From Thermaerobacter sp. FW80 (GTDB lineage Bacteria; Bacillota; Sulfobacillia; Thermaerobacterales; Thermaerobacteraceae): a stretch of DNA of 64,000 nucleotides. The stretch is from contig NZ_CP037895.1 in NCBI RefSeq assembly GCF_004634385.1, forward strand, positions 2,455,245 to 2,519,244, given 5' to 3'. Below are positions 1 through 64,000 of the stretch, piece by piece (position 1 is the first letter of the stretch; every line of letters begins with the position of its first letter). The notes under the pieces are model-generated. The model was not told where the DNA came from, made no database searches, and saw only the letters and a program-made list of their open reading frames with translations. Made by a program: the position numbers and the translations under genes.

Positions 1-1
1 C

Positions 2-379
2 ATGCACTTCTGCTTCAACGTCGTCGCCGCCGAGCCCGGTCGGCCCCACGCGGTCCTGGTGCGCGCGCTGGAGCCCCGCCGGGGCCTGGCGCTGATGGCC
101 CGTCGGCGCGGCCAGGCCGGCGACCCCCGCCGCCTGCCCCCGCGGGTCCTGACGGGCGGCCCCGGCCGGCTCTGCCAGGCGCTGGGGATCACCCGCGCCC
201 AGTACGGGCTCCCCCTCTTCGACCCCGCATCCCCCCTGCGGCTGCACCGGCCCAACCCGCCCTTCCCCGTCGGGACCGTCGCCCGGGGCCCGCGGATCAA
301 CATCGACTACGCCGGCGAGTGGAGGCACGTGCCCTGGCGGTTCTGGATCGAGGGCAACCCCCACGTGTCGCGACCGTAG
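2..379 (+). CDS. 3-methyladenine DNA glycosylase (AAG/MPG family), 3' part only
   Basis: C-terminal 125 residues of an alkylpurine DNA glycosylase, which excises 3-methyladenine and related bases to start base-excision repair. The fragment reads HFCFNVV near its start, then an arginine-rich RALEP segment, GPGRLCQALGI, and the family-typical ending GPRINIDYAGEW...PWRFWIEGNPHVS. The catalytic glutamate of the family lies in the N-terminal half, which is outside the window. The reading frame is open at the left edge, so the first methionine here is probably internal. A 22-bp palindrome follows the stop codon. Family assignment is firm; the gene boundary on the left is not visible. Confidence 0.9.
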   Translation: MHFCFNVVAAEPGRPHAVLVRALEPRRGLALMARRRGQAGDPRRLPPRVLTGGPGRLCQALGITRAQYGLPLFDPASPLRLHRPNPPFPVGTVARGPRINIDYAGEWRHVPWRFWIEGNPHVSRP

Positions 380-415
380 CCGGTCGGCCCCCGCTCCTCA
401 CGACCCGGGAGGGCC

Positions 416-437
416 CGCCGCGGCCCGGGCCGCGGCG
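416..437 (+). terminator. GC-rich palindrome after the glycosylase gene
   Basis: A perfect 22-bp palindrome (GCCGCGGCCCGGGCCGCGGC plus one pair on each side) lies 37 bp after the glycosylase stop. It has no T-run, so it is a weak terminator candidate. Confidence 0.35.
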
Positions 438-634
438 CATCCCCCGCTCCCGCCGCCCCCATCGCTCCCCATGGCGACCAGCCGCCGCCGTCGCGTCCAG
501 GATGTTCTGGGGCCGCAGGCCGGGGCGCCGGCAGGAGTCGGTCCGCCGGCGCGGAACCTGTCCATGGTCTGCGCCTCGGGTCGGGCGGCCGGCAGGCGGG
601 GTGCGATGGCCAGTCGGCGCGGGGGCCGTGGTCG

Positions 635-687
635 GGCCCTGGTTCGACGAACCCCGGCGGTCAGGCCCTGGTTCGACGAACCCCGGC
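635..687 (+). repeat. Two identical 24-bp repeats, each holding the palindrome GGTTCGACGAACC
   Basis: The rest of the 380-737 gap shows nothing recognisable. Two exact 24-bp copies (635-658 and 664-687, period 29 bp) each contain the 13-bp palindrome GGTTCGACGAACC (641-653 and 670-682). They lie 50-100 bp upstream of the lipoprotein start at 738, in position to be an operator pair for the nucleoside-import operon. The half-site GGTTCG/CGAACC is also the core of the 9-mer that recurs across the window. No known regulator consensus was recognised. Confidence 0.6.
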
Positions 688-737
688 CGCGGCACGTCCG
701 CCCAGGGCACAGCCAAGGTTGCGTAGGGGGTTTGGGC

Positions 738-1814
738 ATGCGCAGACGACCGCAGGGTCGGACCGCAGGGCTCGCCTTGCTGCTGGCCGGAGCGCTGGTG
801 CTCGCCGCGTGCGGCGGCGGAGGCGGCGACGGCCCGTCGCAGGGCGAACAGGGCACCGGGGAAGCGGAGCAGCCCCGGATCCGCGTGGGGCTCGTCTACG
901 ACGTCGGCGGCCGGGGCGACCAATCCTTCAACGACATGGCCTACGCGGGCCTCGAGCAGGCCAAGGAGGAGTTCGGCGACCGCGTCGAGGTCCAGGACGC
1001 CGAACCCGACGCCGGCGGCCAGAACCGGGAGGACCTGCTGCGGACCTTCGCCGACCAGGGCTACGACCTGGTGATCGGCGTGGGGCTGCTCTTCACCGAT
1101 CCCATCACCACCGTCGCCAAGGAGTACCCCGACGTGAAGTTCGCCATCGTCGACTCCTGCCCCGAGGAGCCCCTGGACAACGTGGCCTGCCTGACCTTCA
1201 AGGAGCACGAGGGCTCGTTCCTCGTCGGGGCGGCGGCGGCGTTGAAGACGCGGACGGGCAAGATCGGCTTCGTCGGCGGGATGAAGAGCGCGCTGATCGA
1301 GCGCTTCGAGGCCGGCTACCGGGCGGGGGCGAAGTACGTCAATCCCGACGTGCAGGTGCTGGTCGACTACGCCGGCACCACCGGCGAGGCCTTCAGCAAC
1401 CCGACCAAGGGGCGCGAGCTGGCCCTGGCCCAGATCCGGCAGGGCGCCGACGTGATCTACCACGCGGCGGGCGCCACGGGCAAGGGCGTGTTCGAGGCCG
1501 TCAAGCAGGAGGGCAAGCTGGCCATCGGCGTCGACGCCGACCAGTCGCTGACGGCGCCGGACTACGCCGACGTGATCTTGACGTCGATGGTCAAGCGTGT
1601 CGACGTCGCCGTCCTCGACGTGATCCGCTCCGTCGTCGAGGGCGACTTCCAGCCGGGGCTGCGCCAGTACGGGCTCAAGGAGGGCGGCGTGGGCTACGCC
1701 CTCAACGACAAGAACCGGCCGATGATCGAGGACATCACCGCCCAGCTGGACGAGATCAAGCAGAAGATCCTGGAAGGACAGATCCAGGTGCCCGAGCGAC
1801 CCGGCGACGTCTGA
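738..1814 (+). CDS. BMP-family substrate-binding lipoprotein, nucleoside-type ABC importer
   Basis: Extracytoplasmic binding protein of the BMP/PnrA-like family, whose members bind purine nucleosides and deliver them to the ABC transporter encoded next. ATG 738 has AGGGGG eight bases upstream. The first 24 residues are a lipoprotein signal (positive MRRR start, Leu/Ala core) ending in lipobox LAAC with Cys25 as the lipid anchor, followed by a Gly/Glu-rich tether. The mature part begins with the family-typical VGLVYDVGGRGDQSFNDMA and later has a GRxLALAQIRQGADVIYHAAG-type segment. It is 358 aa, normal for the family. A strong hairpin separates it from the ATPase gene, consistent with higher expression of the binding protein. 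The exact substrate is inferred from family only. Confidence 0.92.
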   Translation: MRRRPQGRTAGLALLLAGALVLAACGGGGGDGPSQGEQGTGEAEQPRIRVGLVYDVGGRGDQSFNDMAYAGLEQAKEEFGDRVEVQDAEPDAGGQNREDLLRTFADQGYDLVIGVGLLFTDPITTVAKEYPDVKFAIVDSCPEEPLDNVACLTFKEHEGSFLVGAAAALKTRTGKIGFVGGMKSALIERFEAGYRAGAKYVNPDVQVLVDYAGTTGEAFSNPTKGRELALAQIRQGADVIYHAAGATGKGVFEAVKQEGKLAIGVDADQSLTAPDYADVILTSMVKRVDVAVLDVIRSVVEGDFQPGLRQYGLKEGGVGYALNDKNRPMIEDITAQLDEIKQKILEGQIQVPERPGDV

Positions 1815-1843
1815 GCCCGGACCCGGGCGGGGCAACGGGCGCA

Positions 1844-1887
1844 GGCACGGGCAGGGGACGGCGCGACGGCCGTCCCCTGCCCGTGCC
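1844..1887 (+). terminator. 19-bp perfect stem-loop between binding-protein and ATPase genes
   Basis: A perfect 19-bp stem (1844-1862 with 1869-1887) closes a 6-nt loop, 30 bp after the lipoprotein stop and 39 bp before the ATPase start. Hairpins in this position usually act as partial terminators or mRNA 3'-end stabilisers. Confidence 0.7.
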
Positions 1888-1926
1888 CGGCGACCCACGG
1901 CAAGGGCAGCGCGGGGAGGTGCAGGG

Positions 1927-3456
1927 GTGGCGGACGCCGAGTGGATGGTGGAAGTGCGCCACATCACCAAGCGATTCCCCGGCCTGGTGGCCAACGACGA
2001 CATCAGCTTCGCCGTGCGCCGCGGCGAGATCCACGCCATCGTCGGCGAGAACGGCGCCGGCAAGTCCACGCTGATGAAGATCCTGGCCGGCCTCCATTCG
2101 CCCGACGCCGGCGAGATCCGGCTGGAGGGCCGCCCGGTCCGCCTGCGCGGCCCGCGGCACGCCGCCCAGCTGGGCATCGGCATGGTCCACCAGCACTTCA
2201 TGCTCATCCCCCGCTTCACCGTGACCGAGAACGTGGTGCTGGGCAGCGAGCCCGGGGGCCGGGCCCGGCTCGACCTGGCGACCGCCCGCGCCCGGGTGGA
2301 GGCCCTGGCCCGGCGCTACCGGCTCGACGTCGACCCCGACGCGCGGGTGGCCGACCTCTCCGTCGGCCAGCAGCAGCGGGTGGAGATCCTCAAGGTGCTC
2401 TACCGCGGCGCCCGCCTGCTGATCCTGGACGAGCCGACGGCGGTGCTGGCGCCCCAGGAGGTGGAGGAGCTCTTCCGCCACCTGCGGGCGCTGCGCCAGC
2501 AGGGCGCGACCGTCCTCTTCATCAGCCACAAGCTGGATGAGGTGCTGGCCATCGCCGACCGCATCACGGTGCTGCGGCGCGGCCGCGTGGTCGGCACCGT
2601 GGAGGCCCGCGCCGCCACCAAGGCGCAGCTGGCCGAGATGATGGTCGGCCGGCCGGTGCTGTTCCGCGTCCAGCGGCCCGAGCCGGCCCGGCAGGACGAA
2701 CCGGCGCCGCCGCTGGCCCTGGAGGGGGTCACCTGCCGCGAGGGCGGGCGGGCCGTACTCGACGGGGTGAGCCTGACGGTCCGCGCGGGCGAGATCTACG
2801 CCGTCGCCGGCGTCGAGGGCAACGGCCAGGCCGAGCTGGTGCAGGTGGTGGCGGGTCTGCGCCCTGTGGACGGCGGCCGGCTCCGGCTCTTCGGCCACGA
2901 CGCGGCCGGCTGGAGCGTGGCGCGACGGCGCGCGGCCGGACTGGCGGTGATCCCCGAGGACCGTCAGCGGCAGGCCCTGGTGCTGCCCATGACCCTGTGG
3001 GAGAACGCCCTGCTGGGCAGCCATCGCGATCCCCGCTGGCGGCGCGGCCCGCTGTATCGGCCCGCGGCCATCCGGGCCCAGGTCGCCCGCCTGGTCGCCG
3101 CGTACGACGTGCGGACGCCCTCCCTGGATGTCCCCGTCGCGGCCCTCTCCGGTGGCAACCAGCAGAAGCTGGTGCTCGCCCGGGAGCTGGAGCGCGGACC
3201 CCGGCTGGTCGTGGCCGCCCAGCCCACCCGCGGCCTGGACGTGGGCGCCATCGAGTTCGTCTGGGGTCAGCTCCTGGCCGCCCGGGCCCGAGGCCTGGGC
3301 ATCCTGCTGATCTCCGCGGACCTGGAGGAGATCCTGGCGTTGGCCGACCGCATCGGCGTGCTGGTCCGGGGGCGCCTGGTGGGCGATGTCCCGCGGGACG
3401 AGGTGACCCCCGAGCGGCTCGGGCGCCTGATGCTGGCGGGGGGTGAGACGGCGTGA
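1927..3456 (+). CDS. Double-domain ABC transporter ATPase for nucleoside import
   Basis: ATP-binding subunit of the BMP-type importer, resembling NupO/YufO and the RbsA sugar ATPases. It carries two ABC domains in one chain of 509 aa. Domain 1 has Walker A GENGAGKST near residue 45, signature LSVGQQQR and Walker B LLILDEPTA. Domain 2 (from about residue 260) has a degenerate Walker A (GVEGNGQAEL) and signature LSGGNQQK with a Walker B-like LVVAAQPTRG, where the usual D-E is replaced by A-Q. That degeneration is typical of the second domain of this family. Start is GTG 1927, with GGGGAGGTG seven bases upstream. It overlaps the next permease gene by GTGA. Confidence 0.93.
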   Translation: MADAEWMVEVRHITKRFPGLVANDDISFAVRRGEIHAIVGENGAGKSTLMKILAGLHSPDAGEIRLEGRPVRLRGPRHAAQLGIGMVHQHFMLIPRFTVTENVVLGSEPGGRARLDLATARARVEALARRYRLDVDPDARVADLSVGQQQRVEILKVLYRGARLLILDEPTAVLAPQEVEELFRHLRALRQQGATVLFISHKLDEVLAIADRITVLRRGRVVGTVEARAATKAQLAEMMVGRPVLFRVQRPEPARQDEPAPPLALEGVTCREGGRAVLDGVSLTVRAGEIYAVAGVEGNGQAELVQVVAGLRPVDGGRLRLFGHDAAGWSVARRRAAGLAVIPEDRQRQALVLPMTLWENALLGSHRDPRWRRGPLYRPAAIRAQVARLVAAYDVRTPSLDVPVAALSGGNQQKLVLARELERGPRLVVAAQPTRGLDVGAIEFVWGQLLAARARGLGILLISADLEEILALADRIGVLVRGRLVGDVPRDEVTPERLGRLMLAGGETA

Positions 3457-4655
3457 ACCCCTGGGTCCGGGCCTCGCTGTCCGTCGCGGTGCCCGCGGTG
3501 GCGGTGGCCGTGGCGGGGCTGATCGGGGCCGTGGTCGTCCGAGTCACGGGCGGCGACCCGCTGGAGGCCCTGACGGTCATGCTGCGCTACAACCTGGCGA
3601 GCGCGGACAGCCTCGCGGGGGTGCTCTCGCGCATGACCCCCCTGATCTTCGCCGGCCTGGCCGTGGCCACCAGCTTCCGCGCCGGCCTGTTCAACATCGG
3701 CGTCGAGGGCCAGTACCTGATGGGGGCCTTCACGGCGTCGCTCACCGGGGTGTACCTGGCCGGCCTGCCGCCGGCGGTCCACCTGCCCCTGACGGTCCTG
3801 GCGGGCATGGCGGGCGGCGTCCTGTGGGCGTGGCTGCCCGCCGAGCTCCGCGTGCGGCGGGGCGTCCACGAGGTGATCAGCACCATCATGCTGAACTTCG
3901 TCGCCGCCTCGCTGCTCCTGTGGCTCATCGGCGACGTCTTCCGAGATCCCGTCCAGGGCGGCAGCACGCCGCGGGTGCGCATGCCCGAGATCGCACCCGG
4001 CGCCCGGATCCCGCGCATCCACGGGCTGGCCGAGGCCCTGGGGATCCACCTGCGTCCCTCCGTGGCGCTGGACTGGTTCTTCCCCGTCGCCCTGGCGGTG
4101 GCGGGCGGCTTGTACCTGCTGCTGTGGCGCACGCCCCTCGGCTTCGAGATCCGCGCGGTGGGGCTCAACCCCGAGGCCGCCCGGGCCGCCGGCATCCCGG
4201 TGGAGGCCACCCTGCGCAGGGCGTTCCTCCTGAGCGGCGCCCTGGCCGGGTTGATCGGGCTGTCCGACCTCCTCGGGTACTTCGGATACCTGGACATCGA
4301 CTTCCCCCGCGGCTACGGCTTCACCGGCATCGCCGTGGCCCTGGTCGGCGCCAACCACCCCGCCGGCGTCATCCTGGCGTCCTTCCTCTTCGCCTTCCTG
4401 CAGCGGGGCGGCCTCGGCGTCCAGGCGCTGGCGGGGGTGCCGCGGGAGGTGGTCACGGTGATGGAGGGCACGATCATCCTGACGATGCTCGTCGTCGCCG
4501 CCGCGTGGGGACGCTGGCTGCGTCGCTGGGAGCGGGCCCGCACCCTGGCCGGTGCCCCGGGCCGTCGGGAGGCGGTGGATCCGGACGAACCGGCACCGCC
4601 CCGGTCGGCGGCGCCGCCGGCGCTGGGGGAGGGGGGAGACCATGCCGGCGCCTGA
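3453..4655 (+). CDS. Nucleoside ABC transporter permease 1 (NupP-like)
   Basis: Membrane permease of the BPD_transp_2 family, 400 aa, with about ten hydrophobic segments and the family motif region FNIGVEGQYLMGAF. It is expected to pair with the second permease (4642-5553) to form the channel. GTG 3453 overlaps the ATPase stop as GTGA, so translation is probably coupled. The C-terminus after about residue 360 is charged and Pro-rich and overlaps the next gene by 14 bp. NupP/YufP-like by position and sequence character. Confidence 0.9.
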   Translation: MNPWVRASLSVAVPAVAVAVAGLIGAVVVRVTGGDPLEALTVMLRYNLASADSLAGVLSRMTPLIFAGLAVATSFRAGLFNIGVEGQYLMGAFTASLTGVYLAGLPPAVHLPLTVLAGMAGGVLWAWLPAELRVRRGVHEVISTIMLNFVAASLLLWLIGDVFRDPVQGGSTPRVRMPEIAPGARIPRIHGLAEALGIHLRPSVALDWFFPVALAVAGGLYLLLWRTPLGFEIRAVGLNPEAARAAGIPVEATLRRAFLLSGALAGLIGLSDLLGYFGYLDIDFPRGYGFTGIAVALVGANHPAGVILASFLFAFLQRGGLGVQALAGVPREVVTVMEGTIILTMLVVAAAWGRWLRRWERARTLAGAPGRREAVDPDEPAPPRSAAPPALGEGGDHAGA

Positions 4656-5553
4656 CGGGACCGCCGCCCTGCTGGCCGGCCTGCTGACCCTCCTGGCCGG
4701 CACCCTGCGCCTCAGCCTCCCCGTCCTGATCACCAGCGTGGGCGCCACCTTCACCGAGCTGGGCGGGGTCGTCAACATCGGGCTCGAGGGCATGATGCTC
4801 GGCGGCGCCTTCGCCTCGGCCTGGGCCGGCACCGCGTGGGGTCCGGCGGCCGGCATCGCCGCGGGGATCGCGGCCGGGGGCCTGTTGGCGCTGGTGCATG
4901 CCCTGGCGGCGGTGCGCTTCCGCGTGGACCACATCGTCAGCGGGGTGGCCGTCAACCTGCTGGCCGCCGGCCTGGTCCGCATCGGCAGCTACCAGGCCTT
5001 CGGCACCGCCACCACGTCGGGGCGGGTCGAGGGCCTGCCGCCGCTGCAGGTCCCCTACCTGGGCCAGGTCTCGCCGCTGGTGGTCGTCGGCTTCCTCCTG
5101 GTCCTCGGGGCCTGGTACGTCCAGCAGCGCACGCCCTTCGGGCTGCGGCTGCGCGCCTGCGGCGAGAACCCGCTGGCGGCCGACACCCTGGGGGTCAACG
5201 TGGAGTCCCTGCGGATGGCGGGCGTGATCCTCAGCGGCATGATGGCGGGCCTGGCGGGATCGTACCTGGTGGTGGAGCTGAACCACGTCTACGTGGAGGG
5301 CATGACCCAGGGCCGGGGCTACGTGGCGCTGGCGGCGATGATCTTCGGCAACTGGACGCCCGCGGGCGCCGCCCTGGCCTCCCTCCTGTTCGGCGCCGCG
5401 GAGGCGCTGTCGATCCAGGCCAACGTGGCGATCCCCTACCAGTTCCTCGAGATGGTGCCGTACGTGGTCACGCTGCTGGTGCTGGCCGGGGTCGTGCGCC
5501 GCTCCACGCCGCCGGCGGCGGTGGGGACCCACTACAGCCGCGACGACGACTGA
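4642..5553 (+). CDS. Nucleoside ABC transporter permease 2 (NupQ-like)
   Basis: Second membrane permease of the importer, 303 aa. It contains the paired-permease motif VVNIGLEGMMLGGAFAS and a GENPLAADTLGVNV cytoplasmic loop, both typical of the shorter subunit in this family. ATG 4642 follows GGGGAGGGGGG closely and lies inside the 3' end of the first permease gene. This is the last gene of the operon and is followed by a long perfect hairpin. Confidence 0.9.
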   Translation: MPAPDGTAALLAGLLTLLAGTLRLSLPVLITSVGATFTELGGVVNIGLEGMMLGGAFASAWAGTAWGPAAGIAAGIAAGGLLALVHALAAVRFRVDHIVSGVAVNLLAAGLVRIGSYQAFGTATTSGRVEGLPPLQVPYLGQVSPLVVVGFLLVLGAWYVQQRTPFGLRLRACGENPLAADTLGVNVESLRMAGVILSGMMAGLAGSYLVVELNHVYVEGMTQGRGYVALAAMIFGNWTPAGAALASLLFGAAEALSIQANVAIPYQFLEMVPYVVTLLVLAGVVRRSTPPAAVGTHYSRDDD

Positions 5554-5594
5554 GCGGTGCGACGATGCCTGGCGCCTCGGGCCCGCCCCGCCCA

Positions 5595-5633
5595 CGCGCG
5601 GAGGGGACCGCCGGTGGCGGTCCCCTCCGCGCG
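5595..5633 (+). terminator. 18-bp perfect hairpin ending the nucleoside-import operon
   Basis: Stem CGCGCGGAGGGGACCGCC pairs perfectly with its complement around a GGT loop, 41 bp after the last permease stop. There is no T-tract. The rest of the 5554-6014 gap contains only a candidate promoter at 5889. Confidence 0.75.
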
Positions 5634-5888
5634 AGACAGGGGGAGTACCCTGGGGGGTGGACCATCGCAGCCGGGAGACCGGGCGCATCGGCCCCGCCGG
5701 TCCCGGCCGCTCACCCATAGGGTTTCGCGCGGGCGCGGCCGGATCCGGGGGTCGCCGCGGTGTGGCGCCGCCGGGTCCCCCGGCCGCCGGGCCGCGGCGC
5801 GGATCGAGCCGGCTCCAGCGCGAGGACCGCCCCGGGGGCAGACCGCGCCCCCTCCGGCGAGACGCCCCCGGGGCCGGAGGCCCTGCTG

Positions 5889-5897
5889 TGCTATACT
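5889..5897 (+). promoter_or_regulatory. Extended -10 promoter TGCTATACT
   Basis: TG-C-TATACT matches an extended -10 element 110-120 bp upstream of the ABC exporter genes, in an AT-richer patch. No clear -35 is visible. The identical 9-mer occurs upstream of the NUDIX gene (61930-61938). Confidence 0.5.
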
Positions 5898-6014
5898 TAG
5901 TCTTTGCCGCCGGCGTTCGGGCGCTCGGCCGGCGTTGGCGGGCGCCGCCGGACCGGCCGGCTTCGCCGGCAGGGCCCGTGGCGCACCCCTCGGGAGACGG
6001 GGCAACCGGAAAGG

Positions 6015-7775
6015 ATGGACCCCTTGGGCAAGCGCACGGCCTTCCTGATCCGCCTGATCCGCCCCTACTGGCACCGGTACGCCCTGGGCATCGGCGCGCT
6101 GATGGCCACCGATGCGCTCCAGCTGGCCATCCCGCGCCTGGTGGGCGCCTTCACCGACGCCCTCGACCGCGGCGCCCTCGACCTGCCCGGCGCGGTGCGT
6201 CACGCCGCCCTGGTGGTCGGCCTCGCCGTCGGGGTGGGCATCTTCCGGTACCTCTGGCGGATCTACGTCTTCGGCACCTCCTGGCGCATCGAGCAGGCGA
6301 TGCGGGCGCGGCTGTTCGGCCACCTGCTGACGCTGTCGGCCAACTACTTCAACCACCACAAGACGGGCGATCTGATGGCCCACGCCACCAACGACCTGCA
6401 GGCGGTGCGCATGGCGCTGGGGCCCGGCGTGCTGATGCTGGCCGATTCGCTGCTGATGAGCACCGGCACCCTGGCGGTGATGCTGCTGACCATCGACTGG
6501 CGGCTCACCCTGCTGGGGCTCCTGCCGCTGCCCCTCCTGGCCCTCTCCTCCTGGGGGCTCGGCCGCGCGATCCACGCCCGCTTCCGGCGCGTGCAGGACA
6601 TCTTCAGCGACCTGACCGACCGCGTCCAGGAGAACCTCTCCGGGATCCGGGTGGTCAAGGCGTTCTCCCGGACGCAGGCGGAGGAGCAGGCGTTCGCCCG
6701 CGTCAACCGGCGCTACCTGGAGGCCAACCTGCACCTCCATCGCGTGGATGCCGCCTTCGACCCGCTGATCGAGTTCCTCACCGCCCTGGGGTTCGTCATC
6801 GTCCTCGGGTACGGCGGTTCGCTGGTCCTCGACGGCGTGATCAGCTTGGGCGACTTCGTCGCCTTCGTCAGCTACCTCGGCATGCTGGTGTGGCCGATGC
6901 TGGCCATCGGATGGGTGGTGAACCTGCTGGAGCGCGGGGCCGCGTCCATGGAGCGGATCGACGCCATCCTCGCCGAGAGGCCGGAGATCACCGATCCGCC
7001 GAGGCCCGCCCCGGTCCGCCGCCTGCGGGGGCGGATCGAGGTGCGAAACCTCACCTTCCGTTACCGACCGGACCTGCCGCCGGCCCTGGAGGATCTGACG
7101 GTGACGGTGGAGCCGGGCCGGACGCTGGCCCTGATCGGTCGCACCGGGTCGGGCAAGAGCACCCTGGCCAACCTGCTGGTGCGGGTGTACGACCCGCCGG
7201 CGGGCACGGTGTTCATCGACGGCGTCGACGTGCGAGAGATCCCCCTGGCGGTGCTGCGGCGCGACATCGGCTACGTGCCCCAGGACCACTTCCTCTTCTC
7301 CAAGACCATCGCCGAGAACATCGCCTTCGCCCCCGCCGACTGGAGCCGGGAGGCCGTCGTGGCCGCCGCCCGGGATGCCCAGGTCGAGGAGGACATCCGC
7401 CGGTTCCCGAAGGGCTTCGACACGCCCGTCGGCGAGCGGGGCGTCACCCTCTCCGGCGGCCAGCGTCAGCGCATCGGGATCGCCCGGGCCCTGCTCAAGG
7501 ATCCGCCGATCCTGATCCTCGACGACTGCCTCTCGGCGGTCGACAGCCAGACGGAGGCGCGCATCCTCGCACGCCTGCGGGAGATCATGGCCCGGCGCAC
7601 CACGATCCTGATCTCCCACCGGGTCTCCACCGTCCAGCACGCCGACGAGATCCTGGTCCTCGACGGCGGCCGCGTCGTCGAACGGGGAACCCACGAGGAG
7701 CTGCTGGCGCGGCGCGGAGAGTACTACCGCCTCTACCGGCGCCAGCGGCTGGAGGAGCAGATCGCCGCCGAATAG
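6015..7775 (+). CDS. ABC exporter half-transporter, first of a heterodimer pair
   Basis: Type I (B-family) ABC exporter of 586 aa: six-helix membrane domain (about residues 20-310) followed by an ATPase domain. Visible motifs are Walker A GRTGSGKST, a Q-loop in YVPQDHFLF, signature LSGGQRQRIG, Walker B ILILDDCLSA and H-loop ISHRVST. The residue after Walker B is Asp where a catalytic Glu is usual, which suggests a degenerate ATP site as in BmrC/YheI-like subunits. The next gene has a normal site, so the two probably form an asymmetric drug or lipid exporter. GGAAAGGA overlaps ATG 6015, so TTG 6024 is better spaced and may be the true start. Confidence 0.9.
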   Translation: MDPLGKRTAFLIRLIRPYWHRYALGIGALMATDALQLAIPRLVGAFTDALDRGALDLPGAVRHAALVVGLAVGVGIFRYLWRIYVFGTSWRIEQAMRARLFGHLLTLSANYFNHHKTGDLMAHATNDLQAVRMALGPGVLMLADSLLMSTGTLAVMLLTIDWRLTLLGLLPLPLLALSSWGLGRAIHARFRRVQDIFSDLTDRVQENLSGIRVVKAFSRTQAEEQAFARVNRRYLEANLHLHRVDAAFDPLIEFLTALGFVIVLGYGGSLVLDGVISLGDFVAFVSYLGMLVWPMLAIGWVVNLLERGAASMERIDAILAERPEITDPPRPAPVRRLRGRIEVRNLTFRYRPDLPPALEDLTVTVEPGRTLALIGRTGSGKSTLANLLVRVYDPPAGTVFIDGVDVREIPLAVLRRDIGYVPQDHFLFSKTIAENIAFAPADWSREAVVAAARDAQVEEDIRRFPKGFDTPVGERGVTLSGGQRQRIGIARALLKDPPILILDDCLSAVDSQTEARILARLREIMARRTTILISHRVSTVQHADEILVLDGGRVVERGTHEELLARRGEYYRLYRRQRLEEQIAAE

Positions 7776-8115
7776 GCCCGGTGGCCGCATCCTCCGCCCC
7801 GCGCCGCAGCCCTAGGGGCCGGCCCGCGGTGCGGGGCGGCCGTCGGCGCCGGCAGGATCGCACGGCCGCCGGCCGGGATGGCCTGCCGGTGGTGACCGGC
7901 TCGCCGGCCGCCAGGGCGCAGCCCGCCGCGACGGATCGCGGCGAGGGCCGCACGGACGGCGAATCTCATTGGAAACCGACAGGACCGCGGGTCGCCGGGG
8001 GACCCGCCAGGACCGGGGACCGCGGCGGGGCCGGCCGGGACCGCGGACCGGGGCCCGACTGGGCGCAACGGACCCTCGGTCCGCAGGCATCAGGGAAGGG
8101 GAACCATCGAGGCCC
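7776..8115 (+). other. Gap between the two exporter genes
   Basis: 340 bp with short GGACCGCGG-like repetitions between about 7984 and 8080 and one AT-richer patch near 7961-7982. No gene, promoter or terminator could be supported. The downstream reading frame is open back to 7969. Confidence 0.3.
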
Positions 8116-10407
8116 ATGGACGAATACCGCGAGGAGGAGCACCTCGGCAAGCTCTACGACGGCCGCCTGATGCGGCGCCTGTTGGGCTATGCCCGTCCCC
8201 ACCTGGGGTGGATCCTGCTCAGCATCCTCATGCTGCTGCTGGTGACGGCGGCGGATCTGGCGGGTCCGTTGCTCATCCGGACCGCCATCGACCACCACCT
8301 GCGGGCGGCCGACCGCCCCCGGATCGCCCTGAGCCCGGCGGCGATGGAGCGCCTTCCCGCGCGGCTGCGCCGCGAGGCGGTGGCCTTCGAGGGCCGGTTC
8401 TTCCTACGGGAAGACCGGCTGCCCGCCGACTTCCTGCCCCCCGCGCAGCGGGCGGCGGCCCGCTACCAGGTCCTGGCGGCCGCCGACGGCCAGCACTACC
8501 TGGTCCTGGTGGGGGACGAACCGGTCACCGCCCCGGCGAGCCAGCTGCGGGTGTCAAGCCGCCACGGCGCCACGGTGCTGGTGGTCCCGCAGACCGCCGA
8601 TCCCCCGCCATCTGGCGGTGCGGGCGCGCGCGACGGCACCGCCTCAACGTCCGGCGCCGCCGAGGGCGGCGCGGCGCGCCTCCTGCCGGCCCGCCTCCTC
8701 AGCCGGGCGGAGCTGCACGAGCTCCGCCAGCCGGAACGGACCGCGGTGGTGCGGCTGGCGGGGCTGTACCTGGCCCTGGCGGCCGCCGCCTTCGGGCTGG
8801 CCTACGCCCAGGGGTACCTGCTGCAGCGCACGGCCCAGCGCATCGTCGCCCACATCCGCGCCGAGGTGTTCGGCCACCTGCAGCGCATGTCCCTGGCCTT
8901 CTTCGACCGCAACCCCGTGGGCCGGCTGGTCACCCGGGTGACCAACGACGTCGAGACCCTGAACGAGATGTACACCAGCGTGGTGGTCAACCTCTTCCGG
9001 GACCTGTTCGTCCTGGTGGGGATCGCCGGCATCATGCTGGCGTACAACGCCCGGCTGGCCCTGGTGGCCTTCGCCGTGCTGCCGCTGGTGGCGCTGGCCG
9101 CCGCGGTCTTCCGCACCCAGGCCCGCGCCGCCTACCGGCAGATGCGGGTGCGGCTGGCCCGCATCAACGCCTTCCTCTCCGAGAACATCGCTGGCATGCG
9201 CATCATCCAGGTGTTCCGGCGCGAGCGCGAGCAGTTCGCCGAGTTCGAGGCGATCAACCATGCCTATCTCCAGGCGAGCCTGCGCCACGTCACGGTCTTC
9301 GCCGTCTTCCGGCCGGTGATCGACTTCCTCTCGTCCCTGGCCCTGGCGCTGGTCATGGCCTACGGCGGCGCCCAGGTGCTGGGACGGGAGCTGCCCCTGG
9401 GCGTCCTGGTGGCGTTCATCCAGTACGTCCAGCGGTTCTTCCGCCCGATCACGGAGCTGGCGGAGAAGTTCAACATCCTGCAGTCCGCCATGGCATCGGC
9501 CGAGCGCATCTTCGGCGTGCTGGACACCCCGCCCGCGGTGGTCGATCCGCCGCGACCGCGGGTCCCGGCGCGGGTGCAGGGGGCCGTGGAGTTCGACGGC
9601 GTCTGGTTCGCCTACCGCGACGAGGAGTGGGTGCTGCGGGACGTCTCCTTCCGCGTCGAACCCGGCGAGACGGTGGCCTTCGTGGGCCACACCGGCGCCG
9701 GCAAGACCTCGATCCTGAACCTCCTGGTGCGGTTCTACGACGTCCAGCGCGGGGCGGTCCGGGTGGACGGCATCGACGTGCGCGAGTGGCCCCAGGAGGA
9801 GCTGCGGCGGCACATCGCGGTGGTGCAGCAGGACGTGTTCCTCTTCACGGGCACCATCCGCGACAACATCCGGCTGTGGAACCCCGCCATCTCCGACGCG
9901 GACGTGGAACGGGCCGCCCGCCTGACCCGCGCCGACGAGTTCATCCGCAAGCTGCCGCGCGGGTACGACGAGCCCGTGACGGAGCGCGGCGCCACCCTGT
10001 CGGCGGGCCAGCGGCAGCTGCTGGCCTTCGCCCGCGCCCTCGCCTACGATCCCGCCATCCTGGTGCTGGACGAGGCGACGGCCAGCATCGACACGGAGAC
10101 GGAGCAGCTGATCCAGGAGGCGCTGCGGCAGCTGACCCGCGGACGCACCACGCTGATCGTCGCCCACCGGTTGTCGACGATCCAGCACGCCGACCGCATC
10201 ATCGTGCTCCACCGCGGTCGCATCCGCGAGGTGGGCACCCACGAGGAGCTGCTGGCCCGGGGCGGGCTGTACCACCGGCTCTGGCTGCTCCAGCATGGGG
10301 AGCACGAGGGCCTTCCGGCCACCGGGGGCACGGCCGGCGACGGGCGCGGCGAGGCGGTCCGCCGCCCCGCGGGCCGTCGGGCGGCGGGCGGCAGTCCCGA
10401 CGCCTGA
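8116..10407 (+). CDS. ABC exporter half-transporter, second of a heterodimer pair, with an extracytoplasmic insert
   Basis: Type I ABC exporter of 763 aa. After the first membrane helix (about residues 30-55) there is an insert of about 150 residues, Pro/Ala-rich in its second half, before the remaining helices. A similar insert is known in YheH/BmrD-type subunits. The ATPase domain has Walker A GHTGAGKTS, signature LSAGQRQLL, Walker B ILVLDEATAS with the catalytic Glu, and H-loop VAHRLST. It complements the degenerate site of the preceding subunit. ATG 8116 is preceded by a purine-rich AGGGGAACC...GAGG stretch. Substrate unknown. Confidence 0.9.
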   Translation: MDEYREEEHLGKLYDGRLMRRLLGYARPHLGWILLSILMLLLVTAADLAGPLLIRTAIDHHLRAADRPRIALSPAAMERLPARLRREAVAFEGRFFLREDRLPADFLPPAQRAAARYQVLAAADGQHYLVLVGDEPVTAPASQLRVSSRHGATVLVVPQTADPPPSGGAGARDGTASTSGAAEGGAARLLPARLLSRAELHELRQPERTAVVRLAGLYLALAAAAFGLAYAQGYLLQRTAQRIVAHIRAEVFGHLQRMSLAFFDRNPVGRLVTRVTNDVETLNEMYTSVVVNLFRDLFVLVGIAGIMLAYNARLALVAFAVLPLVALAAAVFRTQARAAYRQMRVRLARINAFLSENIAGMRIIQVFRREREQFAEFEAINHAYLQASLRHVTVFAVFRPVIDFLSSLALALVMAYGGAQVLGRELPLGVLVAFIQYVQRFFRPITELAEKFNILQSAMASAERIFGVLDTPPAVVDPPRPRVPARVQGAVEFDGVWFAYRDEEWVLRDVSFRVEPGETVAFVGHTGAGKTSILNLLVRFYDVQRGAVRVDGIDVREWPQEELRRHIAVVQQDVFLFTGTIRDNIRLWNPAISDADVERAARLTRADEFIRKLPRGYDEPVTERGATLSAGQRQLLAFARALAYDPAILVLDEATASIDTETEQLIQEALRQLTRGRTTLIVAHRLSTIQHADRIIVLHRGRIREVGTHEELLARGGLYHRLWLLQHGEHEGLPATGGTAGDGRGEAVRRPAGRRAAGGSPDA

Positions 10408-10699
10408 GGACGCATCCCGACATGCTGTCCGTGGCCTCCCCCGTCCGTCGGCGGGACGTCGGCGGGACGCCGTCCCCGCCCAGGCCGGGTCGGCCGGCGC
10501 GAGGACGCCGCCGAGGACGGCGGGAACCGTGCCACCGTCCGGGGACCCGGGACGAACGAGGTCCAGCGGCGAGCGGCAGCCTGCCGGCGGGATGGGTGGG
10601 ACGGGGGGACGCCCCGCCGTCCGGGGCGCCGGCGGGATCGGGGGAGCAGCCGCCCCATGCGGACGCCCTGCCGGCAAGGCAGGAGGACACGCAGCCCGT

Positions 10700-10794
10700 G
10701 GCAAAGCCTATGGCGATCCGCGAACCGGGTGGACGGCCGCCGGGCGACCCAGGCCGAGATCGAGCGCGGCAAAGCCGATGGGGATCCGCGAACC
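10700..10794 (+). repeat. Two 27-nt direct repeats in the leader region of the LOG-like gene
   Basis: The 10408-10888 gap contains two 27-nt copies at 10700-10726 and 10768-10794 that differ at two positions and start GGCAAAGCC. Each can form a short stem (CGTGG or CGCGG with CCGCG) enclosing the loop CAAAGCC-ATGG-GAT. The T-to-C change in the stem keeps pairing. This looks like a tandem structured leader element but matches no riboswitch I can name with confidence. The rest of the gap is featureless. Confidence 0.45.
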
Positions 10795-10888
10795 GCCCCC
10801 GGCCGCCGGCCGGGACGGCGACGCCCGGCACCGCCGCATGCGGTGCCCATTGCGTCGGATCGACCCTTCCCCGGCAGGAGGGATGGCC

Positions 10889-11572
10889 GTGCGCGGCGAC
10901 GACCGGCAGGACCACGACCCCAGCGCGACGGCGGTGCGGCCGGCTGCCCCCGCACCCCTGGACGGCCCGCCCCTGCGGGTGGCGGTCATCGGGGACTCCG
11001 GGGCCATCCCGCCCAGCCTGCGGGACGCCGCGCGGGCGGTGGGTGCCGCCCTGGCCCGGCAGGGCGCCGTCGTGCTCACCGGGGGCCGCGACGGCGTCAT
11101 GGCCGCGGTCTGCCAGGGCGCGTGGGAGGCCGGCGGGCTCACCGTGGGCATCCTGCCCGGGGACGACCCCCGCGAGGGCAACGCCTGGCTTCACGTGCCG
11201 CTGACCACGGGCCTCGGGATGGAATGGCGCAGCATGGTGCTGATCCACGCCGCCGACAGCGTGGTCATGATGGGCGGCGGCAACGGGACCCTGGCGGAGC
11301 TGTCGGCGGCCTACCTCAACGGGCGGCCGGTGGTGATCCTGGCCGGCAGCGGCGGCTGGTCCGATCGGATCCGCCAGGTCCTGGTGGAGGGGCGGTACCT
11401 GGACGGGCGACGCACCGTGGCCGTCGAGTTCGCCACCACCCCCGAGCAGGCGGCCGGCCGGGCGCTGGCCCTGGCCCGCCAGTTTCGCCAGCGCCACTTC
11501 CCGGGGCCGGCCCGCTGGCGGGGGCTCGGCGAGGCGGGCGGCGGCGCCGGCGATGTGGTGACGCCGGCCTGA
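10889..11572 (+). CDS. LOG-family protein, TIGR00725-like putative Rossmann nucleotide-binding protein
   Basis: About 227 aa with the 'possible lysine decarboxylase'/LOG fold: RVAVIGDSG at the start, LTGGRDGVMAAVCQGA for the nucleotide-binding turn, and the hallmark MGGGNGTLAEL with the following acidic residue. LOG enzymes release free cytokinin-like bases or hydrolyse nucleotide monophosphates; the actual substrate of this subgroup is not established. AGGAGGG directly abuts ATG 10883 but is well spaced from in-frame GTG 10889, so GTG was chosen. A palindrome ends the transcript between this gene and the convergent gene at 11700. Confidence 0.8.
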   Translation: MRGDDRQDHDPSATAVRPAAPAPLDGPPLRVAVIGDSGAIPPSLRDAARAVGAALARQGAVVLTGGRDGVMAAVCQGAWEAGGLTVGILPGDDPREGNAWLHVPLTTGLGMEWRSMVLIHAADSVVMMGGGNGTLAELSAAYLNGRPVVILAGSGGWSDRIRQVLVEGRYLDGRRTVAVEFATTPEQAAGRALALARQFRQRHFPGPARWRGLGEAGGGAGDVVTPA

Positions 11573-11578
11573 CGGCGG

Positions 11579-11602
11579 CGCCTCGGCGGCGCCGCCGAGG
11601 CG
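11579..11602. terminator. 24-bp palindrome between convergent genes
   Basis: A perfect palindrome with core GCCTCGGCGGC/GCCGCCGAGGC starts 7 bp after the LOG-like stop. It sits between two converging genes and could serve both directions. Confidence 0.5.
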
Positions 11603-11699
11603 GCGGAGGACGGGGCCGTCCCGGCGTGCCGGAGGGCACCGTCCCGCAGCTGCGACGCAGCCGCCGGCTCGTCCCGGTGGGGGTCCCGGTGGGGGACGC

Positions 11700-12038
11700 T
11701 CAACGCCGCCGGAACTCGAAGCTCCGCCGCATCGGGTTGTAGATCGGACGCAGGTGGGCGTACAGGCCGGGGAGCGGCTGCGGCTCGGACATCGGCAGGA
11801 TGGCCCCGGCCTGCAGCAAGCGGCCGAGTTCCTCCATCCCGATGCGGCGGAGCTCCGGTCCGCCCTCCCAGAGGAAGCAGTTGCGGTCCCGGTCCTCGAC
11901 GATGGTCATGTCGTTGCGGTGGAGGAACCGGTAGACCGCATAGTACTGGGCGCGGAAGAAGGACTCGTCGTCCCGCAGGGACGACGGCTCCAGGGTGCTG
12001 CCCCAGCCGAACAGGCGGTGCAGGATGGTGTCGAACAT
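11700..12038 (-). CDS. Uncharacterised 112-aa protein
   Basis: I do not recognise this family. The protein is soluble, rich in Arg, Glu and aromatic residues, with no signal peptide or membrane segment. Features are an N-terminal FDTILHRLFGWG, a central QYYAVYRFLHRNDMTIVEDRDRNCFLW and an Arg-rich end. The start ATG 12038 has GGGGAGGTG nine bases upstream, which strongly supports translation. It is divergent from ogt (12283), with a 244-bp gap between them that holds one copy of the window-wide 9-mer at 12094. Confidence 0.7.
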   Translation of the reverse strand: MFDTILHRLFGWGSTLEPSSLRDDESFFRAQYYAVYRFLHRNDMTIVEDRDRNCFLWEGGPELRRIGMEELGRLLQAGAILPMSEPQPLPGLYAHLRPIYNPMRRSFEFRRR

Positions 12039-12282
12039 CGAGCGCACCTCCCCGGCCGCGCGTGGCGGCCCCCCAGGGCCGCACCTGGCGAGGGGTTCGT
12101 CCCCTGGAGGCGCTCTCCTGCTGCGCCACCCCGCCGCGACGGCATCCCCGGGGTGACCGTGGGGGGACGGGCGGCCGGGGTCGGCGGCCCGCCAGGCGAG
12201 GCCAAGGGCGAGGTGACGGAGGCTGGCACCGCGACGCGAGGAGGTCTGCGTCGGGATGGGTCGAGGAGGGAGCTGCCACCCG

Positions 12283-12864
12283 ATGGCGACCCGGCACTTC
12301 ACGGTGGTCGACACGCCTGTCGGCCCGGTGCGCATCACCTGGACCCCGCGGGGCGTCTGCGGGCTCGAGCGGCTGGACGGGGAGTCCCCGTCGATCTGCA
12401 CCCGACCGGGGCGACGGGCCCCGAGCTCCCCCGGACCGGACGCGGACGGGGCGGAGGCGCCACGCCGCGACGATACGCGGCGGGCGGAGTTCCAGGCGCT
12501 GCTGGACGCATGGTTCGCCGGCGCCGACGTCGAGGTTCCCGTCGACCTGGAGGCCGCCGGCCTCAGCCCCTTCGCCCGGGCGGTGCTGGACCAGGTCCGC
12601 CGCATCCCGCGCGGTCAGGTGCGCACCTACGCCGCCATCGCCCGGGCCCTCGGGCGACCGGGGGCCGCCCGCGCCGTGGGCAACGCCGTGGCGGCCAACC
12701 CCGTCGCCCTCCTGATCCCCTGCCACCGGGTGGTTCGTGCCGACGGCCGCCTCGGCCAGTACTCCGGTGGCGGTCCGGCGATCAAGGAGCGGCTCCTGCG
12801 CCTCGAAGGGGCCTGGCCGCCCCGTCCCTCCCCGGGGGCGCCGGGGAGGGACGGGGCGGCGTGA
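12283..12864 (+). CDS. ogt: Methylated-DNA--[protein]-cysteine S-methyltransferase (O6-alkylguanine repair)
   Basis: Suicide methyltransferase that moves the methyl group from O6-methylguanine to its own cysteine. The acceptor motif IPCHRV places Cys147, preceded by the DNA-binding RxxPRGQVRTYAAIA helix and AVGNAVAANP, all in the family order. The length of 193 aa is normal if translation begins at ATG 12283; ATG 12256 would add nine residues and also has an upstream GAGGAGG. Residues 40-65 form a Pro/Arg-rich linker. Its stop overlaps the GTG of the metallophosphoesterase gene, so the two are likely cotranslated. Confidence 0.93.
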   Translation: MATRHFTVVDTPVGPVRITWTPRGVCGLERLDGESPSICTRPGRRAPSSPGPDADGAEAPRRDDTRRAEFQALLDAWFAGADVEVPVDLEAAGLSPFARAVLDQVRRIPRGQVRTYAAIARALGRPGAARAVGNAVAANPVALLIPCHRVVRADGRLGQYSGGGPAIKERLLRLEGAWPPRPSPGAPGRDGAA

Positions 12865-13940
12865 GGGGTCCCGCGGCCGGGCGTCCCCGGACCGGCGGGG
12901 GGCCGCCCGCCGGCAGCCAGGCGCCCACCGCAGGCCGCCGCGGGAGCGGGCGGCGCCTGGGCGTCCGCGGGGCAGCCCGGCGCCCGGGGACGGCCGTCGC
13001 CGCCCTGGGCCTGGCGACCGTGGCGTCGACGTCGCTGCCGGGCGGGGCGCCATCGCCCGCGGCGGCCGGCGCCGGGTCGCCGGCCGCCGACCCGACCCTT
13101 GCACCGCCGGTCGCGTTCCTGGCAGGCGTCGCGATGCTGGTTCTGGGCTGGGCCCTGTTGGTGGAACCGGTCTGGCTGCGACGCCGGGCGTTTCGGCTGC
13201 CGCTGGCGGGCGGGCCGCCGCGGCCGCTGCCCGCGGCGCGCGGAGGCCGCCCCGTCCGCCGCGGCCTCCGGCTGGTCCACCTGACGGACCTGCACGCGCC
13301 CCTCTATCGCGTCGACGAGGGAGCGCTGCTCGACCAGGTCGCCGCCTGGGATCCCGATGCCGTGGTCGTCACCGGCGACCTCGCCGAGGGCCCCCACCTC
13401 CCGGCCCGGCGCGGCGTCGACCTCCTGGCCACCCTCGCCCGGCGCTGGCCGGTGTACCTGGTGCCCGGCAACCACGACCACCTTCACGGCTGGCCCGCGC
13501 TGCGACGCGAGCTGGAGGCGGCGGGCATCCGGGTGCTGGTCAACCGCGGGGTTGTGCTCCGCAGCGGTGCCGTCGCCGTCTTCCTCGCCGGGGTCGACGA
13601 CCCCCACACGGGCCGGGATCGGCTGGACCGGGCCCTGGCCGGCGCGCCCCGTGACCTGCCGGCCGTGGTGCTGGCCCACGCCCCTGCCGCCCGGCTCCGC
13701 CAAGAGGCGGCGGCCCGCCGCGTCCGCCTGGTGCTGGCGGGACACACCCATGGGGGGCAGGTCCGGCTGCCCGTCGTCGGTGCCCTGTGGATCCCCGGCC
13801 AGGGTTGGCTGCCTCGCTACGACCGCGGCTGGTTCGACATCGGGGGCACGTGGTGGTACATCGCCACCGGCCTCGGGACGCCGAAGCCGTGGGTGCGCCT
13901 GCTGTGCCGCCCCGAGGTGGTGCTGGTCGAACTCGACTAA
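12861..13940 (+). CDS. Calcineurin-like metallophosphoesterase, membrane-anchored (YkuE/YaeI-like)
   Basis: 359-aa protein starting at GTG 12861, which overlaps the ogt stop as GTGA. The N-terminal 110 residues are Arg/Pro-rich with hydrophobic segments near residues 46-60 and 80-102, so it is probably membrane-attached. The catalytic domain shows all metallophosphoesterase blocks: HLTDLHAP, VVTGDLAEG, PGNHDH, LAHAP and AGHTHGGQ. These bind a two-metal centre. Related proteins hydrolyse phosphodiesters in lipids or nucleotides; the substrate here is unknown. It converges on tenA with a gap of only 2 bp. Confidence 0.88.
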   Translation: MRGPAAGRPRTGGGPPAGSQAPTAGRRGSGRRLGVRGAARRPGTAVAALGLATVASTSLPGGAPSPAAAGAGSPAADPTLAPPVAFLAGVAMLVLGWALLVEPVWLRRRAFRLPLAGGPPRPLPAARGGRPVRRGLRLVHLTDLHAPLYRVDEGALLDQVAAWDPDAVVVTGDLAEGPHLPARRGVDLLATLARRWPVYLVPGNHDHLHGWPALRRELEAAGIRVLVNRGVVLRSGAVAVFLAGVDDPHTGRDRLDRALAGAPRDLPAVVLAHAPAARLRQEAAARRVRLVLAGHTHGGQVRLPVVGALWIPGQGWLPRYDRGWFDIGGTWWYIATGLGTPKPWVRLLCRPEVVLVELD

Positions 13941-13942
13941 CG

Positions 13943-14611
13943 TCAGGCCGCCCGCCAGGCCGCATCGAAGAAGGCGAACTCGAGCTCCATGGCCGTCCGA
14001 TACAGCGCGGCCACGTCCTCGACGCCGGGGTGCCAGCGGTCCAGCAGGGCCTCCAGCCGCCGGGCCAGCCCTTCGAAGGCGGGGCTCCCGTAGGTGGTCA
14101 CCCACTCGCGATACGGGTTGTCGGGTGTCACCCGATCGGCCAGCGAGCGCCCCAGGTAGGCGTACAGGCGCATGCACGGGGTCATGGCCGCGGCGATGGC
14201 CCCCAGCGGCCGCGACCACGCCACGTCCAGGACGAAGCCGGTGTACGCCCGCGTGGCCAGGGCCGGGGCCGGCCGCAGGTCGACCCCCCATCGCGCGGCG
14301 TAACCCTGGTGCAGGCGGAGCTCGTCCAGCACCCCCTCCAGGAGGTCGCGAAGGGCCGTCATGGTCTCCAGGTCGGGCGCCTTGGCCAGGGCGAGGGCGT
14401 AGGCGCGGGCGAAGGCCTCGAGGAAGTTGGCGTCCTGCCCGACGTACCAGGCGAAGCGGTCCCGGGGTAGGTCGCCCCGTCCCAGGCCCTGGACGAAGGG
14501 GTGCTCGAGGCACCGTCGCGCCACGTCCAGGTTCTGCCGCCAGAGCTGCGCGGCCAACCCCGTCCCGCCGCCGTCCCCCGACGCCGGGGGATGGGCCGTC
14601 CCCGGATGCAT
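13943..14611 (-). CDS. tenA: TenA-family aminopyrimidine aminohydrolase (thiaminase II)
   Basis: Salvages the pyrimidine half of degraded thiamine by hydrolysing amino- or formylamino-pyrimidines to hydroxymethylpyrimidine. The 222-aa protein begins with LWRQNLDVARRCLEHPFVQGLGRGDLP and contains RFAWYVGQDANFL and the acidic C-terminal MELEFAFFDAAW, matching TenA. ATG 14611 has GGGAGGGATC about five bases upstream. It is the last gene downstream of the TPP riboswitch, after the ECF transporter genes. The transporter is therefore most likely for a thiamine pyrimidine precursor. Confidence 0.93.
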   Translation of the reverse strand: MHPGTAHPPASGDGGGTGLAAQLWRQNLDVARRCLEHPFVQGLGRGDLPRDRFAWYVGQDANFLEAFARAYALALAKAPDLETMTALRDLLEGVLDELRLHQGYAARWGVDLRPAPALATRAYTGFVLDVAWSRPLGAIAAAMTPCMRLYAYLGRSLADRVTPDNPYREWVTTYGSPAFEGLARRLEALLDRWHPGVEDVAALYRTAMELEFAFFDAAWRAA

Positions 14612-14725
14612 CGCGGATCCCTCCCGTCGCCTTCCTCGGCGGAGTTGCCTGCCTGCGGGCTCCACGGCCGCCCGACCTCCCCCCGGACCGGCTGCCGGTC
14701 CGACCGCCGGACCGGTCCCGCGACA

Positions 14726-17521
14726 CTAGCGCAAACGCGCCGATGCGAGCAGGGCGACGGCGGCCAGGCCCAGCAGCAGCCCGGCATACCCTGCTTCCCG
14801 CCAGCCGGCCGTCAGCCTCCGATAGAACGTGCGCCTTCGGCTCCCGTCGAAGCCGCGGGCCTGGAGCGCCACAGCCACCGCCTCCGCCGCCCGCACCGCA
14901 TGGACCAGGAGCGCCAGGCTGTACCGGTAGGCAGCCTCCAGCCGACCCCGCAGCCCCCGGCCGGCGAGCCCGCGGACGCGGTAAGCCTTACGCACCCGGG
15001 CCAGTTCGTCCTGGAAGAGGGGGACGAAGCGCAGGGCGGCCAGGAGCCCGTAGGCCCAGCGAGGGCTGAGCCCGCCCTGCTGCACGAGGCCGAGCACCAA
15101 ATCCGCCAGGCCGGTGGTCCGGACGTACAACACCCCCAGCGCTCCGACCCCCAGCAGGCGGAGTCCCACCACCAGCCCGTGGTGCAGCCCCTCGGCCGTG
15201 AAACGGTACCACAGCACCTGGGCCACCACGCGCTGGCCCTCCCCGAAGGCGCCCAGCGTCCACACGCGCGTGGCGGCGACCACCGCGAAGGGCGCCATGG
15301 CGACCAGCCACTGGCGGACCCCGATGCCCCCGCCCAAAAGTCCGAGGACCACGGGGACCGCCAGCAGGGCGGCCAGCGTCGCCGGGTCGTCGGTGGCCAG
15401 CACCACCCCCGCCAGGACCAGGTGGGCGCCCAGCTTCCACACCGGGTGGACCCGGCCGACCCAGGGGGTGCGGTCCTCCCGCCGGGTGGGCGCGGGTGCA
15501 GGGCTTCCGCGGGCGATGCCCTGGGGCCCTGCCGACCCGACCGCGGACCTCCCCTCCGCCCCGCCGTCCGCTCCCGCGGGCGCCGCCGGCCTCGCTGGCC
15601 CCTCCGACGGCGCAGGCCGCAGCGGGGGCGCGCCGGCGACCGCGATGCCGTCCGCCGCCGGATTCGCCGCCGAAGCCGGCAGGGCGCGTCCCTGGGGGGC
15701 GGCCGCCCCCAAGCCGACGGCCGCCAGGCGGGCCGGGTCGTCCAGCAGGGGCTCGGGCGGCCCGTCGTAGAGGAGACGGCCGTTGCCGAAGACCAGCAGC
15801 CGCGTCGCCACCGCCCCCGCCAGCTCCAGGTCGTGGGTGGCCATGACCAGCGTCGTTCCCTGCCGGTGGAGCCGCACCAGTTCCTCCACCAGGGCCGCCG
15901 CCGTCCGGGCATCCTGGCCGAAGGTGGGCTCGTCCAGGAAGAGGACGGGTCGCGGCACCACCAGCATGCTGGCCACGCTGAGCCGCCGCTTCTGCCCCTG
16001 GGAGAGGGTATAGGGGTGTGCCCGGGCCAGGTCCGCCAACCCGAACCGCGCCAGCAGCGCCTCCACCCGGTTGCGCAGCTCCGCCTCGGGCAGGCCCGCC
16101 AGCCGGCCGGCCAGGGCCACCTCCTCGTAGACCGACTCGGTGACGAACTGGTGCTCGGGGTTCTGGAAGACGAACCCCACCCGCGCGGCCTCGCCGCGGC
16201 CACCCGTGAGCTCTGGCGCGTGGACCACCCGTCCCCTGGCGGGCGGATGGAGCCCCGCCGCCACCTGGAGGAAGGTGGACTTGCCCGCCCCGTTGGCCCC
16301 CAGCACGACCACCCACTCCCCGGCGGCGATGGTGAGACTGACGTCCTGCCAGACCACCCGACGGCCGTGGGCGGCAGCCGCGGCCTCGAAGCGAACCAGG
16401 GAAGCGCCCCGCCCCGGCACCCACGCCGCGCCCGCCGCCCCCGCTTCCCCCTCAGCCACCGTCTCCGTGCCCTGGTCCGCCGCCGCCCGGGGCCGCTCCT
16501 CGGGCCGCCGCACCCCGCTCCCCGCGGGGGGCGCCGCCGTCCCCGTCCCCCGGGCGGTGGACCGGTCCGCCGACGGCGGGGGGACCCGGGCGCCGTCGCC
16601 CCCGGCCGGCGGCGCCTCGCGCCAGCCCGTGGCCCCCGCGACCACCGGCCGCCAGAAGGGCCCCCAGCTGCGCGGCCGCCAGATGCCGTAGGCCTCGATC
16701 TCCGCCCGATGTCGCCGGAAGACCACCGCGGGCTCGCCGTCGGCCAGCAGTCGTCCGCCCGGGGCCAGGAGGACGACGCGGTCGACCCAGTCCACCACGC
16801 CGTCCAGGTTGTGCTCGATCACGAGGACCGTGTGCCGGCGCGGGAGCCGCTGCAGGGTCTCCAGCACCAGGGCCCGGCCCGCAGGGTCCAGCTGCGCGGT
16901 GGGCTCGTCCAGCACGAGGAGGTCCGGCTCCAGGACCAGCACCGCCGCCAGGGCCAACCGCTGCTTCTGGCCCCCGGAGAGGGCCTGGATGGGGTGACCG
17001 AAGGGAAGGTCCAGCCCCGCCGCCGCGAGGGCCTGCGCCACCCGCGCCGGCATCTCGGCGGGCGGCACGCAGCGGTTCTCGAGGCCGAAGGCGACCTCTT
17101 CATCCACGGTGAACATGCAGAACTGGGCCTCGGGGTCCTGGAACAGCACGCCCGCCCGCCGCGCCGGGTGCAGCTCGCCCGTGACCCGGGCCTCGATCAC
17201 CGACAGGATGAGGCCGCCCAGCGCCAGGGCCAGGGTGCTCTTCCCCGAGCCGCTGGGCCCCAGCAGCAACACGCGCTGCCCCGCCGGGATGGCCAGCGTC
17301 ACGTCCCGCAGGGCCGGCTCCCGTCGATCGGGGTAGCGGACGCTCAGCCCACGGCAGGACGCCGCCGGGGCCACCCCCGCCGGGTCGACCCCTGCCGCGC
17401 CCTCCCCGCCTACCCGGCCGGCGGGCTGCCGGCCGGCGGACGAGGACGGCTCCACCGCGGCCGTGGCGCAGGATGGGCCGACCCCGCCTGCGGTCGAGCG
17501 CGCCGTATCGTCCCACGGCAT
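14726..17521 (-). CDS. Fused ECF transporter module: ATPase-ATPase-EcfT in one polypeptide (YkoD+YkoC type)
   Basis: A single 931-aa reading frame joins three energy-coupling-factor parts that are normally separate or at most paired. Residues 55-276 are ATPase 1 (Walker A GPSGSGKST at 88-96, LSGGQ at 181-185, Walker B LLVLDE at 201-206). A Pro/Ala/Gly linker spans about 277-371. ATPase 2 has GANGAGKST at 408-416, LSQGQ at 506-510 and VLFLDE at 526-531. A second linker (about 600-680) leads to the membrane T-component (687-931) with coupling motifs near YRVRGL and QARGFDG. ATG 17521 has a GAGGTGCC site upstream and lies 16 bp after ykoE. It would energise YkoE for HMP or thiamine uptake. Confidence 0.92.
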   Translation of the reverse strand: MPWDDTARSTAGGVGPSCATAAVEPSSSAGRQPAGRVGGEGAAGVDPAGVAPAASCRGLSVRYPDRREPALRDVTLAIPAGQRVLLLGPSGSGKSTLALALGGLILSVIEARVTGELHPARRAGVLFQDPEAQFCMFTVDEEVAFGLENRCVPPAEMPARVAQALAAAGLDLPFGHPIQALSGGQKQRLALAAVLVLEPDLLVLDEPTAQLDPAGRALVLETLQRLPRRHTVLVIEHNLDGVVDWVDRVVLLAPGGRLLADGEPAVVFRRHRAEIEAYGIWRPRSWGPFWRPVVAGATGWREAPPAGGDGARVPPPSADRSTARGTGTAAPPAGSGVRRPEERPRAAADQGTETVAEGEAGAAGAAWVPGRGASLVRFEAAAAAHGRRVVWQDVSLTIAAGEWVVVLGANGAGKSTFLQVAAGLHPPARGRVVHAPELTGGRGEAARVGFVFQNPEHQFVTESVYEEVALAGRLAGLPEAELRNRVEALLARFGLADLARAHPYTLSQGQKRRLSVASMLVVPRPVLFLDEPTFGQDARTAAALVEELVRLHRQGTTLVMATHDLELAGAVATRLLVFGNGRLLYDGPPEPLLDDPARLAAVGLGAAAPQGRALPASAANPAADGIAVAGAPPLRPAPSEGPARPAAPAGADGGAEGRSAVGSAGPQGIARGSPAPAPTRREDRTPWVGRVHPVWKLGAHLVLAGVVLATDDPATLAALLAVPVVLGLLGGGIGVRQWLVAMAPFAVVAATRVWTLGAFGEGQRVVAQVLWYRFTAEGLHHGLVVGLRLLGVGALGVLYVRTTGLADLVLGLVQQGGLSPRWAYGLLAALRFVPLFQDELARVRKAYRVRGLAGRGLRGRLEAAYRYSLALLVHAVRAAEAVAVALQARGFDGSRRRTFYRRLTAGWREAGYAGLLLGLAAVALLASARLR

Positions 17522-17537
17522 CGGCTGGCACCTCGCC

Positions 17538-18134
17538 TCATCCGGCCACGCCGGGGCCCTGATCCTGCCGGCCGCGCACCACCGCATAGGCATTGAGGGC
17601 CCCGGTCCGCACCAAGCCGTCGACCAGCACCTTGCCCAGCAGGCCGGCGACCACGGCGCCGCTCAGGAGCCGCACCGCCGCAGCGGCCACCAGGGTTCCG
17701 GCGCGCATCCCGGTGAAGTAGCCCGTCAGGGCGTCGAGGGGCAGGCTGCCCACCGCCGCCAGGGCGCCGGCCAGCGCCAGGGCGGGCAGGTCGAACCGGC
17801 GATAGCGGAACGCGGCCAGGGCCACCTCCGCGCCGAGTCCCTGCAACCCGCCGTAGAGCAGCACCCACAGCACGTCGGGGCTGCCCAGCGCCAGTTCCCC
17901 GGCCGCGGCCAGGAGCTCCGCCCAGAAGGCGACGCCGGGCTTCTGGATGATGTAGGCCGCCACCGTGCTGGCGATGAACCAGACGCCGTAGGTGAGCTCC
18001 GCCACCACCGGATGGACCGCCCGGGCCACGTCCCACAGCGCCCAGGCGTTGATGTACAGGACGGAACAGGCCGCGGCCACGAAGGCCAACATGACGATCT
18101 CGCGGAACTGCAATCGGCGGGACGAACCGGCCAT
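17538..18134 (-). CDS. ykoE: YkoE-type S-component of a thiamine/HMP ECF transporter
   Basis: Substrate-binding membrane subunit of 198 aa with about five to six hydrophobic helices and the YkoE-like start LQFREIVMLAFVAAACSVLYINAW. In B. subtilis YkoEDC is proposed to import the thiamine pyrimidine hydroxymethylpyrimidine or thiamine. ATG 18134 has AAGGGGG nine bases upstream; TTG 18140 is too close. It is the first gene after the TPP riboswitch and terminator, followed by the fused ATPase/EcfT gene and tenA. One copy of the 9-mer GGTTCGTCC lies just after the start codon. Confidence 0.9.
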   Translation of the reverse strand: MAGSSRRLQFREIVMLAFVAAACSVLYINAWALWDVARAVHPVVAELTYGVWFIASTVAAYIIQKPGVAFWAELLAAAGELALGSPDVLWVLLYGGLQGLGAEVALAAFRYRRFDLPALALAGALAAVGSLPLDALTGYFTGMRAGTLVAAAAVRLLSGAVVAGLLGKVLVDGLVRTGALNAYAVVRGRQDQGPGVAG

Positions 18135-18238
18135 GCGCAACGCCCCCTTCGCCGTAGCGGGGCGGGACCGGGGGCTCGCGGGACGGCCGGCGGCAGGGCG
18201 GCAAGGCGCCGTGGGTCGCCGGAGGACGCCGAGGAACG

Positions 18239-18265
18239 AAAAACCACCTCCGGCAGGAGGTGGTG
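18239..18265 (-). terminator. Intrinsic terminator of the TPP riboswitch
   Basis: On the minus strand ACCACCTCC-TGCC-GGAGGTGGT is followed by six T residues. It sits just after the riboswitch aptamer and about 100 bp before ykoE, the standard layout for TPP-induced transcription termination. Confidence 0.9.
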
Positions 18266-18293
18266 CTCGTCATGCCGTCCAGGCGGCCATGCG

Positions 18294-18397
18294 GTACCTT
18301 CCTCACGCCGGTATTACCCGGATCGAGTCCGAAGGGTAGCGCCCCTGCAGCCTGCGGCTGCCGCGCTTCTCAGCCCGTAGCGGGCACCCCCGGTACC
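18294..18397 (-). promoter_or_regulatory. TPP (thiamine pyrophosphate) riboswitch
   Basis: Read on the minus strand, the element contains the conserved thi-box blocks GGGGGTGCCCGC, GGGCTGAGAA, ACCCTTCGGACTCGATCCGG and GTAATACCGGCG-TGAGGAAGG. It is closed by a GGTACC/GGTACC stem at its ends. When TPP is bound, the downstream hairpin should form and stop transcription. The controlled genes are ykoE, the fused ECF module and tenA. Confidence 0.95.
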
Positions 18398-18422
18398 GAC
18401 ATCCCGTTGGATTGTCACCTCG

Positions 18423-18452
18423 ATGATAGGCCGCGCGGTCCAAAGCCGTCAA
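18423..18452 (-). promoter_or_regulatory. Sigma-A-like promoter of the thiamine-precursor operon
   Basis: On the minus strand TTGACG (18447-18452) and TATCAT (18423-18428) are separated by 18 bp. The -10 ends about 26 bp before the riboswitch, fitting a transcription start just ahead of the aptamer. The 290 bp further left-strand upstream (18453-18744) show nothing else. Confidence 0.8.
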
Positions 18453-18744
18453 CGCCGGGCGACCCACACGTGTTGAGCTAGGGCCCACCGGGCGGTCCCG
18501 CTGCCGGCGGGTGGCCCCGCGCCACGCCCGCGCCGCCGGCCCCGCCCGCGGCCGCCCCCCGCAGCCCGCGTTCTGGCCGAGGGGTTCGCGCCACGCGATG
18601 TGCACCCCAGCAGCCCCGCCCGCGGCCGCCGCCACCCCTCAACCCCCTGGTGCCGCTGGTTCCCACCGCACCCGACGCACCCCACGCGACGCCCCCCCGG
18701 CCGGGGACCGCAAGGGCCCGGCGTCGACGCACCACCGGCAGGCC

Positions 18745-19521
18745 TCAGACCGCGGTCATCCCGCCATCGACGGCCAGCACCTGCCCGGTGATGTACGACC
18801 CCGCTTCGGAGGCGAAGAGCAGCGCCGCTCCCTGCAGGTCCCGCTCGCCACCCAGGCGCCGGAGGGGCACGGACTGCTCGATCACCGACCCGTACTGGGC
18901 CAGGATGCCCCGGGTCATCTTCGTCGGGAAGAACCCCGGGGCGATGCAGTTCACCGTGATCCCGTGCTCCGCCAGCTTGGCCGCCAGGTCGCGGGTGAAG
19001 TTGATGACGCCGGCCTTCGCCGTGTTGTAGGGCAGGGTCTGCATCACCCGGGGATCGCTGCCCCGCAGCCCCGCGATGGAGGCGACGTTGATGATCCGGC
19101 CGCCGCGGCCCTGCTGGATCATCACCCGCGCGGCCTCCCGGCTCATGTAGAAGGTGCCGTGCAGGTTGGTGCGGATCACCTTGTCCCAGGCCTCCAGGGG
19201 GATGTCGAAGAGGGGGGCGCCCCAGGTGGCGCCGGCGTTGTTGACCAGGATGTCCAGGCCGCCGAAGGCGTCCACCACCCGGCGGACCGCCGCGACCACC
19301 TGCTCGTAGTCCGTGACGTCGCAGCGCACGGCCAGGCAGCGGATGCCCTGGCCGCGGAGCCGCTCCTCCGCCTCGCGCAGCCCCTCTTCCTTGCGGGCGG
19401 TGATGGCGACGGCGGCGCCCGCCTCCCCCAGCCCCTGGGCGATCTGCAGGCCCAGGCCGCGGCTCCCCCCCGTCACCAGCGCCACCTTGCCGTCGAGGCG
19501 GAAACGGTCGAGCACGCCCAT
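18745..19521 (-). CDS. Short-chain dehydrogenase/reductase (SDR), gluconate 5-dehydrogenase-like
   Basis: NAD(P)-dependent oxidoreductase of 258 aa. The cofactor motif TGGSRGLG, the NNAG strand motif, a serine in NVASIAGL and the YNTAK catalytic pair are all visible, as is the C-terminal ITGQVLAVDGGMT. The order and length are typical of classical SDRs. The N-terminus MGVLDRFRLDGKVALVTGG resembles gluconate or 2-deoxygluconate dehydrogenases, but the substrate cannot be fixed from sequence. ATG 19521 has GGGGAGGTCC nine bases upstream. It lies 100 bp downstream of the ThDP enzyme gene in the same direction, so an operon is possible. Confidence 0.88.
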   Translation of the reverse strand: MGVLDRFRLDGKVALVTGGSRGLGLQIAQGLGEAGAAVAITARKEEGLREAEERLRGQGIRCLAVRCDVTDYEQVVAAVRRVVDAFGGLDILVNNAGATWGAPLFDIPLEAWDKVIRTNLHGTFYMSREAARVMIQQGRGGRIINVASIAGLRGSDPRVMQTLPYNTAKAGVINFTRDLAAKLAEHGITVNCIAPGFFPTKMTRGILAQYGSVIEQSVPLRRLGGERDLQGAALLFASEAGSYITGQVLAVDGGMTAV

Positions 19522-19621
19522 GGGTGGACCTCCCCGTTGCGAGCGCCGGCCCGGCCCCGTCGACCGCGGGCCGGCTCGCTGGCAGCCGGTCCGCGTCCGG
19601 CGGCCGGCCCGCAGCGGCACC

Positions 19622-21271
19622 TCACACCGCGATGGCCCCAGCCCGGAAGTCCGAGGTCCCCATCTTCACGTTGACCAGGGCCGGCTTGCCCGCGACCAGG
19701 GCCCGTTCCAGGGCCGGGCGGACGTCGTCCGGCCGCTCGACCCACTCGCCGTGGCCGCCGAGGGCGGCGACCACCTGGTCGTACCGGGCGTGGCTCAGGG
19801 CGGTGGCGACGGCCCGGTCGGCGCCGAAGAGCTGGACCTGCAGGCGACGGATCTGGGTCCACGCCGCGTCGTTGCCCACCACGGCCACGAAGGGAAGACC
19901 TTGGCGGACGGCGGCCTCGTACTCCAGCAGGTCCAGGCCTGCCGCGCCGTCCCCCAGCAGCACCACCACCGGCTCGTCGGGCCGCAGGACCCGGGCCGCC
20001 AGGACGAAGCCCATCCCCACCCCGAGCGTGCCCAGCGGGCCGGGGTCCAGCCAGCCGGCGGGGTATCGCCGCGGCCGCACCACCTTGGCCGCCGTGCCGA
20101 CGAAGTCGCCGCCGTCTCCGATCACCGTGGCCCCCGGCGGCAGGGCGGCGTCGATCTCGGCGCACAGCCGCAGGGGGTCGACCGGGACCGCGTCGCTGGT
20201 CAACCCGGGCCGCATCCGGGCGGCCCGCCGCTCCTCCGCCTCGCGCAGGCGCTCCAGCCACCGCCGGCGTTCGGCCGGTTCGTCCGGATCGAGGCCGGCT
20301 TCCAGCAGCTGATCCAACACCGTGCCCGCATCGCCCACCAGGCCGACCTCCACGTCCCGATTGCGGCCGAGCTCGCCGGGATCGAGGTCGATCTGGATCA
20401 ACCGGGCCTCGTCGTGGATCGCCCTGCCGTAGTCGACACGGAAGTCCAGGGGCGTCCCCGCCACCAGGACCACATCGGCGTCGGCCAGGGCCTCCTTGCG
20501 GCAGAGCTGGAAGAACCCCGCATCCCCCGGTCCCAGCACGCCGCGGGCCATCCCGTTGGTGAACACCGGGACCTGACCCGACTCCGCGAACCGCGCCACC
20601 GCCCGGGGATCGGGGGACCAGTGGACCTGGCTGCCCACCAGGGCCACCGGTCGCCGGGCACGACGCAGCAGGGCCGCCGCCCGCTCCACCTCCCCGGCGT
20701 CGGCCGGCAGGCGCGGGCGGTCGGGGACCGGAGCGGGGAAGCGCACGGCCTCCAGGTCCACCTGGGCGAAGATCACGTCCAGCGGGATCTCCACGTACAC
20801 CGGGCCGGGGACGCCGTGGAGGCTGCGCCGGAACGCCAGGTTGAGGACCTCCGGCAGCCGCTTCGGATCCTGGACCTGCACCGCCCACTTGGTGATGGGC
20901 CGCACCACCCCCAGGTGGTCCATCTCCTGGAGGCTGCCGCGGCCCGCGTGCTCGAGGGGCCCCTGGCCCCCGAGGATCACCACCGGCGACTGGGCGCGGT
21001 GGGCGTTGGCGATGGCGGTGACGGCGTTCATCACCCCGGGACCGGCGGTGACGGCGGCGACGCCGGGCCGGCGCGTGATGCGGGCGTAGGCGTCGGCAGC
21101 GTAGACCGCCGCCTGCTCGTGGCGGACGTCGACCACCCGGATGCCTTCGTCCAGGCAGCCGTCGTAGATGGGCATGATGTGGCCACCGCAGAGGGTGAAC
21201 AGGGCCCGGACGCCCTCCCGGGCCAGGGCCCGGGCGACGACGCGCCCGGCATGCACGTGGGCCACGGCCAT
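19622..21271 (-). CDS. Thiamine-diphosphate-dependent enzyme (acetolactate synthase/oxalyl-CoA decarboxylase-like)
   Basis: 549-aa member of the ThDP carboligase/decarboxylase family. The PYR domain carries the activating Glu in [15 protein letters not shown] and the GPG turn in [10 protein letters not shown]; the central domain has [11 protein letters not shown]; the PP domain has [18 protein letters not shown] ending in an Asn-Asp that would bind the metal. It is more like 2-hydroxyacyl-CoA lyase or generic acetolactate-synthase-like proteins than true IlvB, since no small subunit is nearby. Start is uncertain: ATG 21271 abuts GGGGGG, in-frame GTG 21265 is better spaced, and ATG 21301 has GAGG upstream. 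It groups with the SDR and acyl-CoA ligase on the same strand. Confidence 0.85.
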
Positions 21272-21290
21272 CCCCCCGACATCGTGGTCC

Positions 21291-21335
21291 GATGCCGGCA
21301 TCGCAAGCCTCGTGGCCCGCTGCCGGCATCGCAAG
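21291..21335. repeat. Palindrome and direct repeat upstream of the ThDP enzyme gene
   Basis: The 21272-21658 gap contains GATGCCGGCATC, a perfect 12-bp palindrome (21291-21302), and two copies of GCCGGCATCGCAAG (21294-21307 and 21322-21335, period 28). They lie upstream of the leftward ThDP gene and could be operator sites. Confidence 0.4.
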
Positions 21336-21520
21336 GGCCCGGCATCGATGCGGCGGACCGGGGCCCGCGGGCGGACCCGCCATCCTGGTGCGACCGAAAG
21401 CCGCGCACCCTGCTGCGGCCGGCACCCGCGCATCCCGCGGCGACCAACCGGTCGGTCGACGCGGCGGCCGATCATGCCGACCCGTCATGGCCTCAGGCGG
21501 CGTCGCCCTGCGGCTAGAGC

Positions 21521-21586
21521 GGGTGGCGGTCGCGGCCCGCCCCGGGCGGCCTCGCTCCTGCCGCCGAGGGCCGCCGACCGCCACCC
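21521..21586 (-). terminator. Hairpin downstream of the acyl-CoA ligase gene
   Basis: Arms GGGTGGCGGTCG (21521-21532) and CGACCGCCACCC (21575-21586) pair perfectly. The region between them can also fold (CGGCCTCG with CGCCGAGG). It lies 70-140 bp past the leftward stop codon and has no T-run. Confidence 0.5.
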
Positions 21587-21658
21587 ACTCCCGCCGGCAC
21601 CTGACGCCGCCACTGCCGCCGCCGCCGTGGTCGCCCTGGCGCGGATCCCGGTGCCTCG

Positions 21659-23311
21659 CTAGGCCCTCGCCTCCGATGGGCCGCCGCCGGAGGCCAGGCG
21701 GGCCTTCTCCTCCTCCACCAGCACCCGTCGCAGGACCTTGCCCACCGCCGTCTTGGGCAGCTCCCTGCGGAACTCGACGAGCTTGGGCACCTTGTAGGCC
21801 GCCAGCCGCTCGCGGCAGAAGGCGATGATCTCGTCGGCGGTGACGGAGCGGCCCGGCCTGGGGACGATGTACGCCTTCACCGTCTCGCCGCGGTAGGGAT
21901 CGGGGACACCGGCCACGCAGCACTCGGCCACGGCCGGGTGCTCGTAGAGCACCTCCTCCACCTCGCGCGGGTAGACGTTGTACCCCGAGGCGATGATCAT
22001 GTCCTTCTTGCGATCGACGATGTAGAAGTACCCGTCCTCGTCCATCTTGGCGATGTCGCCGGTGTAGAGCCACCCGTCCCGCAGGGTCTCCGCCGTCTCC
22101 TCGGGCCGGTTCCAGTAGCCCTTCATCACCTGGGGGCCGCGAATCCACAGCTCGCCCACCTCCCCCGGCCCCAGCACCCGGGTGCCCGTCTCCACGTCGA
22201 CGATCTCGGCGTCGGTATCCGGGTAGGGGATGCCGATGCTCCCCGGCTTGCGCAGGCCGCGGACCGGGTTGGAGTGGGTGACCGGCGATGCCTCGGACAA
22301 CCCGTACCCCTCGACGACCCGGGCACCGAACCGCCGCTCGAAGGCGTTCATGACCTCCAGCGGCAGCGCCGCGCCCCCGGAGTTGCAGAACTCGATGGAG
22401 CCGACCCCGTACTCCTCGGCGTTGGGGTAGTTGTTGACCGCCACGTACATCGTGGGCACGCCGGGGAAGAAGTGGGGCCGGGTCGCCCGGATGATCTCCA
22501 TGACCTCGGACAGTTCGAAGCGCGGCACCAGGATGAGCTCGTACCCCGAGGCGAGGCCGTAGTTCATGCACACCGTCATGCCGTAGGAGTGGAAGAGGGG
22601 CAGGATCGTCAGGATGCGGCCCTCACCGGCCTTCATCCGCTCCTCGGCCGGGAACCAGTGCTGGGTCTGGACCACGTTGGCCACCAGGTTGAAGTGGGTC
22701 AGCATGGCGCCCTTGGAGCGGCCGGTGGTGCCGCCGGTGTACTGCAGGACGGCCACGTCGTCCCAGGGGTCGATGGCCACCGCCGGCGGCTCGCCGGCGG
22801 CGCCGGCCAGCAGGTCTTCGAAGGACTTGGCCTCCGGCCCCGGCTGCACGTTGCCCAGCAGCCGCGCCACCAGGATGTGCTCCAGCCGCAGGTCCCCCAG
22901 GGCGGCCTGGACCGTCGGGTACACGGCATCCGCCACGATCAGGACCTTCGCGCCGCTGTCCCCGATCAGATGGGTCAGCTCCCGCGGCGTGTAGAGCGGG
23001 TTCACCTGGGCGACGATGGCGCCGAGGCGCAGGGTGGCGTAGTAGGCGATCACGTACTGGGGGCAGTTGGGCAGCATGAGCGCCACCCGATCCCCCTTGG
23101 CCACCCCCAGGGCCGCCAGGGCCGCGGCGCACCGGTTGACCCGCGCCCACAGCTCCCCATAGGTCATGCGCACCATGTAGTACCGCAGGGCGGGGAGGTC
23201 GGGGTGCTCCCGCGCCCGCTGGGCCACGAGCTCGTGAAGCGGTACCTCGGGGTAGTCGAGATGGGCCGGCACGTTGGCCGGGTAGTGCTTGAGCCACGGC
23301 CGTTCCGCCAT
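21659..23311 (-). CDS. Long-chain acyl-CoA synthetase (AMP-forming), FadD-like
   Basis: 550-aa AMP-dependent ligase that activates a fatty or other carboxylic acid to its CoA thioester through an acyl-adenylate. The P-loop-like motif YTGGTTGRSKGAMLTH, the EGYGLSEASP motif, the YTGDIAKMDEDGY block and the C-terminal Lys in LPKTAVGKVLRR are all present. The chain length is normal. ATG 23311 has GGGGGAGCG nine bases upstream. Chain-length specificity cannot be read from the sequence. No beta-oxidation genes are adjacent. Confidence 0.92.
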   Translation of the reverse strand: MAERPWLKHYPANVPAHLDYPEVPLHELVAQRAREHPDLPALRYYMVRMTYGELWARVNRCAAALAALGVAKGDRVALMLPNCPQYVIAYYATLRLGAIVAQVNPLYTPRELTHLIGDSGAKVLIVADAVYPTVQAALGDLRLEHILVARLLGNVQPGPEAKSFEDLLAGAAGEPPAVAIDPWDDVAVLQYTGGTTGRSKGAMLTHFNLVANVVQTQHWFPAEERMKAGEGRILTILPLFHSYGMTVCMNYGLASGYELILVPRFELSEVMEIIRATRPHFFPGVPTMYVAVNNYPNAEEYGVGSIEFCNSGGAALPLEVMNAFERRFGARVVEGYGLSEASPVTHSNPVRGLRKPGSIGIPYPDTDAEIVDVETGTRVLGPGEVGELWIRGPQVMKGYWNRPEETAETLRDGWLYTGDIAKMDEDGYFYIVDRKKDMIIASGYNVYPREVEEVLYEHPAVAECCVAGVPDPYRGETVKAYIVPRPGRSVTADEIIAFCRERLAAYKVPKLVEFRRELPKTAVGKVLRRVLVEEEKARLASGGGPSEARA

Positions 23312-23611
23312 GTTCGCTCCCCCTCTCGCGGTGCGACGCCCCACCCGGAAGGCTCCATGGCGAGATTCGCCGCAGCCGGGTGGAACCCTGTCTCGGTGAG
23401 GCGGGTTCCTCCGCGGCCTCGTGCCCGTCGGACGAACCGGCCCCCGGCCCCGGGGCCGAGGACGGTCGCGTAGAGGCCCCTGGACCGCGCCGGCCGGCGC
23501 CGCCCCGTGGTGCCCCCTCGGCCCCCGCAGCCGAGGGCCGCCGCGGGCACGCCGCAGCCGCGGACGGCGGCCCCAGGGCCCCGGCGAGCGCCCGACCCCG
23601 CGACGGGCGCA
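23312..23611. other. Gap between acyl-CoA ligase and CofE-like genes
   Basis: 300 bp with no supported gene. It contains one copy of the window-wide 9-mer at 23430-23438 and otherwise only GC-rich sequence. Confidence 0.3.
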
Positions 23612-24517
23612 CTACGGACGCGGCGACGGCCTGGCTCCCGCCGTGCGGGGTTCGTCCGCCCGGTCGGTCTCGCCCTCGGGGCGGGGTTCGCCCGCAGGGC
23701 CGCGTCCATCGGCGGGCGGCGGTTCGCCCGCCGAGGCGGGTTCGTCCGCGGGACGGCCCTCGTCCGCACGGCCGGGTTCGTCCGGCCGGGGGCGCAGGAT
23801 GGCCAGCGGCGCCTGCTGGTCCGTGTTGCCCCAGGGGTTGGCGCGCATCACCTCGACCACCGCCTGGCGGTCGACCCCCGGGCTCGCCCCCACCACCTCC
23901 GCCCGGCCGAGGTCGTTGGCGTCCACGATGCAGACGCCGATCCCGGGGCCCAGCGCCCGCGCGAGACGGTGGGCGACCCCGTCGGGGTCGGCCGGCGGCA
24001 GGACGATGTGCTTGTCGAAGGGCGGCAGCGTGCCCATGACGTCGTCGATGACCCGGGCGTAGTACCCCGCGATGCGATAGAAGTCGCCGCTGCGGCGCAA
24101 CAGGACCCGGCTGATCCCGCCGACCAGGAAGGCCAGGCCCACCCGCCACCGCCCGGTGTGCTCGATCACCGCCTGCAGGGAGTGGGGCGACGAGCAGCTG
24201 CCCTCCTGGTCGATGAACCGCGACACCAGGCGGGCCAGGATCCCCGGGCGCAGCTGCTCCGGCCGCACCAGGCGGCCCTGGGTGATGGACACGATCTTGG
24301 TCGAGACCGCCACCACGTCGCCGGGCTGCAGCCGGCCCCGGGTGTAGCGGGTCACCACCTCGGCGAGGTCGTGGGCGGGGGTGATGATCTCGGTGCGGAT
24401 CACCTCGACCGCGAAGCGGGGCCGGTCGCCGGCGCCGGCCCCTGCGCCCCGGCCGGCCGAGGGGGACGAACCCGGCCTGCGGGCGGCAGCGGGCGCCAGA
24501 CGGCGCCGGACCCTCAA
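23612..24517 (-). CDS. Coenzyme F420-0:L-glutamate ligase-like (CofE family) protein
   Basis: About 301 aa. Residues from about 40 to 230 match the CofE/F420 gamma-glutamyl ligase domain: IITPAHDLAEVV, GDVVAVSTKIVSITQGRLV, the conserved SPHSLQAVIEHTGR region and GVCIVDANDLGRAEVVG. In Firmicutes lacking F420 these proteins have unknown roles. The C-terminal 60 residues are a low-complexity chain of Asp-Glu-Pro/Ala-Asp-Glu units, encoded partly by repeated copies of the 9-mer GGACGAACC. The start is uncertain. TTG 24517 overlaps the upstream stop as TTGA, but its ribosome site is poor; GTG near 24398 is an alternative. Confidence 0.75.
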   Translation of the reverse strand: MRVRRRLAPAAARRPGSSPSAGRGAGAGAGDRPRFAVEVIRTEIITPAHDLAEVVTRYTRGRLQPGDVVAVSTKIVSITQGRLVRPEQLRPGILARLVSRFIDQEGSCSSPHSLQAVIEHTGRWRVGLAFLVGGISRVLLRRSGDFYRIAGYYARVIDDVMGTLPPFDKHIVLPPADPDGVAHRLARALGPGIGVCIVDANDLGRAEVVGASPGVDRQAVVEVMRANPWGNTDQQAPLAILRPRPDEPGRADEGRPADEPASAGEPPPADGRGPAGEPRPEGETDRADEPRTAGARPSPRP

Positions 24518-25215
24518 ACCCGGGGCCACGGTCGACCCCTCCCCTCGCCACCGCGGGCCGCCGCCGGGCGGGGCGGGCCCGCGGCGCGGCCGCCGGCGGC
24601 GGCGATCGGGCCGGCGGTCGCGGATCGCCCGGTGACGATGCCGGCCGGTGGGCGGGCGGCCAACGCCCGCCCACCGGCCGTCGGCTTGCGCCGCAGGCCC
24701 GCGGCCGCGGCCTGGCCGGGACGGGCCGCGGCCAGGGGCAGGCGCACCTCGGTCAGCACCCACCGCAGGGGCGTGCGCCCGATGCACCCGTGGCGGACCA
24801 CCAGGCCGAGCTCCTCCAGTTGGGACAGCCGGTCGATGACGTCGTCGGGCCCGAAGGCGGCCAGCTCCACCTCCAGGGGGACCACCTGGGCGGGCTCGAG
24901 CAGGGCGGCACTCCAGTACCCCGTCTCCTGCACGCCCGGCCAGAAGAGGGCGACGGACCACCGCAGCGGGGCCGCCCAGCGGCCCAGGAACTCCGGCCGG
25001 ATCAGGATCTCGTAGAGCATGCCCTTCTGTCGCCCGCGGTTCACCATGGGCAGGCGGAAGCGGACCAGCCAGCAGCCGGGTCGCCGCTGGATGCCCAGGA
25101 CCTCCACGGCCCCTGCCTCGCACCGCACGTCGGCGTCCCCCTGCCGCCGCAGGTAGGCCGCGAGGCCCGCCGGGGCCGCGGCCAGGCCGGCCAGGACCCA
25201 TGCCAGCCAGCGCAA
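24514..25215 (-). CDS. Membrane-anchored protein of unknown function
   Basis: 233 aa from TTG 25215, which has GGGAGGGAGC about six bases upstream; no ATG fits. Residues 2-21 form one membrane helix (WLAWVLAGLAAAPAGLAAYL). The following domain (about 25-165) contains VRFRLPMVNRGRQKGMLYEILIRPEFLGRW and an acidic region with DVIDRLSQLEELGLVVRHG that looks helical. The C-terminal 60 residues are Ala/Pro/Gly-rich. I do not recognise the family. Tight coupling to the CofE-like gene (4-bp overlap) suggests a joint role. Confidence 0.6.
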   Translation of the reverse strand: MRWLAWVLAGLAAAPAGLAAYLRRQGDADVRCEAGAVEVLGIQRRPGCWLVRFRLPMVNRGRQKGMLYEILIRPEFLGRWAAPLRWSVALFWPGVQETGYWSAALLEPAQVVPLEVELAAFGPDDVIDRLSQLEELGLVVRHGCIGRTPLRWVLTEVRLPLAAARPGQAAAAGLRRKPTAGGRALAARPPAGIVTGRSATAGPIAAAGGRAAGPPRPAAARGGEGRGRPWPRV

Positions 25216-25600
25216 GGGGCTCCCTCCCTGCGCCGCGCTCGGCGACCCGCCGTCCCGGCGGGACGGGCGCCCGGCGGTGGCGGGACCGTTGCCCCGGCGC
25301 GGCGCATCCGCACCATATGCGCCGGGGCCGGGGGCCGTCACGCCGGCACCGGCGCCCGAGCCGCAGGCCCGCGGCACGACGGGAGGGCCCCGGCCGGGGC
25401 ACCCCTCCCCCCCAGGGGCCCGGGACGGACCCGCGGGGGCGGTGAGGGTGTCCGGGGCCGTCACCCGCTCCGGACGGCGGCGGGGCAGGGTTCCGCGGGA
25501 AGCGGCCCCCGGGGGTGCCCCGCCGCCGGCGCCCCGCACCGGCCGCGCATGCCGGGGCGGGCCGACCCGCCGGGCCGGCACCCCGGCGGGTCGCGGTCCC
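25216..25600. other. Gap between the membrane-anchored unknown gene and cwlD
   Basis: 385 bp, very GC-rich. The minus-strand frame upstream of the TTG start stays open, so an N-terminal extension of the unknown protein cannot be excluded. Its predicted residues are low-complexity Pro/Gly/Arg. No promoter or terminator was seen. Confidence 0.3.
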
Positions 25601-26341
25601 CTAGCGGTCGCGGAGATCCGGCGCGGGCTCGGGGCCCACCTCGCCCCGTCGATGGCGGATGACGCCGCGGACGATGGCCTCCGCCAGCTGGCGGCGCCGC
25701 TCGGGGTCGTGGAGGAAGGCGCGGTCGTGGGGGCTGTCGACGAAGCCGAGCTCCACCAGCACGCCGGGCATGCGGGTCAGCCGCAGCACCCGGTACCGCC
25801 CGGTCTGGATCTCCCGGAAGTTGGCCGGGTCGACCTTCTTGAGCTCGTCCTGGACGAGGAGGGCCAGCCGCCGGCTCTCCTCCCGACCGGGGAAGTAGAA
25901 GGTCTGGGCGCCGAAGCAGGAGGGATCGGGGAACCAGTTGACGTGGATGCTGAGGAAGTAGTCGGCCCGGTTGGCGTTGGCGATCTCGATGCGGGGATCG
26001 AGGTCGAGGTCCTCGTCGCGGGTCCGGGTGAGCAGCACCCGCGCCCCCTGCTCGCGCAACAGGTCGCGCAGCAGGAAGGAGAAGGCCAGGGTGATCTCGC
26101 TCTCGACGGTGTTGGAGGGCAGGTGGCAGGCGCCGCGGTCGACGCCACCGTGGCCGGGGTCGACCACGATCAGGGTGCCGGCCAGGGGACCCCGCGCGGG
26201 CGAGGCGGCCATCCCCGCCACCCGGGCGAGGGCCAACAGGGCGAGGAGGGCGAGGACGAGCCCCGGGGCCCACGGGCGGCCACCCCGGCCCGAGCGCCCT
26301 GGGGAGCCCGCGCCCGCCCCGGGCGCCGGCCCCGCTCGCAC
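25601..26341 (-). CDS. cwlD: N-acetylmuramoyl-L-alanine amidase, CwlD-like (spore cortex maturation)
   Basis: Zinc amidase that removes peptide side chains from muramic acid; CwlD starts muramic-delta-lactam formation in the spore cortex, needed for germination. The 246-aa protein has a membrane helix at about 26-46 and an Amidase_3 domain beginning IVVDPGHGGVD (zinc His64). Further zinc-site residues are the Glu in NTVESEI and the His in SIHVNW, with the catalytic Glu in GVLVELGF. GAQTFYFPGREESRRLA and VQDELKK resemble CwlD specifically. The start is uncertain: GTG 26341 is the only reasonable codon before the membrane helix, with a weak ribosome site. Confidence 0.85.
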   Translation of the reverse strand: MRAGPAPGAGAGSPGRSGRGGRPWAPGLVLALLALLALARVAGMAASPARGPLAGTLIVVDPGHGGVDRGACHLPSNTVESEITLAFSFLLRDLLREQGARVLLTRTRDEDLDLDPRIEIANANRADYFLSIHVNWFPDPSCFGAQTFYFPGREESRRLALLVQDELKKVDPANFREIQTGRYRVLRLTRMPGVLVELGFVDSPHDRAFLHDPERRRQLAEAIVRGVIRHRRGEVGPEPAPDLRDR

Positions 26342-26559
26342 CCCCCGGTCCGGGCCCTCCCGGCGGCGGGAGAGCAGACTTCCCCATGCCGGGCAGCCCA
26401 GCCCGGTGCGCCATGGGGCGCCGCCCGCCTGGGCGCTCCAGGCGGGCGGCGCCCCGACGCCCCGTACCCCGCCAAGGTCGCCGCGGTGCAAGGCTGCCTC
26501 CTCCCAGCGGGGGCGCGCGCCCCCGGGAGCCCGGGCCCGGGGCGGCGGGCGATGCGCGG

Positions 26560-26925
26560 GTGAACCGGCATCGCCGGGCCGGCCTCCGGTCGGCCGGCCT
26601 GTGGGCGATGGCGGTGGCCGTCGGCCTGGGCGTGGCCCTGGCCGCGGCGGACGGCTTGCGGCGGCCGGCGGCGGCCCTCGGCCCGGGGCGCTCCGGGTGG
26701 CTGGCGCCCGCCGCCGGCCGGCCCCCGCCGGCGCGCCGTCCCCGGCCGATCCTCCCCGGCGCTGGCCCCGCTCGGCGGTCGCCGCAGCCCCCCGGCCTGT
26801 CCCGCCGGCCGCGGGCACCCGGGTCGATCGCGCCGGGCCGGCCAAGCTGCCGGCGGCCGGGCTCGGCGGTGGCCGTGCCGTGGGAGGCGGTGCCGGCGTC
26901 CCCGGCGGGGCCCCGGGGGCGGTAG
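26560..26925 (+). CDS. Possible small membrane or secreted protein
   Basis: GTG 26560 opens a 121-aa frame divergent from cwlD. Residues 12-32 are hydrophobic (AGLWAMAVAVGLGVALAAADG-like), fitting a signal or anchor; the rest is Pro/Arg-rich. Support comes from context: its TAG lies exactly in the loop of a perfect 16-bp hairpin. No homologue is recognised, and GC-rich DNA often leaves open frames, so this is tentative. Confidence 0.35.
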   Translation: MNRHRRAGLRSAGLWAMAVAVGLGVALAAADGLRRPAAALGPGRSGWLAPAAGRPPPARRPRPILPGAGPARRSPQPPGLSRRPRAPGSIAPGRPSCRRPGSAVAVPWEAVPASPAGPRGR

Positions 26926-26944
26926 GTCCCGCCCCCGGGGCCCC
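26907..26944. terminator. Bidirectional hairpin between convergent genes
   Basis: A perfect 16-bp stem GGGGCCCCGGGGGCGG (26907-26922) with its complement (26929-26944) and loop TAGGTC. It lies between the small rightward frame and the leftward arginine decarboxylase gene. Confidence 0.65.
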
Positions 26945-26960
26945 GCCGGCCGGGCGACGC

Positions 26961-27431
26961 CTAGGCCCCGTACCAGAGGACGCAACCGGCGAAGACGCAC
27001 CCGCACCGCGCGACCACGTGCTCCACGGAGCGCACCAGGATCTCCCGCGGGCGCCCCCCACGAACGACGAAGCTCTCCTCCACCATGCGGCGGATGGTGG
27101 CTTCCACCTCGCTGGCACTGGCATATGCGGTGTGCTCCATGATCATGCCGAAGCGGCCGGGTTCGTCCCGTCCCACGGCGACGGCCGCGGCGATGCGCGT
27201 GCCGGGCTCGGCGGACACCAGCCGACCGTAGGCGATGGGCACCAGCGCCCCGGGGGGTAGCGCCAGCCGCTCCAGCGGCTGGGCACCCGGCGGGAGGATG
27301 CTGGAGACCTTGACCAGGTTGACGTTGGCCACCCCGGCATCCAGCAGCGCCGCATCGAAGGCCGTCAGCGGGGTCTCGCCCTCGGCCCGGCCCGTCACCA
27401 GGGCGAACCGGTTGGGAATGGGCAACACCAT
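26961..27431 (-). CDS. Pyruvoyl-dependent arginine decarboxylase (PvlArgDC)
   Basis: Converts L-arginine to agmatine and CO2, the first step of one polyamine route. The 156-aa proenzyme carries the self-cleavage site VSS at Ser43-Ser44 within NLVKVSSILPPGA; cleavage gives a small beta chain and an alpha chain whose new N-terminal pyruvoyl group is the cofactor. GMIMEHTAYASASEVEATI contains the conserved catalytic Glu region. ATG 27431 has GGGAGGTGCCC five bases upstream. The family is best known from archaea and chlamydiae. No agmatinase gene is adjacent. Confidence 0.9.
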   Translation of the reverse strand: MVLPIPNRFALVTGRAEGETPLTAFDAALLDAGVANVNLVKVSSILPPGAQPLERLALPPGALVPIAYGRLVSAEPGTRIAAAVAVGRDEPGRFGMIMEHTAYASASEVEATIRRMVEESFVVRGGRPREILVRSVEHVVARCGCVFAGCVLWYGA

Positions 27432-27884
27432 GGGCACCTCCCGGCCGTTCATCCGCCGCACCGGGCACCGTCGCGGCCCCCGCCCCCGCCGGCGTCCGCC
27501 CCGCGGTGCCGGGACCCGGGGCCCGGGGCCCGGGATCCTTCCGGCCCGATCCCGACGCCGGCGTCGGGCGCCAGCCCCCAGGCGGCCGCGGACGCCACGG
27601 AGCCCCCGGGCAGGTGGGCCCCAACCGTGGCCGACCCGGCGGGGACCGCCGCCCGTCGCCTTCCCGGCCGCGGCCCTCCTCCGGCGCAGCGGCCGCGCGG
27701 GCCGCGTAGGCCGACGACCCGGTGCGAGACCAGGGCATCTCTCGGCCCATGCTATGGCCGGGTCGCCCGGGGGGTGCACGGCCGCCCGGGGCGCCGGACG
27801 GGTGGGAGGTACCGCCGTGGTGGCTTCGCGGCTCCGTGGCGACGTGGCGGCTCCGCGGGGGGATCGCGGGGTCGCCAAGCCGGT

Positions 27885-27989
27885 TCGTCCACAACCGGCG
27901 GCCGGCTCATCCCCAGGAAGAGCGGGCTTATCCCCAATGGACCCCGCTGTTATCCCCAGGAATCGACACTTGCCCACAGCTTGTCAACA
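27885..27989 (+). promoter_or_regulatory. Phased array of DnaA-box-like 9-mers
   Basis: Within the 27432-28158 gap, five same-strand 9-mers resemble the DnaA box TTATCCACA: TCGTCCACA (27885), TCATCCCCA (27907), TTATCCCCA (27928), TTATCCCCA (27950) and TTGCCCACA (27970). Spacing is 22, 21, 22 and 20 bp, two helical turns. TTGTCAACA follows at 27981. TGTCGATTC and TGTCGCTCC on the other strand resemble Spo0A boxes (TGTCGAA). dnaA is not nearby. The remainder of the gap shows nothing else. Confidence 0.55.
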
Positions 27990-28158
27990 AGGAGCGACAC
28001 GATCTCCCAAGAAGGGACAGCCCATCAGCGGCCTGCACCACCGGTCGGCCCCCCGGACCCGGGTCGCCCCGAGGGGAGGGCGGGGCGACCCGTCGTCCGG
28101 GGGAGGGACCGGGTCCGCCCGGATGGATCCTGCCGCTTCCCACCGGAGGTGGACGGTC

Positions 28159-28398
28159 ATGCCGTCCCCGCAACCTGCCCGCCGGTCCGTCGACGTCGAC
28201 CCGGTCGCGCACCGGGCCGCCCAGGTGGAGATCGAACGTCTGCGCCGGATGCTCTACCGCATGGCCCGCCGCCACGGCTGCAGCGATCCCGCGGTGCTGG
28301 ATCTCAGCCGGCGGCTGGACGCCCTGATCGTCGGCTGGTACCGGGCCCACCGCGGCGGCGAGGCGCCGCACCCCGGCCCCGCGACCACCGCCTCGTGA
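28159..28398 (+). CDS. Spo0E-like aspartyl-phosphate phosphatase
   Basis: 79-aa protein with the Spo0E family core: IERLRRMLYRMARRHG (about 25-40) followed by DPAVLDLSRRLDALIVGWYRA, where S50-RRLD54 corresponds to the SQELD signature. Spo0E-type proteins dephosphorylate Spo0A~P and so delay sporulation. GGAGGT lies eight bases before ATG 28159. The upstream gap has Spo0A-box-like and DnaA-box-like sequences, a plausible link between replication or sporulation state and this gene. The last residues and the stop fall inside a 21-bp tandem duplication. Confidence 0.8.
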   Translation: MPSPQPARRSVDVDPVAHRAAQVEIERLRRMLYRMARRHGCSDPAVLDLSRRLDALIVGWYRAHRGGEAPHPGPATTAS

Positions 28399-28426
28399 TG
28401 CCTCGCCACCGCCTCGTGATGCCTCG
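28385..28426 (+). repeat. Exact 21-bp tandem duplication across the spo0E-like stop codon
   Basis: Two identical 21-bp units (28385-28405, 28406-28426) beginning CCACCGCCTCGTGATG. The first unit contains the Spo0E-like TGA and an overlapping ATG (TGATG); the second repeats both. TGATAAAAT follows directly. Confidence 0.85.
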
Positions 28427-28442
28427 TGATAAAATCCAGGAC

Positions 28443-29528
28443 ATGGACCACCACGACATCCCCCGGGCGGAAGCGAGACGGGAACGACCCGACCTCCCGG
28501 ACCGCGGGGACGCTGCCCCCGGCCCCGCGGCCCTGGACCGCATCGACTGGGAGGCCTTTCGGCTGGTGGCCGTCGACCTGGACGGGACGGCCGCGGGTCC
28601 CGATGGCCGGGTCAGCCCGCAGGGGCTGCGGGCGCTGGCCGCTGCCGAGCGCGCGGGCCTCCACCCGGTCATCGTCACGGGTCGCGCCCTGCCGGCCGCC
28701 ATGGGGGTGTGGCTCCGCGCCGGGCTGAGCCGTCCGGTCATCGTCTGCGGTGGAGCCCTGACCGCATGGCCCACGGCCGGCCGCCCCCTGCGGGAACGCC
28801 CGCTGGATCCGGCGGCGGTCCAGCGCGTGCTGCGGTTGGCGCGGGAGCTGGACCTCATCCCGTTCCTCTACGGTGCCGACGGCATCGTCACCGACCGCCC
28901 CAGCGCCTGGCGCGACCGCCTGGCCCACCTCAACGAGACCCCCATCCCCGTCGATCCCGACGGCCTCACGCCCGTGACCTCCGACGGCCTCACGGCGGAC
29001 GAACCCGGCCCGGTGTCCGATCCAGCCGGGGGACCCGCGGCTCCGGCCCAACCGCCGGCGGATCCGCGCCACGGGCCGGCAGGGCTTGCGGCGGGGGCGG
29101 CGGGGGCGGCGGATCCCGCCACCCCCGCCGGGGGGCCGCGGGGTCGGCCGGTCTACAAGGTGGTGCTGGCCACGGACGCCCAGCGGGCGGCGCGGGTGCG
29201 GCCGGCGGTGGAACGGGGCCTCGCGGACCTGGACGCCTGCTGCGTCGCCACCCTGCCCGGCCTCCTGGAGATCGTCCGCCCGGACGCCACCAAGGAGGCC
29301 GCCCTGGCGGACCTCTGCCGCATGCTGGGCGTGCCGCGGGAGGCGGTGATCGCCATCGGCGACGGGGAGAACGACCTGGGCATGATCCGGTGGGCGGGGC
29401 TCGGCGTGGCGATGGCCAACGCGCAGCCGGAGGTCCGGGCGGCGGCCCGACTGATCATCGGCCATCACGCCGACGACGGCGTGGCCCGCTTCCTCGAGGC
29501 GGTGGTGAGCCGGCGGCAGGCCCGCTGA
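28443..29528 (+). CDS. HAD-superfamily hydrolase, Cof-type sugar/nucleotide phosphatase
   Basis: 361-aa phosphatase of the Cof/HAD-IIB class. The catalytic motif I is VAVDLDGT; motif II region is HPVIVTGR; motif III/IV is DATKEAAL plus GDGENDLGMI near the C-terminus, and GVAMANAQPEV is the class signature. The cap domain is interrupted by a Pro/Ala/Gly stretch of about 70 residues that is not part of the family fold. ATG 28443 has only a weak AGG upstream; in-frame ATGs at 28398 and 28419 lie in the duplicated segment and overlap the Spo0E-like stop, so coupled initiation there is possible. Confidence 0.85.
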   Translation: MDHHDIPRAEARRERPDLPDRGDAAPGPAALDRIDWEAFRLVAVDLDGTAAGPDGRVSPQGLRALAAAERAGLHPVIVTGRALPAAMGVWLRAGLSRPVIVCGGALTAWPTAGRPLRERPLDPAAVQRVLRLARELDLIPFLYGADGIVTDRPSAWRDRLAHLNETPIPVDPDGLTPVTSDGLTADEPGPVSDPAGGPAAPAQPPADPRHGPAGLAAGAAGAADPATPAGGPRGRPVYKVVLATDAQRAARVRPAVERGLADLDACCVATLPGLLEIVRPDATKEAALADLCRMLGVPREAVIAIGDGENDLGMIRWAGLGVAMANAQPEVRAAARLIIGHHADDGVARFLEAVVSRRQAR

Positions 29529-29780
29529 GGCGAGGATGCGGTCGCGGGGGCAGCTGCGGGCTGCGCCGGGACCGCGCCGGCCCGGAGGCGCGCTGGTCGT
29601 CCGGCCCAGCCCGCGGCTGCCCGGCCCGGTGCGGTTCGTCCCCCGAGCGGAACCGCTGCCCGTCGGGTTCGACAGGGATCGGTGACGGCGCAGCGGTCCG
29701 CGGCCGCTCGTCCGCCCAGCTGCCCTGCAGCCCGGCCCCCGGCCGCCTGGCGACCCGGCCGACAGGGGTCGGTCAGGCCC

Positions 29781-29840
29781 GGCGCCGGCAGGGCGCCGGG
29801 ACCGGGGCGGCCAGGCACGACGCCGGCAGGGCGCCGGGAC
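29781..29840 (+). repeat. Two 22-bp direct repeats in the gap after the HAD gene
   Basis: Copies at 29781-29802 and 29819-29840 share GCCGGCAGGGCGCCGGGAC (period 38) and differ at one base. They sit just ahead of the 46-bp palindrome. The rest of the 29529-29908 gap shows nothing else except one 9-mer at 29633. Confidence 0.7.
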
Positions 29841-29844
29841 TAGG

Positions 29845-29890
29845 GCTGCGAGGGGGCGGCCCGTGCCGGCACGGGCCGCCCCCTCGCAGC
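29845..29890 (+). terminator. 46-bp perfect palindrome directly before the adenine-deaminase ribosome site
   Basis: Two 23-nt arms with no loop bases (GCTGCGAGGGGGCGGCCCGTGCC and its complement split between them) end 4 bp before the AAAGGAGG of the next gene. It may end HAD transcription or act as a leader hairpin of the deaminase mRNA. Confidence 0.65.
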
Positions 29891-29908
29891 AGGAAAGGAG
29901 GCCGCGGC

Positions 29909-31864
29909 GTGCGCATCCCCGACCGTGGATCCCGCAGCTCCGCCCCATCCCCCGCCGGCGATGCCGTGACCGAGGCGGGGCCGGGGCAGGCGTGCCTCGC
30001 GTCGGCCGCCCGGGCCGCGGGGGCCCGGGATTGGCGGCACGAGACGGCCGCCGCCCGGGAGCTGGCGGTGCGCGTGGCGATGGGCCGGCGACCGCCCGAC
30101 GTGTGGTTTCGGGGCGGTACGGTGCTCAACGTCTACACCGGCCGGTGGGAACCGGTCGAGGTGTGGGTGGCGGGAGCCCGCATCGCCTACGTGGGTCCGG
30201 ATCGGCCGACCGTCGGCCCCGACACCCGGGTGGTCGACTGCCGCGGTCGCTACCTGGTGCCCGGCTACCTGGAGATCCACGCCCACCCCTTCCAGCTGTA
30301 CTCGCCGCGGGCCCTGGGGGCCGCCATCGCCCCGCGCGGGACCACCACGCTGGTCAGCGATACGCTGCTGCTCGGACAGATGCTGGGCCGGCGGTTCCCC
30401 GCCGTCCTGGACGCCGGGCTCGTCGCGCCGGTCCGCGACCTCTGGGGACTGCGGGTGGCGCCCCAGTCCGTCACCCCGGCGCCGGGTGGGCCGGCCCGCT
30501 CCGACCTGGAGGACCCGGACTTCGCCGCCGCCTACGGCATGACGACCGCCGAGGGCATCGCCCTCCTGCAGCATCCCCGGATCGTGGAGATCTTCGAGTG
30601 GACCCGGTGGGCGGACACCCTGCGCCGGGAGGCGCCCCTCCCCGCCGTGCTCGCCGCCGGCCTCCAGCGCGGCCTGGCCGTCGACGGTCACGCCCCCGGG
30701 GCATCCCACCGCACCCTGGCCGCTCTGGCCGCCGCTGGGGTGGGCGACTGCCACGAGAGCATCCGCGCCGACGAGGTGCTCGCCCGCGTGCGCCTCGGGC
30801 TCTTCGCCATCCTGCGCCACAGCTCGCTGCGACCCGATCTGCCCGCCCTGATCGCCGCGGCGCGGGAGGCCTTCGCCCAGGGCTACGGCCATCGCCTGGC
30901 GCTGACCACCGACGGTCCCACCCCGGCCATGGTGGAACGGGGCTTCCTCGACCTGGCCCTGCGGGTCGCCATGGAGGCGGGGCTGGAGCCGGATCAGGCC
31001 TACCGCATGGCGACGATCAACCCCGCCACGTACCTCGGCCTGGACCGATACCTGGGCGCCATCGCCCCCGGCCGCCTGGCGGACGTCAACGTGCTCCAGC
31101 ATCCGGAGGACCCCGTCCCCCTGGCGGTGTGGATCGACGGACGGCCGGTGGCCCAAGAGGGGCGCTTGGTGGACGAACCGGCCCCCCTGGACTGGGACGC
31201 GCTGGGCCTGGGCGCCCGCCGGGTCGCCGTCCGTGCCGAGGCGGTGCGGGAGGCGTTGCGGTTCGCGGGCGCGGGCCACCGCGGGCGGCGCGTGGCCCTG
31301 CCCGTGATCCGCCTGGTCGACGCCGTGATCACGCGGTGGGAGACGCGCGAGGTCGAGGTCGACGCCGAGGGGATGCCGGTGCTGCGAGCGGAGGACGACC
31401 TGCTCGCCGCCCTGCTCTTCGCGCCCACCGGCGGGCGGGTGACCCGCGCCCTGGTGGCGGGGTTCGGGAGCGGGATCGAAGGGCTGGCCTCCACCTACAC
31501 CATGGCCGGGGGGATGCTGGTCCTCGGCCGCCGCCCGGAGGCCATGGTGCGGGCTGCGGCCGGCGCCGCCGGCGGCGGCATCGTCCTCGTGGAGGGGACG
31601 CGGGTGCTCTTCCACCTCCCCTTGCCGCTGGGCGGGTTCCTCTCCGACCTCGACATGCCCCAGCTGGCCCGCCGCTGCCGCGAGCTCGAGGCCCTCCTGC
31701 GCGAGCGCGGCTACCCCTACCACGACGCCATCTACAGCCTGCTCTTCCTCTCCGCCGATCACCTGCCGGGACCTCGATTGACGCCCGCCGGCCTCTGGGA
31801 CGTCAAGGGCCACCGCCTCCTGGCACCGGCCGTGACGGCGGCGACCCCGCCAGGATCCGGGTGA
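29909..31864 (+). CDS. Adenine deaminase-like amidohydrolase (YerA-like)
   Basis: 651-aa metal-dependent amidohydrolase. The metal-binding entry strand is LVPGYLEIHAHPFQLY, followed by RGTTTLVSDTLLL, a VDGHAPGAS segment, GVGDCHESI and ALTTDGPTP, in the order of the AdeC/YerA group, which deaminates adenine to hypoxanthine. C-terminal features are the VARFGSGIEGLASTYTMAGG-like block and the LP(L)PLGG region common to adenine deaminases. GTG 29909 has AAAGGAGG six bases upstream. The N-terminal 45 residues are Ala-rich. YerA-like proteins are not all shown to be adenine deaminases, so the substrate is likely but unproven. Confidence 0.82.
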   Translation: MRIPDRGSRSSAPSPAGDAVTEAGPGQACLASAARAAGARDWRHETAAARELAVRVAMGRRPPDVWFRGGTVLNVYTGRWEPVEVWVAGARIAYVGPDRPTVGPDTRVVDCRGRYLVPGYLEIHAHPFQLYSPRALGAAIAPRGTTTLVSDTLLLGQMLGRRFPAVLDAGLVAPVRDLWGLRVAPQSVTPAPGGPARSDLEDPDFAAAYGMTTAEGIALLQHPRIVEIFEWTRWADTLRREAPLPAVLAAGLQRGLAVDGHAPGASHRTLAALAAAGVGDCHESIRADEVLARVRLGLFAILRHSSLRPDLPALIAAAREAFAQGYGHRLALTTDGPTPAMVERGFLDLALRVAMEAGLEPDQAYRMATINPATYLGLDRYLGAIAPGRLADVNVLQHPEDPVPLAVWIDGRPVAQEGRLVDEPAPLDWDALGLGARRVAVRAEAVREALRFAGAGHRGRRVALPVIRLVDAVITRWETREVEVDAEGMPVLRAEDDLLAALLFAPTGGRVTRALVAGFGSGIEGLASTYTMAGGMLVLGRRPEAMVRAAAGAAGGGIVLVEGTRVLFHLPLPLGGFLSDLDMPQLARRCRELEALLRERGYPYHDAIYSLLFLSADHLPGPRLTPAGLWDVKGHRLLAPAVTAATPPGSG

Positions 31865-32009
31865 GGCCACCCTCCCGGCGCGACCTCACGCCGGCTGGCC
31901 GGGCCGGGTGGCTCGCACCCGCCGGCGCAGCGCCTCGCCCCGCGGGCCCCGAGGGGCGTCGCGCGGCTCGCGGTCCGCCAGGGCGCAGCCGCGGCGAGCG
32001 GGCGGCCCC

Positions 32010-32987
32010 TCACGCGTCCGCGCCGGCCCGCAGACGGATGGCCGCGGTGACCGCCTGTTGGCAGGGCGTGTCCACGCCGTGGCGCTGCCCGTAGCGCACC
32101 ACGGTCCCGCACAGGGCGTCGACCTCTACGGGTCGCCGCGCGGCCAGGTCCCGCTGCATCGACGAGGTCATCGCGGGGTCCATCCCCATCGTGGTCGCCA
32201 TGACCTGTTCGAAGGCGTCCGCCGGCAGGTCGACCCCGGCTGCCCGCGCCACCGCCACCGCCTCCCGGACCATCCGCTCGTAGACCTGGCGTCCGTCGGG
32301 ATCGCCCAGCACCGCGCCCAGCGGCCGGTTGGCGACGGCCGTCATGCCCCCCATGGCCGAGATGAAGATCAGCTTCATCCACATGTCGGCGACGATCTGG
32401 GTGGAGATGCGGTGCGGGATGCCGGCGGCGGCGAAGGCGGCGGCGATGCGCTCGACCCGGGGGGTGACGCGGCCGTCCAGCTCCCCGAAGGTGATGTCCC
32501 GCCGCGGGCTGGTCTGCCGGATCCGGCCCGGCTCCACCAGGGCCGTCTCGATGTGGCACAGGCCGCCCAACACCCGCTCGCGGCCGAAGCGGCGCTCCAG
32601 CACCTCCAGGTAGTCCACGCCGTTCATCAGCGGCAGGATCGCCGTGTCGGCCCCGACCAGGGGCTCCATCTCGTCCAGCGCGCCCTCCAGGCTGTAGGCC
32701 TTGACCGCCAGCAGCACGAGGTCGGCGCCCTGACCGGGTGCCACGGCCAGTTCCTCCGCCAGCCGCACCCCCCGGTCGCTGGCCACGGGGCGGATGCTGA
32801 ACCGGCCGTGGACGCTCTCCACCTTCAATCCGTCGCGGCGCATGACCCTCAGGTGGCGTCCCCGGGCGAGGAACCCCACCCGCGCCTCGTGTAGCGCGGA
32901 CCCGGGTTCCGCCCACTCGGCGGCTCGCGCCAGCAAGGCGCCGAAGTAGCCGCCGACGCCACCGGCGCCGATCACGGCGATGCGCAC
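32010..32987 (-). CDS. panE: 2-dehydropantoate 2-reductase (ketopantoate reductase)
   Basis: NADPH-dependent reductase for pantothenate and CoA synthesis. The 325-aa protein starts with the dinucleotide-binding motif RIAVIGAGGVGGYFGALLA, then has VLLAVKAYSLEGAL, LPLMNGVDYLEVL and the catalytic-domain block DMWMKLIFISAMGGMTAV, where the Lys is the expected catalytic residue. GTG 32987 has GGGGGTGAG upstream; no ATG fits as well. Many paralogues of this family exist, so a role with another ketoacid is possible. Other pantothenate genes are not nearby. Confidence 0.88.
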   Translation of the reverse strand: MRIAVIGAGGVGGYFGALLARAAEWAEPGSALHEARVGFLARGRHLRVMRRDGLKVESVHGRFSIRPVASDRGVRLAEELAVAPGQGADLVLLAVKAYSLEGALDEMEPLVGADTAILPLMNGVDYLEVLERRFGRERVLGGLCHIETALVEPGRIRQTSPRRDITFGELDGRVTPRVERIAAAFAAAGIPHRISTQIVADMWMKLIFISAMGGMTAVANRPLGAVLGDPDGRQVYERMVREAVAVARAAGVDLPADAFEQVMATTMGMDPAMTSSMQRDLAARRPVEVDALCGTVVRYGQRHGVDTPCQQAVTAAIRLRAGADA

Positions 32988-33012
32988 GATCTCACCCCCA
33001 TACGCGGAGGAT

Positions 33013-33143
33013 GGCCCTCCCCGCCGTGGCGACCGGCCGGACCTCGGAACGGCGTCGGCCCTCCCCGCCGTGGCGACCGGCCGCACCCGGGACGGCGTCG
33101 GCCCTCCCCGCCGCGGCGACCGGCCGGACCTCGGAACGGTGCC
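33013..33143. repeat. Three tandem 43-44-bp repeats
   Basis: In the 32988-33319 gap, three head-to-tail units (33013-33056, 33057-33099, 33100-33143) begin GGCCCTCCCCGCCG and continue GGCGACCGGCC. Units 1 and 3 are closest. They lie upstream of panE and downstream of nothing coding on the plus strand. No known element matches. Confidence 0.85.
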
Positions 33144-33319
33144 GGACTTGCGGACTTGCCCGCCGACCCTCGGGACGGCCGCCGCATCGGCACCATCGCC
33201 ATTCGCACGGGGTACGGGTCCTGCCCGCCGACCGGGGAGACGACCGCCCTGACGACCGCCGCGGGCGACGGCCCCTCCCCCGGCGGTGCCGCGGCCCCCG
33301 ACCCGGCGCCGGCGTCCGA

Positions 33320-34294
33320 TCACGCAGGCAGCCGGTCGACCACCGGGTTGCGCAGCCGTCCCAGGCCGGTGATCTCGATCTCCACCACGTCGCCGGGCCG
33401 GAGGAGGCGCGGCGGGTCGAAGCCCATGCCGACGCCGCCGGGGGTCCCGGTGGCGATGATGTCCCCGGGTTCCAAGGTGATGCCCGCCGACAACGTGGCG
33501 ATCAGCGCGGGGATGTCGAAGATCAGCTGGCGCGTGTTGGCCTCCTGGCGGAGCTCACCGTTCACCCAGGTCCGCACGTCCAGCTCGACGGGCCAGCCCA
33601 CGGCGTCCCGGTGCACCAGGTACGGGCCGGTGGGGCAGAAGGTGTCGAGGCTCTTGCCCAGGTGCCACTGGCTCGTGCGGCGCTGGAGGTCGCGGGCCGT
33701 CACGTCGTTCAGCACCATGTACCCGAAGACGTGTTCCCGTGCCCGCTCGGGGGGGATGGCGCGACCCCGCCGCCCGATGACCACCGCCAGCTCGCCCTCG
33801 TAGTCGACCGCCTCCGTCACGCCGGGGTGGGTGTAGATCGGGTCGCCGGGACCCGCGATGGACGACGCCGCCTTGCTGAAGACCACCGGGTACCTCGGGA
33901 TGTCGCGACCGCTGATCTCGAAGACGTGGTCGCGGTAGTTCAGCCCGATGGCCATGACGTCCTTGGGCGGCCGGGCGATGGGGGCCAGCAGGCGCACCGC
34001 CTCCGCCGGGTGCCAGAGCGGGCGGGCGGCCGGCTCGCGGCCGTCGGCGCCCTCGCCGCCCGGCAAAGCCGCATCGTCCCCCGCCGCCTGGGCCCGCTGC
34101 CACCACTCCCGGGCGGCCGCCACCGCCTGCTCGCCCAGGGCGATCCAGGCGACCATGTCGGCGGGGACCTCCGGCCCGCCCCACCGGGCCCGGGCGGCGG
34201 CCAGGTCCAGCACCCGCCGCAGACGGCCGCGCTCATCCACATCGGCCAGACCCAGGGCGATCCGACCCGCTCGTTCGAACCGGACGAACCGCAA
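33320..34294 (-). CDS. Fumarylacetoacetate hydrolase-family protein
   Basis: 324-aa FAH-fold enzyme; relatives hydrolyse or decarboxylate acylpyruvates and similar diketo acids using a divalent metal. The C-terminal domain shows DVMAIGLNYRDHVFEI, metal-ligand acidic residues in AVDYEGELAVVIG, FGYMVLNDVTARDLQ, and the closing IATGTPGGVGMG and GDVVEIEITGLGRLRNPV. TTG 34294 is preferred because GGGAGGGATG is eight bases upstream; an ATG lies further upstream at 34321 without a site. A copy of GGTTCGTCC immediately follows the start codon. Substrate unknown. Confidence 0.85.
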   Translation of the reverse strand: MRFVRFERAGRIALGLADVDERGRLRRVLDLAAARARWGGPEVPADMVAWIALGEQAVAAAREWWQRAQAAGDDAALPGGEGADGREPAARPLWHPAEAVRLLAPIARPPKDVMAIGLNYRDHVFEISGRDIPRYPVVFSKAASSIAGPGDPIYTHPGVTEAVDYEGELAVVIGRRGRAIPPERAREHVFGYMVLNDVTARDLQRRTSQWHLGKSLDTFCPTGPYLVHRDAVGWPVELDVRTWVNGELRQEANTRQLIFDIPALIATLSAGITLEPGDIIATGTPGGVGMGFDPPRLLRPGDVVEIEITGLGRLRNPVVDRLPA

Positions 34295-34373
34295 CCGGCA
34301 TCCCTCCCGTCGGCGTCGCATCGGGCGCAGCAGGTAACGCTAGGGAATTCCCGGCGGCCGGCGACGATCCTGC

Positions 34374-34422
34374 AAGCGGCGAGGCGGGGTGCCCGCGCCG
34401 AGAGCACCCCGCCTCGCCGCTT
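34374..34422 (-). terminator. 18-bp perfect hairpin after the secreted Ala-rich protein gene
   Basis: AAGCGGCGAGGCGGGGTG and its perfect complement are separated by 13 nt. It lies 29-77 bp past the stop of the leftward gene at 34451, and before the FAH-family gene. No T-run. Confidence 0.7.
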
Positions 34423-34450
34423 GGGCCGGTTCGCCCGCTGGCCGGAAGCG

Positions 34451-36103
34451 CTACCGCTGCGGCCGTCCGGTGGCGCCGGCGGCCGCCCGAGCGCCGCGCC
34501 CCTGCCCGCGGGCTTCGCCCGCCCGGTCCTTGCCGTGGGCCGTGCCCCGCACGCCCGGCGTCGGCCGTTCCGGCCGTCGGTCCCCGTCGTCGGGGGCCAG
34601 CCGCGGCGACGCGTGGTCGTCCCGCCCGGCCCCGGAGGTCCGGGGGGCCGGGGCAGCCGCTCCGGCGTCCCCGGCGGGCGCCTTCCGCGATGCCGTCGCG
34701 TCGTTCACCGCGGCGCCCCGGCTCGGGGTGCCGGCGGCCGCGGGCTGCGCGGGCGTCGCGGAGCCGCCGGCCGGTTCGTCGGCCCGCGGCGCCACCGCGT
34801 CCGGCGTGGCGTCCGATCCGGCCGGGTCGGATCCGTCGTCCTCGGGTTGGCCGCGATGGGCCGCGGCGATCCACCGGCCGGGCTTGAGGTCCCGGCGCTC
34901 GATGCCGTACAGGGCCAGGAGCTGGTTCAACCGACGGCCGAAGGCCTCGAGGCGAGCCGTCGTCCCCTCCTCCTCGCCGGTGTCCGCGGCGATCGCGGTG
35001 GCCGCGCCGCCGGCCGCCGTCATCCCTGCCGTGCCGGCGACCGACCCGTCCCCCGCACCTTGGCTCGCTTCGCCGCCCGTTCCCGGCGCCGCGCCGATGT
35101 CCGGCAGCGGGGCCGCACCCTCGGCGGCCGGCAGGGAGGCCGACGGGTCCGGCTCCGGCGCGGCGGCGCCGTCCGCGTCAAGGGCGGCCAGCTGGGTGGC
35201 GACGTCCATGGCCGTCAGCGCCTCGCCCTTCGCCAGCCGCACGGCCTGGGCGACGGCATAGAGCAGGGCGATCTGGCCGTAGCCGTAACCCTGCTCCCGC
35301 AGGGCGGCGATCTCCTCGGGCTCCATCATCGCCACGGAGCCCGCCACCAGCTGGGCCTCGGCCGCCGCCTCCAGCGCCTCGTCCAAGGCGCTCCCGGAGC
35401 GATCCCCCTCGGCCCCGCCCGCGGACACGGCGCCGTCCTCGGGGGCGGCCGCGCCGGCGTCCACGGCCCCTTCGTCCCCCTCGGCCGGGGCCGGCTGGCC
35501 GTCGGCCCGATCGCTCACGGGGGAGACCGCCCCCGGGGCCGCCGCGGTCCCGGTCCCCGCGCCGGCAGCGGCCCACCCCGCCGTGCCGTCCGCTTCCGGC
35601 CCTGCGGCCGCGGGCGGGGTCGCGTCCGTCCCGCTGGGCGACTCGCCCGCGGCCGCGCCGACGCGCTCGGGCAGCTGAGCGACGCGGGCGACCGCCGCCT
35701 CGAGGGCCTGGACCGCGCGGGCCGTGTCGGCCCCGTTGGCCGCGGCCTCCACCAGTTTCGCCTGGGCCAGCCGCAGGTAGGCGACGACCTCGTCCGCCAG
35801 GCGCTGGAACCACGCCGAGTCCGGCCCCAAGCCCGCCATCGCCTCCGCCCGTGCGGCGGCGAACCCCGCGGCCAGGGCGGCCTCGGTCGCCGGGTCGCGG
35901 CTCGCCCAGAGCCGCACGCGTTCCACCGCCGTTCGGACGTAGTGCCCGACGGCGACCACCCACGCCGGTTCACCGCCGTTCCCACCCGGCTCCGCCGTAC
36001 TCGCCAGGGCGACCCCCGGCACCGCGGCCGAGGCGATCACGGCGCCGAGCAGGAGCGTGGCCAGCCCCCGGCAGGCCGGCCTCGCACCGTGCCATCGTGG
36101 CAC
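34451..36103 (-). CDS. Secreted or membrane-tethered Ala-rich protein, DUF5667-like
   Basis: 550 aa from GTG 36103, which follows GGGAGGTGAT, a near-complete Shine-Dalgarno match. Residues 12-34 are a signal-type hydrophobic segment ending ALAST. Residues 45-120 (AVERVRLWASRDPATEAALAAGFAAARAEAM) resemble helical DUF5667 regions found in proteins next to extracytoplasmic sigma factors. Long Ala/Gly/Pro/Glu stretches separate short helical blocks near residues 245-300 and 375-410 (ARLEAFGRRLNQLLALYGIERRDLKPG). No catalytic motif is seen. It faces the YeeE gene divergently; a role at the cell surface is inferred only from the signal. Confidence 0.65.
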   Translation of the reverse strand: MPRWHGARPACRGLATLLLGAVIASAAVPGVALASTAEPGGNGGEPAWVVAVGHYVRTAVERVRLWASRDPATEAALAAGFAAARAEAMAGLGPDSAWFQRLADEVVAYLRLAQAKLVEAAANGADTARAVQALEAAVARVAQLPERVGAAAGESPSGTDATPPAAAGPEADGTAGWAAAGAGTGTAAAPGAVSPVSDRADGQPAPAEGDEGAVDAGAAAPEDGAVSAGGAEGDRSGSALDEALEAAAEAQLVAGSVAMMEPEEIAALREQGYGYGQIALLYAVAQAVRLAKGEALTAMDVATQLAALDADGAAAPEPDPSASLPAAEGAAPLPDIGAAPGTGGEASQGAGDGSVAGTAGMTAAGGAATAIAADTGEEEGTTARLEAFGRRLNQLLALYGIERRDLKPGRWIAAAHRGQPEDDGSDPAGSDATPDAVAPRADEPAGGSATPAQPAAAGTPSRGAAVNDATASRKAPAGDAGAAAPAPRTSGAGRDDHASPRLAPDDGDRRPERPTPGVRGTAHGKDRAGEARGQGRGARAAAGATGRPQR

Positions 36104-36447
36104 ACCATCACCTCCCACCACGGTCTGCTCCGGGAACGGGCGAACCGGGGCCCCTCGCCGCAGCGGCCTCCGACGAGGGGCCCACCTGCGCTGGCCGTGC
36201 AAGGGAGCCACGCAGGCCCCGTTCCCGTCCAGCGCCCGCGTTCTCGTCCAGCCAGATCTTCGGATCGATCCGCGCCAGGTTTGGGGGTCCCACACCCGAA
36301 TATGGGCGGCCCCGCTCGGGGAGGCCCGCTCGAGGTCCCGCGGGCGAGGCGATCGTCTTCCACCCTGGGGATCCCGCCGCGGTGGATCCGGCCCCGCCGT
36401 CGGTCCCCCTCGCCGGCCCGGAATACTTACTTTGTCTATCGGCTTCG

Positions 36448-36476
36448 TTGACCCCACGTGGCCTCACGGGTACAAT
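36448..36476 (+). promoter_or_regulatory. Sigma-A promoter of the YeeE/TusA genes
   Basis: TTGACC (36448-36453), 17-bp spacer, TACAAT (36471-36476), 32 bp before ATG 36509. This is the best sigma-A match in the window. The rest of the 36104-36508 divergent gap shows no further clear site. Confidence 0.85.
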
Positions 36477-36508
36477 CGCGGTTGAATCGGCAACGGGGAG
36501 GCGCAACC

Positions 36509-37690
36509 ATGCAGCTCGGCTGGTCGACTCTGCTGGCCCTGGGTGCCGCCTTCGGCGTGGTCTACGGCTTTCTGCTGCAGCGCAGCGACTTCTGCTTCAC
36601 CTCGGCCTTCCGCGACCTGTACGCCTTCCGTCACACCCGCGTCCTGCAGGGCATCGTCGTGGCCGTGGTCGTCACCACCCTCGGGTGGGGCCTGGCGATG
36701 ACCGCGGGATGGGCGACCCCCGAGCGGCTCTGGGTGCCGCCCGTCGGTTGGAACAGTCTGCTGGGCGGCTTCCTGTTCGGCGTCGCCATGTACATCGCGG
36801 GTGGGTGTGCCTCGGGGACGCTGTACCGGGCGGGCATGGGATACGGCCAGTTCTGGCTGACCCTGGCGGGCATGGGGGCGGGCTACTACGCCTTCCTGCG
36901 CCTCTTCCCCGACGTGCTCGCGCCGCACTTCTTCGAGCCGCTCGCCATCACCGGACCGGTGACCCTCTATCGCCTGCTGCCGTGGCCGCCGCTGATCACC
37001 GCGGCGCTGGCGGTGGCGGTGCTGCTGGCGGCCATCGCGGTGGTGGCCGGTCCGGCGTCCATCGGCCGCGCCGTGGCGGAGACGGCCGCGTTCTTCCGGC
37101 AGGGTCCGGCGGCGCTGCTGCGGCTGCGGTCCTGGGACACCCGGGCGGTGGGGCTCTTGCTGGGCCTCGTGTCCACCCTGCAGTTCAGCCTCTGGACCAT
37201 CTGGGGGATCACCGGCCCGGAGACCCGGCTCGTGGCGGTGGCCTGGGGGGCGCTGGACGACCCGGCCCGCGTCGCCGCCAACCCCTATGTGGCCAACCTG
37301 TTCCGCGACTACCCCGGGCTGGTGCCGGGGCCCGAGGAGCTGCTGATCGTCGGCATCATCGCCGGTGCCGCCCTCTCGGCGCGACTCAACGGCACCTTCC
37401 GCTGGCGCCGGCCCCGGCTGCGCCGGCTTCCCAACGCGCTGGCGGGCGGCTTCCTGCTGGCGTTCGCCTCGCGCCTGACGCCGGGGTGCAACGTCGGCAA
37501 CCTCCTGAGCGGCCTGCCCGCCCTGTCCCTGCACAGCCTGCTGGCCACGGTGGGCATCGCGGCCGGCATCTACGCCGCGTGGAAGGTGGCCCACCTGCGG
37601 CAGGCCGCGGCGGTGCGGTCGTGCGGGGTCGAACCGGCGTCCACGCCCGCCGAAGGCGCCGCGACGGCCTCGCCCTCGGCGGTGTCGTGA
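36509..37690 (+). CDS. YeeE/YedE (TsuA-like) thiosulfate or sulfur-compound transporter
   Basis: 393-aa integral membrane protein with about nine to ten helices. It has the three conserved cysteines used by TsuA to pass thiosulfate through the membrane: in QRSDFCFTSAFRD, in AGGCASGTLYRAG and in LTPGCNVGNLLSG. ATG 36509 has GGGGAGGCG eight bases upstream, and a sigma-A promoter precedes it. The following TusA-like protein often accompanies this family and probably receives the sulfur in the cytoplasm. Thiosulfate as substrate is a family-level inference. Confidence 0.88.
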   Translation: MQLGWSTLLALGAAFGVVYGFLLQRSDFCFTSAFRDLYAFRHTRVLQGIVVAVVVTTLGWGLAMTAGWATPERLWVPPVGWNSLLGGFLFGVAMYIAGGCASGTLYRAGMGYGQFWLTLAGMGAGYYAFLRLFPDVLAPHFFEPLAITGPVTLYRLLPWPPLITAALAVAVLLAAIAVVAGPASIGRAVAETAAFFRQGPAALLRLRSWDTRAVGLLLGLVSTLQFSLWTIWGITGPETRLVAVAWGALDDPARVAANPYVANLFRDYPGLVPGPEELLIVGIIAGAALSARLNGTFRWRRPRLRRLPNALAGGFLLAFASRLTPGCNVGNLLSGLPALSLHSLLATVGIAAGIYAAWKVAHLRQAAAVRSCGVEPASTPAEGAATASPSAVS

Positions 37691-37839
37691 GCCGGCGGCC
37701 GGGTTCGTCCGACGAAGGCAGGCGCCGGCCGGCGGCCTGCCCGGCGCGCGTCGCCGCCCGCCGCTGGCGGTCTCCCAGCGACCCGAGCGCTTCCGGATGC
37801 TCCGGATGCGAGGCGGAACGGAGAGGAGGATGACCGACC

Positions 37840-38172
37840 ATGGCCCTGTTCAAGCGCCCCAATCTGGAGCAGGCTCGCCAGCGCCTGGCGGCCCTCAGCG
37901 GCGCCAACCTGGTCGACCGGGTGGGTGGGGACGCCCCCATCGCGGTGGACCGCGAGATCGACGTCACGGGCGAGATCTGCCCCTACCCGGTGGACGCGGC
38001 CCTCGAGGCGCTGGCCGCCATGACCCCGGGCCAGGTGCTGGCCGAGCTGACGGATCACACCATCTCCACCCACACCGTGCCCGCCGCCGTCGAGCGCTCC
38101 GGCCTCGGCGAGGTCTTGCGGATCGAGGAGAAGGAGCCGGGGCTGTACCGCATCCTCATCCGCCGCCGTTGA
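37840..38172 (+). CDS. TusA-family sulfurtransferase
   Basis: 110-aa protein with a 35-residue N-terminal extension followed by a TusA fold: REIDVTGEICPYPVDAALEALAAMTPGQVLAEL. Cys47 of the CPxP motif is the sulfur carrier. GAGGAGG lies ten bases before ATG 37840. It is 149 bp downstream of the YeeE gene and likely forms one sulfur-uptake unit with it. Its last 17 bp overlap the 3' end of the convergent histidine kinase gene. Confidence 0.9.
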   Translation: MALFKRPNLEQARQRLAALSGANLVDRVGGDAPIAVDREIDVTGEICPYPVDAALEALAAMTPGQVLAELTDHTISTHTVPAAVERSGLGEVLRIEEKEPGLYRILIRRR

Positions 38173-39640
38173 CAGCGCGGCCCGGTGCCCCGGCCGCCGG
38201 GACGGCGGGGCCGCCCGCCCGAGGCAGGACGAACCAGAAGCGCGCACCCCTGCCCGGCGCCGAGGCAACGCCGACCCGTCCGCCGTGGGCCTCCACCAGG
38301 GCGCGGACGATGCTGAGTCCGAGGCCCGCTCCCCGGCTGCGGGCCGCCTCGCGGCCCCGGTAGAAGGGCTCGAACACCCGCGGCACGTCGGCGGGGTCGA
38401 TGCCGGGGCCGTCGTCGGCCACCTCGACCCGCACGCCCTCGGGGACGGCCGTGGCCGTCAGGGTCACGTGGCCGCCCGGACCGGCGTGGCGGGCGGCGTT
38501 GTCCACCAGGTTGCCCAGCACCTGGGCCAGGCGGTGGGGGTCGGCCTCCAGCCCCACGCCCGCGAGGGAGGGGTCGATGCGGGCCGTCCAGCGGGCGCCG
38601 CGCTCCCGCACCAGCGCCGCCAGGGCGGTCTCCCGCTCCTGGAGCCACGGGCCGACCGCGAAGCGCGCCAGCCGCAGGTCGAGCTGGCCCGTCTCGATCT
38701 GCGCCAGCTGGAACAGGTCGTCGATCAGCCGGCCCAGGCGCTCGGCCTCGGCCACGATCTGGCCGGCGTGGCGCGCCGCGTCGGGCCCGGGCGCGACCAC
38801 CCCGTCGCGCAACGCCTCGCCCAGCCCGCGGATCACGGTCACCGGGGTGCGCAGCTCGTGGGAGATGGTCGCCAGCATGGCGCGCCGGAGGGCCTGGGAC
38901 CGGCACAGCTCCTCGACCAGGGCCTCGATGCGCTCGGCCATGTGGTTGAATCCGGCCGCCAGACCGGCGACCTCGTCACGGCCGGCGACCTCCAGGCGTC
39001 GGGAGAGGTTGCCCGCGGCCAGCGCCGCCGCGGCCTCCTGGATGGCCGCGAGCCGGCGCACCAGCCGGTATCCCACGGCCCATCCCGCCGCCAGGGCCAC
39101 GGCCACCGCCACCCCGGTCCCCAGCACGATCCAGGTACCCAGCTGGCGGCGGACCCCCACCAGTTCCCGCAGGGGGCGGAAGACCACCACGGCTCCGAGG
39201 GTGCCCTCCCCGCCCGGGGTCGGGATCGGCGCCACGGCGACCACGGCCGGCACGTTGGCGAGGACCTCCCGCACGCCGTAGCCCGGCACGCGGATGCCCG
39301 AGATCACCTCGGGGGCCAGCCGCCACCCGCGGAGATCGCCCGTCAAGGTGGCGGAGTTCCACCGGATCTCGCCGGCCGGGTCGACCACCAGGACCTCCCC
39401 GTCCACGTACAGGCGCGAGAGGCGGACGGCGGCCAGGTCGGCCAGGTAGGTGGCCGGGCGGCCGGGGAAGGCCTGCACGTCCAGGAGGGCCACCACGCTG
39501 CGGGCCTGCCGCAGCAGCACCGGACCGAGGGCGTGGACCATGGCCTGCTCGGCCACCCTCGGCGCGCCCACCAGGAGCAGCAGTGCCACCACCGCGAGGA
39601 TGGCGGCGTAGATCACCCCCAGCCGCCAGGCCAGCCGCAC
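38156..39640 (-). CDS. Sensor histidine kinase (two-component, OmpR-type partner)
   Basis: 494-aa membrane kinase. Helices at about 7-25 and 168-190 flank an extracytoplasmic sensor domain. A HAMP region follows (about 190-245), then HisKA with phospho-acceptor His261 in ATISHELRTP, and a HATPase domain with N-box NLVDNAARH, G1 DDGPGID and G2 GAGLGLS. GTG 39640 has GGGAGGTGAGGC upstream and starts 5 bp after the response-regulator stop. The signal sensed is unknown. Confidence 0.92.
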   Translation of the reverse strand: MRLAWRLGVIYAAILAVVALLLLVGAPRVAEQAMVHALGPVLLRQARSVVALLDVQAFPGRPATYLADLAAVRLSRLYVDGEVLVVDPAGEIRWNSATLTGDLRGWRLAPEVISGIRVPGYGVREVLANVPAVVAVAPIPTPGGEGTLGAVVVFRPLRELVGVRRQLGTWIVLGTGVAVAVALAAGWAVGYRLVRRLAAIQEAAAALAAGNLSRRLEVAGRDEVAGLAAGFNHMAERIEALVEELCRSQALRRAMLATISHELRTPVTVIRGLGEALRDGVVAPGPDAARHAGQIVAEAERLGRLIDDLFQLAQIETGQLDLRLARFAVGPWLQERETALAALVRERGARWTARIDPSLAGVGLEADPHRLAQVLGNLVDNAARHAGPGGHVTLTATAVPEGVRVEVADDGPGIDPADVPRVFEPFYRGREAARSRGAGLGLSIVRALVEAHGGRVGVASAPGRGARFWFVLPRAGGPAVPAAGAPGRAVNGGG

Positions 39641-39644
39641 CGCC

Positions 39645-40418
39645 TCACCTCCCGGGCCTCGTCCCCGCCCTGGGCGATCCCGGCCCTGTCGCCTCACCGG
39701 GGCGTCCTGGACCGGGCGCACCCGCCTCCCCCTCGGGGTCGAACCGGTAGCCGACGCTCCACACCGTCTTCAGGTAGCGCGGCCGCTGGGGATCGGGCTC
39801 GATCTTCCGGCGCAGCCGCTGGACGTGGACGTCGACGGTACGCGTGTCGCCGGCGTAGGCGAAGTCCCAGACCCGCTCGAGGAGCTGCTGGCGGGTGAAC
39901 ACGCGGTGGGGATGGGTGACCAGGAGGGCGAGGAGGTCGAACTCCTTGGGGGTGAGGGGCACCTCGCGACCGTCGACCCGCACCCGCCGCGCCGCCAGGT
40001 CGACGGCGCACGGGCCGAAGCGGACCACCGCCGGCACCGGCGACCGCGGTCCCCGGGCGGCGCGGCGGAGCACCGCCCGCACCCGGGCCACCAGCTCCCG
40101 CGGGCTGAAGGGCTTCGTCACGTAGTCGTCGGCGCCCAGCTCCAGGCCCAGCACGCGGTCGGTCTCCTCGGCCCGGGCGGTCAAGCACACGACGGGCACG
40201 CCCTGTTCCACCAGCTCGCGGCAGAGGTCGAGGCCGTCGCCGTCGGGGAGCATCAGGTCGAGCACCACCAGCGCCGGGGCCTCGCTGCGCAAGGCGGCGC
40301 GGGCGCCCGCCAGGCTGGCCGCCTCCCGCACGGCGAACCCTTCGCGTTCCAGGTAGAGCCGGCAGATCTCCCGAATGCCCGGCTCGTCGTCGACCACCAG
40401 GATGCGCTCCGCCGCCAC
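39645..40418 (-). CDS. OmpR/PhoB-family response regulator
   Basis: 257-aa regulator: receiver domain (about 1-118) with acidic pocket VVDDE, phospho-acceptor Asp54 in VVLDLMLPDG, Thr in CLTARAEE and Lys in VTKPFSPREL; then a winged-helix domain with LTPKEFDLLALLVTHPHRVFTRQQLLERVW and TVDVHVQRLRRKIEPDP. GTG 40418 follows a GGGAGAGGGGG stretch. The C-terminal 25 residues are Gly/Pro-rich and extend past the usual end. It is followed by its kinase gene 4 bp later. Confidence 0.93.
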   Translation of the reverse strand: MAAERILVVDDEPGIREICRLYLEREGFAVREAASLAGARAALRSEAPALVVLDLMLPDGDGLDLCRELVEQGVPVVCLTARAEETDRVLGLELGADDYVTKPFSPRELVARVRAVLRRAARGPRSPVPAVVRFGPCAVDLAARRVRVDGREVPLTPKEFDLLALLVTHPHRVFTRQQLLERVWDFAYAGDTRTVDVHVQRLRRKIEPDPQRPRYLKTVWSVGYRFDPEGEAGAPGPGRPGEATGPGSPRAGTRPGR

Positions 40419-40642
40419 CCCCGCGCCCCCTCTCCCGGCTCGCGGGCGCCGCCCCACCCCCTCCGCGGCGCCGCCCGCCGCCCGATGCGCCCCGGCCCGC
40501 GGCGGGGCGAGCGGAAGGGCCGGGGCAGCCGCTCCCGCGAGGCCGATGGGATCCCCCGCACCCGGCGCCGGCGACGGGGAGCGTCGCGCGCCCGCCGCGC
40601 CCCGCGGACGCGGGGCCGGGTTCATCCCGGCACACCGGCCGG

Positions 40643-41224
<582 letters not shown>

Positions 41225-41596
41225 GCTCACCACCTCCTCGACCGCCCCGGCCCCTGAAACCCCCTGGGACGCACGGCCCCGACACCTGGCGATGGTGGCC
41301 GTGCCCTGCCGCCCGGTGGACGCCGGCCGGGTCCCCTCCCGCGCCGGACCCCGTCCCGGGGCGCTGCCTCGGCGCGCTGCCGGGGTCGGGCGGCATGGTC
41401 CCCTGCGGGTCCCGGGCCTCGGGCGGCTGCCTCGTACGGCCGCATGGTTCGGCGGGACGGACCCCTTCGGGTCCGCGGGAGCCCTGCGCCCGCTGGTTAG
41501 TCTCCCCCGGCCCGCCCGGGCCGGGCCGTCCGCACCCACCCGCACCCGCGGCCGGGGGGATCGCGGCAGGGCCGGCGCCCGTCGCATCCGACGCGG

Positions 41597-41644
41597 CGAT
41601 CGGCCGCTCCAGTCCGGGAACGATCGGCCGCTCCGGGCCGGGAA
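41597..41644. repeat. 24-bp tandem repeat, two copies
   Basis: The 41225-41728 gap holds two adjacent 24-bp units (41597-41620, 41621-41644) starting CGATCGGCCGCTCC, identical except at two positions, and one 9-mer copy at 41711. No gene or promoter is supported in this gap. Confidence 0.75.
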
Positions 41645-41728
41645 CGCCACCGGCATCCAAGGCGTCGGTCGCCGCGGCGGGCCCTTCCGCCACGTCCCCC
41701 GCCACCTGCCGGACGAACCGGCGGCGGC

Positions 41729-41980
41729 CTAGTCGCGGCGCCGCGCCCTCTGCAGCTGGTGCCGGAGGACCTGGTAGGCGATCCAGACCGCGGCGGCGTC
41801 GTCCAGCCAGGACAGCGGTGGCAGCCCCGGCAGCAGATCCGCCGGCCACAGCAGGTACAGGGCCGCCAGCAACGCCACCAGCCGCGGTCCCGTCCCCGCC
41901 CGGGGATCCCGCAGGAACCGGATGACCTCAAGCCAGTCCCGCCACCCGGGTCGCGGGCGCCGCCTCCATGCCCTCGCCAC
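41729..41980 (-). CDS. DUF1232 (YkvA-like) small membrane protein
   Basis: 83 aa. Residues about 33-72 carry the DUF1232 pattern ALYLLWPADLLPGLPPLSWLDDAAAVWIAYQVL, a short membrane-associated helix pair with the conserved P-x-D and D-D residues. GTG 41980 has a moderate AAAGGGG about ten bases upstream. The function of DUF1232 proteins is not established. It lies 45 bp downstream of the UbiB-like gene in the same direction. Confidence 0.78.
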   Translation of the reverse strand: MARAWRRRPRPGWRDWLEVIRFLRDPRAGTGPRLVALLAALYLLWPADLLPGLPPLSWLDDAAAVWIAYQVLRHQLQRARRRD

Positions 41981-42025
41981 GGCCGCAAGCCCCTTTCGGC
42001 CCGGGCCCCTGCGCCCCTGGGACCC

Positions 42026-43978
42026 TCACAGGCGCCCGGACCGTACGATGGCCCACAGCAGCGCCGCCGTGGCGAGGGCCAGGAGCCCGACGCCCACCTC
42101 CAGGAAGGGGAACCGCAGGACGGGTTCGCTCCGACCCAGCAGCGCCCCCGCCACCACCAGCGCCGCCATCAGAATCGTAAAGGAAAGCAGGAGCACGCTG
42201 AAGGCCAGCCGGTTGACGAGCCGGCTCAGGCCCTGGTGCAGCTCCGCGCGTTCCACCACCTCGACCTTGAAGACGGGGCGGCCCGCCCGGGCTGCGGCCA
42301 GCAGGGCGTGGAGCTGGACGGGCAGGTCCAGCAGGGGCTCGGCCCGTTCCTCCCACCGGTCCAGCCAGCGCCGGCCCACCTCCGCGGGCGAGAGATACTG
42401 GCGCAGGAGGCGTCGACCCAGGGGGCGCGCGAGATCGAGGACCGACAGCGCAGGATCGATGGCCCGCACGACCCCTTGCAGGGACAGCAGGGTCTTGCCC
42501 ACCAGGGCGAGATCGGCGGGCACGCGCACGCGGTGCCGCCGCAAGAGGTCGAAGAACACCGGCAGCAGCTCGGCCAGGTCCAGCTGGCCCACCGGTACGT
42601 CCAGGTACCGGTCCAGCAACAGCTCCAGATCCCGGCGCAGCCGACGCCGGTCGGCGTCGGGCGGGATGGTCGCCACCCCCTCGACGGCCGCCAGCAGCGC
42701 CCCCGCGTCCCTGCGCCACAGGGCCACCACCGCCGCCGCCAGCTGGCGCCGGGTGGTGCGGTCCAGCTGACCGGCGACGCCGAAGTCGACGAGCCCGATG
42801 CGACCGCCAGGTAGCAAGAGGATGTTCCCGGGGTGCGGGTCGGCGTGGAAGAAGCCGGTCCGGAAGAGGGGGTCGAGCACGGCGTCCACCACGGTCCGCG
42901 CCACGCGACGGGCCGCGTCGGGCGCCAAGGCGTCCAGCTCCAGCAGCTTGGTCCCCTCGAGGCGCTCCAGGGTCAGCACCCGGGGCGTGGTGTACTCCCA
43001 GATCACCGCGGGGATGCGCACGTCGGGCCGGCCCGCCAGGGCCCGGGCCAGGCGCTGGGCATTGCGGCCCTCGCCCACGAAGTCCAGCTCCGCCCGCAGG
43101 CTCGCCGCCAGCTCGGCGGCGATGTCGCGGAACGGGTAGAACGCCGCCCAGGGGCTGTAACGCTCGGCCAGGTCCGCCAGGTCCATGAGCAGCGCCAGGT
43201 CCGCCTCGATGGTGCGGCGGATCCCGGGCCGCTGAACCTTCACCACCACCGGGCGGCCGTCGGGCAGCTGGGCCGCGTGGACCTGGCCGATGGACGCGGC
43301 CGCCAGCGGGCGCGGCTCGAACCGGGCGAAGAGCTGGTGGATCGGCCGGCCCAGCTCCCGCTCGATCTGGGCCGCCGCCTCCTCGTAGGGGAACGGCGGC
43401 ACCCGGTCCTGCAACCGCTCCAGCTCCCGCAACACGTCCGGCGGCACGAGGTCGGGGCGGGTGCTGAGCACCTGGCCGAGCTTGACGAAGGTGGGCCCGA
43501 GCTCCTCCAGCGCCCGCCGCAGATGGAGGCCCAGGTTGCGCTCCCGATCCCAGGCAGCGGGACCGGCCCGAGGGCCGGGAGGCGGCCCACCGGGGGGCGG
43601 GGACGGCGCTGCCGCCAGCTGCGACGACCGGCCGCCCGGGCCACCCGCTTCCCCGGCGGCGCCGCTCTCGACCGGGCCGCCGGCCGCGGGCCCCTCACCC
43701 GCGGCGGAACCCAGCGCCTGGGCAGCCCCTGCAGCGTCCCGCCCGCCAGCGGCGGCGTCCCGCGGCGGGTGGGCGGGCATCTCCAGGGGAGGGGCGCCGC
43801 TCGGCCCGGGACGACGTCGGCTGAACCATCCCCACGGTCGCGGCCGGCCGAGGCGCGGCAGGCCCGCCTGTTCCACCAGCGCCGTCAGGCCGTGGCGCGC
43901 CAGGACGGTGGCGATCTCGCGGTACCGCCGCAGGTGACGCAACCGCTGGTAACGGTGGTAACGGCCCGTGGCCGCCAC
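42026..43978 (-). CDS. ABC1/UbiB-family atypical protein kinase-like ATPase
   Basis: 650-aa UbiB-like protein. Kinase-like motifs visible: the KxGQ block PTFVKLGQVLSTRPDLVP, the Ala-rich nucleotide loop AAASIGQVHAAQLPDG, Lys in VVVKVQRPG, FHADPHPGNIL and LVDFGVAGQLD. Two C-terminal membrane helices (about 585-605 and 620-640) follow. Residues about 55-145 form a Pro/Ala-rich insert not usual in the family. UbiB proteins support quinone or isoprenoid-lipid synthesis through ATPase activity. GTG 43978 was chosen over ATG 44023 because GGGGGGATCG is well spaced. Confidence 0.85.
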   Translation of the reverse strand: MAATGRYHRYQRLRHLRRYREIATVLARHGLTALVEQAGLPRLGRPRPWGWFSRRRPGPSGAPPLEMPAHPPRDAAAGGRDAAGAAQALGSAAGEGPAAGGPVESGAAGEAGGPGGRSSQLAAAPSPPPGGPPPGPRAGPAAWDRERNLGLHLRRALEELGPTFVKLGQVLSTRPDLVPPDVLRELERLQDRVPPFPYEEAAAQIERELGRPIHQLFARFEPRPLAAASIGQVHAAQLPDGRPVVVKVQRPGIRRTIEADLALLMDLADLAERYSPWAAFYPFRDIAAELAASLRAELDFVGEGRNAQRLARALAGRPDVRIPAVIWEYTTPRVLTLERLEGTKLLELDALAPDAARRVARTVVDAVLDPLFRTGFFHADPHPGNILLLPGGRIGLVDFGVAGQLDRTTRRQLAAAVVALWRRDAGALLAAVEGVATIPPDADRRRLRRDLELLLDRYLDVPVGQLDLAELLPVFFDLLRRHRVRVPADLALVGKTLLSLQGVVRAIDPALSVLDLARPLGRRLLRQYLSPAEVGRRWLDRWEERAEPLLDLPVQLHALLAAARAGRPVFKVEVVERAELHQGLSRLVNRLAFSVLLLSFTILMAALVVAGALLGRSEPVLRFPFLEVGVGLLALATAALLWAIVRSGRL

Positions 43979-44118
43979 GCCGATCCCCCCTTCCCCTGCG
44001 CGGCGCTCCGCGCCCGCGCCCATGGGAGAGCCTGCACCTCTGGGTGAGGCTGTCACCCCGGGGCCATTGTAAACGGCCGGGCGGTCCGGGAGCCGACGGC
44101 GCCGGCCTCCGGCGGGCC

Positions 44119-45021
44119 TCAGCCCGCCGGGACCAGGTCCAGGTACCAGAAGCCGTCGCGCCACACCCGCCGGCCCCGGCGGAAGGCGACGGGCCGGCCG
44201 AAGCCGGGGCCGTCGTAGACGAAGGTGTGGAACTCGCCCCGTTCGCCGCACGGGTCGACCCCACGGGGCAGGTCCGCGAGGAACTGGCGGTCGTACTCCC
44301 GCCCCAGCCACTCCGGCCCCAGGTGGCGCGGGTCGACGCAGACCACCACGGCGCGCAGGCCCGCCGCCACCGCCCCCAGGGCCAGGGCCGCGGGATCCTC
44401 CCCCCACAGGGGGAAGAGCGGGCGGAGGCCGGCCCGGGCCATCTGCTGCTCCCGATAGGCGCGGACGTCCGCCAGGTAGAGGTCCCCGAAGGCCACCGCA
44501 CCGATGCCGCGGCGCGCCAGCTCCGCCAGCGTCCGCGCCATGCGGCGCTCGTACTCGGCGTTGGAGCAGGGCTGGGGCAGCGGCACCTCCCACAGGGGGA
44601 GGCCCAGGGAACGGGCCTGGGCCGCGATCAGCTCCCGGCGCACGCCGTGCATGCTGATGCGGCCGTTGGTCTCGTTGAAGGTGGCCAGCAGCCCGGCCAC
44701 CCGCACCCGCGGGTCGGCCGCCAGGCGGGCCAGGGCCAGGGTGGAGTCCTTGCCCCCGCTCCAGCTCAGGGCCACGGGAGGAACGCGGCGGCGCCCCGCC
44801 GGGTCGGCCGGCGCAGCGCCCGGCCCTTGCGGATGGCGGCCCGGCCCGCGCCCATGGGCCATCCCGCCTGGACGCCCACCGCCTTCCTGCCCGGTCGCAG
44901 GCCCCCTCCCGGCATCCCAGCGCTGCCGGGGAGCGGCGGCCTGCCCACGCCGGCCTCCTCGTTCCTCCGCGACCGCAGAGGGCGCGGCCTGGTCCCCTCG
45001 GCCCACCTCCGCGTGGTCCAT
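44119..45021 (-). CDS. Dph6-related ATP pyrophosphatase (adenine nucleotide alpha-hydrolase)
   Basis: 300-aa protein whose C-terminal 215 residues match the Dph6/MJ0570 family: PP-loop LSWSGGKDSTLALARL, then FNETNGRISMHGVRRELI, PQPCSNAEYERRM, VAFGDLYLADVRAYREQ, PLWGEDP and DPCGERGEFHTFVYDGP. In eukaryotes and archaea this family makes the diphthamide amide; bacterial members have unknown substrates. The first 85 residues are low-complexity Gly/Arg/Pro. ATG 45021 has GGGAGGTGGG seven bases upstream; an internal ATG nearer the domain would give a normal-length protein. Confidence 0.83.
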   Translation of the reverse strand: MDHAEVGRGDQAAPSAVAEERGGRRGQAAAPRQRWDAGRGPATGQEGGGRPGGMAHGRGPGRHPQGPGAAPADPAGRRRVPPVALSWSGGKDSTLALARLAADPRVRVAGLLATFNETNGRISMHGVRRELIAAQARSLGLPLWEVPLPQPCSNAEYERRMARTLAELARRGIGAVAFGDLYLADVRAYREQQMARAGLRPLFPLWGEDPAALALGAVAAGLRAVVVCVDPRHLGPEWLGREYDRQFLADLPRGVDPCGERGEFHTFVYDGPGFGRPVAFRRGRRVWRDGFWYLDLVPAG

Positions 45022-45151
45022 TCGGCCCACCTCCCTTCGTCCCGGCGACCCGGCAGGCACGGTGCGCGAGGGCCGGCCCTCCCATCGGGCAGGGCCCGGT
45101 CCGTCGGGGGATGGGGCGTCCTCGCCTGGGGCACCCGGGAGGCGCGGTGGG

Positions 45152-46501
45152 CTACGCCCCGGCGACGCCCAGCCACCCCGCAAAGGCGACGGCGTAGAGG
45201 AGGGCGCCCTCGGCCAGCTCCTCCACCGGGATGAACTCGCCCGGGGCGTGGGCCAGGTCCGGGCGGCCCGGACCGAAGATCACCGTGGGAATGCCCGCGC
45301 GCACCAGGTAGCGCATGTCGGTCACCGCCACCGTGCCGGCCTCCGGGGGGTCCTGACCCGTCACCGCGCGGACCGCCGCCCGCACCACCTGGACCACGGC
45401 GGCGTCCTCCGGCGTCTCCGCGGGCTCCGCCCAGCGCCAGCGGGTGATGGTGGCGGTGACGCCCGGATGCCGCCGCAGCACCTCGCCGATCAGCGCCTGC
45501 ACCTCCCGGCGCACCCCCTCCTCCGTCTCGCCCGGCACCGCCCGCCGGTCGACCACCAGGTCACACCGCTCCGGCACCCGGTTCGGGCTGTCGCCGCCGC
45601 GGATGCGCCCGACGACGGCAGTGGGCGGCCCCAGGAGCGGGTGGAAGACGTCCCCCACGCGCTCCTCGAGGGCCAGCACCAGGCGGGCGGCCGCGGCCAC
45701 GGCGCTGGCGCCCAGGTGCGGCGTCGCCGCGTGGGCCGGCCGCCCCCGGAGTCGCAGGTGGATCCACGCCGCGCCCCGCTGGGCCCGGACCAGGTGCAGG
45801 CGGGTCGGCTCGCCCACGATGGCCCCGTCCGCCCGCAGCAGGCCACGGCGGGCGAGCCAGCCCGCCCCGTGGCGACCCATGGCCTCCTCGTCGGCGACCA
45901 ACGCCAGGACCAGGGTGCCCCGCCGCGGGCCACCCAGTCGGGCCAGGGCCGCGGCGGCGCCCAGGGCCGCGGCGACCGGTCCCTTCATGTCCACCGCCCC
46001 GCGGCCGTAGAGGCGCCCGCCGTCGAGGACCGCCGCGAAGGGCGGGTGGGGCCAGGCGCTAGGGTCGCCGGCCGCCACCACGTCCAGGTGCCCGCACCAC
46101 AGCAGGGTCGGTCCCGGCTCCGCACCGGGGCGGCGGGCGATCACGTTGACCCGACCCGGCCGCGGTTCGTAGGTGGTCACCGCGAAGCCGTGGCGCTCCA
46201 GCCACGGGATCGCCACGGCGGCCGCCCGGGCCTCGCGGCCCGGCGGGTTGACCGTGACGGCGCGGATCAGGTCGCGGGCCAGGTCGACCACCGCCTCCCG
46301 GGGAAGGGCCGCGGCCAGTCGCGGGACCAGGGCGGCCAGGCCGTCGGTTGGCCCACCGCCGGCCGCCGGGGGTCTCCCCGATCCTGCGGTCGGCCCGTCG
46401 CCGGCTACCTCCGTGGGCCCTGCGCCGCCGGTGCCCTCGCCGCAGGGCTGGGGCACCGCCGGCGGGATGCCCCTGGCCGGCGGGAACCCGCTGGTCGGCA
46501 T
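45152..46501 (-). CDS. M20-family peptidase/deacylase (ArgE/DapE-like)
   Basis: 449-aa zinc-dependent amidohydrolase. Metal-site blocks in order: LLWCGHLDVVAAGD, GRGAVDMKGPVAAAL, LVADEEAMGRHGA, a GEPTRLHLV strand and a closing GPGRPDLAHAPGEFIPVEEL, matching ArgE/DapE/CPG2-type enzymes that hydrolyse N-acylated amino acids or small peptides. The first 50 residues are Pro/Gly-rich. ATG 46501 has GAGGTGAGGTCC upstream. It stands alone on the minus strand, divergent from bshA; substrate not assignable. Confidence 0.88.
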   Translation of the reverse strand: MPTSGFPPARGIPPAVPQPCGEGTGGAGPTEVAGDGPTAGSGRPPAAGGGPTDGLAALVPRLAAALPREAVVDLARDLIRAVTVNPPGREARAAAVAIPWLERHGFAVTTYEPRPGRVNVIARRPGAEPGPTLLWCGHLDVVAAGDPSAWPHPPFAAVLDGGRLYGRGAVDMKGPVAAALGAAAALARLGGPRRGTLVLALVADEEAMGRHGAGWLARRGLLRADGAIVGEPTRLHLVRAQRGAAWIHLRLRGRPAHAATPHLGASAVAAAARLVLALEERVGDVFHPLLGPPTAVVGRIRGGDSPNRVPERCDLVVDRRAVPGETEEGVRREVQALIGEVLRRHPGVTATITRWRWAEPAETPEDAAVVQVVRAAVRAVTGQDPPEAGTVAVTDMRYLVRAGIPTVIFGPGRPDLAHAPGEFIPVEELAEGALLYAVAFAGWLGVAGA

Positions 46502-46584
46502 GGACCTCACCTCTCCGTTCCACGGCTCCGCAGCCGCCGGGACGCGGGCCGCGGCGGGCTGCGGGAGACGGTTGCAGCGGCGAT

Positions 46585-46693
46585 GCTGCGCAGCGGAGGC
46601 TGCTACCGGTGGCGACCGCGCTGCGGCTCGCCGTTCGGGGACATGGGCAGCGGCGCCTGCTGCGCCGCGGAGACTGCTACAATGGGGACCGCG
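46585..46693 (+). promoter_or_regulatory. Duplicated 35-bp segment with an extended -10 promoter for bshA
   Basis: Imperfect copies at 46585-46620 and 46659-46693 share CTGCGC-GCGGAG-CTGCTAC. The second contains TGCTACAAT (46675-46683), an extended -10 about 110 bp before the bshA start; the first has TGCTACCGG at the same place and so lost or never had the -10. Confidence 0.5.
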
Positions 46694-46790
46694 GATCGCG
46701 GGACCCGGAGGCGCATCCCGGGCCGCCCCCGCGCCGGGGCGGCGGTGGCCCCCGCCCGCGGGGCCCGGTCCCACGGAGAGGAGGACGCCC

Positions 46791-48341
46791 GTGCGCACCG
46801 CGCCGGCGCACCGCGGGCTGCCAGCCTGGGACGAGGGGCTGGCGGCGCCCGCCATCCCCGATCACCTCGCCATCCACGATAACGCTCTCGCGGACGCCGT
46901 GCTCGACGTCCGCCAGCCCTTCGGCCCCGGGCGCGGGACGTCCGCCGCCGCCTGCCCGCCTGGAGTCGCGCCGGTCGACCCGGCGGGGGACGCGGCCGGG
47001 CCGGTTCGTCCGGAAGAACCCGGCCCAGGGGCGGGGCCCGCCCCGGCCCACGGCCCGGCAGGGGTCGCGGCCGACCGCCGTCCCCTGCGGATCGGCATCA
47101 GCTGCTACCCCTCCTCGGGGGGCAGCGGCGTGGTGGCCACCGAACTCGGCCACCAGCTGGCCGCCCGCGGCCACCAGGTGCACTTCATCAGCCACGACGT
47201 ACCCTTCCGCCTGGACCTGACGCGGCCCGGGATCCACTTCCACCCGGTGGAGGTGCCGTCGTACCCGCTCTTCACCTACCCGCCCTACGACCTGGCCCTG
47301 GCGAACCAGATGGCCGCCGTGGCGGAGACGTGGGGGTTGGACCTGCTCCACGTCCACTACGCGATCCCCCACGCCACCGCCGCGTACCTGGCGCGGGCCA
47401 TGCTGGGCCCCGGCCGCCCCCTGCGGGTGGTGACGACGCTGCACGGCACGGACATCACGCTGCTGGGCACCCACCCCTCCTTCCAGCGCATCGTCGAGTT
47501 CAGCATCAACCGGTCCGACGCGGTGACGGTGGTCTCCCACCACCTGCGGGAGGCGACGCTGGCCGCCTTCCGGGTGGAGCGGCCGCTGGAGGTGATCCCC
47601 AACTTCGTCGATCCCGCGGTCTTCCACCCGCCCCGCCACCGGGACGACCCGGCCCTGCGTCGCGGCCTGGCCGAGCCGGGCGAACGGGTCCTGGTCCACG
47701 TGTCCAACTTCCGCCCGGCCAAGGACGCCCCCACGGTGATCGCGGTCTTCGCCCGGGTCTGCCGGGAGGTGCCGGCGCGGCTCCTGCTGGTGGGCCACGG
47801 TCCCGACGTCGACCGCTGCGCCCACATGGCGCACCAGCTGGGCATCGCCGACCGCGTGCGCTTCCTGGGCGAACACGCCGACGTGGCGCGGCTGCTGGCG
47901 GCCGCCGACCTGTTCCTGCTGCCGTCGCGGCAGGAGGCCTTCGGCCTCGCGGCCCTTGAGGCCATGGCCTGCGGCGTGCCCGTCGTCGCCGCCCGCACCG
48001 GCGGGCTGCCCGAGGTGGTCGAACACGGCAGGACCGGCTATCTGCTGCCGCCGGGCGACGTGGAAGGCATGGCGCGCTGCGCCCTCGAGCTGCTGCGGGA
48101 TCCCGACCGGCACGCCGCCTTCGCCCGGGCGGCCGCCGAGACGGCCCGGCGCCGGTTCGCGGCGGAGGCCATCGTCCCGCGGTACGAGGCGCTCTATCGC
48201 CGCCTGCTCGCCACCGCGCCCGCGAACGCCACCGCGGGGCCGGGGGGCACCGCCCCTTCCCCGGGGGACGGCGCCCCCTCGCCGGGGAGGGTCGCCGCAG
48301 GGACGGACACCCCTTCTGTTCCGGGCCGCGATGTGAGATAA
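46791..48341 (+). CDS. bshA: N-acetyl-alpha-D-glucosaminyl L-malate synthase, bacillithiol synthesis
   Basis: GT4 glycosyltransferase that joins UDP-GlcNAc to L-malate, the first step to bacillithiol, the low-molecular-weight thiol of many Firmicutes. BshA-typical segments are IGISCYPSSGGSGVVATELG, the SYPLFTYPPYDLALANQMA run, LHVHYAIPHATAAYLA, TLHGTDITLLG and the nucleotide-binding EAFGLAALEAMACGVPVV. The protein is 516 aa; about 97 residues precede the catalytic start and about 40 Pro/Gly-rich residues follow it, whereas BshA is usually near 380 aa. GTG 46791 has GGAGAGGAGGAC upstream. bshB/bshC are not in the window. Confidence 0.92.
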   Translation: MRTAPAHRGLPAWDEGLAAPAIPDHLAIHDNALADAVLDVRQPFGPGRGTSAAACPPGVAPVDPAGDAAGPVRPEEPGPGAGPAPAHGPAGVAADRRPLRIGISCYPSSGGSGVVATELGHQLAARGHQVHFISHDVPFRLDLTRPGIHFHPVEVPSYPLFTYPPYDLALANQMAAVAETWGLDLLHVHYAIPHATAAYLARAMLGPGRPLRVVTTLHGTDITLLGTHPSFQRIVEFSINRSDAVTVVSHHLREATLAAFRVERPLEVIPNFVDPAVFHPPRHRDDPALRRGLAEPGERVLVHVSNFRPAKDAPTVIAVFARVCREVPARLLLVGHGPDVDRCAHMAHQLGIADRVRFLGEHADVARLLAAADLFLLPSRQEAFGLAALEAMACGVPVVAARTGGLPEVVEHGRTGYLLPPGDVEGMARCALELLRDPDRHAAFARAAAETARRRFAAEAIVPRYEALYRRLLATAPANATAGPGGTAPSPGDGAPSPGRVAAGTDTPSVPGRDVR

Positions 48342-48342
48342 T
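48334..48342 (+). promoter_or_regulatory. Extended -10 promoter overlapping the bshA stop codon
   Basis: TGA-GATAAT includes the TAA stop of bshA and lies 31-39 bp before the S1-domain gene. No clear -35 is visible. Confidence 0.45.
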
Positions 48343-48372
48343 AGCACCATCCTGGTAGCTAGGAGGCGTGGC

Positions 48373-48735
48373 ATGGCGGAAGCATACACGGTCGGCGACA
48401 TCGTCGAGGGCACGGTGGACGGGATCACCGGATTCGGTGCCTTCGTCAAGCTGCCCGATGGGCGGACCGGCCTGGTCCACATCTCGGAGGTCGCCCACGG
48501 GTGGGTCGAGAACGTCAGCGACCACCTGTCGGTGGGCGACACGGTGAAGGTGAAGATCCTGCGCATCGACGAGGCCAACAACAAGATCGCCCTGTCCATC
48601 AAGGCGACCCAGCCGGCACCCCCCGACGGCGGGCGCCGGCCGCGGCGCGACAATCGCGACTTCGAGCGGAAGTTGGCGGACTTCCTCAAGCAGTCCGAGA
48701 AGAAGCTCCGGGATGCCCGCCTGGAGCGCTGGTAG
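48373..48735 (+). CDS. S1-domain RNA-binding protein (YugI/YabR general-stress type)
   Basis: 120 aa. Residues 5-75 form one S1 OB-fold: GDIVEGTVDGITGFGAFVKLPDGRTGLVHISEVAHGWVENVSDHLSVGD (RNA-contacting Phe and His present), then a positively charged linker and an acidic/basic C-terminal helix with FERKLADFLKQSEKKLRDARLE. The closest named relatives are YabR and YugI (GSP13) of Bacillus, which bind RNA or ribosomes. TAGGAGGCG lies seven bases before ATG 48373. An intrinsic terminator follows directly, so it is probably monocistronic. Confidence 0.88.
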   Translation: MAEAYTVGDIVEGTVDGITGFGAFVKLPDGRTGLVHISEVAHGWVENVSDHLSVGDTVKVKILRIDEANNKIALSIKATQPAPPDGGRRPRRDNRDFERKLADFLKQSEKKLRDARLERW

Positions 48736-48750
48736 GCCCACCCGCACCCC

Positions 48751-48787
48751 GGGCCGCCGGCCATGGCGCCGGCGGCCCCTTTGTTTT
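48751..48787 (+). terminator. Intrinsic terminator after the S1-domain gene
   Basis: 11-bp perfect stem GGGCCGCCGGC / GCCGGCGGCCC around a 6-nt loop, followed by CTTTGTTTT. The best textbook terminator on the plus strand in the window. Confidence 0.92.
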
Positions 48788-48983
48788 CACGCCCCACGTC
48801 GCTGCGCGGAGGCGCGCCGACGGCTCCAGCGCGGCCGCGGCGGATGCGGCGGCCGCCCCCGTCCCCGTCCCGCGACCGGCCGGGCCCGGCGGGCCGGGCC
48901 CCCGCGGTCCGATGGGTTCGCCGGGTTTTGAGCCCGTCCCCCGCCGCATAGCCATGGTGGCGTGAAGAGGGGACGGGATCGGC

Positions 48984-50549
48984 ATGGGCGGCATCCTGGG
49001 CTCCACCCTCTGGCTGACGGCCGGCAACCTGGCCAACCGCTCGCTGGGGCTCCTCTACCGCCTGCTGCTTGCGCGCCTCCTGGATCCCGCCCGGCTGGGC
49101 CTCTTCCAGTTGGCCATGTCCCTCTACTTCTCCCTCCTGACCCCCGTGGTCGCAGGGCTGCCCGACGCGGTGGCCCGGGTCACGGCGCGCAGCGCGGCCC
49201 ACCCGCTGCTGCCGCGGGTCATCGCCCGCACGGCGACACTGGCGGTGCTCGGCGTGGCCGTGCCGGCCCTGGTGCTGCTCGGGACCGGCTGGACGCCGCC
49301 CGGCCCCGGCTGGGACGAGGCGCGCCGGGCCGTCCCCCTGGCGCTCTTCCTGCCGGCCGTCGCCCTGGCCGCGGCCTCGGCGGTGCTGCGCGGCCAGTTC
49401 CTGGGCGACGGCCGCGCCGCCTGGATCGTGGTGGCCCAGCTGGTGGAGCAGCTGGTGCGGGTCGGCGCCCTCTTCCTGGCGGTCCACCCCGGGTTCGTCC
49501 TCCCCTGGTCACCCCTGGGGTTCCTGGTCGGCCTCCTGGTGGCCGGGGAGGCGGTGGGCTTCCTCGCCACCATGCTCGCCCACCAGGCGGTGCGCGCCCC
49601 GGCCACCCGTCCGCGCCCGACGGCTCCGGGCGCGGCCGCCTCCGGGACCCCGCGAGGACCGGCCGCCGACGTGCCCCCGCGCCTAGGAGAGGTGCTGGGT
49701 CTCGCAGCCCCTGCCACCGTGGAACGCATCCTCCTCTCGGCGGGACGGCTGGTGGAGGCGACCCTGGTGCCCACCCGGCTGGTCCAGGTGGGCCTCACCC
49801 TCGACCAGGCGCTGGCGGTCTACGGCGAGCTGGGGAGCCTGGCCGCGCCCCTGCTGCTGCTCCCCACCGTCTTCAGCGGCGCCCTGGCCGCCGCCATCGT
49901 CCCCGCCGTCGCCCAGGCGGAGACCGATCCCGCGCGCCTGCGCCAGCAGGTGCGGCGCGCGGTGGCCGTGGCGCTGCACCTCGGGGTGCTGGCTGCCGTG
50001 CTCTTCCACCGGGAGGGCGCGACCCTGGCGGCCCTGCTCTTCCCAGGGGCCGTGGGCGGCGACTACCCCGGCGCCGGCCACCTGATCCACTGGGTGGCAC
50101 CGGCGGCGTTGCTACTCTACACCGACCAGGTGGCGGCGGCGGTGATGCGCGGCCTCGGCCGGCCGCTGGAGCCCATGCTGGTCGACCTGACCTCGGCGGC
50201 CGTGCGCGTGGCGGTGATCGCGGGGGGCATCCGGCCGGCGATGGACCCCGAGGCGGCGGTACGGGTGGTGTGCCTGTCCCTGGTGGCCGACGTGGCCGTG
50301 GCGGGATGCGGCAACCTGGCCTGTGCCCTGTGGCGCACGGGGACGCGGCCGGACCTGGTCGGTTGGATCGTGCTCCCCGCCTGCGCGGGCGTGGCCGCCC
50401 TGGGCATCCTCGACGGCGTCGGGCCGCTGCTGGGCGCGGCGCTGCCCGGCCGCCTCCTCACCTGGACGGCGGCAGCCCTGGCGGTGGCGGTCATCGCCTG
50501 GGTCGCTGCCGCCCCCGCCCGACCGGGGCGGCCCCCCGTGCGGGCGTGA
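48984..50549 (+). CDS. Polysaccharide/lipid flippase of the MATE/MOP superfamily, SpoVB-like
   Basis: 521-aa integral membrane protein with about 12-14 helices. The N-terminus MGGILGSTLWLTAGNLANRSLGLLYRLLLARLL and FQLAMSLYFSLLTPVVAGLPDAVAR match the SpoVB/YabM/MurJ-like flippases that move lipid-linked cell-wall or cortex precursors. A Pro-rich cytoplasmic loop (about 208-235) separates the halves. ATG 48984 has GAGGGGACGGGATC upstream. SpoVB itself acts in cortex synthesis in the mother cell; this member could be that or a general paralogue. Confidence 0.83.
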   Translation: MGGILGSTLWLTAGNLANRSLGLLYRLLLARLLDPARLGLFQLAMSLYFSLLTPVVAGLPDAVARVTARSAAHPLLPRVIARTATLAVLGVAVPALVLLGTGWTPPGPGWDEARRAVPLALFLPAVALAAASAVLRGQFLGDGRAAWIVVAQLVEQLVRVGALFLAVHPGFVLPWSPLGFLVGLLVAGEAVGFLATMLAHQAVRAPATRPRPTAPGAAASGTPRGPAADVPPRLGEVLGLAAPATVERILLSAGRLVEATLVPTRLVQVGLTLDQALAVYGELGSLAAPLLLLPTVFSGALAAAIVPAVAQAETDPARLRQQVRRAVAVALHLGVLAAVLFHREGATLAALLFPGAVGGDYPGAGHLIHWVAPAALLLYTDQVAAAVMRGLGRPLEPMLVDLTSAAVRVAVIAGGIRPAMDPEAAVRVVCLSLVADVAVAGCGNLACALWRTGTRPDLVGWIVLPACAGVAALGILDGVGPLLGAALPGRLLTWTAAALAVAVIAWVAAAPARPGRPPVRA

Positions 50550-50606
50550 CCCCGGAGGGACGCCGACCGCCTGGGCCCGGGGGGCGTCGCCCGCCTGGGG
50601 GACGCG

Positions 50607-50724
50607 GACGCGCGCCGGGCGACCGGGACGGGCTCCGCGCAACCAGACGCGCGCGGGGCGACCGGGACGGGCTCCGCGTAACCAGGACGCGCGCGGGGCG
50701 ACCGGGACGCGCTCCGCGGAACCC
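50607..50724. repeat. Three tandem 39-40-bp repeats
   Basis: In the 50550-51090 gap, units at 50607-50645, 50646-50685 and 50686-50724 begin GACGCGCGC and contain GCGACCGGGACG and CTCCGCG. No gene is supported in this gap; the region after 50880 is lower in repeats and leads into mgsA. Confidence 0.85.
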
Positions 50725-51090
50725 CGTCGCGCGCGACTGGGAGGCCCCGGGACCCGACGGTGTCCTGAGGGGCCGGACGGGGGGCGGGGGGCGGCGGGCC
50801 TCGCCACCGGCCGGGTGCGGCCGCGGAGCGCATCGCCTTGCGGGGCGCGAAGGGATCGCTCCCCCACGTGACAAGGGGCCCCCGTGCACCAGGGTGCGCG
50901 AGGCCATCTTCACCGCCACGGGGACGCCGAGGTCGCCCTCACGCCACGCCGGGCCCTCGGGGCTCGTGAGGATCCGGACGTGCACCCCCGGCCCTGCCGC
51001 AGGGCATGGATCCGGTGGACCGATGGCGAACTTAACGGCGGTGGTTCCATGTGGTGGGGACCGCCAACACCGCTACCGGGGGTGAAGGGC

Positions 51091-51525
51091 GTGCGCGTGG
51101 CGCTGATCGCCCACGACAAGAAGAAGCCGGAGCTGCTGGAGTTCGTCCGCCGCTATCGGGACGTCCTGGCCCAGCACGAGCTGGTGGCCACAGGAACCAC
51201 GGGGCGCATGGTCGCGGAGGCCACGGGCCTGCCGGTCCACTGCTTCCTGTCGGGGCCCCTGGGCGGCGACCAGCAGATCGGGAGCGAGATCGCCGCCGGC
51301 CGCATCGACGTGGTCTTCTTCCTGCGCGACCCCCTGACGGCCCATCCCCACGAGCCCGACGTCTCCGCGCTGCTCCGCCTCTGCGACGTCCACAACCTGC
51401 CCATCGCGACGAACCTGGGCACGGCCGAGGCGGTCATGGCTCACCTCGCGCGGATGAGCGCGGCCCGTGCGGACGAACAACGGCAAGGAGGCGGGGACCG
51501 AAGCCCCCGCCTCGGGGTGTCCTGA
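51091..51525 (+). CDS. mgsA: Methylglyoxal synthase
   Basis: Converts dihydroxyacetone phosphate to methylglyoxal and phosphate, a bypass of lower glycolysis. The 144-aa protein starts [18 protein letters not shown] and has ATGTTGRMV (phosphate binding), [15 protein letters not shown] with the catalytic Asp region, and [16 protein letters not shown], all diagnostic. GTG 51091 has GGGGGTGAAGG six bases upstream and gives the normal family length; GTG 51082 and ATG 51049 are possible longer starts. It converges on the SASP gene. Confidence 0.93.
51488..51513 (+). terminator. Hairpin overlapping the 3' end of mgsA
   Basis: GAGGCGGGG pairs with CCCCGCCTC across an 8-nt loop inside the last codons of mgsA. 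There is no T-run, so the role is uncertain. Confidence 0.35.
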
Positions 51526-51616
51526 GTCGAGTCCCGGCGTCGAGACCAGGCCGGCACCGGACCACCGGGTCCAGGCCCGGGCATCGCGACGCCGGCGCTC
51601 GCGGTTCAGGCTCCCG

Positions 51617-51877
51617 TCACCGGGTCTGCTGGCCGGGGATCTGCTGGCTTACCGGCGGCAGGGTGCCCTGCTGCGCCAGCTGCTGCTCGGCCAGCGCGAT
51701 CATCCGCCGCACCATGTGACCGCCCACGGCGCCCGTCAGACGGGTGGGCATGTCACCCCAGTAGCCGTCCTGGGGAACCTGAATGCCGAGCTCCTGCGCT
51801 ACCTCATACTTGAAGCGGTCCAGCGCCGGCTCCGCACCGCGGAACAGGGCGCGGTTCCGCTGCTGACCCTGGGCCAT
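51617..51877 (-). CDS. Small acid-soluble spore protein, alpha/beta type
   Basis: 86-aa DNA-binding spore protein that coats and protects DNA in dormant spores and is degraded by GPR protease on germination. The conserved first helix LDRFKYEVAQELGI (protease site region near Glu25-Val26-Ala27) and the second block GDMPTRLTGAVGGHMVRRMIALAEQQL match the family. AAGGAGGTG is seven bases before ATG 51877, a full Shine-Dalgarno. A sigma-G-type promoter lies upstream. The Gln-rich ends are normal for the family. Confidence 0.95.
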   Translation of the reverse strand: MAQGQQRNRALFRGAEPALDRFKYEVAQELGIQVPQDGYWGDMPTRLTGAVGGHMVRRMIALAEQQLAQQGTLPPVSQQIPGQQTR

Positions 51878-51930
51878 CGTCGCACCTCCTTCGCGGCTTC
51901 CTAGAGGGCCGTCGTTGCCCGAGGCAGTCA

Positions 51931-51960
51931 TAGCATGAGGACGCCCCACCGCCTTCATGC
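51931..51960 (-). promoter_or_regulatory. Candidate sigma-G promoter of the SASP gene
   Basis: On the minus strand GCATG (51956-51960), an 18-bp spacer and CATGCTA (51931-51937) fit the sigma-G pattern GHATR-N18-CATNHTA. It lies 54-83 bp before the SASP start. Confidence 0.75.
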
Positions 51961-52209
51961 TGCCAAGCTCAGGGTCCTGCGCCGGCATCCGGTCCCCCCG
52001 CCCACGCCGTGACGGGCCCCACCGCGCGCAGCGACGAGGACGACCCGGCGACGCCGCCGGCGCGCGACGGCCGCCCTGGGACATGCAGGCATGCAGGCGG
52101 GCGTGCAGGCGATGCGCGAGGCCGCGGGCGCGGAGAAGGTTCGCGGAAGGTTCGCGATGGTTGGAACGGTCTGGAAAACCTGCAGGAATCGTTGCGCTGC
52201 CCTGCAAAG

Positions 52210-52239
52210 TTGCATGGGCGGTTGCCAAGGGGCTATAGT
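52210..52239 (+). promoter_or_regulatory. Candidate promoter of korAB
   Basis: TTGCAT (52210-52215) and TATAGT (52234-52239) are 18 bp apart; an overlapping TACAAT (52239-52244) offers an alternative -10. This is one of the most AT-rich patches in the window, about 65-95 bp before the korA start. The rest of the 51878-52304 divergent gap has short ATGCAGGC and AAGGTTCGCG repetitions. Confidence 0.6.
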
Positions 52240-52304
52240 ACAATACCTTTGCGACGAAGCGCGAAGGGCGGCTTCCGCCGAATCCCGCTAAGGAGGCAGC
52301 GTCC

Positions 52305-54080
52305 GTGAGCAATGAGCTCACCTGGGTGGTAGGCGGCCAGCAGGGCGAGGGCATCGACACGACGGGCGAGATCCTGGCGTCGGCGCTGAACCGCCTTGGC
52401 TATCATATCTTCGGTTATCGGACCTTCGGGTCCCGGATCAAAGGCGGTCACACCAACTATCGCGTTCGCATCGCGCAGCGGCCGGTCTACGGCATCGCCC
52501 CCCAGATCGACGTCCTCGTCGCCTTCGACCAGGATACCATCAATCGCCTCGCCGGTGAGATGGCCCGGGGAGGCGTCGTTGTCTTTAACGGCAAGGGCGG
52601 CCGCGGCAAGCTGCCGCCGGGCGTCCGGGACGTCCGTCTGGTGGAGGTCCCCATGCTCGAGCTGGCCCGCGAGCTGGGGAACCCCATCATGAAGAACATG
52701 GTCGGCGTCGGCGTCTCGGCGGCGCTCCTCGGCCTTGCCGTCGAGGACATCGAGCCCGTCGTCGACGAGCGCTTCGCCGGCAAGGGCGGCAAGCTGGTCG
52801 AGGCCAACAAGGCCGCGTTGCGCCGCGGCTACGAGGCGGCCCTGGCCGCGCTGGGCGAGACGGGCGACCGCCTGCGCCTGGGTCCGGCCGACGGCCGGCG
52901 GCGGTACCTCATGACCGGCGACGAGGCGGCGGCCTTCGGCGCCCTGGTGGCGGGCTGCCGCCTGGTGGCGGCCTATCCGATCACCCCCGCCTCCGAGATC
53001 ATGCACTGGATGGTCAAGAAGCTGCCCCAGTACGGCGGCGTGGTCGTCCAGGCGGAGGACGAGATCGCGGCCATCAGCACGGTGATCGGCGCGGGCTACG
53101 CCGGCGTGCGCGCCATGACCTCCACGTCGGGGCCGGGCTTCTCCCTGATGCAGGAGGCCATCGGCTACGCCGGCATGATCGAGGCGCCGTGCGTCATCGT
53201 CAACGTCCAGCGCGCGGGTCCGAGCACGGGCATGCCCACCAAGCACGAGCAGTCGGACCTGTTCGAGATGGTGATGGGATCCCACGGCGACCTGCCGCGG
53301 ATCGTGCTGGCGCCGGTGACCATCGAGGACTGCTTCTACGCCGCCGTCGACGCGTTCAACCTGGCGGACCGCTACCAGACGCCGGTGGTCCTGGCCATGG
53401 ACCTGGCGCTGGGATTGAGCAAGCAGACGGTCGACGACATCGACTTCAGCCGGGTGCGCATCGATCGCGGCGAGATCGCCGTGCCCGACGACCTCAACTG
53501 GGACGGCGGCGACTTCAAGCGCTACCGGTTCACCGAGACCGGCATCTCGCCCCGGTCGCTGCCCGGCATGCCCGGAGGCCTGCACCTGGCGACGGGGCTG
53601 GAACACGACGAGACCGGCCACATCACGGAAGACCGCGGCAACCGGGTGCGGATGATGCAGAAGCGCCTGCGCAAGTTCGCCGCGGTGAACGGGATCGAGA
53701 CCGTGCGCTACGAAGGGCCCGAGCACCCCGACGTGCTGCTGGTGGGCTGGGGCGCCAGCTACGGAGCCCTGCGCGAGGCGCGGGAGGCGCTGGGCGCGCA
53801 GGGGCTGTCGGTCGGTCACGCCCACATCCGCCTGCTGGCGCCGTTCCCCGTGGCGGCGGTGGCGGATCTGCTCGGCCGCGCGAAGCACGTCTTCGTGGCG
53901 GAGAACAACGCCCTCGGCCAGCTGGCGGCGCTGATCCGCCAGCACGTGGACAGCGCGGACAAGGCGCGGCTGCGGACCATCAACAAGTACGACGGCACCC
54001 TCTTCCTCCCGGGCGAGATCGTCGAGCCGGTCCTGGAGGCGGTCTCGCCCCTGGCCACCGCGGCCAAGGAGGTCGGATGA
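52305..54080 (+). CDS. korA: 2-oxoacid:acceptor oxidoreductase, fused gamma-alpha subunit
   Basis: Alpha chain of a 2-oxoacid:ferredoxin oxidoreductase, which oxidatively decarboxylates 2-oxoglutarate or a similar 2-oxoacid to the acyl-CoA. The 591-aa chain has the gamma domain first (about 1-180: GGQQGEGIDTTGEIL, GSRIKGGHTNYRVR), then the alpha domain (LVAAYPITPASEIMHWMVKKLP, AEDEIAAISTVIGAGYAG, TSTSGPGFSLMQEA, QRAGPSTGMPTKHEQSDLF). GTG 52305 has AAGGAGGCAGCG upstream. The beta subunit starts 3 bp after its stop. Substrate (2-oxoglutarate versus others) is inferred from the KorAB layout. Confidence 0.92.
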   Translation: MSNELTWVVGGQQGEGIDTTGEILASALNRLGYHIFGYRTFGSRIKGGHTNYRVRIAQRPVYGIAPQIDVLVAFDQDTINRLAGEMARGGVVVFNGKGGRGKLPPGVRDVRLVEVPMLELARELGNPIMKNMVGVGVSAALLGLAVEDIEPVVDERFAGKGGKLVEANKAALRRGYEAALAALGETGDRLRLGPADGRRRYLMTGDEAAAFGALVAGCRLVAAYPITPASEIMHWMVKKLPQYGGVVVQAEDEIAAISTVIGAGYAGVRAMTSTSGPGFSLMQEAIGYAGMIEAPCVIVNVQRAGPSTGMPTKHEQSDLFEMVMGSHGDLPRIVLAPVTIEDCFYAAVDAFNLADRYQTPVVLAMDLALGLSKQTVDDIDFSRVRIDRGEIAVPDDLNWDGGDFKRYRFTETGISPRSLPGMPGGLHLATGLEHDETGHITEDRGNRVRMMQKRLRKFAAVNGIETVRYEGPEHPDVLLVGWGASYGALREAREALGAQGLSVGHAHIRLLAPFPVAAVADLLGRAKHVFVAENNALGQLAALIRQHVDSADKARLRTINKYDGTLFLPGEIVEPVLEAVSPLATAAKEVG

Positions 54081-54083
54081 GCG

Positions 54084-54962
54084 ATGGCGACGGTCGTCCG
54101 TACGCCCAAGGACTACCGGACCAACGCGGCACCGTGGTGGTGCCCCGGCTGCGGCGACTTCGGCGTGCTGCGCGCGCTGCAGGAAGCCGCCGCGAAGCTG
54201 AACCTGGCGCCGGAGAACGTGGTCCTGGTGGCGGGCGTCGGCTGCTCGGGCAAGATCGGCGACTACTTCCGCTCCTACAGCGTCCACACGGTCCACGGGC
54301 GCACCATGCCCGTGGCCATGGGCATCAAGCTGGCCAACCGCAACCTGACGGTGATCGCCGCCGGCGGCGACGGCGACGGCTACGGCATCGGGCTGAACCA
54401 CTTCATCCACGCGGTGCGCCGGAACATCGACATCACCTACATCGTGATGGACAACCACATCTACGGGCTGACCAAGGGGCAGTTCTCGCCCACCAGCGCC
54501 CAGGGGTTCAAGACCACCTCGTCCCCGGCGGGGACCGCCGATCGCCCCGTCAAGCCGCTGCAGCTGGCGCTGGCGGCGGGGGTCACTTACCTGGCCCAGG
54601 CCTTCTCGTCCTACCCGGACCACATGGCGGAGATCATCGCCGAGGCCATCCAGCACAAGGGCTTCTCGCTGGTCAACTGCATCAGCCCGTGCGTCACCTA
54701 CAACAAGGTCAACACCTACGACTTCTACAAGCAGAACCTGGTCAACCTGGACGAGGACCCGGACTACGACCCGCGCAACTACGACCTGGCCGTCGAGACG
54801 GTCCGCAAGTACGACGAGCTGGTGATCGGGCGCATCTACATCGACGACAGCCAGCCCACCTACCAGGATCTGTTGCCGGGCTACGCCGAGGAGCCGCTGG
54901 TCCACGCTCGGCTGGAGTACGAGCCGGAGCACTGGCGGGCGATCCTGAAGGAGTTCGCGTGA
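54084..54962 (+). CDS. korB: 2-oxoacid:acceptor oxidoreductase, beta subunit
   Basis: 292-aa beta subunit holding thiamine diphosphate and one [4Fe-4S] cluster. The cluster cysteines are in WWCPGCGDFG, GVGCSGK and NCISPCVTYN; ThDP/Mg binding is GGDGDGYGIGLNHF with NHIYGLTKGQ. ATG 54084 is 3 bp after korA, so the two are cotranslated. No ferredoxin gene follows; the 894-bp gap downstream contains repeats and two large hairpins. Confidence 0.93.
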   Translation: MATVVRTPKDYRTNAAPWWCPGCGDFGVLRALQEAAAKLNLAPENVVLVAGVGCSGKIGDYFRSYSVHTVHGRTMPVAMGIKLANRNLTVIAAGGDGDGYGIGLNHFIHAVRRNIDITYIVMDNHIYGLTKGQFSPTSAQGFKTTSSPAGTADRPVKPLQLALAAGVTYLAQAFSSYPDHMAEIIAEAIQHKGFSLVNCISPCVTYNKVNTYDFYKQNLVNLDEDPDYDPRNYDLAVETVRKYDELVIGRIYIDDSQPTYQDLLPGYAEEPLVHARLEYEPEHWRAILKEFA

Positions 54963-55261
54963 ACGCGGCCCGGCCGGCGGCGGTCCCGCGCGATCTGGCC
55001 ACGGAGCGCCGCGACGGGTCCGGGGCGTTGACGGACGCCTGTCCAGCGGTCGGACGGCTGCGGAGCGCGCGGGACGGCGGTGACGCGCGGCCCGCGACGC
55101 GCAGGGTCCGGGGAGGGGACGGAGCGCGGGGCACAAACCGCGGCCGGGACGGCCGCGAGGGCCCGGGGCCTCCACGAAGGGCTCCGGGCGCGCGGCCCAG
55201 GACCCGGACGGCCGGCGGTCCGGGAGGGCCAGCACGCCCGAAGGCCCGGGCCGTCGCCGAA

Positions 55262-55373
55262 GCCCACGGGAGGGGCACGGCCAGGTCGGCCGCGACGTCC
55301 GGGACGTCGACCGGGCCCGCGGGACACGGCCAGGTCGGCGGGGACGTCTGCGGCGTCGAGCAAGCCCACGGGA
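55262..55373. repeat. Tandem repeats of about 50 bp downstream of korB
   Basis: Part of the 54963-55856 gap. A 36-bp block beginning CACGGCCAGGTCGGC recurs at 55276-55311 and 55325-55360 (period 49), and each unit is preceded by GCCC-CGGGA (55262, 55315, again at 55364). The gap before 55262 shows no gene. Confidence 0.65.
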
Positions 55374-55476
55374 CGGGCCCGTCCACTTGGCCGCGCCCCG
55401 GAGACGGCGACGAGGCGCCCGGCACCGGGACGGACGGGTCGGTACCAACAGGGGCTGCGACAGGCGGTGAGCACCC

Positions 55477-55514
55477 CGCGGCGACGGTCGCCCCGCGGGG
55501 CGACCGTCGCCGCG
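55477..55514. terminator. 38-bp perfect palindrome, first of two adjacent hairpins
   Basis: Two 19-nt arms (CGCGGCGACGGTCGCCCCG and its complement) with no loop. Possible terminator or boundary element 515 bp past korB. Confidence 0.6.
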
Positions 55515-55520
55515 TCGGCC

Positions 55521-55562
55521 GCGCGGGGGTCCCGGTCGCCGCGGCGACCGGGACCCCCGCGC
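55521..55562. terminator. 20-bp perfect stem, second of two adjacent hairpins
   Basis: GCGCGGGGGTCCCGGTCGCC and its exact complement around a 2-nt centre, 6 bp after the first palindrome. The two hairpins share no obvious sequence beyond GGTCGCC. Confidence 0.6.
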
Positions 55563-55597
55563 ATCATGGGCGGCCGCCGTCTGGCACTTCTCGACAA

Positions 55598-55657
55598 GCC
55601 GTCCACGGGGCCGACGGGCCGTCCACGGGGCTGACCGGCCGTCCACGTCGGCCCCCC
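55598..55657. repeat. 20-bp tandem repeat, about 2.5 copies
   Basis: Units at 55598-55617 and 55618-55637 start GCCGTCCACGGGGC and differ at a few positions; a third start at 55638 diverges after GCCGTCCACG. It lies upstream of a TACAAT (55719-55724) that may serve the DinB-like gene. Confidence 0.75.
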
Positions 55658-55856
55658 GGCGCCTCCGGGCGCCGCCGCGGTTCGCCACCGCCCGGAGGCA
55701 TGGCGTCCGTCCGTCGGGTACAATACGACCGAACCGCAGGGAGGAGTGGCGCCGCGTCGAACCGCATCAGGGCGCAGCACGCGCACCGCGCGCTGACGCG
55801 AACCGTGGCTCGCCCGGTGCGCGGCGGCCGCGGCCCGGGCGAGGGAGGTGCCGGCC

Positions 55857-56432
55857 ATGCCGGTCCACACCCTGGACGACCTCCAGAGCTACCTCGACCA
55901 CGCGCGACGCAAGGTCCTCGGGCTGGCCGACCGGGTGCCCCGTGAGCTCTGGACGCGGCGGCCGGCTCCCGATCGCTGGTCGGTGCTGGACAACCTGGAG
56001 CACCTGGTCCTGACGGAGCGCTTCTGCGGCGATCTCCTGGAGCGGATGCTGGAGCGGGCGCGCCGCGAGGGGCGCATGAGCCGCGGCCTGCCCATCCGGT
56101 GGGTCGACGCCCGGCCGGTCATGCTCGACGCCGAGGGCAAGACCTACACCGCCCCCGTCTGGGCCGAACCCCGCGGACGCTGGGACGAGCAAGAGGTGGC
56201 GGAGGAACTGGCCGCCTCCAGGCAGCGGCTGGAGGCGATCCTCCGGGACCTCCCCCGGTATGACGTGGAGCGGGTGATCGAACCCCACCCCCCCTACGGC
56301 TGGCCCTTCAACGCCGCCCAGTGGGTCCACTTCGTGGGCCTGCACGAGAACGTCCACGCCCGCCAGCTGGAGCGCATCGCAAGGCACTGGGCCGAGGCCG
56401 CCCCAGGGCAGCGGGATCGTCCCGCGCGGTAG
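55857..56432 (+). CDS. DinB-superfamily protein
   Basis: 191-aa four-helix-bundle protein. Metal-ligand histidines of the DinB/YfiT fold are suggested by RWSVLDNLEHLVLTERF (His near residue 48) and GLHENVHARQLERIARHW near the C-terminus. Members include thiol S-transferases using bacillithiol or mycothiol, and many of unknown role. Since bshA is in the window, a bacillithiol-linked role is possible but not shown. GGGAGGTG is eight bases before ATG 55857; GTG 55848 overlaps that site and is unlikely. Confidence 0.8.
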   Translation: MPVHTLDDLQSYLDHARRKVLGLADRVPRELWTRRPAPDRWSVLDNLEHLVLTERFCGDLLERMLERARREGRMSRGLPIRWVDARPVMLDAEGKTYTAPVWAEPRGRWDEQEVAEELAASRQRLEAILRDLPRYDVERVIEPHPPYGWPFNAAQWVHFVGLHENVHARQLERIARHWAEAAPGQRDRPAR

Positions 56433-56436
56433 GCAT

Positions 56437-56850
56437 GGCCCAGGGCGGTCGCCGCCCCAGGCCCCGGGGTGCGCGACACGGTCGCCGCCCCGGCCCTCGG
56501 GGATGCGCAGCACGGTGGACCCCTAGGCCCCCGGGTACGCACGCTGGTTCTCGGCCTCCAGACGACCCGAGGCCGCCGCAGCACGGGATGCGCAGCACGG
56601 TCGCCGCCCCAGGCCCCGGGGTGCACACTGCGGTCGCCCCCCCGTCCTGCGGATGCGCGGTACGGCCGGAGCCCCATGCCCCCGGGGTGCGCAGCACGGT
56701 CGGCACCACCGTCCCCCGGGGTGTGCAGCACGCTCGACACGGTCGTCCTTCCGGGGATGGGGCGCACGTTCGGACCGCCCCTCGCCGGGGCTGTGCGGCG
56801 TGCCGCGGCACCACCCTCCGGGGGTGCGCAGCGCGCTAGGCCCCATCCCC
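56437..56850. repeat. About 11 degenerate copies of a 33-35-bp direct repeat
   Basis: The 56433-56963 gap is filled by tandem, degenerate units with the core GGGGTGCGCAGCACGGTCG followed by a variable C-rich part such as CCGCCCCAGGCCCC. Clear starts are near 56464, 56497, 56592, 56685 and 56816. No cas genes and no constant repeat, so it is not CRISPR. On the minus strand the units read as an 11-residue periodic open frame, but no start signal supports translation. Confidence 0.75.
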
Positions 56851-56963
56851 TGGTGTGCCCCGGGCCGGCACGGGCGCCGGCCCGGCAGCCCTACGCCGCC
56901 CGCCTCTCCCCGGACGTCCGCCGTCTCGACGGGCATCGCACCGCTCAACCCGGCGGCACGGCC

Positions 56964-57596
56964 CTACTCCGCCCGCCGCTCCCCGGGGTCGCCGCGCGCT
57001 TCCCGGTGCGCTCGCGGCCCGCCGGGGCGGGGTCCGCCGGCGGGCCCCGCCCCGGCGGTGAACCAGGCCCATTGCGGGGTCAACCAGGGGGCCAGGGCGC
57101 CGGCCACGGCCATCGCCCACAGCTGGGTGCGGTCGATCAGCCCGCGGGTGAACAGCCCCACGGCGCCCGGACCGCGGCCGATGCCGGGCTGTCCGCTGAG
57201 CCGCTCCAGCAGCGGCCCCAGCTCCTCCCCCGCCAGGACACCCCGGACCACCGGCGGCGGCAACGGCATGCGCAAGCTCCACGCCACGCTCTCGTGGCCG
57301 TTCCGGTCGCGGGCGCAGCCGGCGCTGAGCAGGTAGCCCTCCCGGTCCACCCCGCCCTCCAGGCCGATGGCCAGGTCGGCGTCGGGCTCGGCCGCCAGGG
57401 CGTTGCGCGCCCGCTGCCGCGCCCCGGCCTCGGTCTCGGCGGCGCCCACGGGCTGGGCCGCGACCCCGCTGGGCACCGCGCGGGCGACGACCTGCGTCCC
57501 CGGCCACGCCGCCTGCACGATCCGCCGCACGGCCTCCACCTTGGTCGGGTTCGTCGACCCCACCACCACCCGGCGCGGTGCGGCCGGTTCGTCCAA
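56964..57596 (-). CDS. Inosine/xanthosine triphosphatase, YjjX/DUF84 family
   Basis: Hydrolyses non-canonical purine nucleoside triphosphates (ITP/XTP) to keep them out of nucleic acids. The 210-aa protein has VVVGSTNPTKVEAVRR at the N-terminus, VPSGVAAQPVGAAETEAGARQRA, ADLAIGLEGGVD, SVAWSLRMPLPPPV and GAVGLFTRGLIDRTQLWAMAVAGAL, all in family order. TTG 57596 is supported by GGGAGGGATCG six bases upstream; no ATG fits. The start codon is followed directly by GGACGAACC, a copy of the recurring 9-mer. The C-terminal 30 residues are Gly/Pro-rich. Confidence 0.88.
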   Translation of the reverse strand: MDEPAAPRRVVVGSTNPTKVEAVRRIVQAAWPGTQVVARAVPSGVAAQPVGAAETEAGARQRARNALAAEPDADLAIGLEGGVDREGYLLSAGCARDRNGHESVAWSLRMPLPPPVVRGVLAGEELGPLLERLSGQPGIGRGPGAVGLFTRGLIDRTQLWAMAVAGALAPWLTPQWAWFTAGAGPAGGPRPGGPRAHREARGDPGERRAE

Positions 57597-57910
57597 GGGC
57601 GATCCCTCCCACGCTTGGGCTGCTCCGGCCCTGGGTGCGCGGGCATCCCCTGGGGCGCTGGCGGCGGCCCGGACGGGAGCCACCATGGCGCGGGTCCCGC
57701 CCACGCTGCCCGCGCCGGCGTCGCCTGGGGTGCCGGCCCCCGCCGCACCGGCCCCTGTCGCATGGCGGATCGTGACCGCGCGTTCGCCGTCGGCGTCGAG
57801 GCGGTCCGGAGGGTCCCGGTGCCGCACGCCCGCCCCCCGCAGCCGACCATCAACCGCCCCCAGGCGCCCTCCGACCCCCGGCGTCCTTCACGGCCCCCGG
57901 CCGCGTCGGG
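57597..57910. other. Gap between the YjjX-like and response-regulator genes
   Basis: 314 bp. The frame upstream of the YjjX-like TTG is open through most of it but encodes only Ala/Pro-rich sequence. No promoter, terminator or other gene is supported. Confidence 0.3.
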
Positions 57911-58813
57911 TCAGTCGTCATCCAGGGAGATCAACCCGTGGCGGATGGCGTACTTGGTCAGCTCCACCGCGTCATGCAGGTCCAGCTTCTCCATGATGTT
58001 GGAGCGGTGGGCCTGGACGGTCTTGATGCTGATGAAGAGCCGGTCGGCGATCTCCTGGTTCGTCAGGCCCTGGGCGATGAGCGTCAGCACCTCGGTCTCC
58101 CGTTCGGTCAGGCCGTCGACGCGGCGCGGTCGGCCGGTGGGAGCCTCCTTCGGGCGGCGGCCGGCGCCGCTGACCACCTTGGCGGCGACGTCGGGGTGGA
58201 GGATGGTGTGCCCCTGCACCACCGCCCGCAGCGCCGAGACCAGCTCCGTCGCCGCCGAGCGCTTGAGCACGTAACCCGCCGCGCCCGCCTCCAGGATCGG
58301 GAAGATGTACTCCTCGTTGTCGTGCATGGAGAGGATCAGGACGCGGGTCTCCGGTCGCTCCTTGAGGATGGCCCGCGTCGCCTCGATGCCGTTCATGCCC
58401 GGCATGCCGATGTCCAGCAGCACCACGTCCGGCCGGAGGCGGCGAGCGAGCTCCACCGCCTCCCGGCCGTCGGCGGCCTCGCCGACCACCGCGATGTCCG
58501 GCTGGGCCTCGAGCAGGGTGCGGATGCCGTCCCGCAGGATGGCGTGGTCGTCGGCGACCAGCACCCGGATGGGGCGCGGCCCGCCTCCCTCGCCCCCGCT
58601 CCCTCCCGCGGCGGGCGACGTCCCCCCGGAGGCGGGGCCGGCGGCACCCCCCGCCGCGACCTGGGCGGCCTGTGTCCGCGGACGGTCCGCAGCGCCGGCG
58701 CCATCGCCCGGCGACCTCGGGCGCCCACCGGGACCGGCCGCCGCGCCAGCCGACGCCGGCACCGCGGCGGCGGCACCTGGCGTCCGCGGCGCCGCCGCGT
58801 TCGTCCGCGACAT
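57911..58813 (-). CDS. NarL/FixJ-family response regulator
   Basis: 300 aa. After an 80-residue Ala/Gly/Pro-rich leader, the receiver domain starts PIRVLVADDHAILRDGIR, with phospho-acceptor Asp134 in VVLLDIGMPGMNG and Lys in GYVLKRSA. The LuxR-type helix-turn-helix (LTERETEVLTLIAQGLTNQEIADRLFISIKTVQAHRSNIMEKL) ends the protein. ATG 58813 has GGGGAGGTCGGG upstream; ATG 58864 in the kinase gene is a longer option. It is the partner of the upstream kinase, as in LiaSR/DegSU-type systems. The long disordered leader is not usual for the family. Confidence 0.92.
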   Translation of the reverse strand: MSRTNAAAPRTPGAAAAVPASAGAAAGPGGRPRSPGDGAGAADRPRTQAAQVAAGGAAGPASGGTSPAAGGSGGEGGGPRPIRVLVADDHAILRDGIRTLLEAQPDIAVVGEAADGREAVELARRLRPDVVLLDIGMPGMNGIEATRAILKERPETRVLILSMHDNEEYIFPILEAGAAGYVLKRSAATELVSALRAVVQGHTILHPDVAAKVVSGAGRRPKEAPTGRPRRVDGLTERETEVLTLIAQGLTNQEIADRLFISIKTVQAHRSNIMEKLDLHDAVELTKYAIRHGLISLDDD

Positions 58814-58856
58814 CCCGACCTCCCCGCGGAGCCCCCCGCGCCCACTCCCGTCGATC

Positions 58857-59966
58857 TCAGGCATGACCCATGGCCGCCTCCTCCCTGCTGGTGCCCTCTT
58901 CCGTCGCCTCCGTGGCACCGTCCAGCGGGATCCACACCCGCAGCCGCGTCCCCTGGCCGGGCCGCGAGTGCAGCTCCATGCGGCCTCCCACCAGGGCGGC
59001 CCGCTCCCGCATGCCGAAGAGGCCCAGACCCCGTCCGGGGTCGGGGCCCACGCCGGGGACCACCTGCCGCGGGTTGAACCCGACGCCGTTGTCGCGGACC
59101 TCGGCGGAGACGCCGCCGGGCTCCCGGCGCAGCAGCACCTGGGCCCGGGTGGCGCGGGAGTGCTTGAGGATGTTGGTCAGCGCCTCCTGGATGATGCGGA
59201 AGAGGGCGGTCTCGATCTCGTCCCGCAGCCGACCGTCGAAGCCGTCGGCCACCAGCTCGACGTCGATGCCCGCCGGTTCCAGCACGTTCTGCACGTACCA
59301 ACGGACCGCCGGCACCAGGCCGACGTCGTCGAGGATGGTCGGCCGGAGGTCGAAGGTCAGCCGGCGGATCTCCTCCAGGGTGTCGCTGGTCAACCGGCGG
59401 ATGAACTCCAGCTTGCGGGTGACGTCCTCGGGCGCCTGCTCCCCCAGCCGCTCCCGAAGCAGGTCCAGGTGGATCAGCAGCGAGGTCAGCACTTGGCTGG
59501 TCTGGTCGTGCAGCTCGCGGGCGATGCGCTTGCGCTCGTCCTCCAGGGCGCGCAACACCTGGGACGCCGTCGCCCGGCGGTAGTCGTCCAGCCGGTCCAG
59601 CATCTCGTTGAAGATCGCGCCCATGGCCGCCACGTCGGGGTCGCCGACGATGGCCGGCGCCCGAGCGTGGAACTGGCCGGCGCGGACGTCGTCCATGATC
59701 TCGCGCAGGCGGACCAGGGGGAGGAAGGCCACCCGCAGGATGACCCAGTTGATGCCCAGGCTCACCGCCAGCCCGACGGCCAGGAAGACAATGATCACCA
59801 CCGTCAAGGCCTGGTCCTGGAGCCAACGCTGGACCAGCGGGAGCTGGCGAACGTGGACGGCCAGGGCCGCGGCGCCCACGCCCGTGACCACCAGCAACAC
59901 CGCGTTGGCGATGAGCACCTTCTGAAAGATGTTCAGCCGGTTGTGGATGGCATAGATCCAGCGCAT
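58857..59966 (-). CDS. Sensor histidine kinase, NarL-partner type (HisKA_3)
   Basis: 369-aa kinase. Membrane helices at about 17-38 and 52-80 enclose a very short external loop, so it may sense a membrane state. A HAMP segment (about 80-130) leads to HisKA_3 with His153 in RIARELHDQTSQ, LTFDLRPTILDDVGLVPAV and a HATPase domain with NILKHSRA, RDNGVGFN and GRGLGLFGMRERA. ATG 59966 has GAGG seven bases upstream; ATG 59984 is an alternative. It is followed 43 bp later by its response regulator. A good promoter lies 28-56 bp upstream. Confidence 0.92.
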   Translation of the reverse strand: MRWIYAIHNRLNIFQKVLIANAVLLVVTGVGAAALAVHVRQLPLVQRWLQDQALTVVIIVFLAVGLAVSLGINWVILRVAFLPLVRLREIMDDVRAGQFHARAPAIVGDPDVAAMGAIFNEMLDRLDDYRRATASQVLRALEDERKRIARELHDQTSQVLTSLLIHLDLLRERLGEQAPEDVTRKLEFIRRLTSDTLEEIRRLTFDLRPTILDDVGLVPAVRWYVQNVLEPAGIDVELVADGFDGRLRDEIETALFRIIQEALTNILKHSRATRAQVLLRREPGGVSAEVRDNGVGFNPRQVVPGVGPDPGRGLGLFGMRERAALVGGRMELHSRPGQGTRLRVWIPLDGATEATEEGTSREEAAMGHA

Positions 59967-59993
59967 CCGCGCAGCCTCGCCCATGGCGGGGCC

Positions 59994-60022
59994 ATGATAC
60001 GCGCCGGCGCACCCTCCGTCCA
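59994..60022 (-). promoter_or_regulatory. Promoter of the NarL-type two-component genes
   Basis: Minus strand TGGACG (60017-60022), 17-bp spacer, TATCAT (59994-59999). It shares the -10 TATCAT with the TPP-riboswitch promoter. Confidence 0.65.
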
Positions 60023-60466
60023 TCGGGCCCGGGGCCGGGTGCCCCCCGTCCGGTCGCCGGCCGGCATCGGATGCCCCCCCGGTCGCCCCCGGTCCCCAAC
60101 CGATGGCGCGACGGCGCGCGGTGGCGCCGGCCTCCGGCCTCCCTCGCCGCCCCGGCCCCTCCGTCGCACCGGGTTCCGGGCCGGCGAGCCGCGGCCGATC
60201 CGATCCTGCCGGACCGCGGCCCCACGTCCGACGCAGATCCCGCCACCGCCAGCATACGGCCGGCCGCGCGGTCCTTCAAGGCAAAGGCCGGTACGGGCCG
60301 TCCCCTGAAGCGCCCACGACAGCTGAACGACCAACGAACACCGAACCGAGCGCGCACCGCCCCCCGCCGCCGGCGGGGTGCCCGACGGCATCGACGGCGC
60401 CGGAGCCGCGAAGCCTCCCGCCCCCTGCCCGCCGGCCACCCAGCTCCCCGGGCGGTCTCCCGGTCG
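60023..60466. other. Gap between AzlD and the kinase promoter
   Basis: 444 bp. A less GC-rich stretch lies near 60275-60350; no gene, hairpin or promoter could be supported there. Confidence 0.3.
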
Positions 60467-60790
60467 TCACCCGCCGACGCCCCGCAGCAGCGCCGCATAG
60501 GCCACGACGCCCACCACCACCGTCAGCGCCATGCTGCGGGTCGCCAGGGCCACCACCGCCGCAGGCAGGGCGGCCGCCAGCCGCGGCCCGAGGCCCGCCG
60601 GCGGCTGACCCCAGGTGCTGGCCAGGTCCGGGGCGACCAACGCCGCCATGACCGCGATCCCCACGTAGCGCAGGGCGCCTTCGACGGCGCGCGGGAGCCG
60701 GACCCGGCTGAGCCCGAGCAACGGCAGGCACCGCGGCAGGTACGTGACGAGCCCCATCAGGAGGAAGGCCCCGAGCAGCGACTCGCGCAC
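60467..60790 (-). CDS. azlD: AzlD-family branched-chain amino acid exporter subunit
   Basis: 107-aa membrane protein with three to four hydrophobic helices. MGLVTYLPRCLPLLGL near the N-terminus and ALRYVGIAVMAALVAPDL are typical of AzlD, the small partner of AzlC in branched-chain amino acid (or azaleucine) export. GTG 60790 has GGGGATGGAACG upstream and starts 34 bp inside the 3' end of azlC, so translation should be coupled. Confidence 0.9.
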   Translation of the reverse strand: MRESLLGAFLLMGLVTYLPRCLPLLGLSRVRLPRAVEGALRYVGIAVMAALVAPDLASTWGQPPAGLGPRLAAALPAAVVALATRSMALTVVVGVVAYAALLRGVGG

Positions 60791-61542
60791 CGTTCCATCC
60801 CCACCCCCACCGCACTGCCGACCAGCGCCGCCGCCAGGACGCGCCAGTGGGTCCAGCCCAGGGCGCCCACGGCCAGGGACACGCCGGCCGCCACCGCGGC
60901 CACCACCAGGCCGCGCCCGGCTCGGTCACCCAGCTGGAGCGCGATCAGGGCCAGGAACATGGCTGGGAGCGCATAGTCGAGTCCCCAGGCGCCCAGCCCC
61001 TCCAGGGCGCCGCCGATCGCCGCGCCCAGCCACGACGCCGCACACCAGGAACCGTATGCCGCCACCTCGAGGCCCATCAGGTAAGGCCAGGGCCGCGGGA
61101 CCCGGTCCAGCGTGGCCTGGGCGACGGCGAACACCTCGTCGGTGAGACCGAAGGCCGCCACGGCCAGCCGCCCCCAGCGTCGCTCACCCAGGCGCGGGGC
61201 CAGGGCGGCGCCGAACAGCACGTGCCGCAGGTTGATCAAGAAGGTGGTGGCCACCAGGGCCGCAGGGGCCGCCCCCGCCGCCACCATGCCCGCGGCGGCG
61301 AATTGCGCAGACCCGGCGAAGACCACCAGCGACATGGCCAGCGCCTCGGCCGGCGTCAGGCCTGCCTGCACCGCCACCACGCCGAAGGCGAGGCCGATGG
61401 GGAGATAGCCGGCCACGATGGGGAGGCCCGCCCAGAGACCCCGGGCAAAGGCGCGCGTCGCCTCGGCCTCAGCCCATGCCGGCCGGCGCAGGGCGCACCA
61501 CGCCCCCGGTCGTCCCTCGCTCCGCTCCGCCCCCCGCTCCAT
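60757..61542 (-). CDS. azlC: AzlC-family branched-chain amino acid permease
   Basis: 261-aa integral membrane protein. The segment GLWAGLPIVAGYLPIGLAFGVVAVQAGLTPAEALAMSLVVFAGSAQFAA is diagnostic of AzlC, followed by INLRHVLFGAALAP and FGLTDEVFAVA. With AzlD it should export branched-chain amino acids. ATG 61542 gives a normal length; ATG 61581 would add 13 residues. Neither has a strong ribosome site. It is divergent from the NUDIX gene across a 460-bp gap. Confidence 0.9.
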   Translation of the reverse strand: MERGAERSEGRPGAWCALRRPAWAEAEATRAFARGLWAGLPIVAGYLPIGLAFGVVAVQAGLTPAEALAMSLVVFAGSAQFAAAGMVAAGAAPAALVATTFLINLRHVLFGAALAPRLGERRWGRLAVAAFGLTDEVFAVAQATLDRVPRPWPYLMGLEVAAYGSWCAASWLGAAIGGALEGLGAWGLDYALPAMFLALIALQLGDRAGRGLVVAAVAAGVSLAVGALGWTHWRVLAAALVGSAVGVGMERCASRCSGPSS

Positions 61543-61621
61543 GGCGGCTCGACGCTCCACTCGCCCAAGTTCGCTACGCATGGGATAGGGATACCACGCC
61601 CGTCCGGCCCTTCCTCCCGCT

Positions 61622-61661
61622 AGGCTGCGACACCGGCCCCACCAGGCTGCAACACCGGCCC
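61622..61661. repeat. Two 18-bp direct repeats in the azlC/NUDIX gap
   Basis: AGGCTGC(G/A)ACACCGGCCC at 61622-61639 and 61644-61661, period 22 bp. They lie 80-120 bp upstream of azlC and could be an operator pair. Confidence 0.5.
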
Positions 61662-61929
61662 GGCGGGCCCGGCCGATGCCGCCCCGCCGGAGGTGCCCGG
61701 GTCCATCGGCTCCCCGGGTGGCGATGCGGGCCGCAGCCGGACCCGTGCCCACCACCCGCCCGGGCGGCGGGCCGGTTCGTCCACCGCCCCTCGCCGGGGC
61801 GGGGGCCGCGCAGCAGGGCCTCGCCGCCGTGTCCCGACCCCGCAGGCCGGTGCCGTCGGCAGGGACGGTCCCATGGCGACGCCCCGGGCGCGCCCGAGCC
61901 GCCTCGCGACGGAGTCACCGGGTGATGGA

Positions 61930-61938
61930 TGCTATACT
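61930..61938 (+). promoter_or_regulatory. Extended -10 promoter TGCTATACT of the NUDIX gene
   Basis: Identical to the element at 5889-5897. It lies 67-75 bp before ATG 62005; no -35 is evident. Confidence 0.55.
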
Positions 61939-62004
61939 GGAAGCGAAGCCGCAAGCGGAGCCCGCATGGACGCGCCATGGGCGTCCCGGGAGAGGGGAGC
62001 GGCG

Positions 62005-62610
62005 ATGGTGGAGTGCCCCGACTTCCCCGCGGAGGAACTGGCCGCCGTGGAGGCCCGTCTCGGCCGCCCCCGTACCATGGCATGGCAGGGCGAGGTGGGG
62101 CCGGAGGAGCTGGCGCTGGTGCGATCCAGCACGCGGCGCGGCCGGCATCACGATCTGACCTTCTTCGCCTTCGATCCCGCGGGACGCGTGGCCGCCATCC
62201 GCAAGCCGTCCTTCCCCCCAGGCGTCTACCGGGCGCCCAGCGGCGGCGCCCGCCCGGGCGAGCCGTTGCTCGACGGCCTGCGCCGCGAGGCGTGGGAGGA
62301 GACCGGGCTGGACATCGAACCGACGTGCTACCTCCTGCGCGTCCGCGCCCGCTTCACGTGTGGCGAGCAGTGGGAAGACTGGGTCAGCCACGTCTTCGTG
62401 GCCCGCACCGCCTCGACGCGACTGGATCCCCAGGACCGCCGGGAGATCGCCGAGGCGCGCTTCGTCACCGTGGAGGAACTGGCGGGCCCCATCCGCCAGC
62501 GCATGTTGGCCACCGGCCGCGGCCTCTTCCGCTACCGGGTGGCCCTCACCGACGCGACCCTGGCGGCCCTGGCCCAGAGTGGCTGCCTCGCCGACCCCCC
62601 GGGAGCGTGA
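62005..62610 (+). CDS. NUDIX hydrolase
   Basis: 201-aa pyrophosphohydrolase. The NUDIX box is complete: GGARPGEPLLDGLRREAWEETGLDI matches GX5EX7REUXEEXGU, with metal-binding Glu residues in REAWEE. The preceding DLTFFAFDPAGRVAAIRK and the following VSHVFVARTASTRLDPQDRREIAEARFVTVEEL are normal. Substrate cannot be deduced. GAGAGGGGAGCGG precedes ATG 62005. The following peptidase frame is in the same reading frame after the TGA, so readthrough would fuse the two. Confidence 0.9.
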   Translation: MVECPDFPAEELAAVEARLGRPRTMAWQGEVGPEELALVRSSTRRGRHHDLTFFAFDPAGRVAAIRKPSFPPGVYRAPSGGARPGEPLLDGLRREAWEETGLDIEPTCYLLRVRARFTCGEQWEDWVSHVFVARTASTRLDPQDRREIAEARFVTVEELAGPIRQRMLATGRGLFRYRVALTDATLAALAQSGCLADPPGA

Positions 62611-62619
62611 TGGCTGCCG

Positions 62620-64000
62620 GTGCCCCCCTCCTCGCCGCCATCGAACCGCGCCACCGCGCCCTCCCTCCCCGCACCCGCCGAGCTGGTGCGGGCGGTGCTG
62701 CGCGACGCCGTGTGGCGGGAGGCGTGGCGCTTCCTGCGCCGCCACCTGGACCGCTATGTCGAGGAGATCGTCGCCGTGACCCAGGTGCCGGCGCCCCCCT
62801 TCGGCGAGGAGCCGCGGGCCCGCTACGTGGCGCAGCGCCTTGAGGCGCTGGGCCTGGCCGTGCACCGGGACCCGGCGGGCAACGTGTGGGCCCCCTGGCC
62901 GCCTCCCGCGCCGGCGCCCGCGCCCGGCGCCCCACCGCCGGTGGTCATCTCCGCCCACCTGGACACGGTCTTCCCCGCCGGCACGCCGCTCACCGTCCGC
63001 CGTCAGGGACGCCGCCTCTACGCCCCCGGCATCGGCGACAACTCGACGTCCGTGGCGTGCCTCCTGCTCCTGGCCGAGGCACTGGGCACGGCGGGGTGGG
63101 CGCCCCGGGTGCCGGTGGTGTGGCTCTTCAACACCGGTGAGGAGGGCCTCGGCAACCTCCGTGGGATGCGGGCCTTCCTGGACGGCTGCGCCGTCCCGCC
63201 GGTGGCCATGCTGGTGCTGGACGGCGGGCTGGGCATGCTGTGCTACCGCGGGGTGGGCAGCCGGCGTCTGCGGGTGACCTTCACCGGCCCGGGTGGCCAC
63301 AGCTGGAAGGACTTCGGGCAGCCCAGCGCCATCGTCGCCGCCGGCCGGGCCTTGGCCCGGCTGGCCGAACTGCCGGTGCCGGCGGCGCCGCGCACCACCT
63401 GGAACGCAGGGCGCATCGAGGGCGGGACGTCGGTCAACGCCATCGCCGCCACCTGCCGCCTGGAGCTGGACCTGCGCTCCGAGGACGGCGGGGCGCTGGC
63501 GGAACTGGAGCGGGCGATCCGCCACGCCCTCCAGGCCGCCGCCGAGGACGAGGGGACGGCGCTCACGGTGGAGGTGATCGGCGACCGCCCCCAGGGGGCC
63601 CTCCCCGCGGACCATCCGCTGGTGGAGCTGGTGCGGGCGGCCATGCGCGCCAGCGGCGTGCCGGCCCACGACCTGCCGGCCAGCACCGACGCCAACCTCC
63701 CCCTGAGCCGGGGGATCCCGGCCGTCACCTTCGGCGTCCGGCACGGCGACGGGGCCCACACCGTGGACGAGTACATCGACCGGGCGGGGCTCGACCGGGG
63801 CCTGCGCCTCGCCCTGCTGGCCCTGCTGGCCACCGTCCGCTGGGTGGAGGCCCTCCACGGCGTCGTGGGACCCGGCCGCCCCGCCGCCCACCGGCCCACG
63901 GGTCCGCGCCCCCGCCGCCCGGGCACCCCGGCGCCCGGCGACGCCCGCGGGCGCGAGCCGCCGGCGAGCGACGCGGCCAGCCCGTCGTCGGCCCCCAACC
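62620..64000 (+). CDS. M20-family peptidase, truncated by the window end
   Basis: Open frame of at least 460 aa with no stop before the end of the window. Zinc-site motifs appear in order: PPVVISAHLDTVFPAG, APGIGDNSTSVACLLLLAEAL, VVWLFNTGEEGLGNLRGMRAF, a GTSVNAIAATCRLELDLRS dimerisation-domain strand and PASTDANLPLSRGIPAVTFG. This resembles tripeptidase/carboxypeptidase-like M20 enzymes. The C-terminal 50 residues seen are Pro/Arg-rich. No ATG precedes the domain; GTG 62620, 9 bp after the NUDIX stop, is the likely start, with GGGAGCG upstream; GTG 62686 is an alternative. Confidence 0.85.
   Translation, partial: MPPSSPPSNRATAPSLPAPAELVRAVLRDAVWREAWRFLRRHLDRYVEEIVAVTQVPAPPFGEEPRARYVAQRLEALGLAVHRDPAGNVWAPWPPPAPAPAPGAPPPVVISAHLDTVFPAGTPLTVRRQGRRLYAPGIGDNSTSVACLLLLAEALGTAGWAPRVPVVWLFNTGEEGLGNLRGMRAFLDGCAVPPVAMLVLDGGLGMLCYRGVGSRRLRVTFTGPGGHSWKDFGQPSAIVAAGRALARLAELPVPAAPRTTWNAGRIEGGTSVNAIAATCRLELDLRSEDGGALAELERAIRHALQAAAEDEGTALTVEVIGDRPQGALPADHPLVELVRAAMRASGVPAHDLPASTDANLPLSRGIPAVTFGVRHGDGAHTVDEYIDRAGLDRGLRLALLALLATVRWVEALHGVVGPGRPAAHRPTGPRPRRPGTPAPGDARGREPPASDAASPSSAPN

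Follow-up and report, generated by a model that had tools for sequence, protein, structure and literature searches.

A 64,000-nucleotide stretch of the Thermaerobacter sp. FW80 genome (the window) holds, on its minus strand at 14726..17521, a single gene whose 931-residue product combines both ATPases and the T-component of an ECF transporter. That these three parts share one chain, as the initial annotation had proposed, is borne out by the open frame and by the Pfam and NCBIfam matches. Together with its surroundings, the gene very probably encodes the A, A′ and T parts, in one polypeptide, of a group I ECF importer of the YkoEDC type that is controlled by a TPP riboswitch, has YkoE as its partner and takes up thiamine or its pyrimidine moiety.

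Domain composition of the fused protein

The gene runs without interruption from an ATG at 17521 to a stop at 14726, a total of 931 codons, within an open frame spanning 14726..17593 on the minus strand. The ATG is preceded by GAGG and lies 16 bases beyond the end of the ykoE stop. Coding on the plus strand at this position was considered and ruled out, there being no Pfam matches there. On the minus strand, the order of domains is ABC ATPase, ABC ATPase and EcfT/CbiQ. ABC_tran is matched over two stretches (E 4.9e-51) and CbiQ with E 7.4e-22, scoring 78.5 bits against a cut-off of 25.

The first ATPase domain, residues 52–290 (16652..17368, minus strand), is matched by ABC_tran and contains the best stretch for NCBIfam TIGR04520, residues 57–281. 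The second, residues 371–606 (15704..16411, minus strand), matches ABC_tran over residues 392–533 and has a fold match to ECF ATPases. Scored over the whole fused protein, the NCBIfam model ECF_ATPase_1 lies above its cut-off (329.6 bits versus 315) and ECF_ATPase_2 just below (309 bits versus 330). Walker A and Walker B motifs and a signature motif are visible by eye in both domains. Two ATPase domains of the ECF type are thus contained within one protein.

The T-component occupies residues 691–931 (14729..15451, minus strand). Its assignment as an EcfT/CbiQ-type domain is made from sequence comparison, through the CbiQ profile (residues 710–897) and a phmmer match to EcfT, 4hzu_T (E 3.1e-9); the hit lists of the Foldseek and VIA structure searches were taken up by ATPase domains. 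Arg850 and Gly851 are invariant in a 38-row alignment and agree with the Ala-Arg-Gly-type motifs of EcfT described in PMC11109136. In YkoEDC-type transporters, the T-component is usually, though not by strict definition, a polypeptide of its own; here it shares a frame with the ATPases.

Operon, S-component and substrate

The gene order on the minus strand is promoter-like site, TPP riboswitch, terminator-like hairpin, ykoE, the fusion and tenA. The sigma-70-like promoter, TTGACG-18-TATCAT at 18423..18452, is defined by its match to the consensus alone (10 of 12 positions; mean 0.0 in 50 shuffles). It is followed by the riboswitch aptamer at 18282..18401 (Rfam RF00059, 61.0 bits versus a gathering threshold of 54.3) and, in the gap between riboswitch and ykoE, by a hairpin of nine pairs and a T run at 18243..18264. 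The ykoE gene, 17538..18134 with its ATG at 18134, encodes an S-component of 198 residues (Pfam PF09819, E 9.1e-33; phmmer to 5edl_A, E 8.5e-31). Downstream of the fusion, a tenA-like gene (Pfam TENA_THI-4, E 6.3e-32) lies at 13943..14611; its open frame begins at GTG 14665, and its likely start is the ATG at 14611, which follows GGGAGG. The module, placed beside its S-component in a predicted operon under a TPP riboswitch, is probably a dedicated one.

The S-component is of the YkoE family and has the thiamine pocket. In an alignment with 5edl_A, all five thiamine-contacting residues listed for Bacillus subtilis YkoE in PMC5037267 are identical: Tyr46, Trp49, Glu77, Gln95 and Asp131 of that protein correspond to Tyr49, Trp52, Glu80, Gln98 and Asp134 of the window protein, the numbers in that paper being read as chain numbers plus two. 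In a search of the PF09819 family alone, the ykoE adjoining the fusion is the single such S-component of the genome. The genome carries two other T-components, and at the loci around them (L150 and L151) an ATPase pair and T were never seen in one frame; these loci are an internal contrast to the fused gene. At L150 (G000:C1:2395025-2397336), the ATPase pair occupies one frame of 653 residues with a CbiQ-type T-component nearby, and no PF09819 S gene adjoins it.

The transported substrate could be a pyrimidine breakdown product, HMP or an aminopyrimidine, and not thiamine; we regard this as rather unlikely. Speaking for it, tenA adjoins the fusion in all five members of the window's family, and ThiC gave no match in the host genome (98.8% complete) in a search that matched 13 of 14 control genomes, while the salvage-type genes of the ThiE/TenI and ThiM types are present. 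The pyrimidine contacts are, moreover, the more conserved ones in YkoE according to PMC5037267. The thiazole-contacting residues Tyr46 and Asp131 are nevertheless conserved also, and the same paper gives a Kd of about 4.5 nM for thiamine binding by B. subtilis YkoE. We infer that thiamine (or its pyrimidine) is the substrate and that it is delivered by a toppling mechanism.

Linkers and predicted structure

The domains are joined by two linkers, residues 295–370 (16412..16639, minus strand) and 607–682 (15476..15703, minus strand), both predicted to be disordered from the AlphaFold model, in which their pLDDT is below 50. Their description in the initial annotation as long and Pro/Ala-rich holds: each has 76 residues, of which Pro, Ala and Gly make up 57% and 64%, respectively, compared with 31% in the domains. 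Across members of the genus, the linkers range from 37 to 92 and from 41 to 86 residues. Between the window protein and those of three other species of the genus, they are 29–51% identical, as against 75–82% for the domains.

The AlphaFold model as a whole has a mean pLDDT of 79.2 and a pTM of 0.74, with confident domains and disordered linkers; the alignment behind it contains 38 rows, only 6 of them full-length, and is shallow for the ATPases. Taken together, the two ATPase domains match 8wdb_D, the two-NBD chain of ATP-bound DppD, over 464 residues with a Z score of 26.3 and an rmsd of 3.6. If the pair forms an ATP sandwich within one molecule, such a match to a two-NBD chain would be expected.

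One chain might be made and then cleaved in the disordered linkers, leaving separate subunits as the working complex. The 76-residue linkers vary freely between species, as a protease-accessible region would; passive tethers are, however, equally expected to drift, and inspection by eye of the linkers in four members of the genus showed no conserved cleavage motif. We consider cleavage improbable. Separate translation of an extra T, beginning within the gene, is less probable still and hardly to be expected. Internal starts are known to occur in bacterial genes, but residues 605–693 of the window protein include no in-frame ATG, GTG or TTG, and T is therefore without a usual internal start; the GTG at residue 694 has no SD-like stretch before it, and starting there would drop a conserved HP motif.

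The best reading is, we infer, an importer made of two polypeptides, the fusion and YkoE, in a two-subunit complex. The fusion would be translated as one stable chain, and the stoichiometry would be 1:1:1. In this importer, the fused chain would supply the whole energising module, A, A′ and T, the expression of which would be controlled by the TPP riboswitch. The ATPase domains would pair head-to-tail in the usual ATP-sandwich dimer, the long flexible linkers serving as mere tethers between domains, and the T-domain would couple this dimer to YkoE. Toppling of YkoE would then deliver the substrate, and the imported thiamine, or pyrimidine moiety, would be used by TenA and the salvage pathway. 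The cycle would be the canonical ECF one, with YkoE as the only subunit able to detach.

Conservation of the fusion in relatives

The frame also stays open through both linkers in three further species of the genus, despite the differences in linker length, and the differences in the domains among genus members cluster at the third position of codons. When the class was searched with the T-domain at E 1e-14, 41 places were matched, spread over 40 of the 154 genomes, the window counted. When these were read frame by frame, A1, A2 and T were found in one frame at 36 of the 41 places, and A2 and T in one frame at 39. The three places with A2 and T only comprise two at contig ends and one (G496) with A1 in another frame; the two unfused places are a second, weaker locus in G503 and a locus in G519, a genome of 63% completeness, that is split into three frames. 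In this class, a matching locus is as a rule fused, and the window is no isolated case. As the class keeps the three domains in one frame at 36 of 41 places, we conclude, from the sequences compared, that the fused frame is no artefact; its conservation within the genus shows that it is no product of chance either. The frameshift or stop that the initial annotation had named as grounds for rejecting the fusion is largely answered, since independent genomes keep the frame.

A TPP riboswitch is present at all 33 of the same-class fused YkoE loci searched, a count that includes the window and the G004 contig bearing ykoE and A1 and leaves out six places with a contig end close to the S gene or with a truncated locus. 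The genome G503 contains both a fused, TPP-controlled module and an unfused paralogue (L177 and L178) that has its own PF09819 S gene; no TPP riboswitch was found at the unfused L178, nor at the fused L161, which has a different S-component.

At L161 (L161:1399-5046) and L152 (L152:449-3946), there is another type of A-A-T fusion, beside a PF09819 S-component whose C-terminal part matches Oxidored_molyb, PF00174 (E 5.3e-6 and 9e-8, respectively). No TPP riboswitch was found with this type.

Further afield, one scan of named genomes was made, in which the best 80 of 587 relatives were examined. T is in its own frame at 75 of these 80 loci. The arrangement given for YkoEDC in the initial annotation, fused ATPases with a separate T, is upheld by this count and by PMC5037267, in which YkoD consists of two fused ATPase domains and YkoC is separate. 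The five fused loci among the best 80 belong to Alicyclobacillus kakegawensis, Paenibacillus radicibacter, an actinomycete MAG and two Microbacterium species. Two of the five have a TPP riboswitch (L009 and L029) and three have none (L021, L045 and L069). In a sample spread evenly over the phylum, T was matched at E 1e-8 in 212 of 398 genomes, with a frame longer than 700 residues in at least eight among the matches listed (G000–G003, G012, G037, G376 and G259). No plasmid-borne copies of the fusion were found at E 1e-60. In an Anaerolineae MAG (L059:2857-5507), the usual order is inverted, with the T frame ahead of that for the ATPases.

Origin of the fusion

Among unfused pairs on the same strand, T is out of the ATPase frame in 72 of 73, the open frames usually overlapping, so that a single indel could fuse A and T; this is a plausible route to the fusion. 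The same overlap could also let a sequencing or assembly error join neighbouring genes, since a fusion might be made or lost through a single indel. The fusion recurs, however, in three further species of the genus and at 36 of 41 same-class places, with the frame kept across linkers of changing length, and it is exceedingly unlikely that A-A and T are separate genes in the actual organism.

Trees were built from a chosen subset of 88 rows, made up of 45 of the 80 named loci, 42 other fetched loci and the window, from which 36-row (quick) and 25-row trees were drawn. On the 88- and 36-row trees, the fused or separate state changes a minimum of six times, five of these changes being forced by starred branches. 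The changes may be gains or losses, losses possibly among them. On the trees, the window's family lies closer to unfused Bacilli than to the remaining fused families of the class, but an AU test on the 25-row tree did not reject one clade of the same-class fused families (p 0.119). In view of both results, neither a single origin of the fusion within the class nor two origins are claimed.

We suggest, tentatively and with more doubt than conviction, that the single-chain module evolved several times and was fixed in lineages because dedicated group I modules never exchange subunits, making them obligate 1:1:1 engines. If so, the A:A′:T ratio would be settled for this branch, and release of the S-component, the only part able to leave, would be the sole dynamic step.

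Comparison with known systems

No description of an A-A-T fusion was found in the open-licence literature; subscription journals, including those of the founding ECF surveys, lie mostly outside it, and an earlier mention is quite possible. The architecture is present in many public genomes and apparently undescribed in the literature searched, and annotation by separate subunits may overlook it. The ratio and the exchange of ECF subunits have been debated; according to PMC3246461, one group forms a 1:1:1:1 complex, whereas another has oligomers of the S-unit. With A, A′ and T carried by a single chain, their ratio would be set genetically, and binding and release of the S-component could be measured while the module stays together. 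The natural fusion also offers structural studies a construct that already exists.

The fusion in the window is a variation on a known machine, common to its relatives; in textbook bacteria, the corresponding engine is assembled from two or three proteins. With YkoEDC of B. subtilis, it has in common a YkoE with identical thiamine-contacting residues, a fused ATPase pair, a CbiQ-type T-component and THI-box control; it differs in that T is joined by a long linker to the C-terminal end of the ATPase pair and in that tenA follows. The group II EcfA-A′-T modules (4huq and 4hzu) consist of the same three domain families with the same ATPase folds, but their subunits are separate and shared among many S-components, whereas the window has one chain adjoining one S gene. 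Fusions of ATPase to ATPase are listed in PMC6828968. The EetB-ECF-T and EetB-ECF-A proteins, described in PMC9973259, likewise hold ECF subunits in one chain; they join S to T or to A, whereas the fusion described here joins A, A′ and T.

Follow-up and report, generated by a model that had tools for sequence, protein, structure and literature searches.

Organization of the locus

The window (the whole 64-kb stretch of Thermaerobacter sp. FW80 DNA that was analyzed) contains an array of DnaA-box-like 9-mers, candidate sites for DnaA, the initiator of chromosome replication. The array lies between a divergent gene for a pyruvoyl-dependent arginine decarboxylase and a gene for a Spo0E-like protein. 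In order along the window, the features of this locus are:

26961..27431, minus strand: pyruvoyl-dependent arginine decarboxylase gene (PF01862), divergent, flanking the array opposite the Spo0E-like gene; syntenic in four of four species
27885..27893, plus strand: DnaA box 1, TCGTCCACA, with A at position 7; the same 9-mer is a box of the genome's own oriC
27907..27915, plus strand: DnaA box 2, TCATCCCCA, C at position 7; exact fit to the Caulobacter W-box KMRTCCCSM
27928..27936, plus strand: DnaA box 3, TTATCCCCA, C at position 7
27950..27958, plus strand: DnaA box 4, TTATCCCCA, C at position 7
27962..27968, minus strand: Spo0A-box-like TGTCGAT, 6/7 to TGTCGAA, in a conserved segment between boxes 4 and 5
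27970..27978, plus strand: DnaA box 5, TTGCCCACA
27981..27989, plus strand: DnaA box 6, TTGTCAACA, 11 bp after box 5; top matrix score in the window
27989..28019, plus strand: conserved block AAGGAGCGACA-N8-CAAGAAGGGACA (also given as AAGGAGCGACA-N8-CAAGAAKGGACA), directly downstream of box 6; four of four species
28053..28106, plus strand: G+C-rich hairpin, presumed to lie in the mRNA leader of the Spo0E-like gene; from single-sequence folds, four of four species
28159..28398, plus strand: Spo0E-like gene (PF09388), 79 aa, with the Shine-Dalgarno sequence GGAGG upstream
28443..29528, plus strand: Cof-type HAD hydrolase gene (PF08282), downstream of the Spo0E-like gene; syntenic in four of four species

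The first-pass annotation of this DNA had described five 9-mers. The array itself is real and the count was low, since a sixth box on the same strand starts at 27981. Start-to-start distances across boxes 1-6 are 22, 21, 22, 20 and 11 bp with all six boxes on one strand, such that the 20-22 bp phasing and common orientation described for the first five are upheld. Helical phasing calculated at 10.5 bp gives R = 0.94 (0.96 for the congeners), in line with the suggestion that the array occupies one helix face.

To score the boxes, a DnaA-box weight matrix was trained on regions upstream of dnaA from 33 genomes of the same class, with own-genus oriCs included and the array itself left out. The matrix was seeded with TTATCCACA and thus scores likeness to DnaA boxes rather than providing independent motif discovery. 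Across both strands of the window, all six boxes rank within the top 14 of ~128,000 9-mers and the three top-scoring 9-mers all lie inside the array; scores for boxes 1, 2 and 5 are moderate only. In first-order Markov simulations of 64 kb (60 runs), at most 3 same-strand boxes fell within 105 bp; with the local intergenic composition (300 runs) the maximum was 2. The 6 observed agree with the initial impression that such an array is hard to get by chance. By sequence, the array is a DnaA-box cluster, with several 9-mers fitting the organism's box packed more densely than chance allows.

Genome-wide statistics were obtained by pattern searches. Among 154 class genomes, a phased box triple occurs only in the array, in the oriC of genome G063 and in one coding sequence, and the array geometry of one site per two helical turns is therefore rare in this class. 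At the G063 oriC (L179, C33:43-92), upstream of dnaA, three boxes are phased at 21-22 bp in the same geometry as the array. The coding-sequence match, in G031, lies inside a glmU-like gene and was taken as chance.

Conservation of the array within Thermaerobacter

This genome (G000) was compared with three congeners, G001, G002 (T. marianensis) and G003. Given that G001 and G003 are nearly identical at the locus, the four species represent three independent lineages. The locus order of divergent decarboxylase gene, array, Spo0E-like gene and HAD hydrolase gene is found in all four. Conservation of the spacing had been named as a check, and both array and spacing pass it: the six boxes recur in every species ahead of the same Spo0E-like gene, their spacing varies by no more than 1 bp, and their starts relative to box 6 are at -95/-96, -73/-74, -52/-53, -31, -11 and 0. 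Between lineages, identity is 89-93% for all boxes and 86-89% for boxes 1-4, while the three spacers separating boxes 1-4 have diverged, to ~39-43% even at the best shift.

Substitutions within boxes are confined to positions 1, 2, 3, 4 and 7. Box 2 (TCATCCCCA) is invariant in four of four species, and box 3 of G002 carries T at position 7. Two homologous positions shift between forms known from oriC, namely box 1, which is TCGTCCACA here, CTATCCACA in G001 and G003 (likewise an oriC box) and ATGTCCACA in G002, and box 5, which is TTGCCCACA here and TTGTCCACA in G002. Judged from these alignments, the pattern of change is what would be expected for DnaA sites.

Outside Thermaerobacter, no array was found before Spo0E-like genes at about 30 class loci, and a class-wide association of DnaA boxes with Spo0E-like genes was rejected on the same survey. 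The family and order relatives G004-G006 lack either the locus or the array. Conservation is restricted to one genus, in three independent lineages.

Box sequences and predicted nucleotide-form preference

Comparison with the oriC of the same genome had been proposed as a further check. Its boxes (TTATTCACA, CTATCCACA twice, GTATCAACA, TCGTCCACA, TTGTCCACG and TTATCCACA) are of the same kind as those in the array, where box 1 is identical to one of them and box 6 (TTGTCAACA) is close to GTATCAACA. The oriC also holds a tandem in which GTATCAACA lies 11 bp from CTATCCACA, like the distance between boxes 5 and 6. DnaA had been put forward as the candidate binder, and the fit of all six boxes to the class-oriC matrix, together with the oriC identity of box 1, speaks for it. 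On these sequence grounds, DnaA very probably binds the array.

Inspection of the box cores reveals TCCCCA in boxes 2-4, in place of the TCCACA found in most oriC boxes, making CCCCA the commonest core in the array. C at position 7 (C7) is rare at class oriCs (11/209 matrix sites), and a matrix scan at score 6 found no C7 box in the genome's own oriC. As those 11 sites and mixed clusters elsewhere in the class carry C7, the C7 boxes do not form a separate motif. In E. coli, Caulobacter and H. pylori, C at position 7 is reported to mark ATP-DnaA-selective sites; for the first two it is also reported to be the cause of this selectivity, the effect is tied to DnaA residues D433 and L438, and the Caulobacter W-box consensus is KMRTCCCSM (PMC8235120). 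The DnaA of this genome retains the recognition motif GGRDHTTVLHA. From this literature, the W-box fit of box 2 and the retained motif, we infer by analogy that boxes 2-4 would prefer ATP-DnaA.

Further DnaA-box clusters were seen in the genus and class. Class clusters elsewhere mix TTATCCACA, TTATCCCCA and TTGTCAACA at similar spacing. A recurring triple of TTATCCACA, TTATCCCCA and TTGTCAACA (or TTATCAACA), 12-21 bp apart, is present in other families of the class at L061 1404-1444, L063 1489-1529 and L084 1499-1548, the last near a seryl-tRNA synthetase-like gene, and appears to be a conserved cluster of DnaA boxes at a distance from dnaA. Upstream of hpf, which encodes a ribosome hibernation factor, this genus has a cluster at L008 1501-1621 (G000 C1:1045134-1045254) with three box positions kept in G002 and G003; two other class genera have hpf-upstream clusters at L058 821-915 and L075 1501-1530. 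DnaA control of hpf is possible. An inverted pair, TTGTCCACA/TTATCCACA, 23 bp apart, lies between a yabQ-like gene and a gene for a small HTH protein (L007 1478-1509; G000 C1:925383-925414) and is also present in G002 and G003.

The Spo0E-like gene and its upstream region

The Spo0E-like gene that had been noted downstream of the array is real, starting at 28159 and matching PF09388 with E=2.4e-9 (37.5 bits versus a curated cut-off of 23). An SxxLD motif is present (LSRRLD), where LSRRLDALI aligns to FSRDLDKLI of PDB 2BZB in a weak match (E=0.46). From its sequence, the product is predicted to be Spo0A~P phosphatase-like. A second Spo0E paralogue elsewhere in the genome is without DnaA boxes. 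A perfect 21-bp tandem duplication (CCACCGCCTCGTGATGCCTCG, 28385-28426) at the end of the Spo0E-like gene was not seen in the congeners.

The conserved block past box 6 is a candidate promoter region. Searches found no sigma-70-type promoters or intrinsic terminators; a sigma-H-like AAGGAGCG-N11-CAAGAA has fitting spacing and hexamers that match poorly. The predicted leader hairpin is long, with a purine-rich loop and compensatory changes between species; it has no U tract and no Rfam match. Spo0A-box-like sequences had also been reported in this stretch. One heptamer is indeed present, a weak match at 6/7; three of the four species share it and the other differs at a single position. The consensus used, TGTCGAA, comes from PMC5295017 and is not a Thermaerobacter-derived motif.

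All four genomes carry spo0A, and all four lack sda (PF08970); for both genes, the B. subtilis control was found. T. marianensis is described as spore-forming (PMC3035304), as is T. composti.

A proposed link between DnaA and Spo0A phosphorylation

We favor the reading in which the array probably serves as a regulatory element that binds DnaA at the promoter region of the Spo0E-like gene, and its control of that gene is likewise probable. Oriented DnaA molecules would occupy the six boxes on one helix face, with box 1 and the tandem of boxes 5-6, which are the outer, oriC-type sites, serving as anchors. The C7 boxes 2-4 would then fill cooperatively, mainly with ATP-DnaA. Occupancy of the array would alter transcription of the Spo0E-like gene, where activation is favored, as at Bacillus sda. 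The product would dephosphorylate Spo0A~P, such that sporulation is held back while DnaA is active for initiation, either as initiation proceeds or after it. Both the sign of the regulation and the phosphatase activity are predictions.

A checkpoint role for the array is a more tentative proposal that we consider somewhat short of probable, and it is drawn from analogy with Sda. That analogy is plausible, since these genomes carry spo0A and lack sda. As in a checkpoint of the DnaA/Sda type, DnaA boxes lie upstream of a predicted inhibitor of Spo0A activation; the target itself is not Sda, given the lack of PF08970. It is conceivable, though we lean against it, that sda-less, deep-branching spore formers evolved a checkpoint of their own, in which ATP-DnaA on a C7-dominated two-turn array switches on a Spo0A~P phosphatase.

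Alternative explanations for the array

The strongest alternative is that the array titrates DnaA or otherwise controls replication by setting the level of free ATP-DnaA, with the Spo0E-like gene an incidental neighbor. Parallels exist in B. subtilis DnaA-box clusters and in E. coli datA and DARS, and further DnaA-box clusters are kept in this genus beside unrelated genes (hpf and the yabQ gap). The B. subtilis clusters restrain initiation, one of them partly restores restraint when re-introduced at various locations, and such clusters can affect replication without a role for the adjoining gene (PMC5295017). Here, however, the array and the Spo0E-like gene have been kept side by side in the same position, the array is directed toward the gene, and sequence conservation reaches beyond box 6 to the presumed promoter and leader. 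The array is also far from oriC, by 1.6 Mb in this genome and, measured along the short arm, by ~1.2 Mb in T. marianensis, whereas B. subtilis clusters with such a role are oriC-proximal, according to work cited in PMC5295017. We regard titration as unlikely.

It is improbable that another transcription factor, one recognizing a TNRTCCNCA-like motif, uses these sites and that they look like DnaA boxes by coincidence. The commonest core of the array, CCCCA, is rare among oriC boxes (11/209), but TCGTCCACA, CTATCCACA, TTGTCCACA and TTGTCAACA are identical or nearly so to oriC boxes. Moreover, homologous positions vary only within DnaA-box limits, and the mix of TTATCCACA, TTATCCCCA and TTGTCAACA recurs in other class clusters.

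Slightly less probable still is control of the arginine decarboxylase gene in place of the Spo0E-like gene. That gene is divergent and syntenic in four of four species, and a TTGACA hexamer lies on the minus strand at box 6. Against this, its start is ~450 bp off across diverged sequence with no recognizable promoter, and conservation extends toward the Spo0E-like gene.

An origin had been judged less likely for want of a nearby dnaA, and the wider genome bears this out. The genome measures 3.04 Mb, with its sole full-length dnaA at C1:855 kb and oriC upstream of it at C1:854.8-855.1 kb; the array, at 2,483 kb, is 1.6 Mb away. In T. marianensis the array is at 1.618 Mb, ~1.2 Mb from oriC by the short arm, and GC skew, as sampled, is negative to its left and right and changes sign near 1.29 Mb, opposite dnaA. 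Because the sampled skew stays negative around it, the array lies on one arm, on the terminus side, and does not mark an origin. The array has no neighboring dnaA/dnaN, no A+T-rich unwinding stretch was found (the lowest 60-bp G+C, inside the array, is 53%), and the identified neighboring genes include no replication initiator. A cryptic or secondary origin, or iterons of an integrated plasmid, is accordingly very unlikely, given the position of dnaA, the congener without a skew change and the lack of a recognized initiator gene, despite the resemblance of iteron origins to phased direct repeats with DnaA boxes.

Comparison with known systems

Among direct routes for the restraint of sporulation by DnaA, Sda in Bacillus is the best known. 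DnaA control of a Spo0E-like protein in Thermaerobacter, if real, would mean that replication became coupled to sporulation through another target as well, and would suggest that spore formers in general need a checkpoint of this kind. The array would also illustrate how ATP-DnaA can be sensed away from oriC, and as a compact DNA target it is directly testable. No paper treating "DnaA box" and "Spo0E" together was found in the literature searched, which took in few subscription journals.

The sda promoter of B. subtilis is the closest parallel, with DnaA boxes upstream of a small gene that restrains Spo0A phosphorylation. This sporulation brake is activated by DnaA, with ATP-DnaA binding far better than ADP-DnaA; the preference is measured at sda (PMC4447404) and predicted for the Thermaerobacter array. 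The systems differ in that the predicted Thermaerobacter target belongs to the Spo0E family of Spo0A~P phosphatases whereas the sda product is a kinase inhibitor, and in that Sda is absent in Thermaerobacter, where the boxes share one strand with a 20-22 bp phasing and three of the six are C7. Were the checkpoint real, it would represent functional convergence with DnaA-Sda at a different pathway step, using a DnaA array geometry rare for the class.

The C7 boxes resemble the Caulobacter W-boxes, the weak sites of E. coli and the ts1 and c-ATP sites of H. pylori, where C is likewise at position 7 and weak boxes stand among stronger ones; box 2 matches the W-box exactly. In contrast to these known C7 boxes, those of Thermaerobacter lie outside oriC, before a sporulation gene, and the array spaces its sites by two helical turns where the H. 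pylori oriC1 array has 2-bp gaps. With the B. subtilis DnaA-box clusters outside oriC it shares an intergenic position away from the origin, yet it is regularly phased on one strand, lies on the terminus side and adjoins a Spo0E-like gene. Conservation of the array before a gene for a predicted sporulation brake, in four of four species, suggests that these heat-loving bacteria tie replication to sporulation in another way than Bacillus does.
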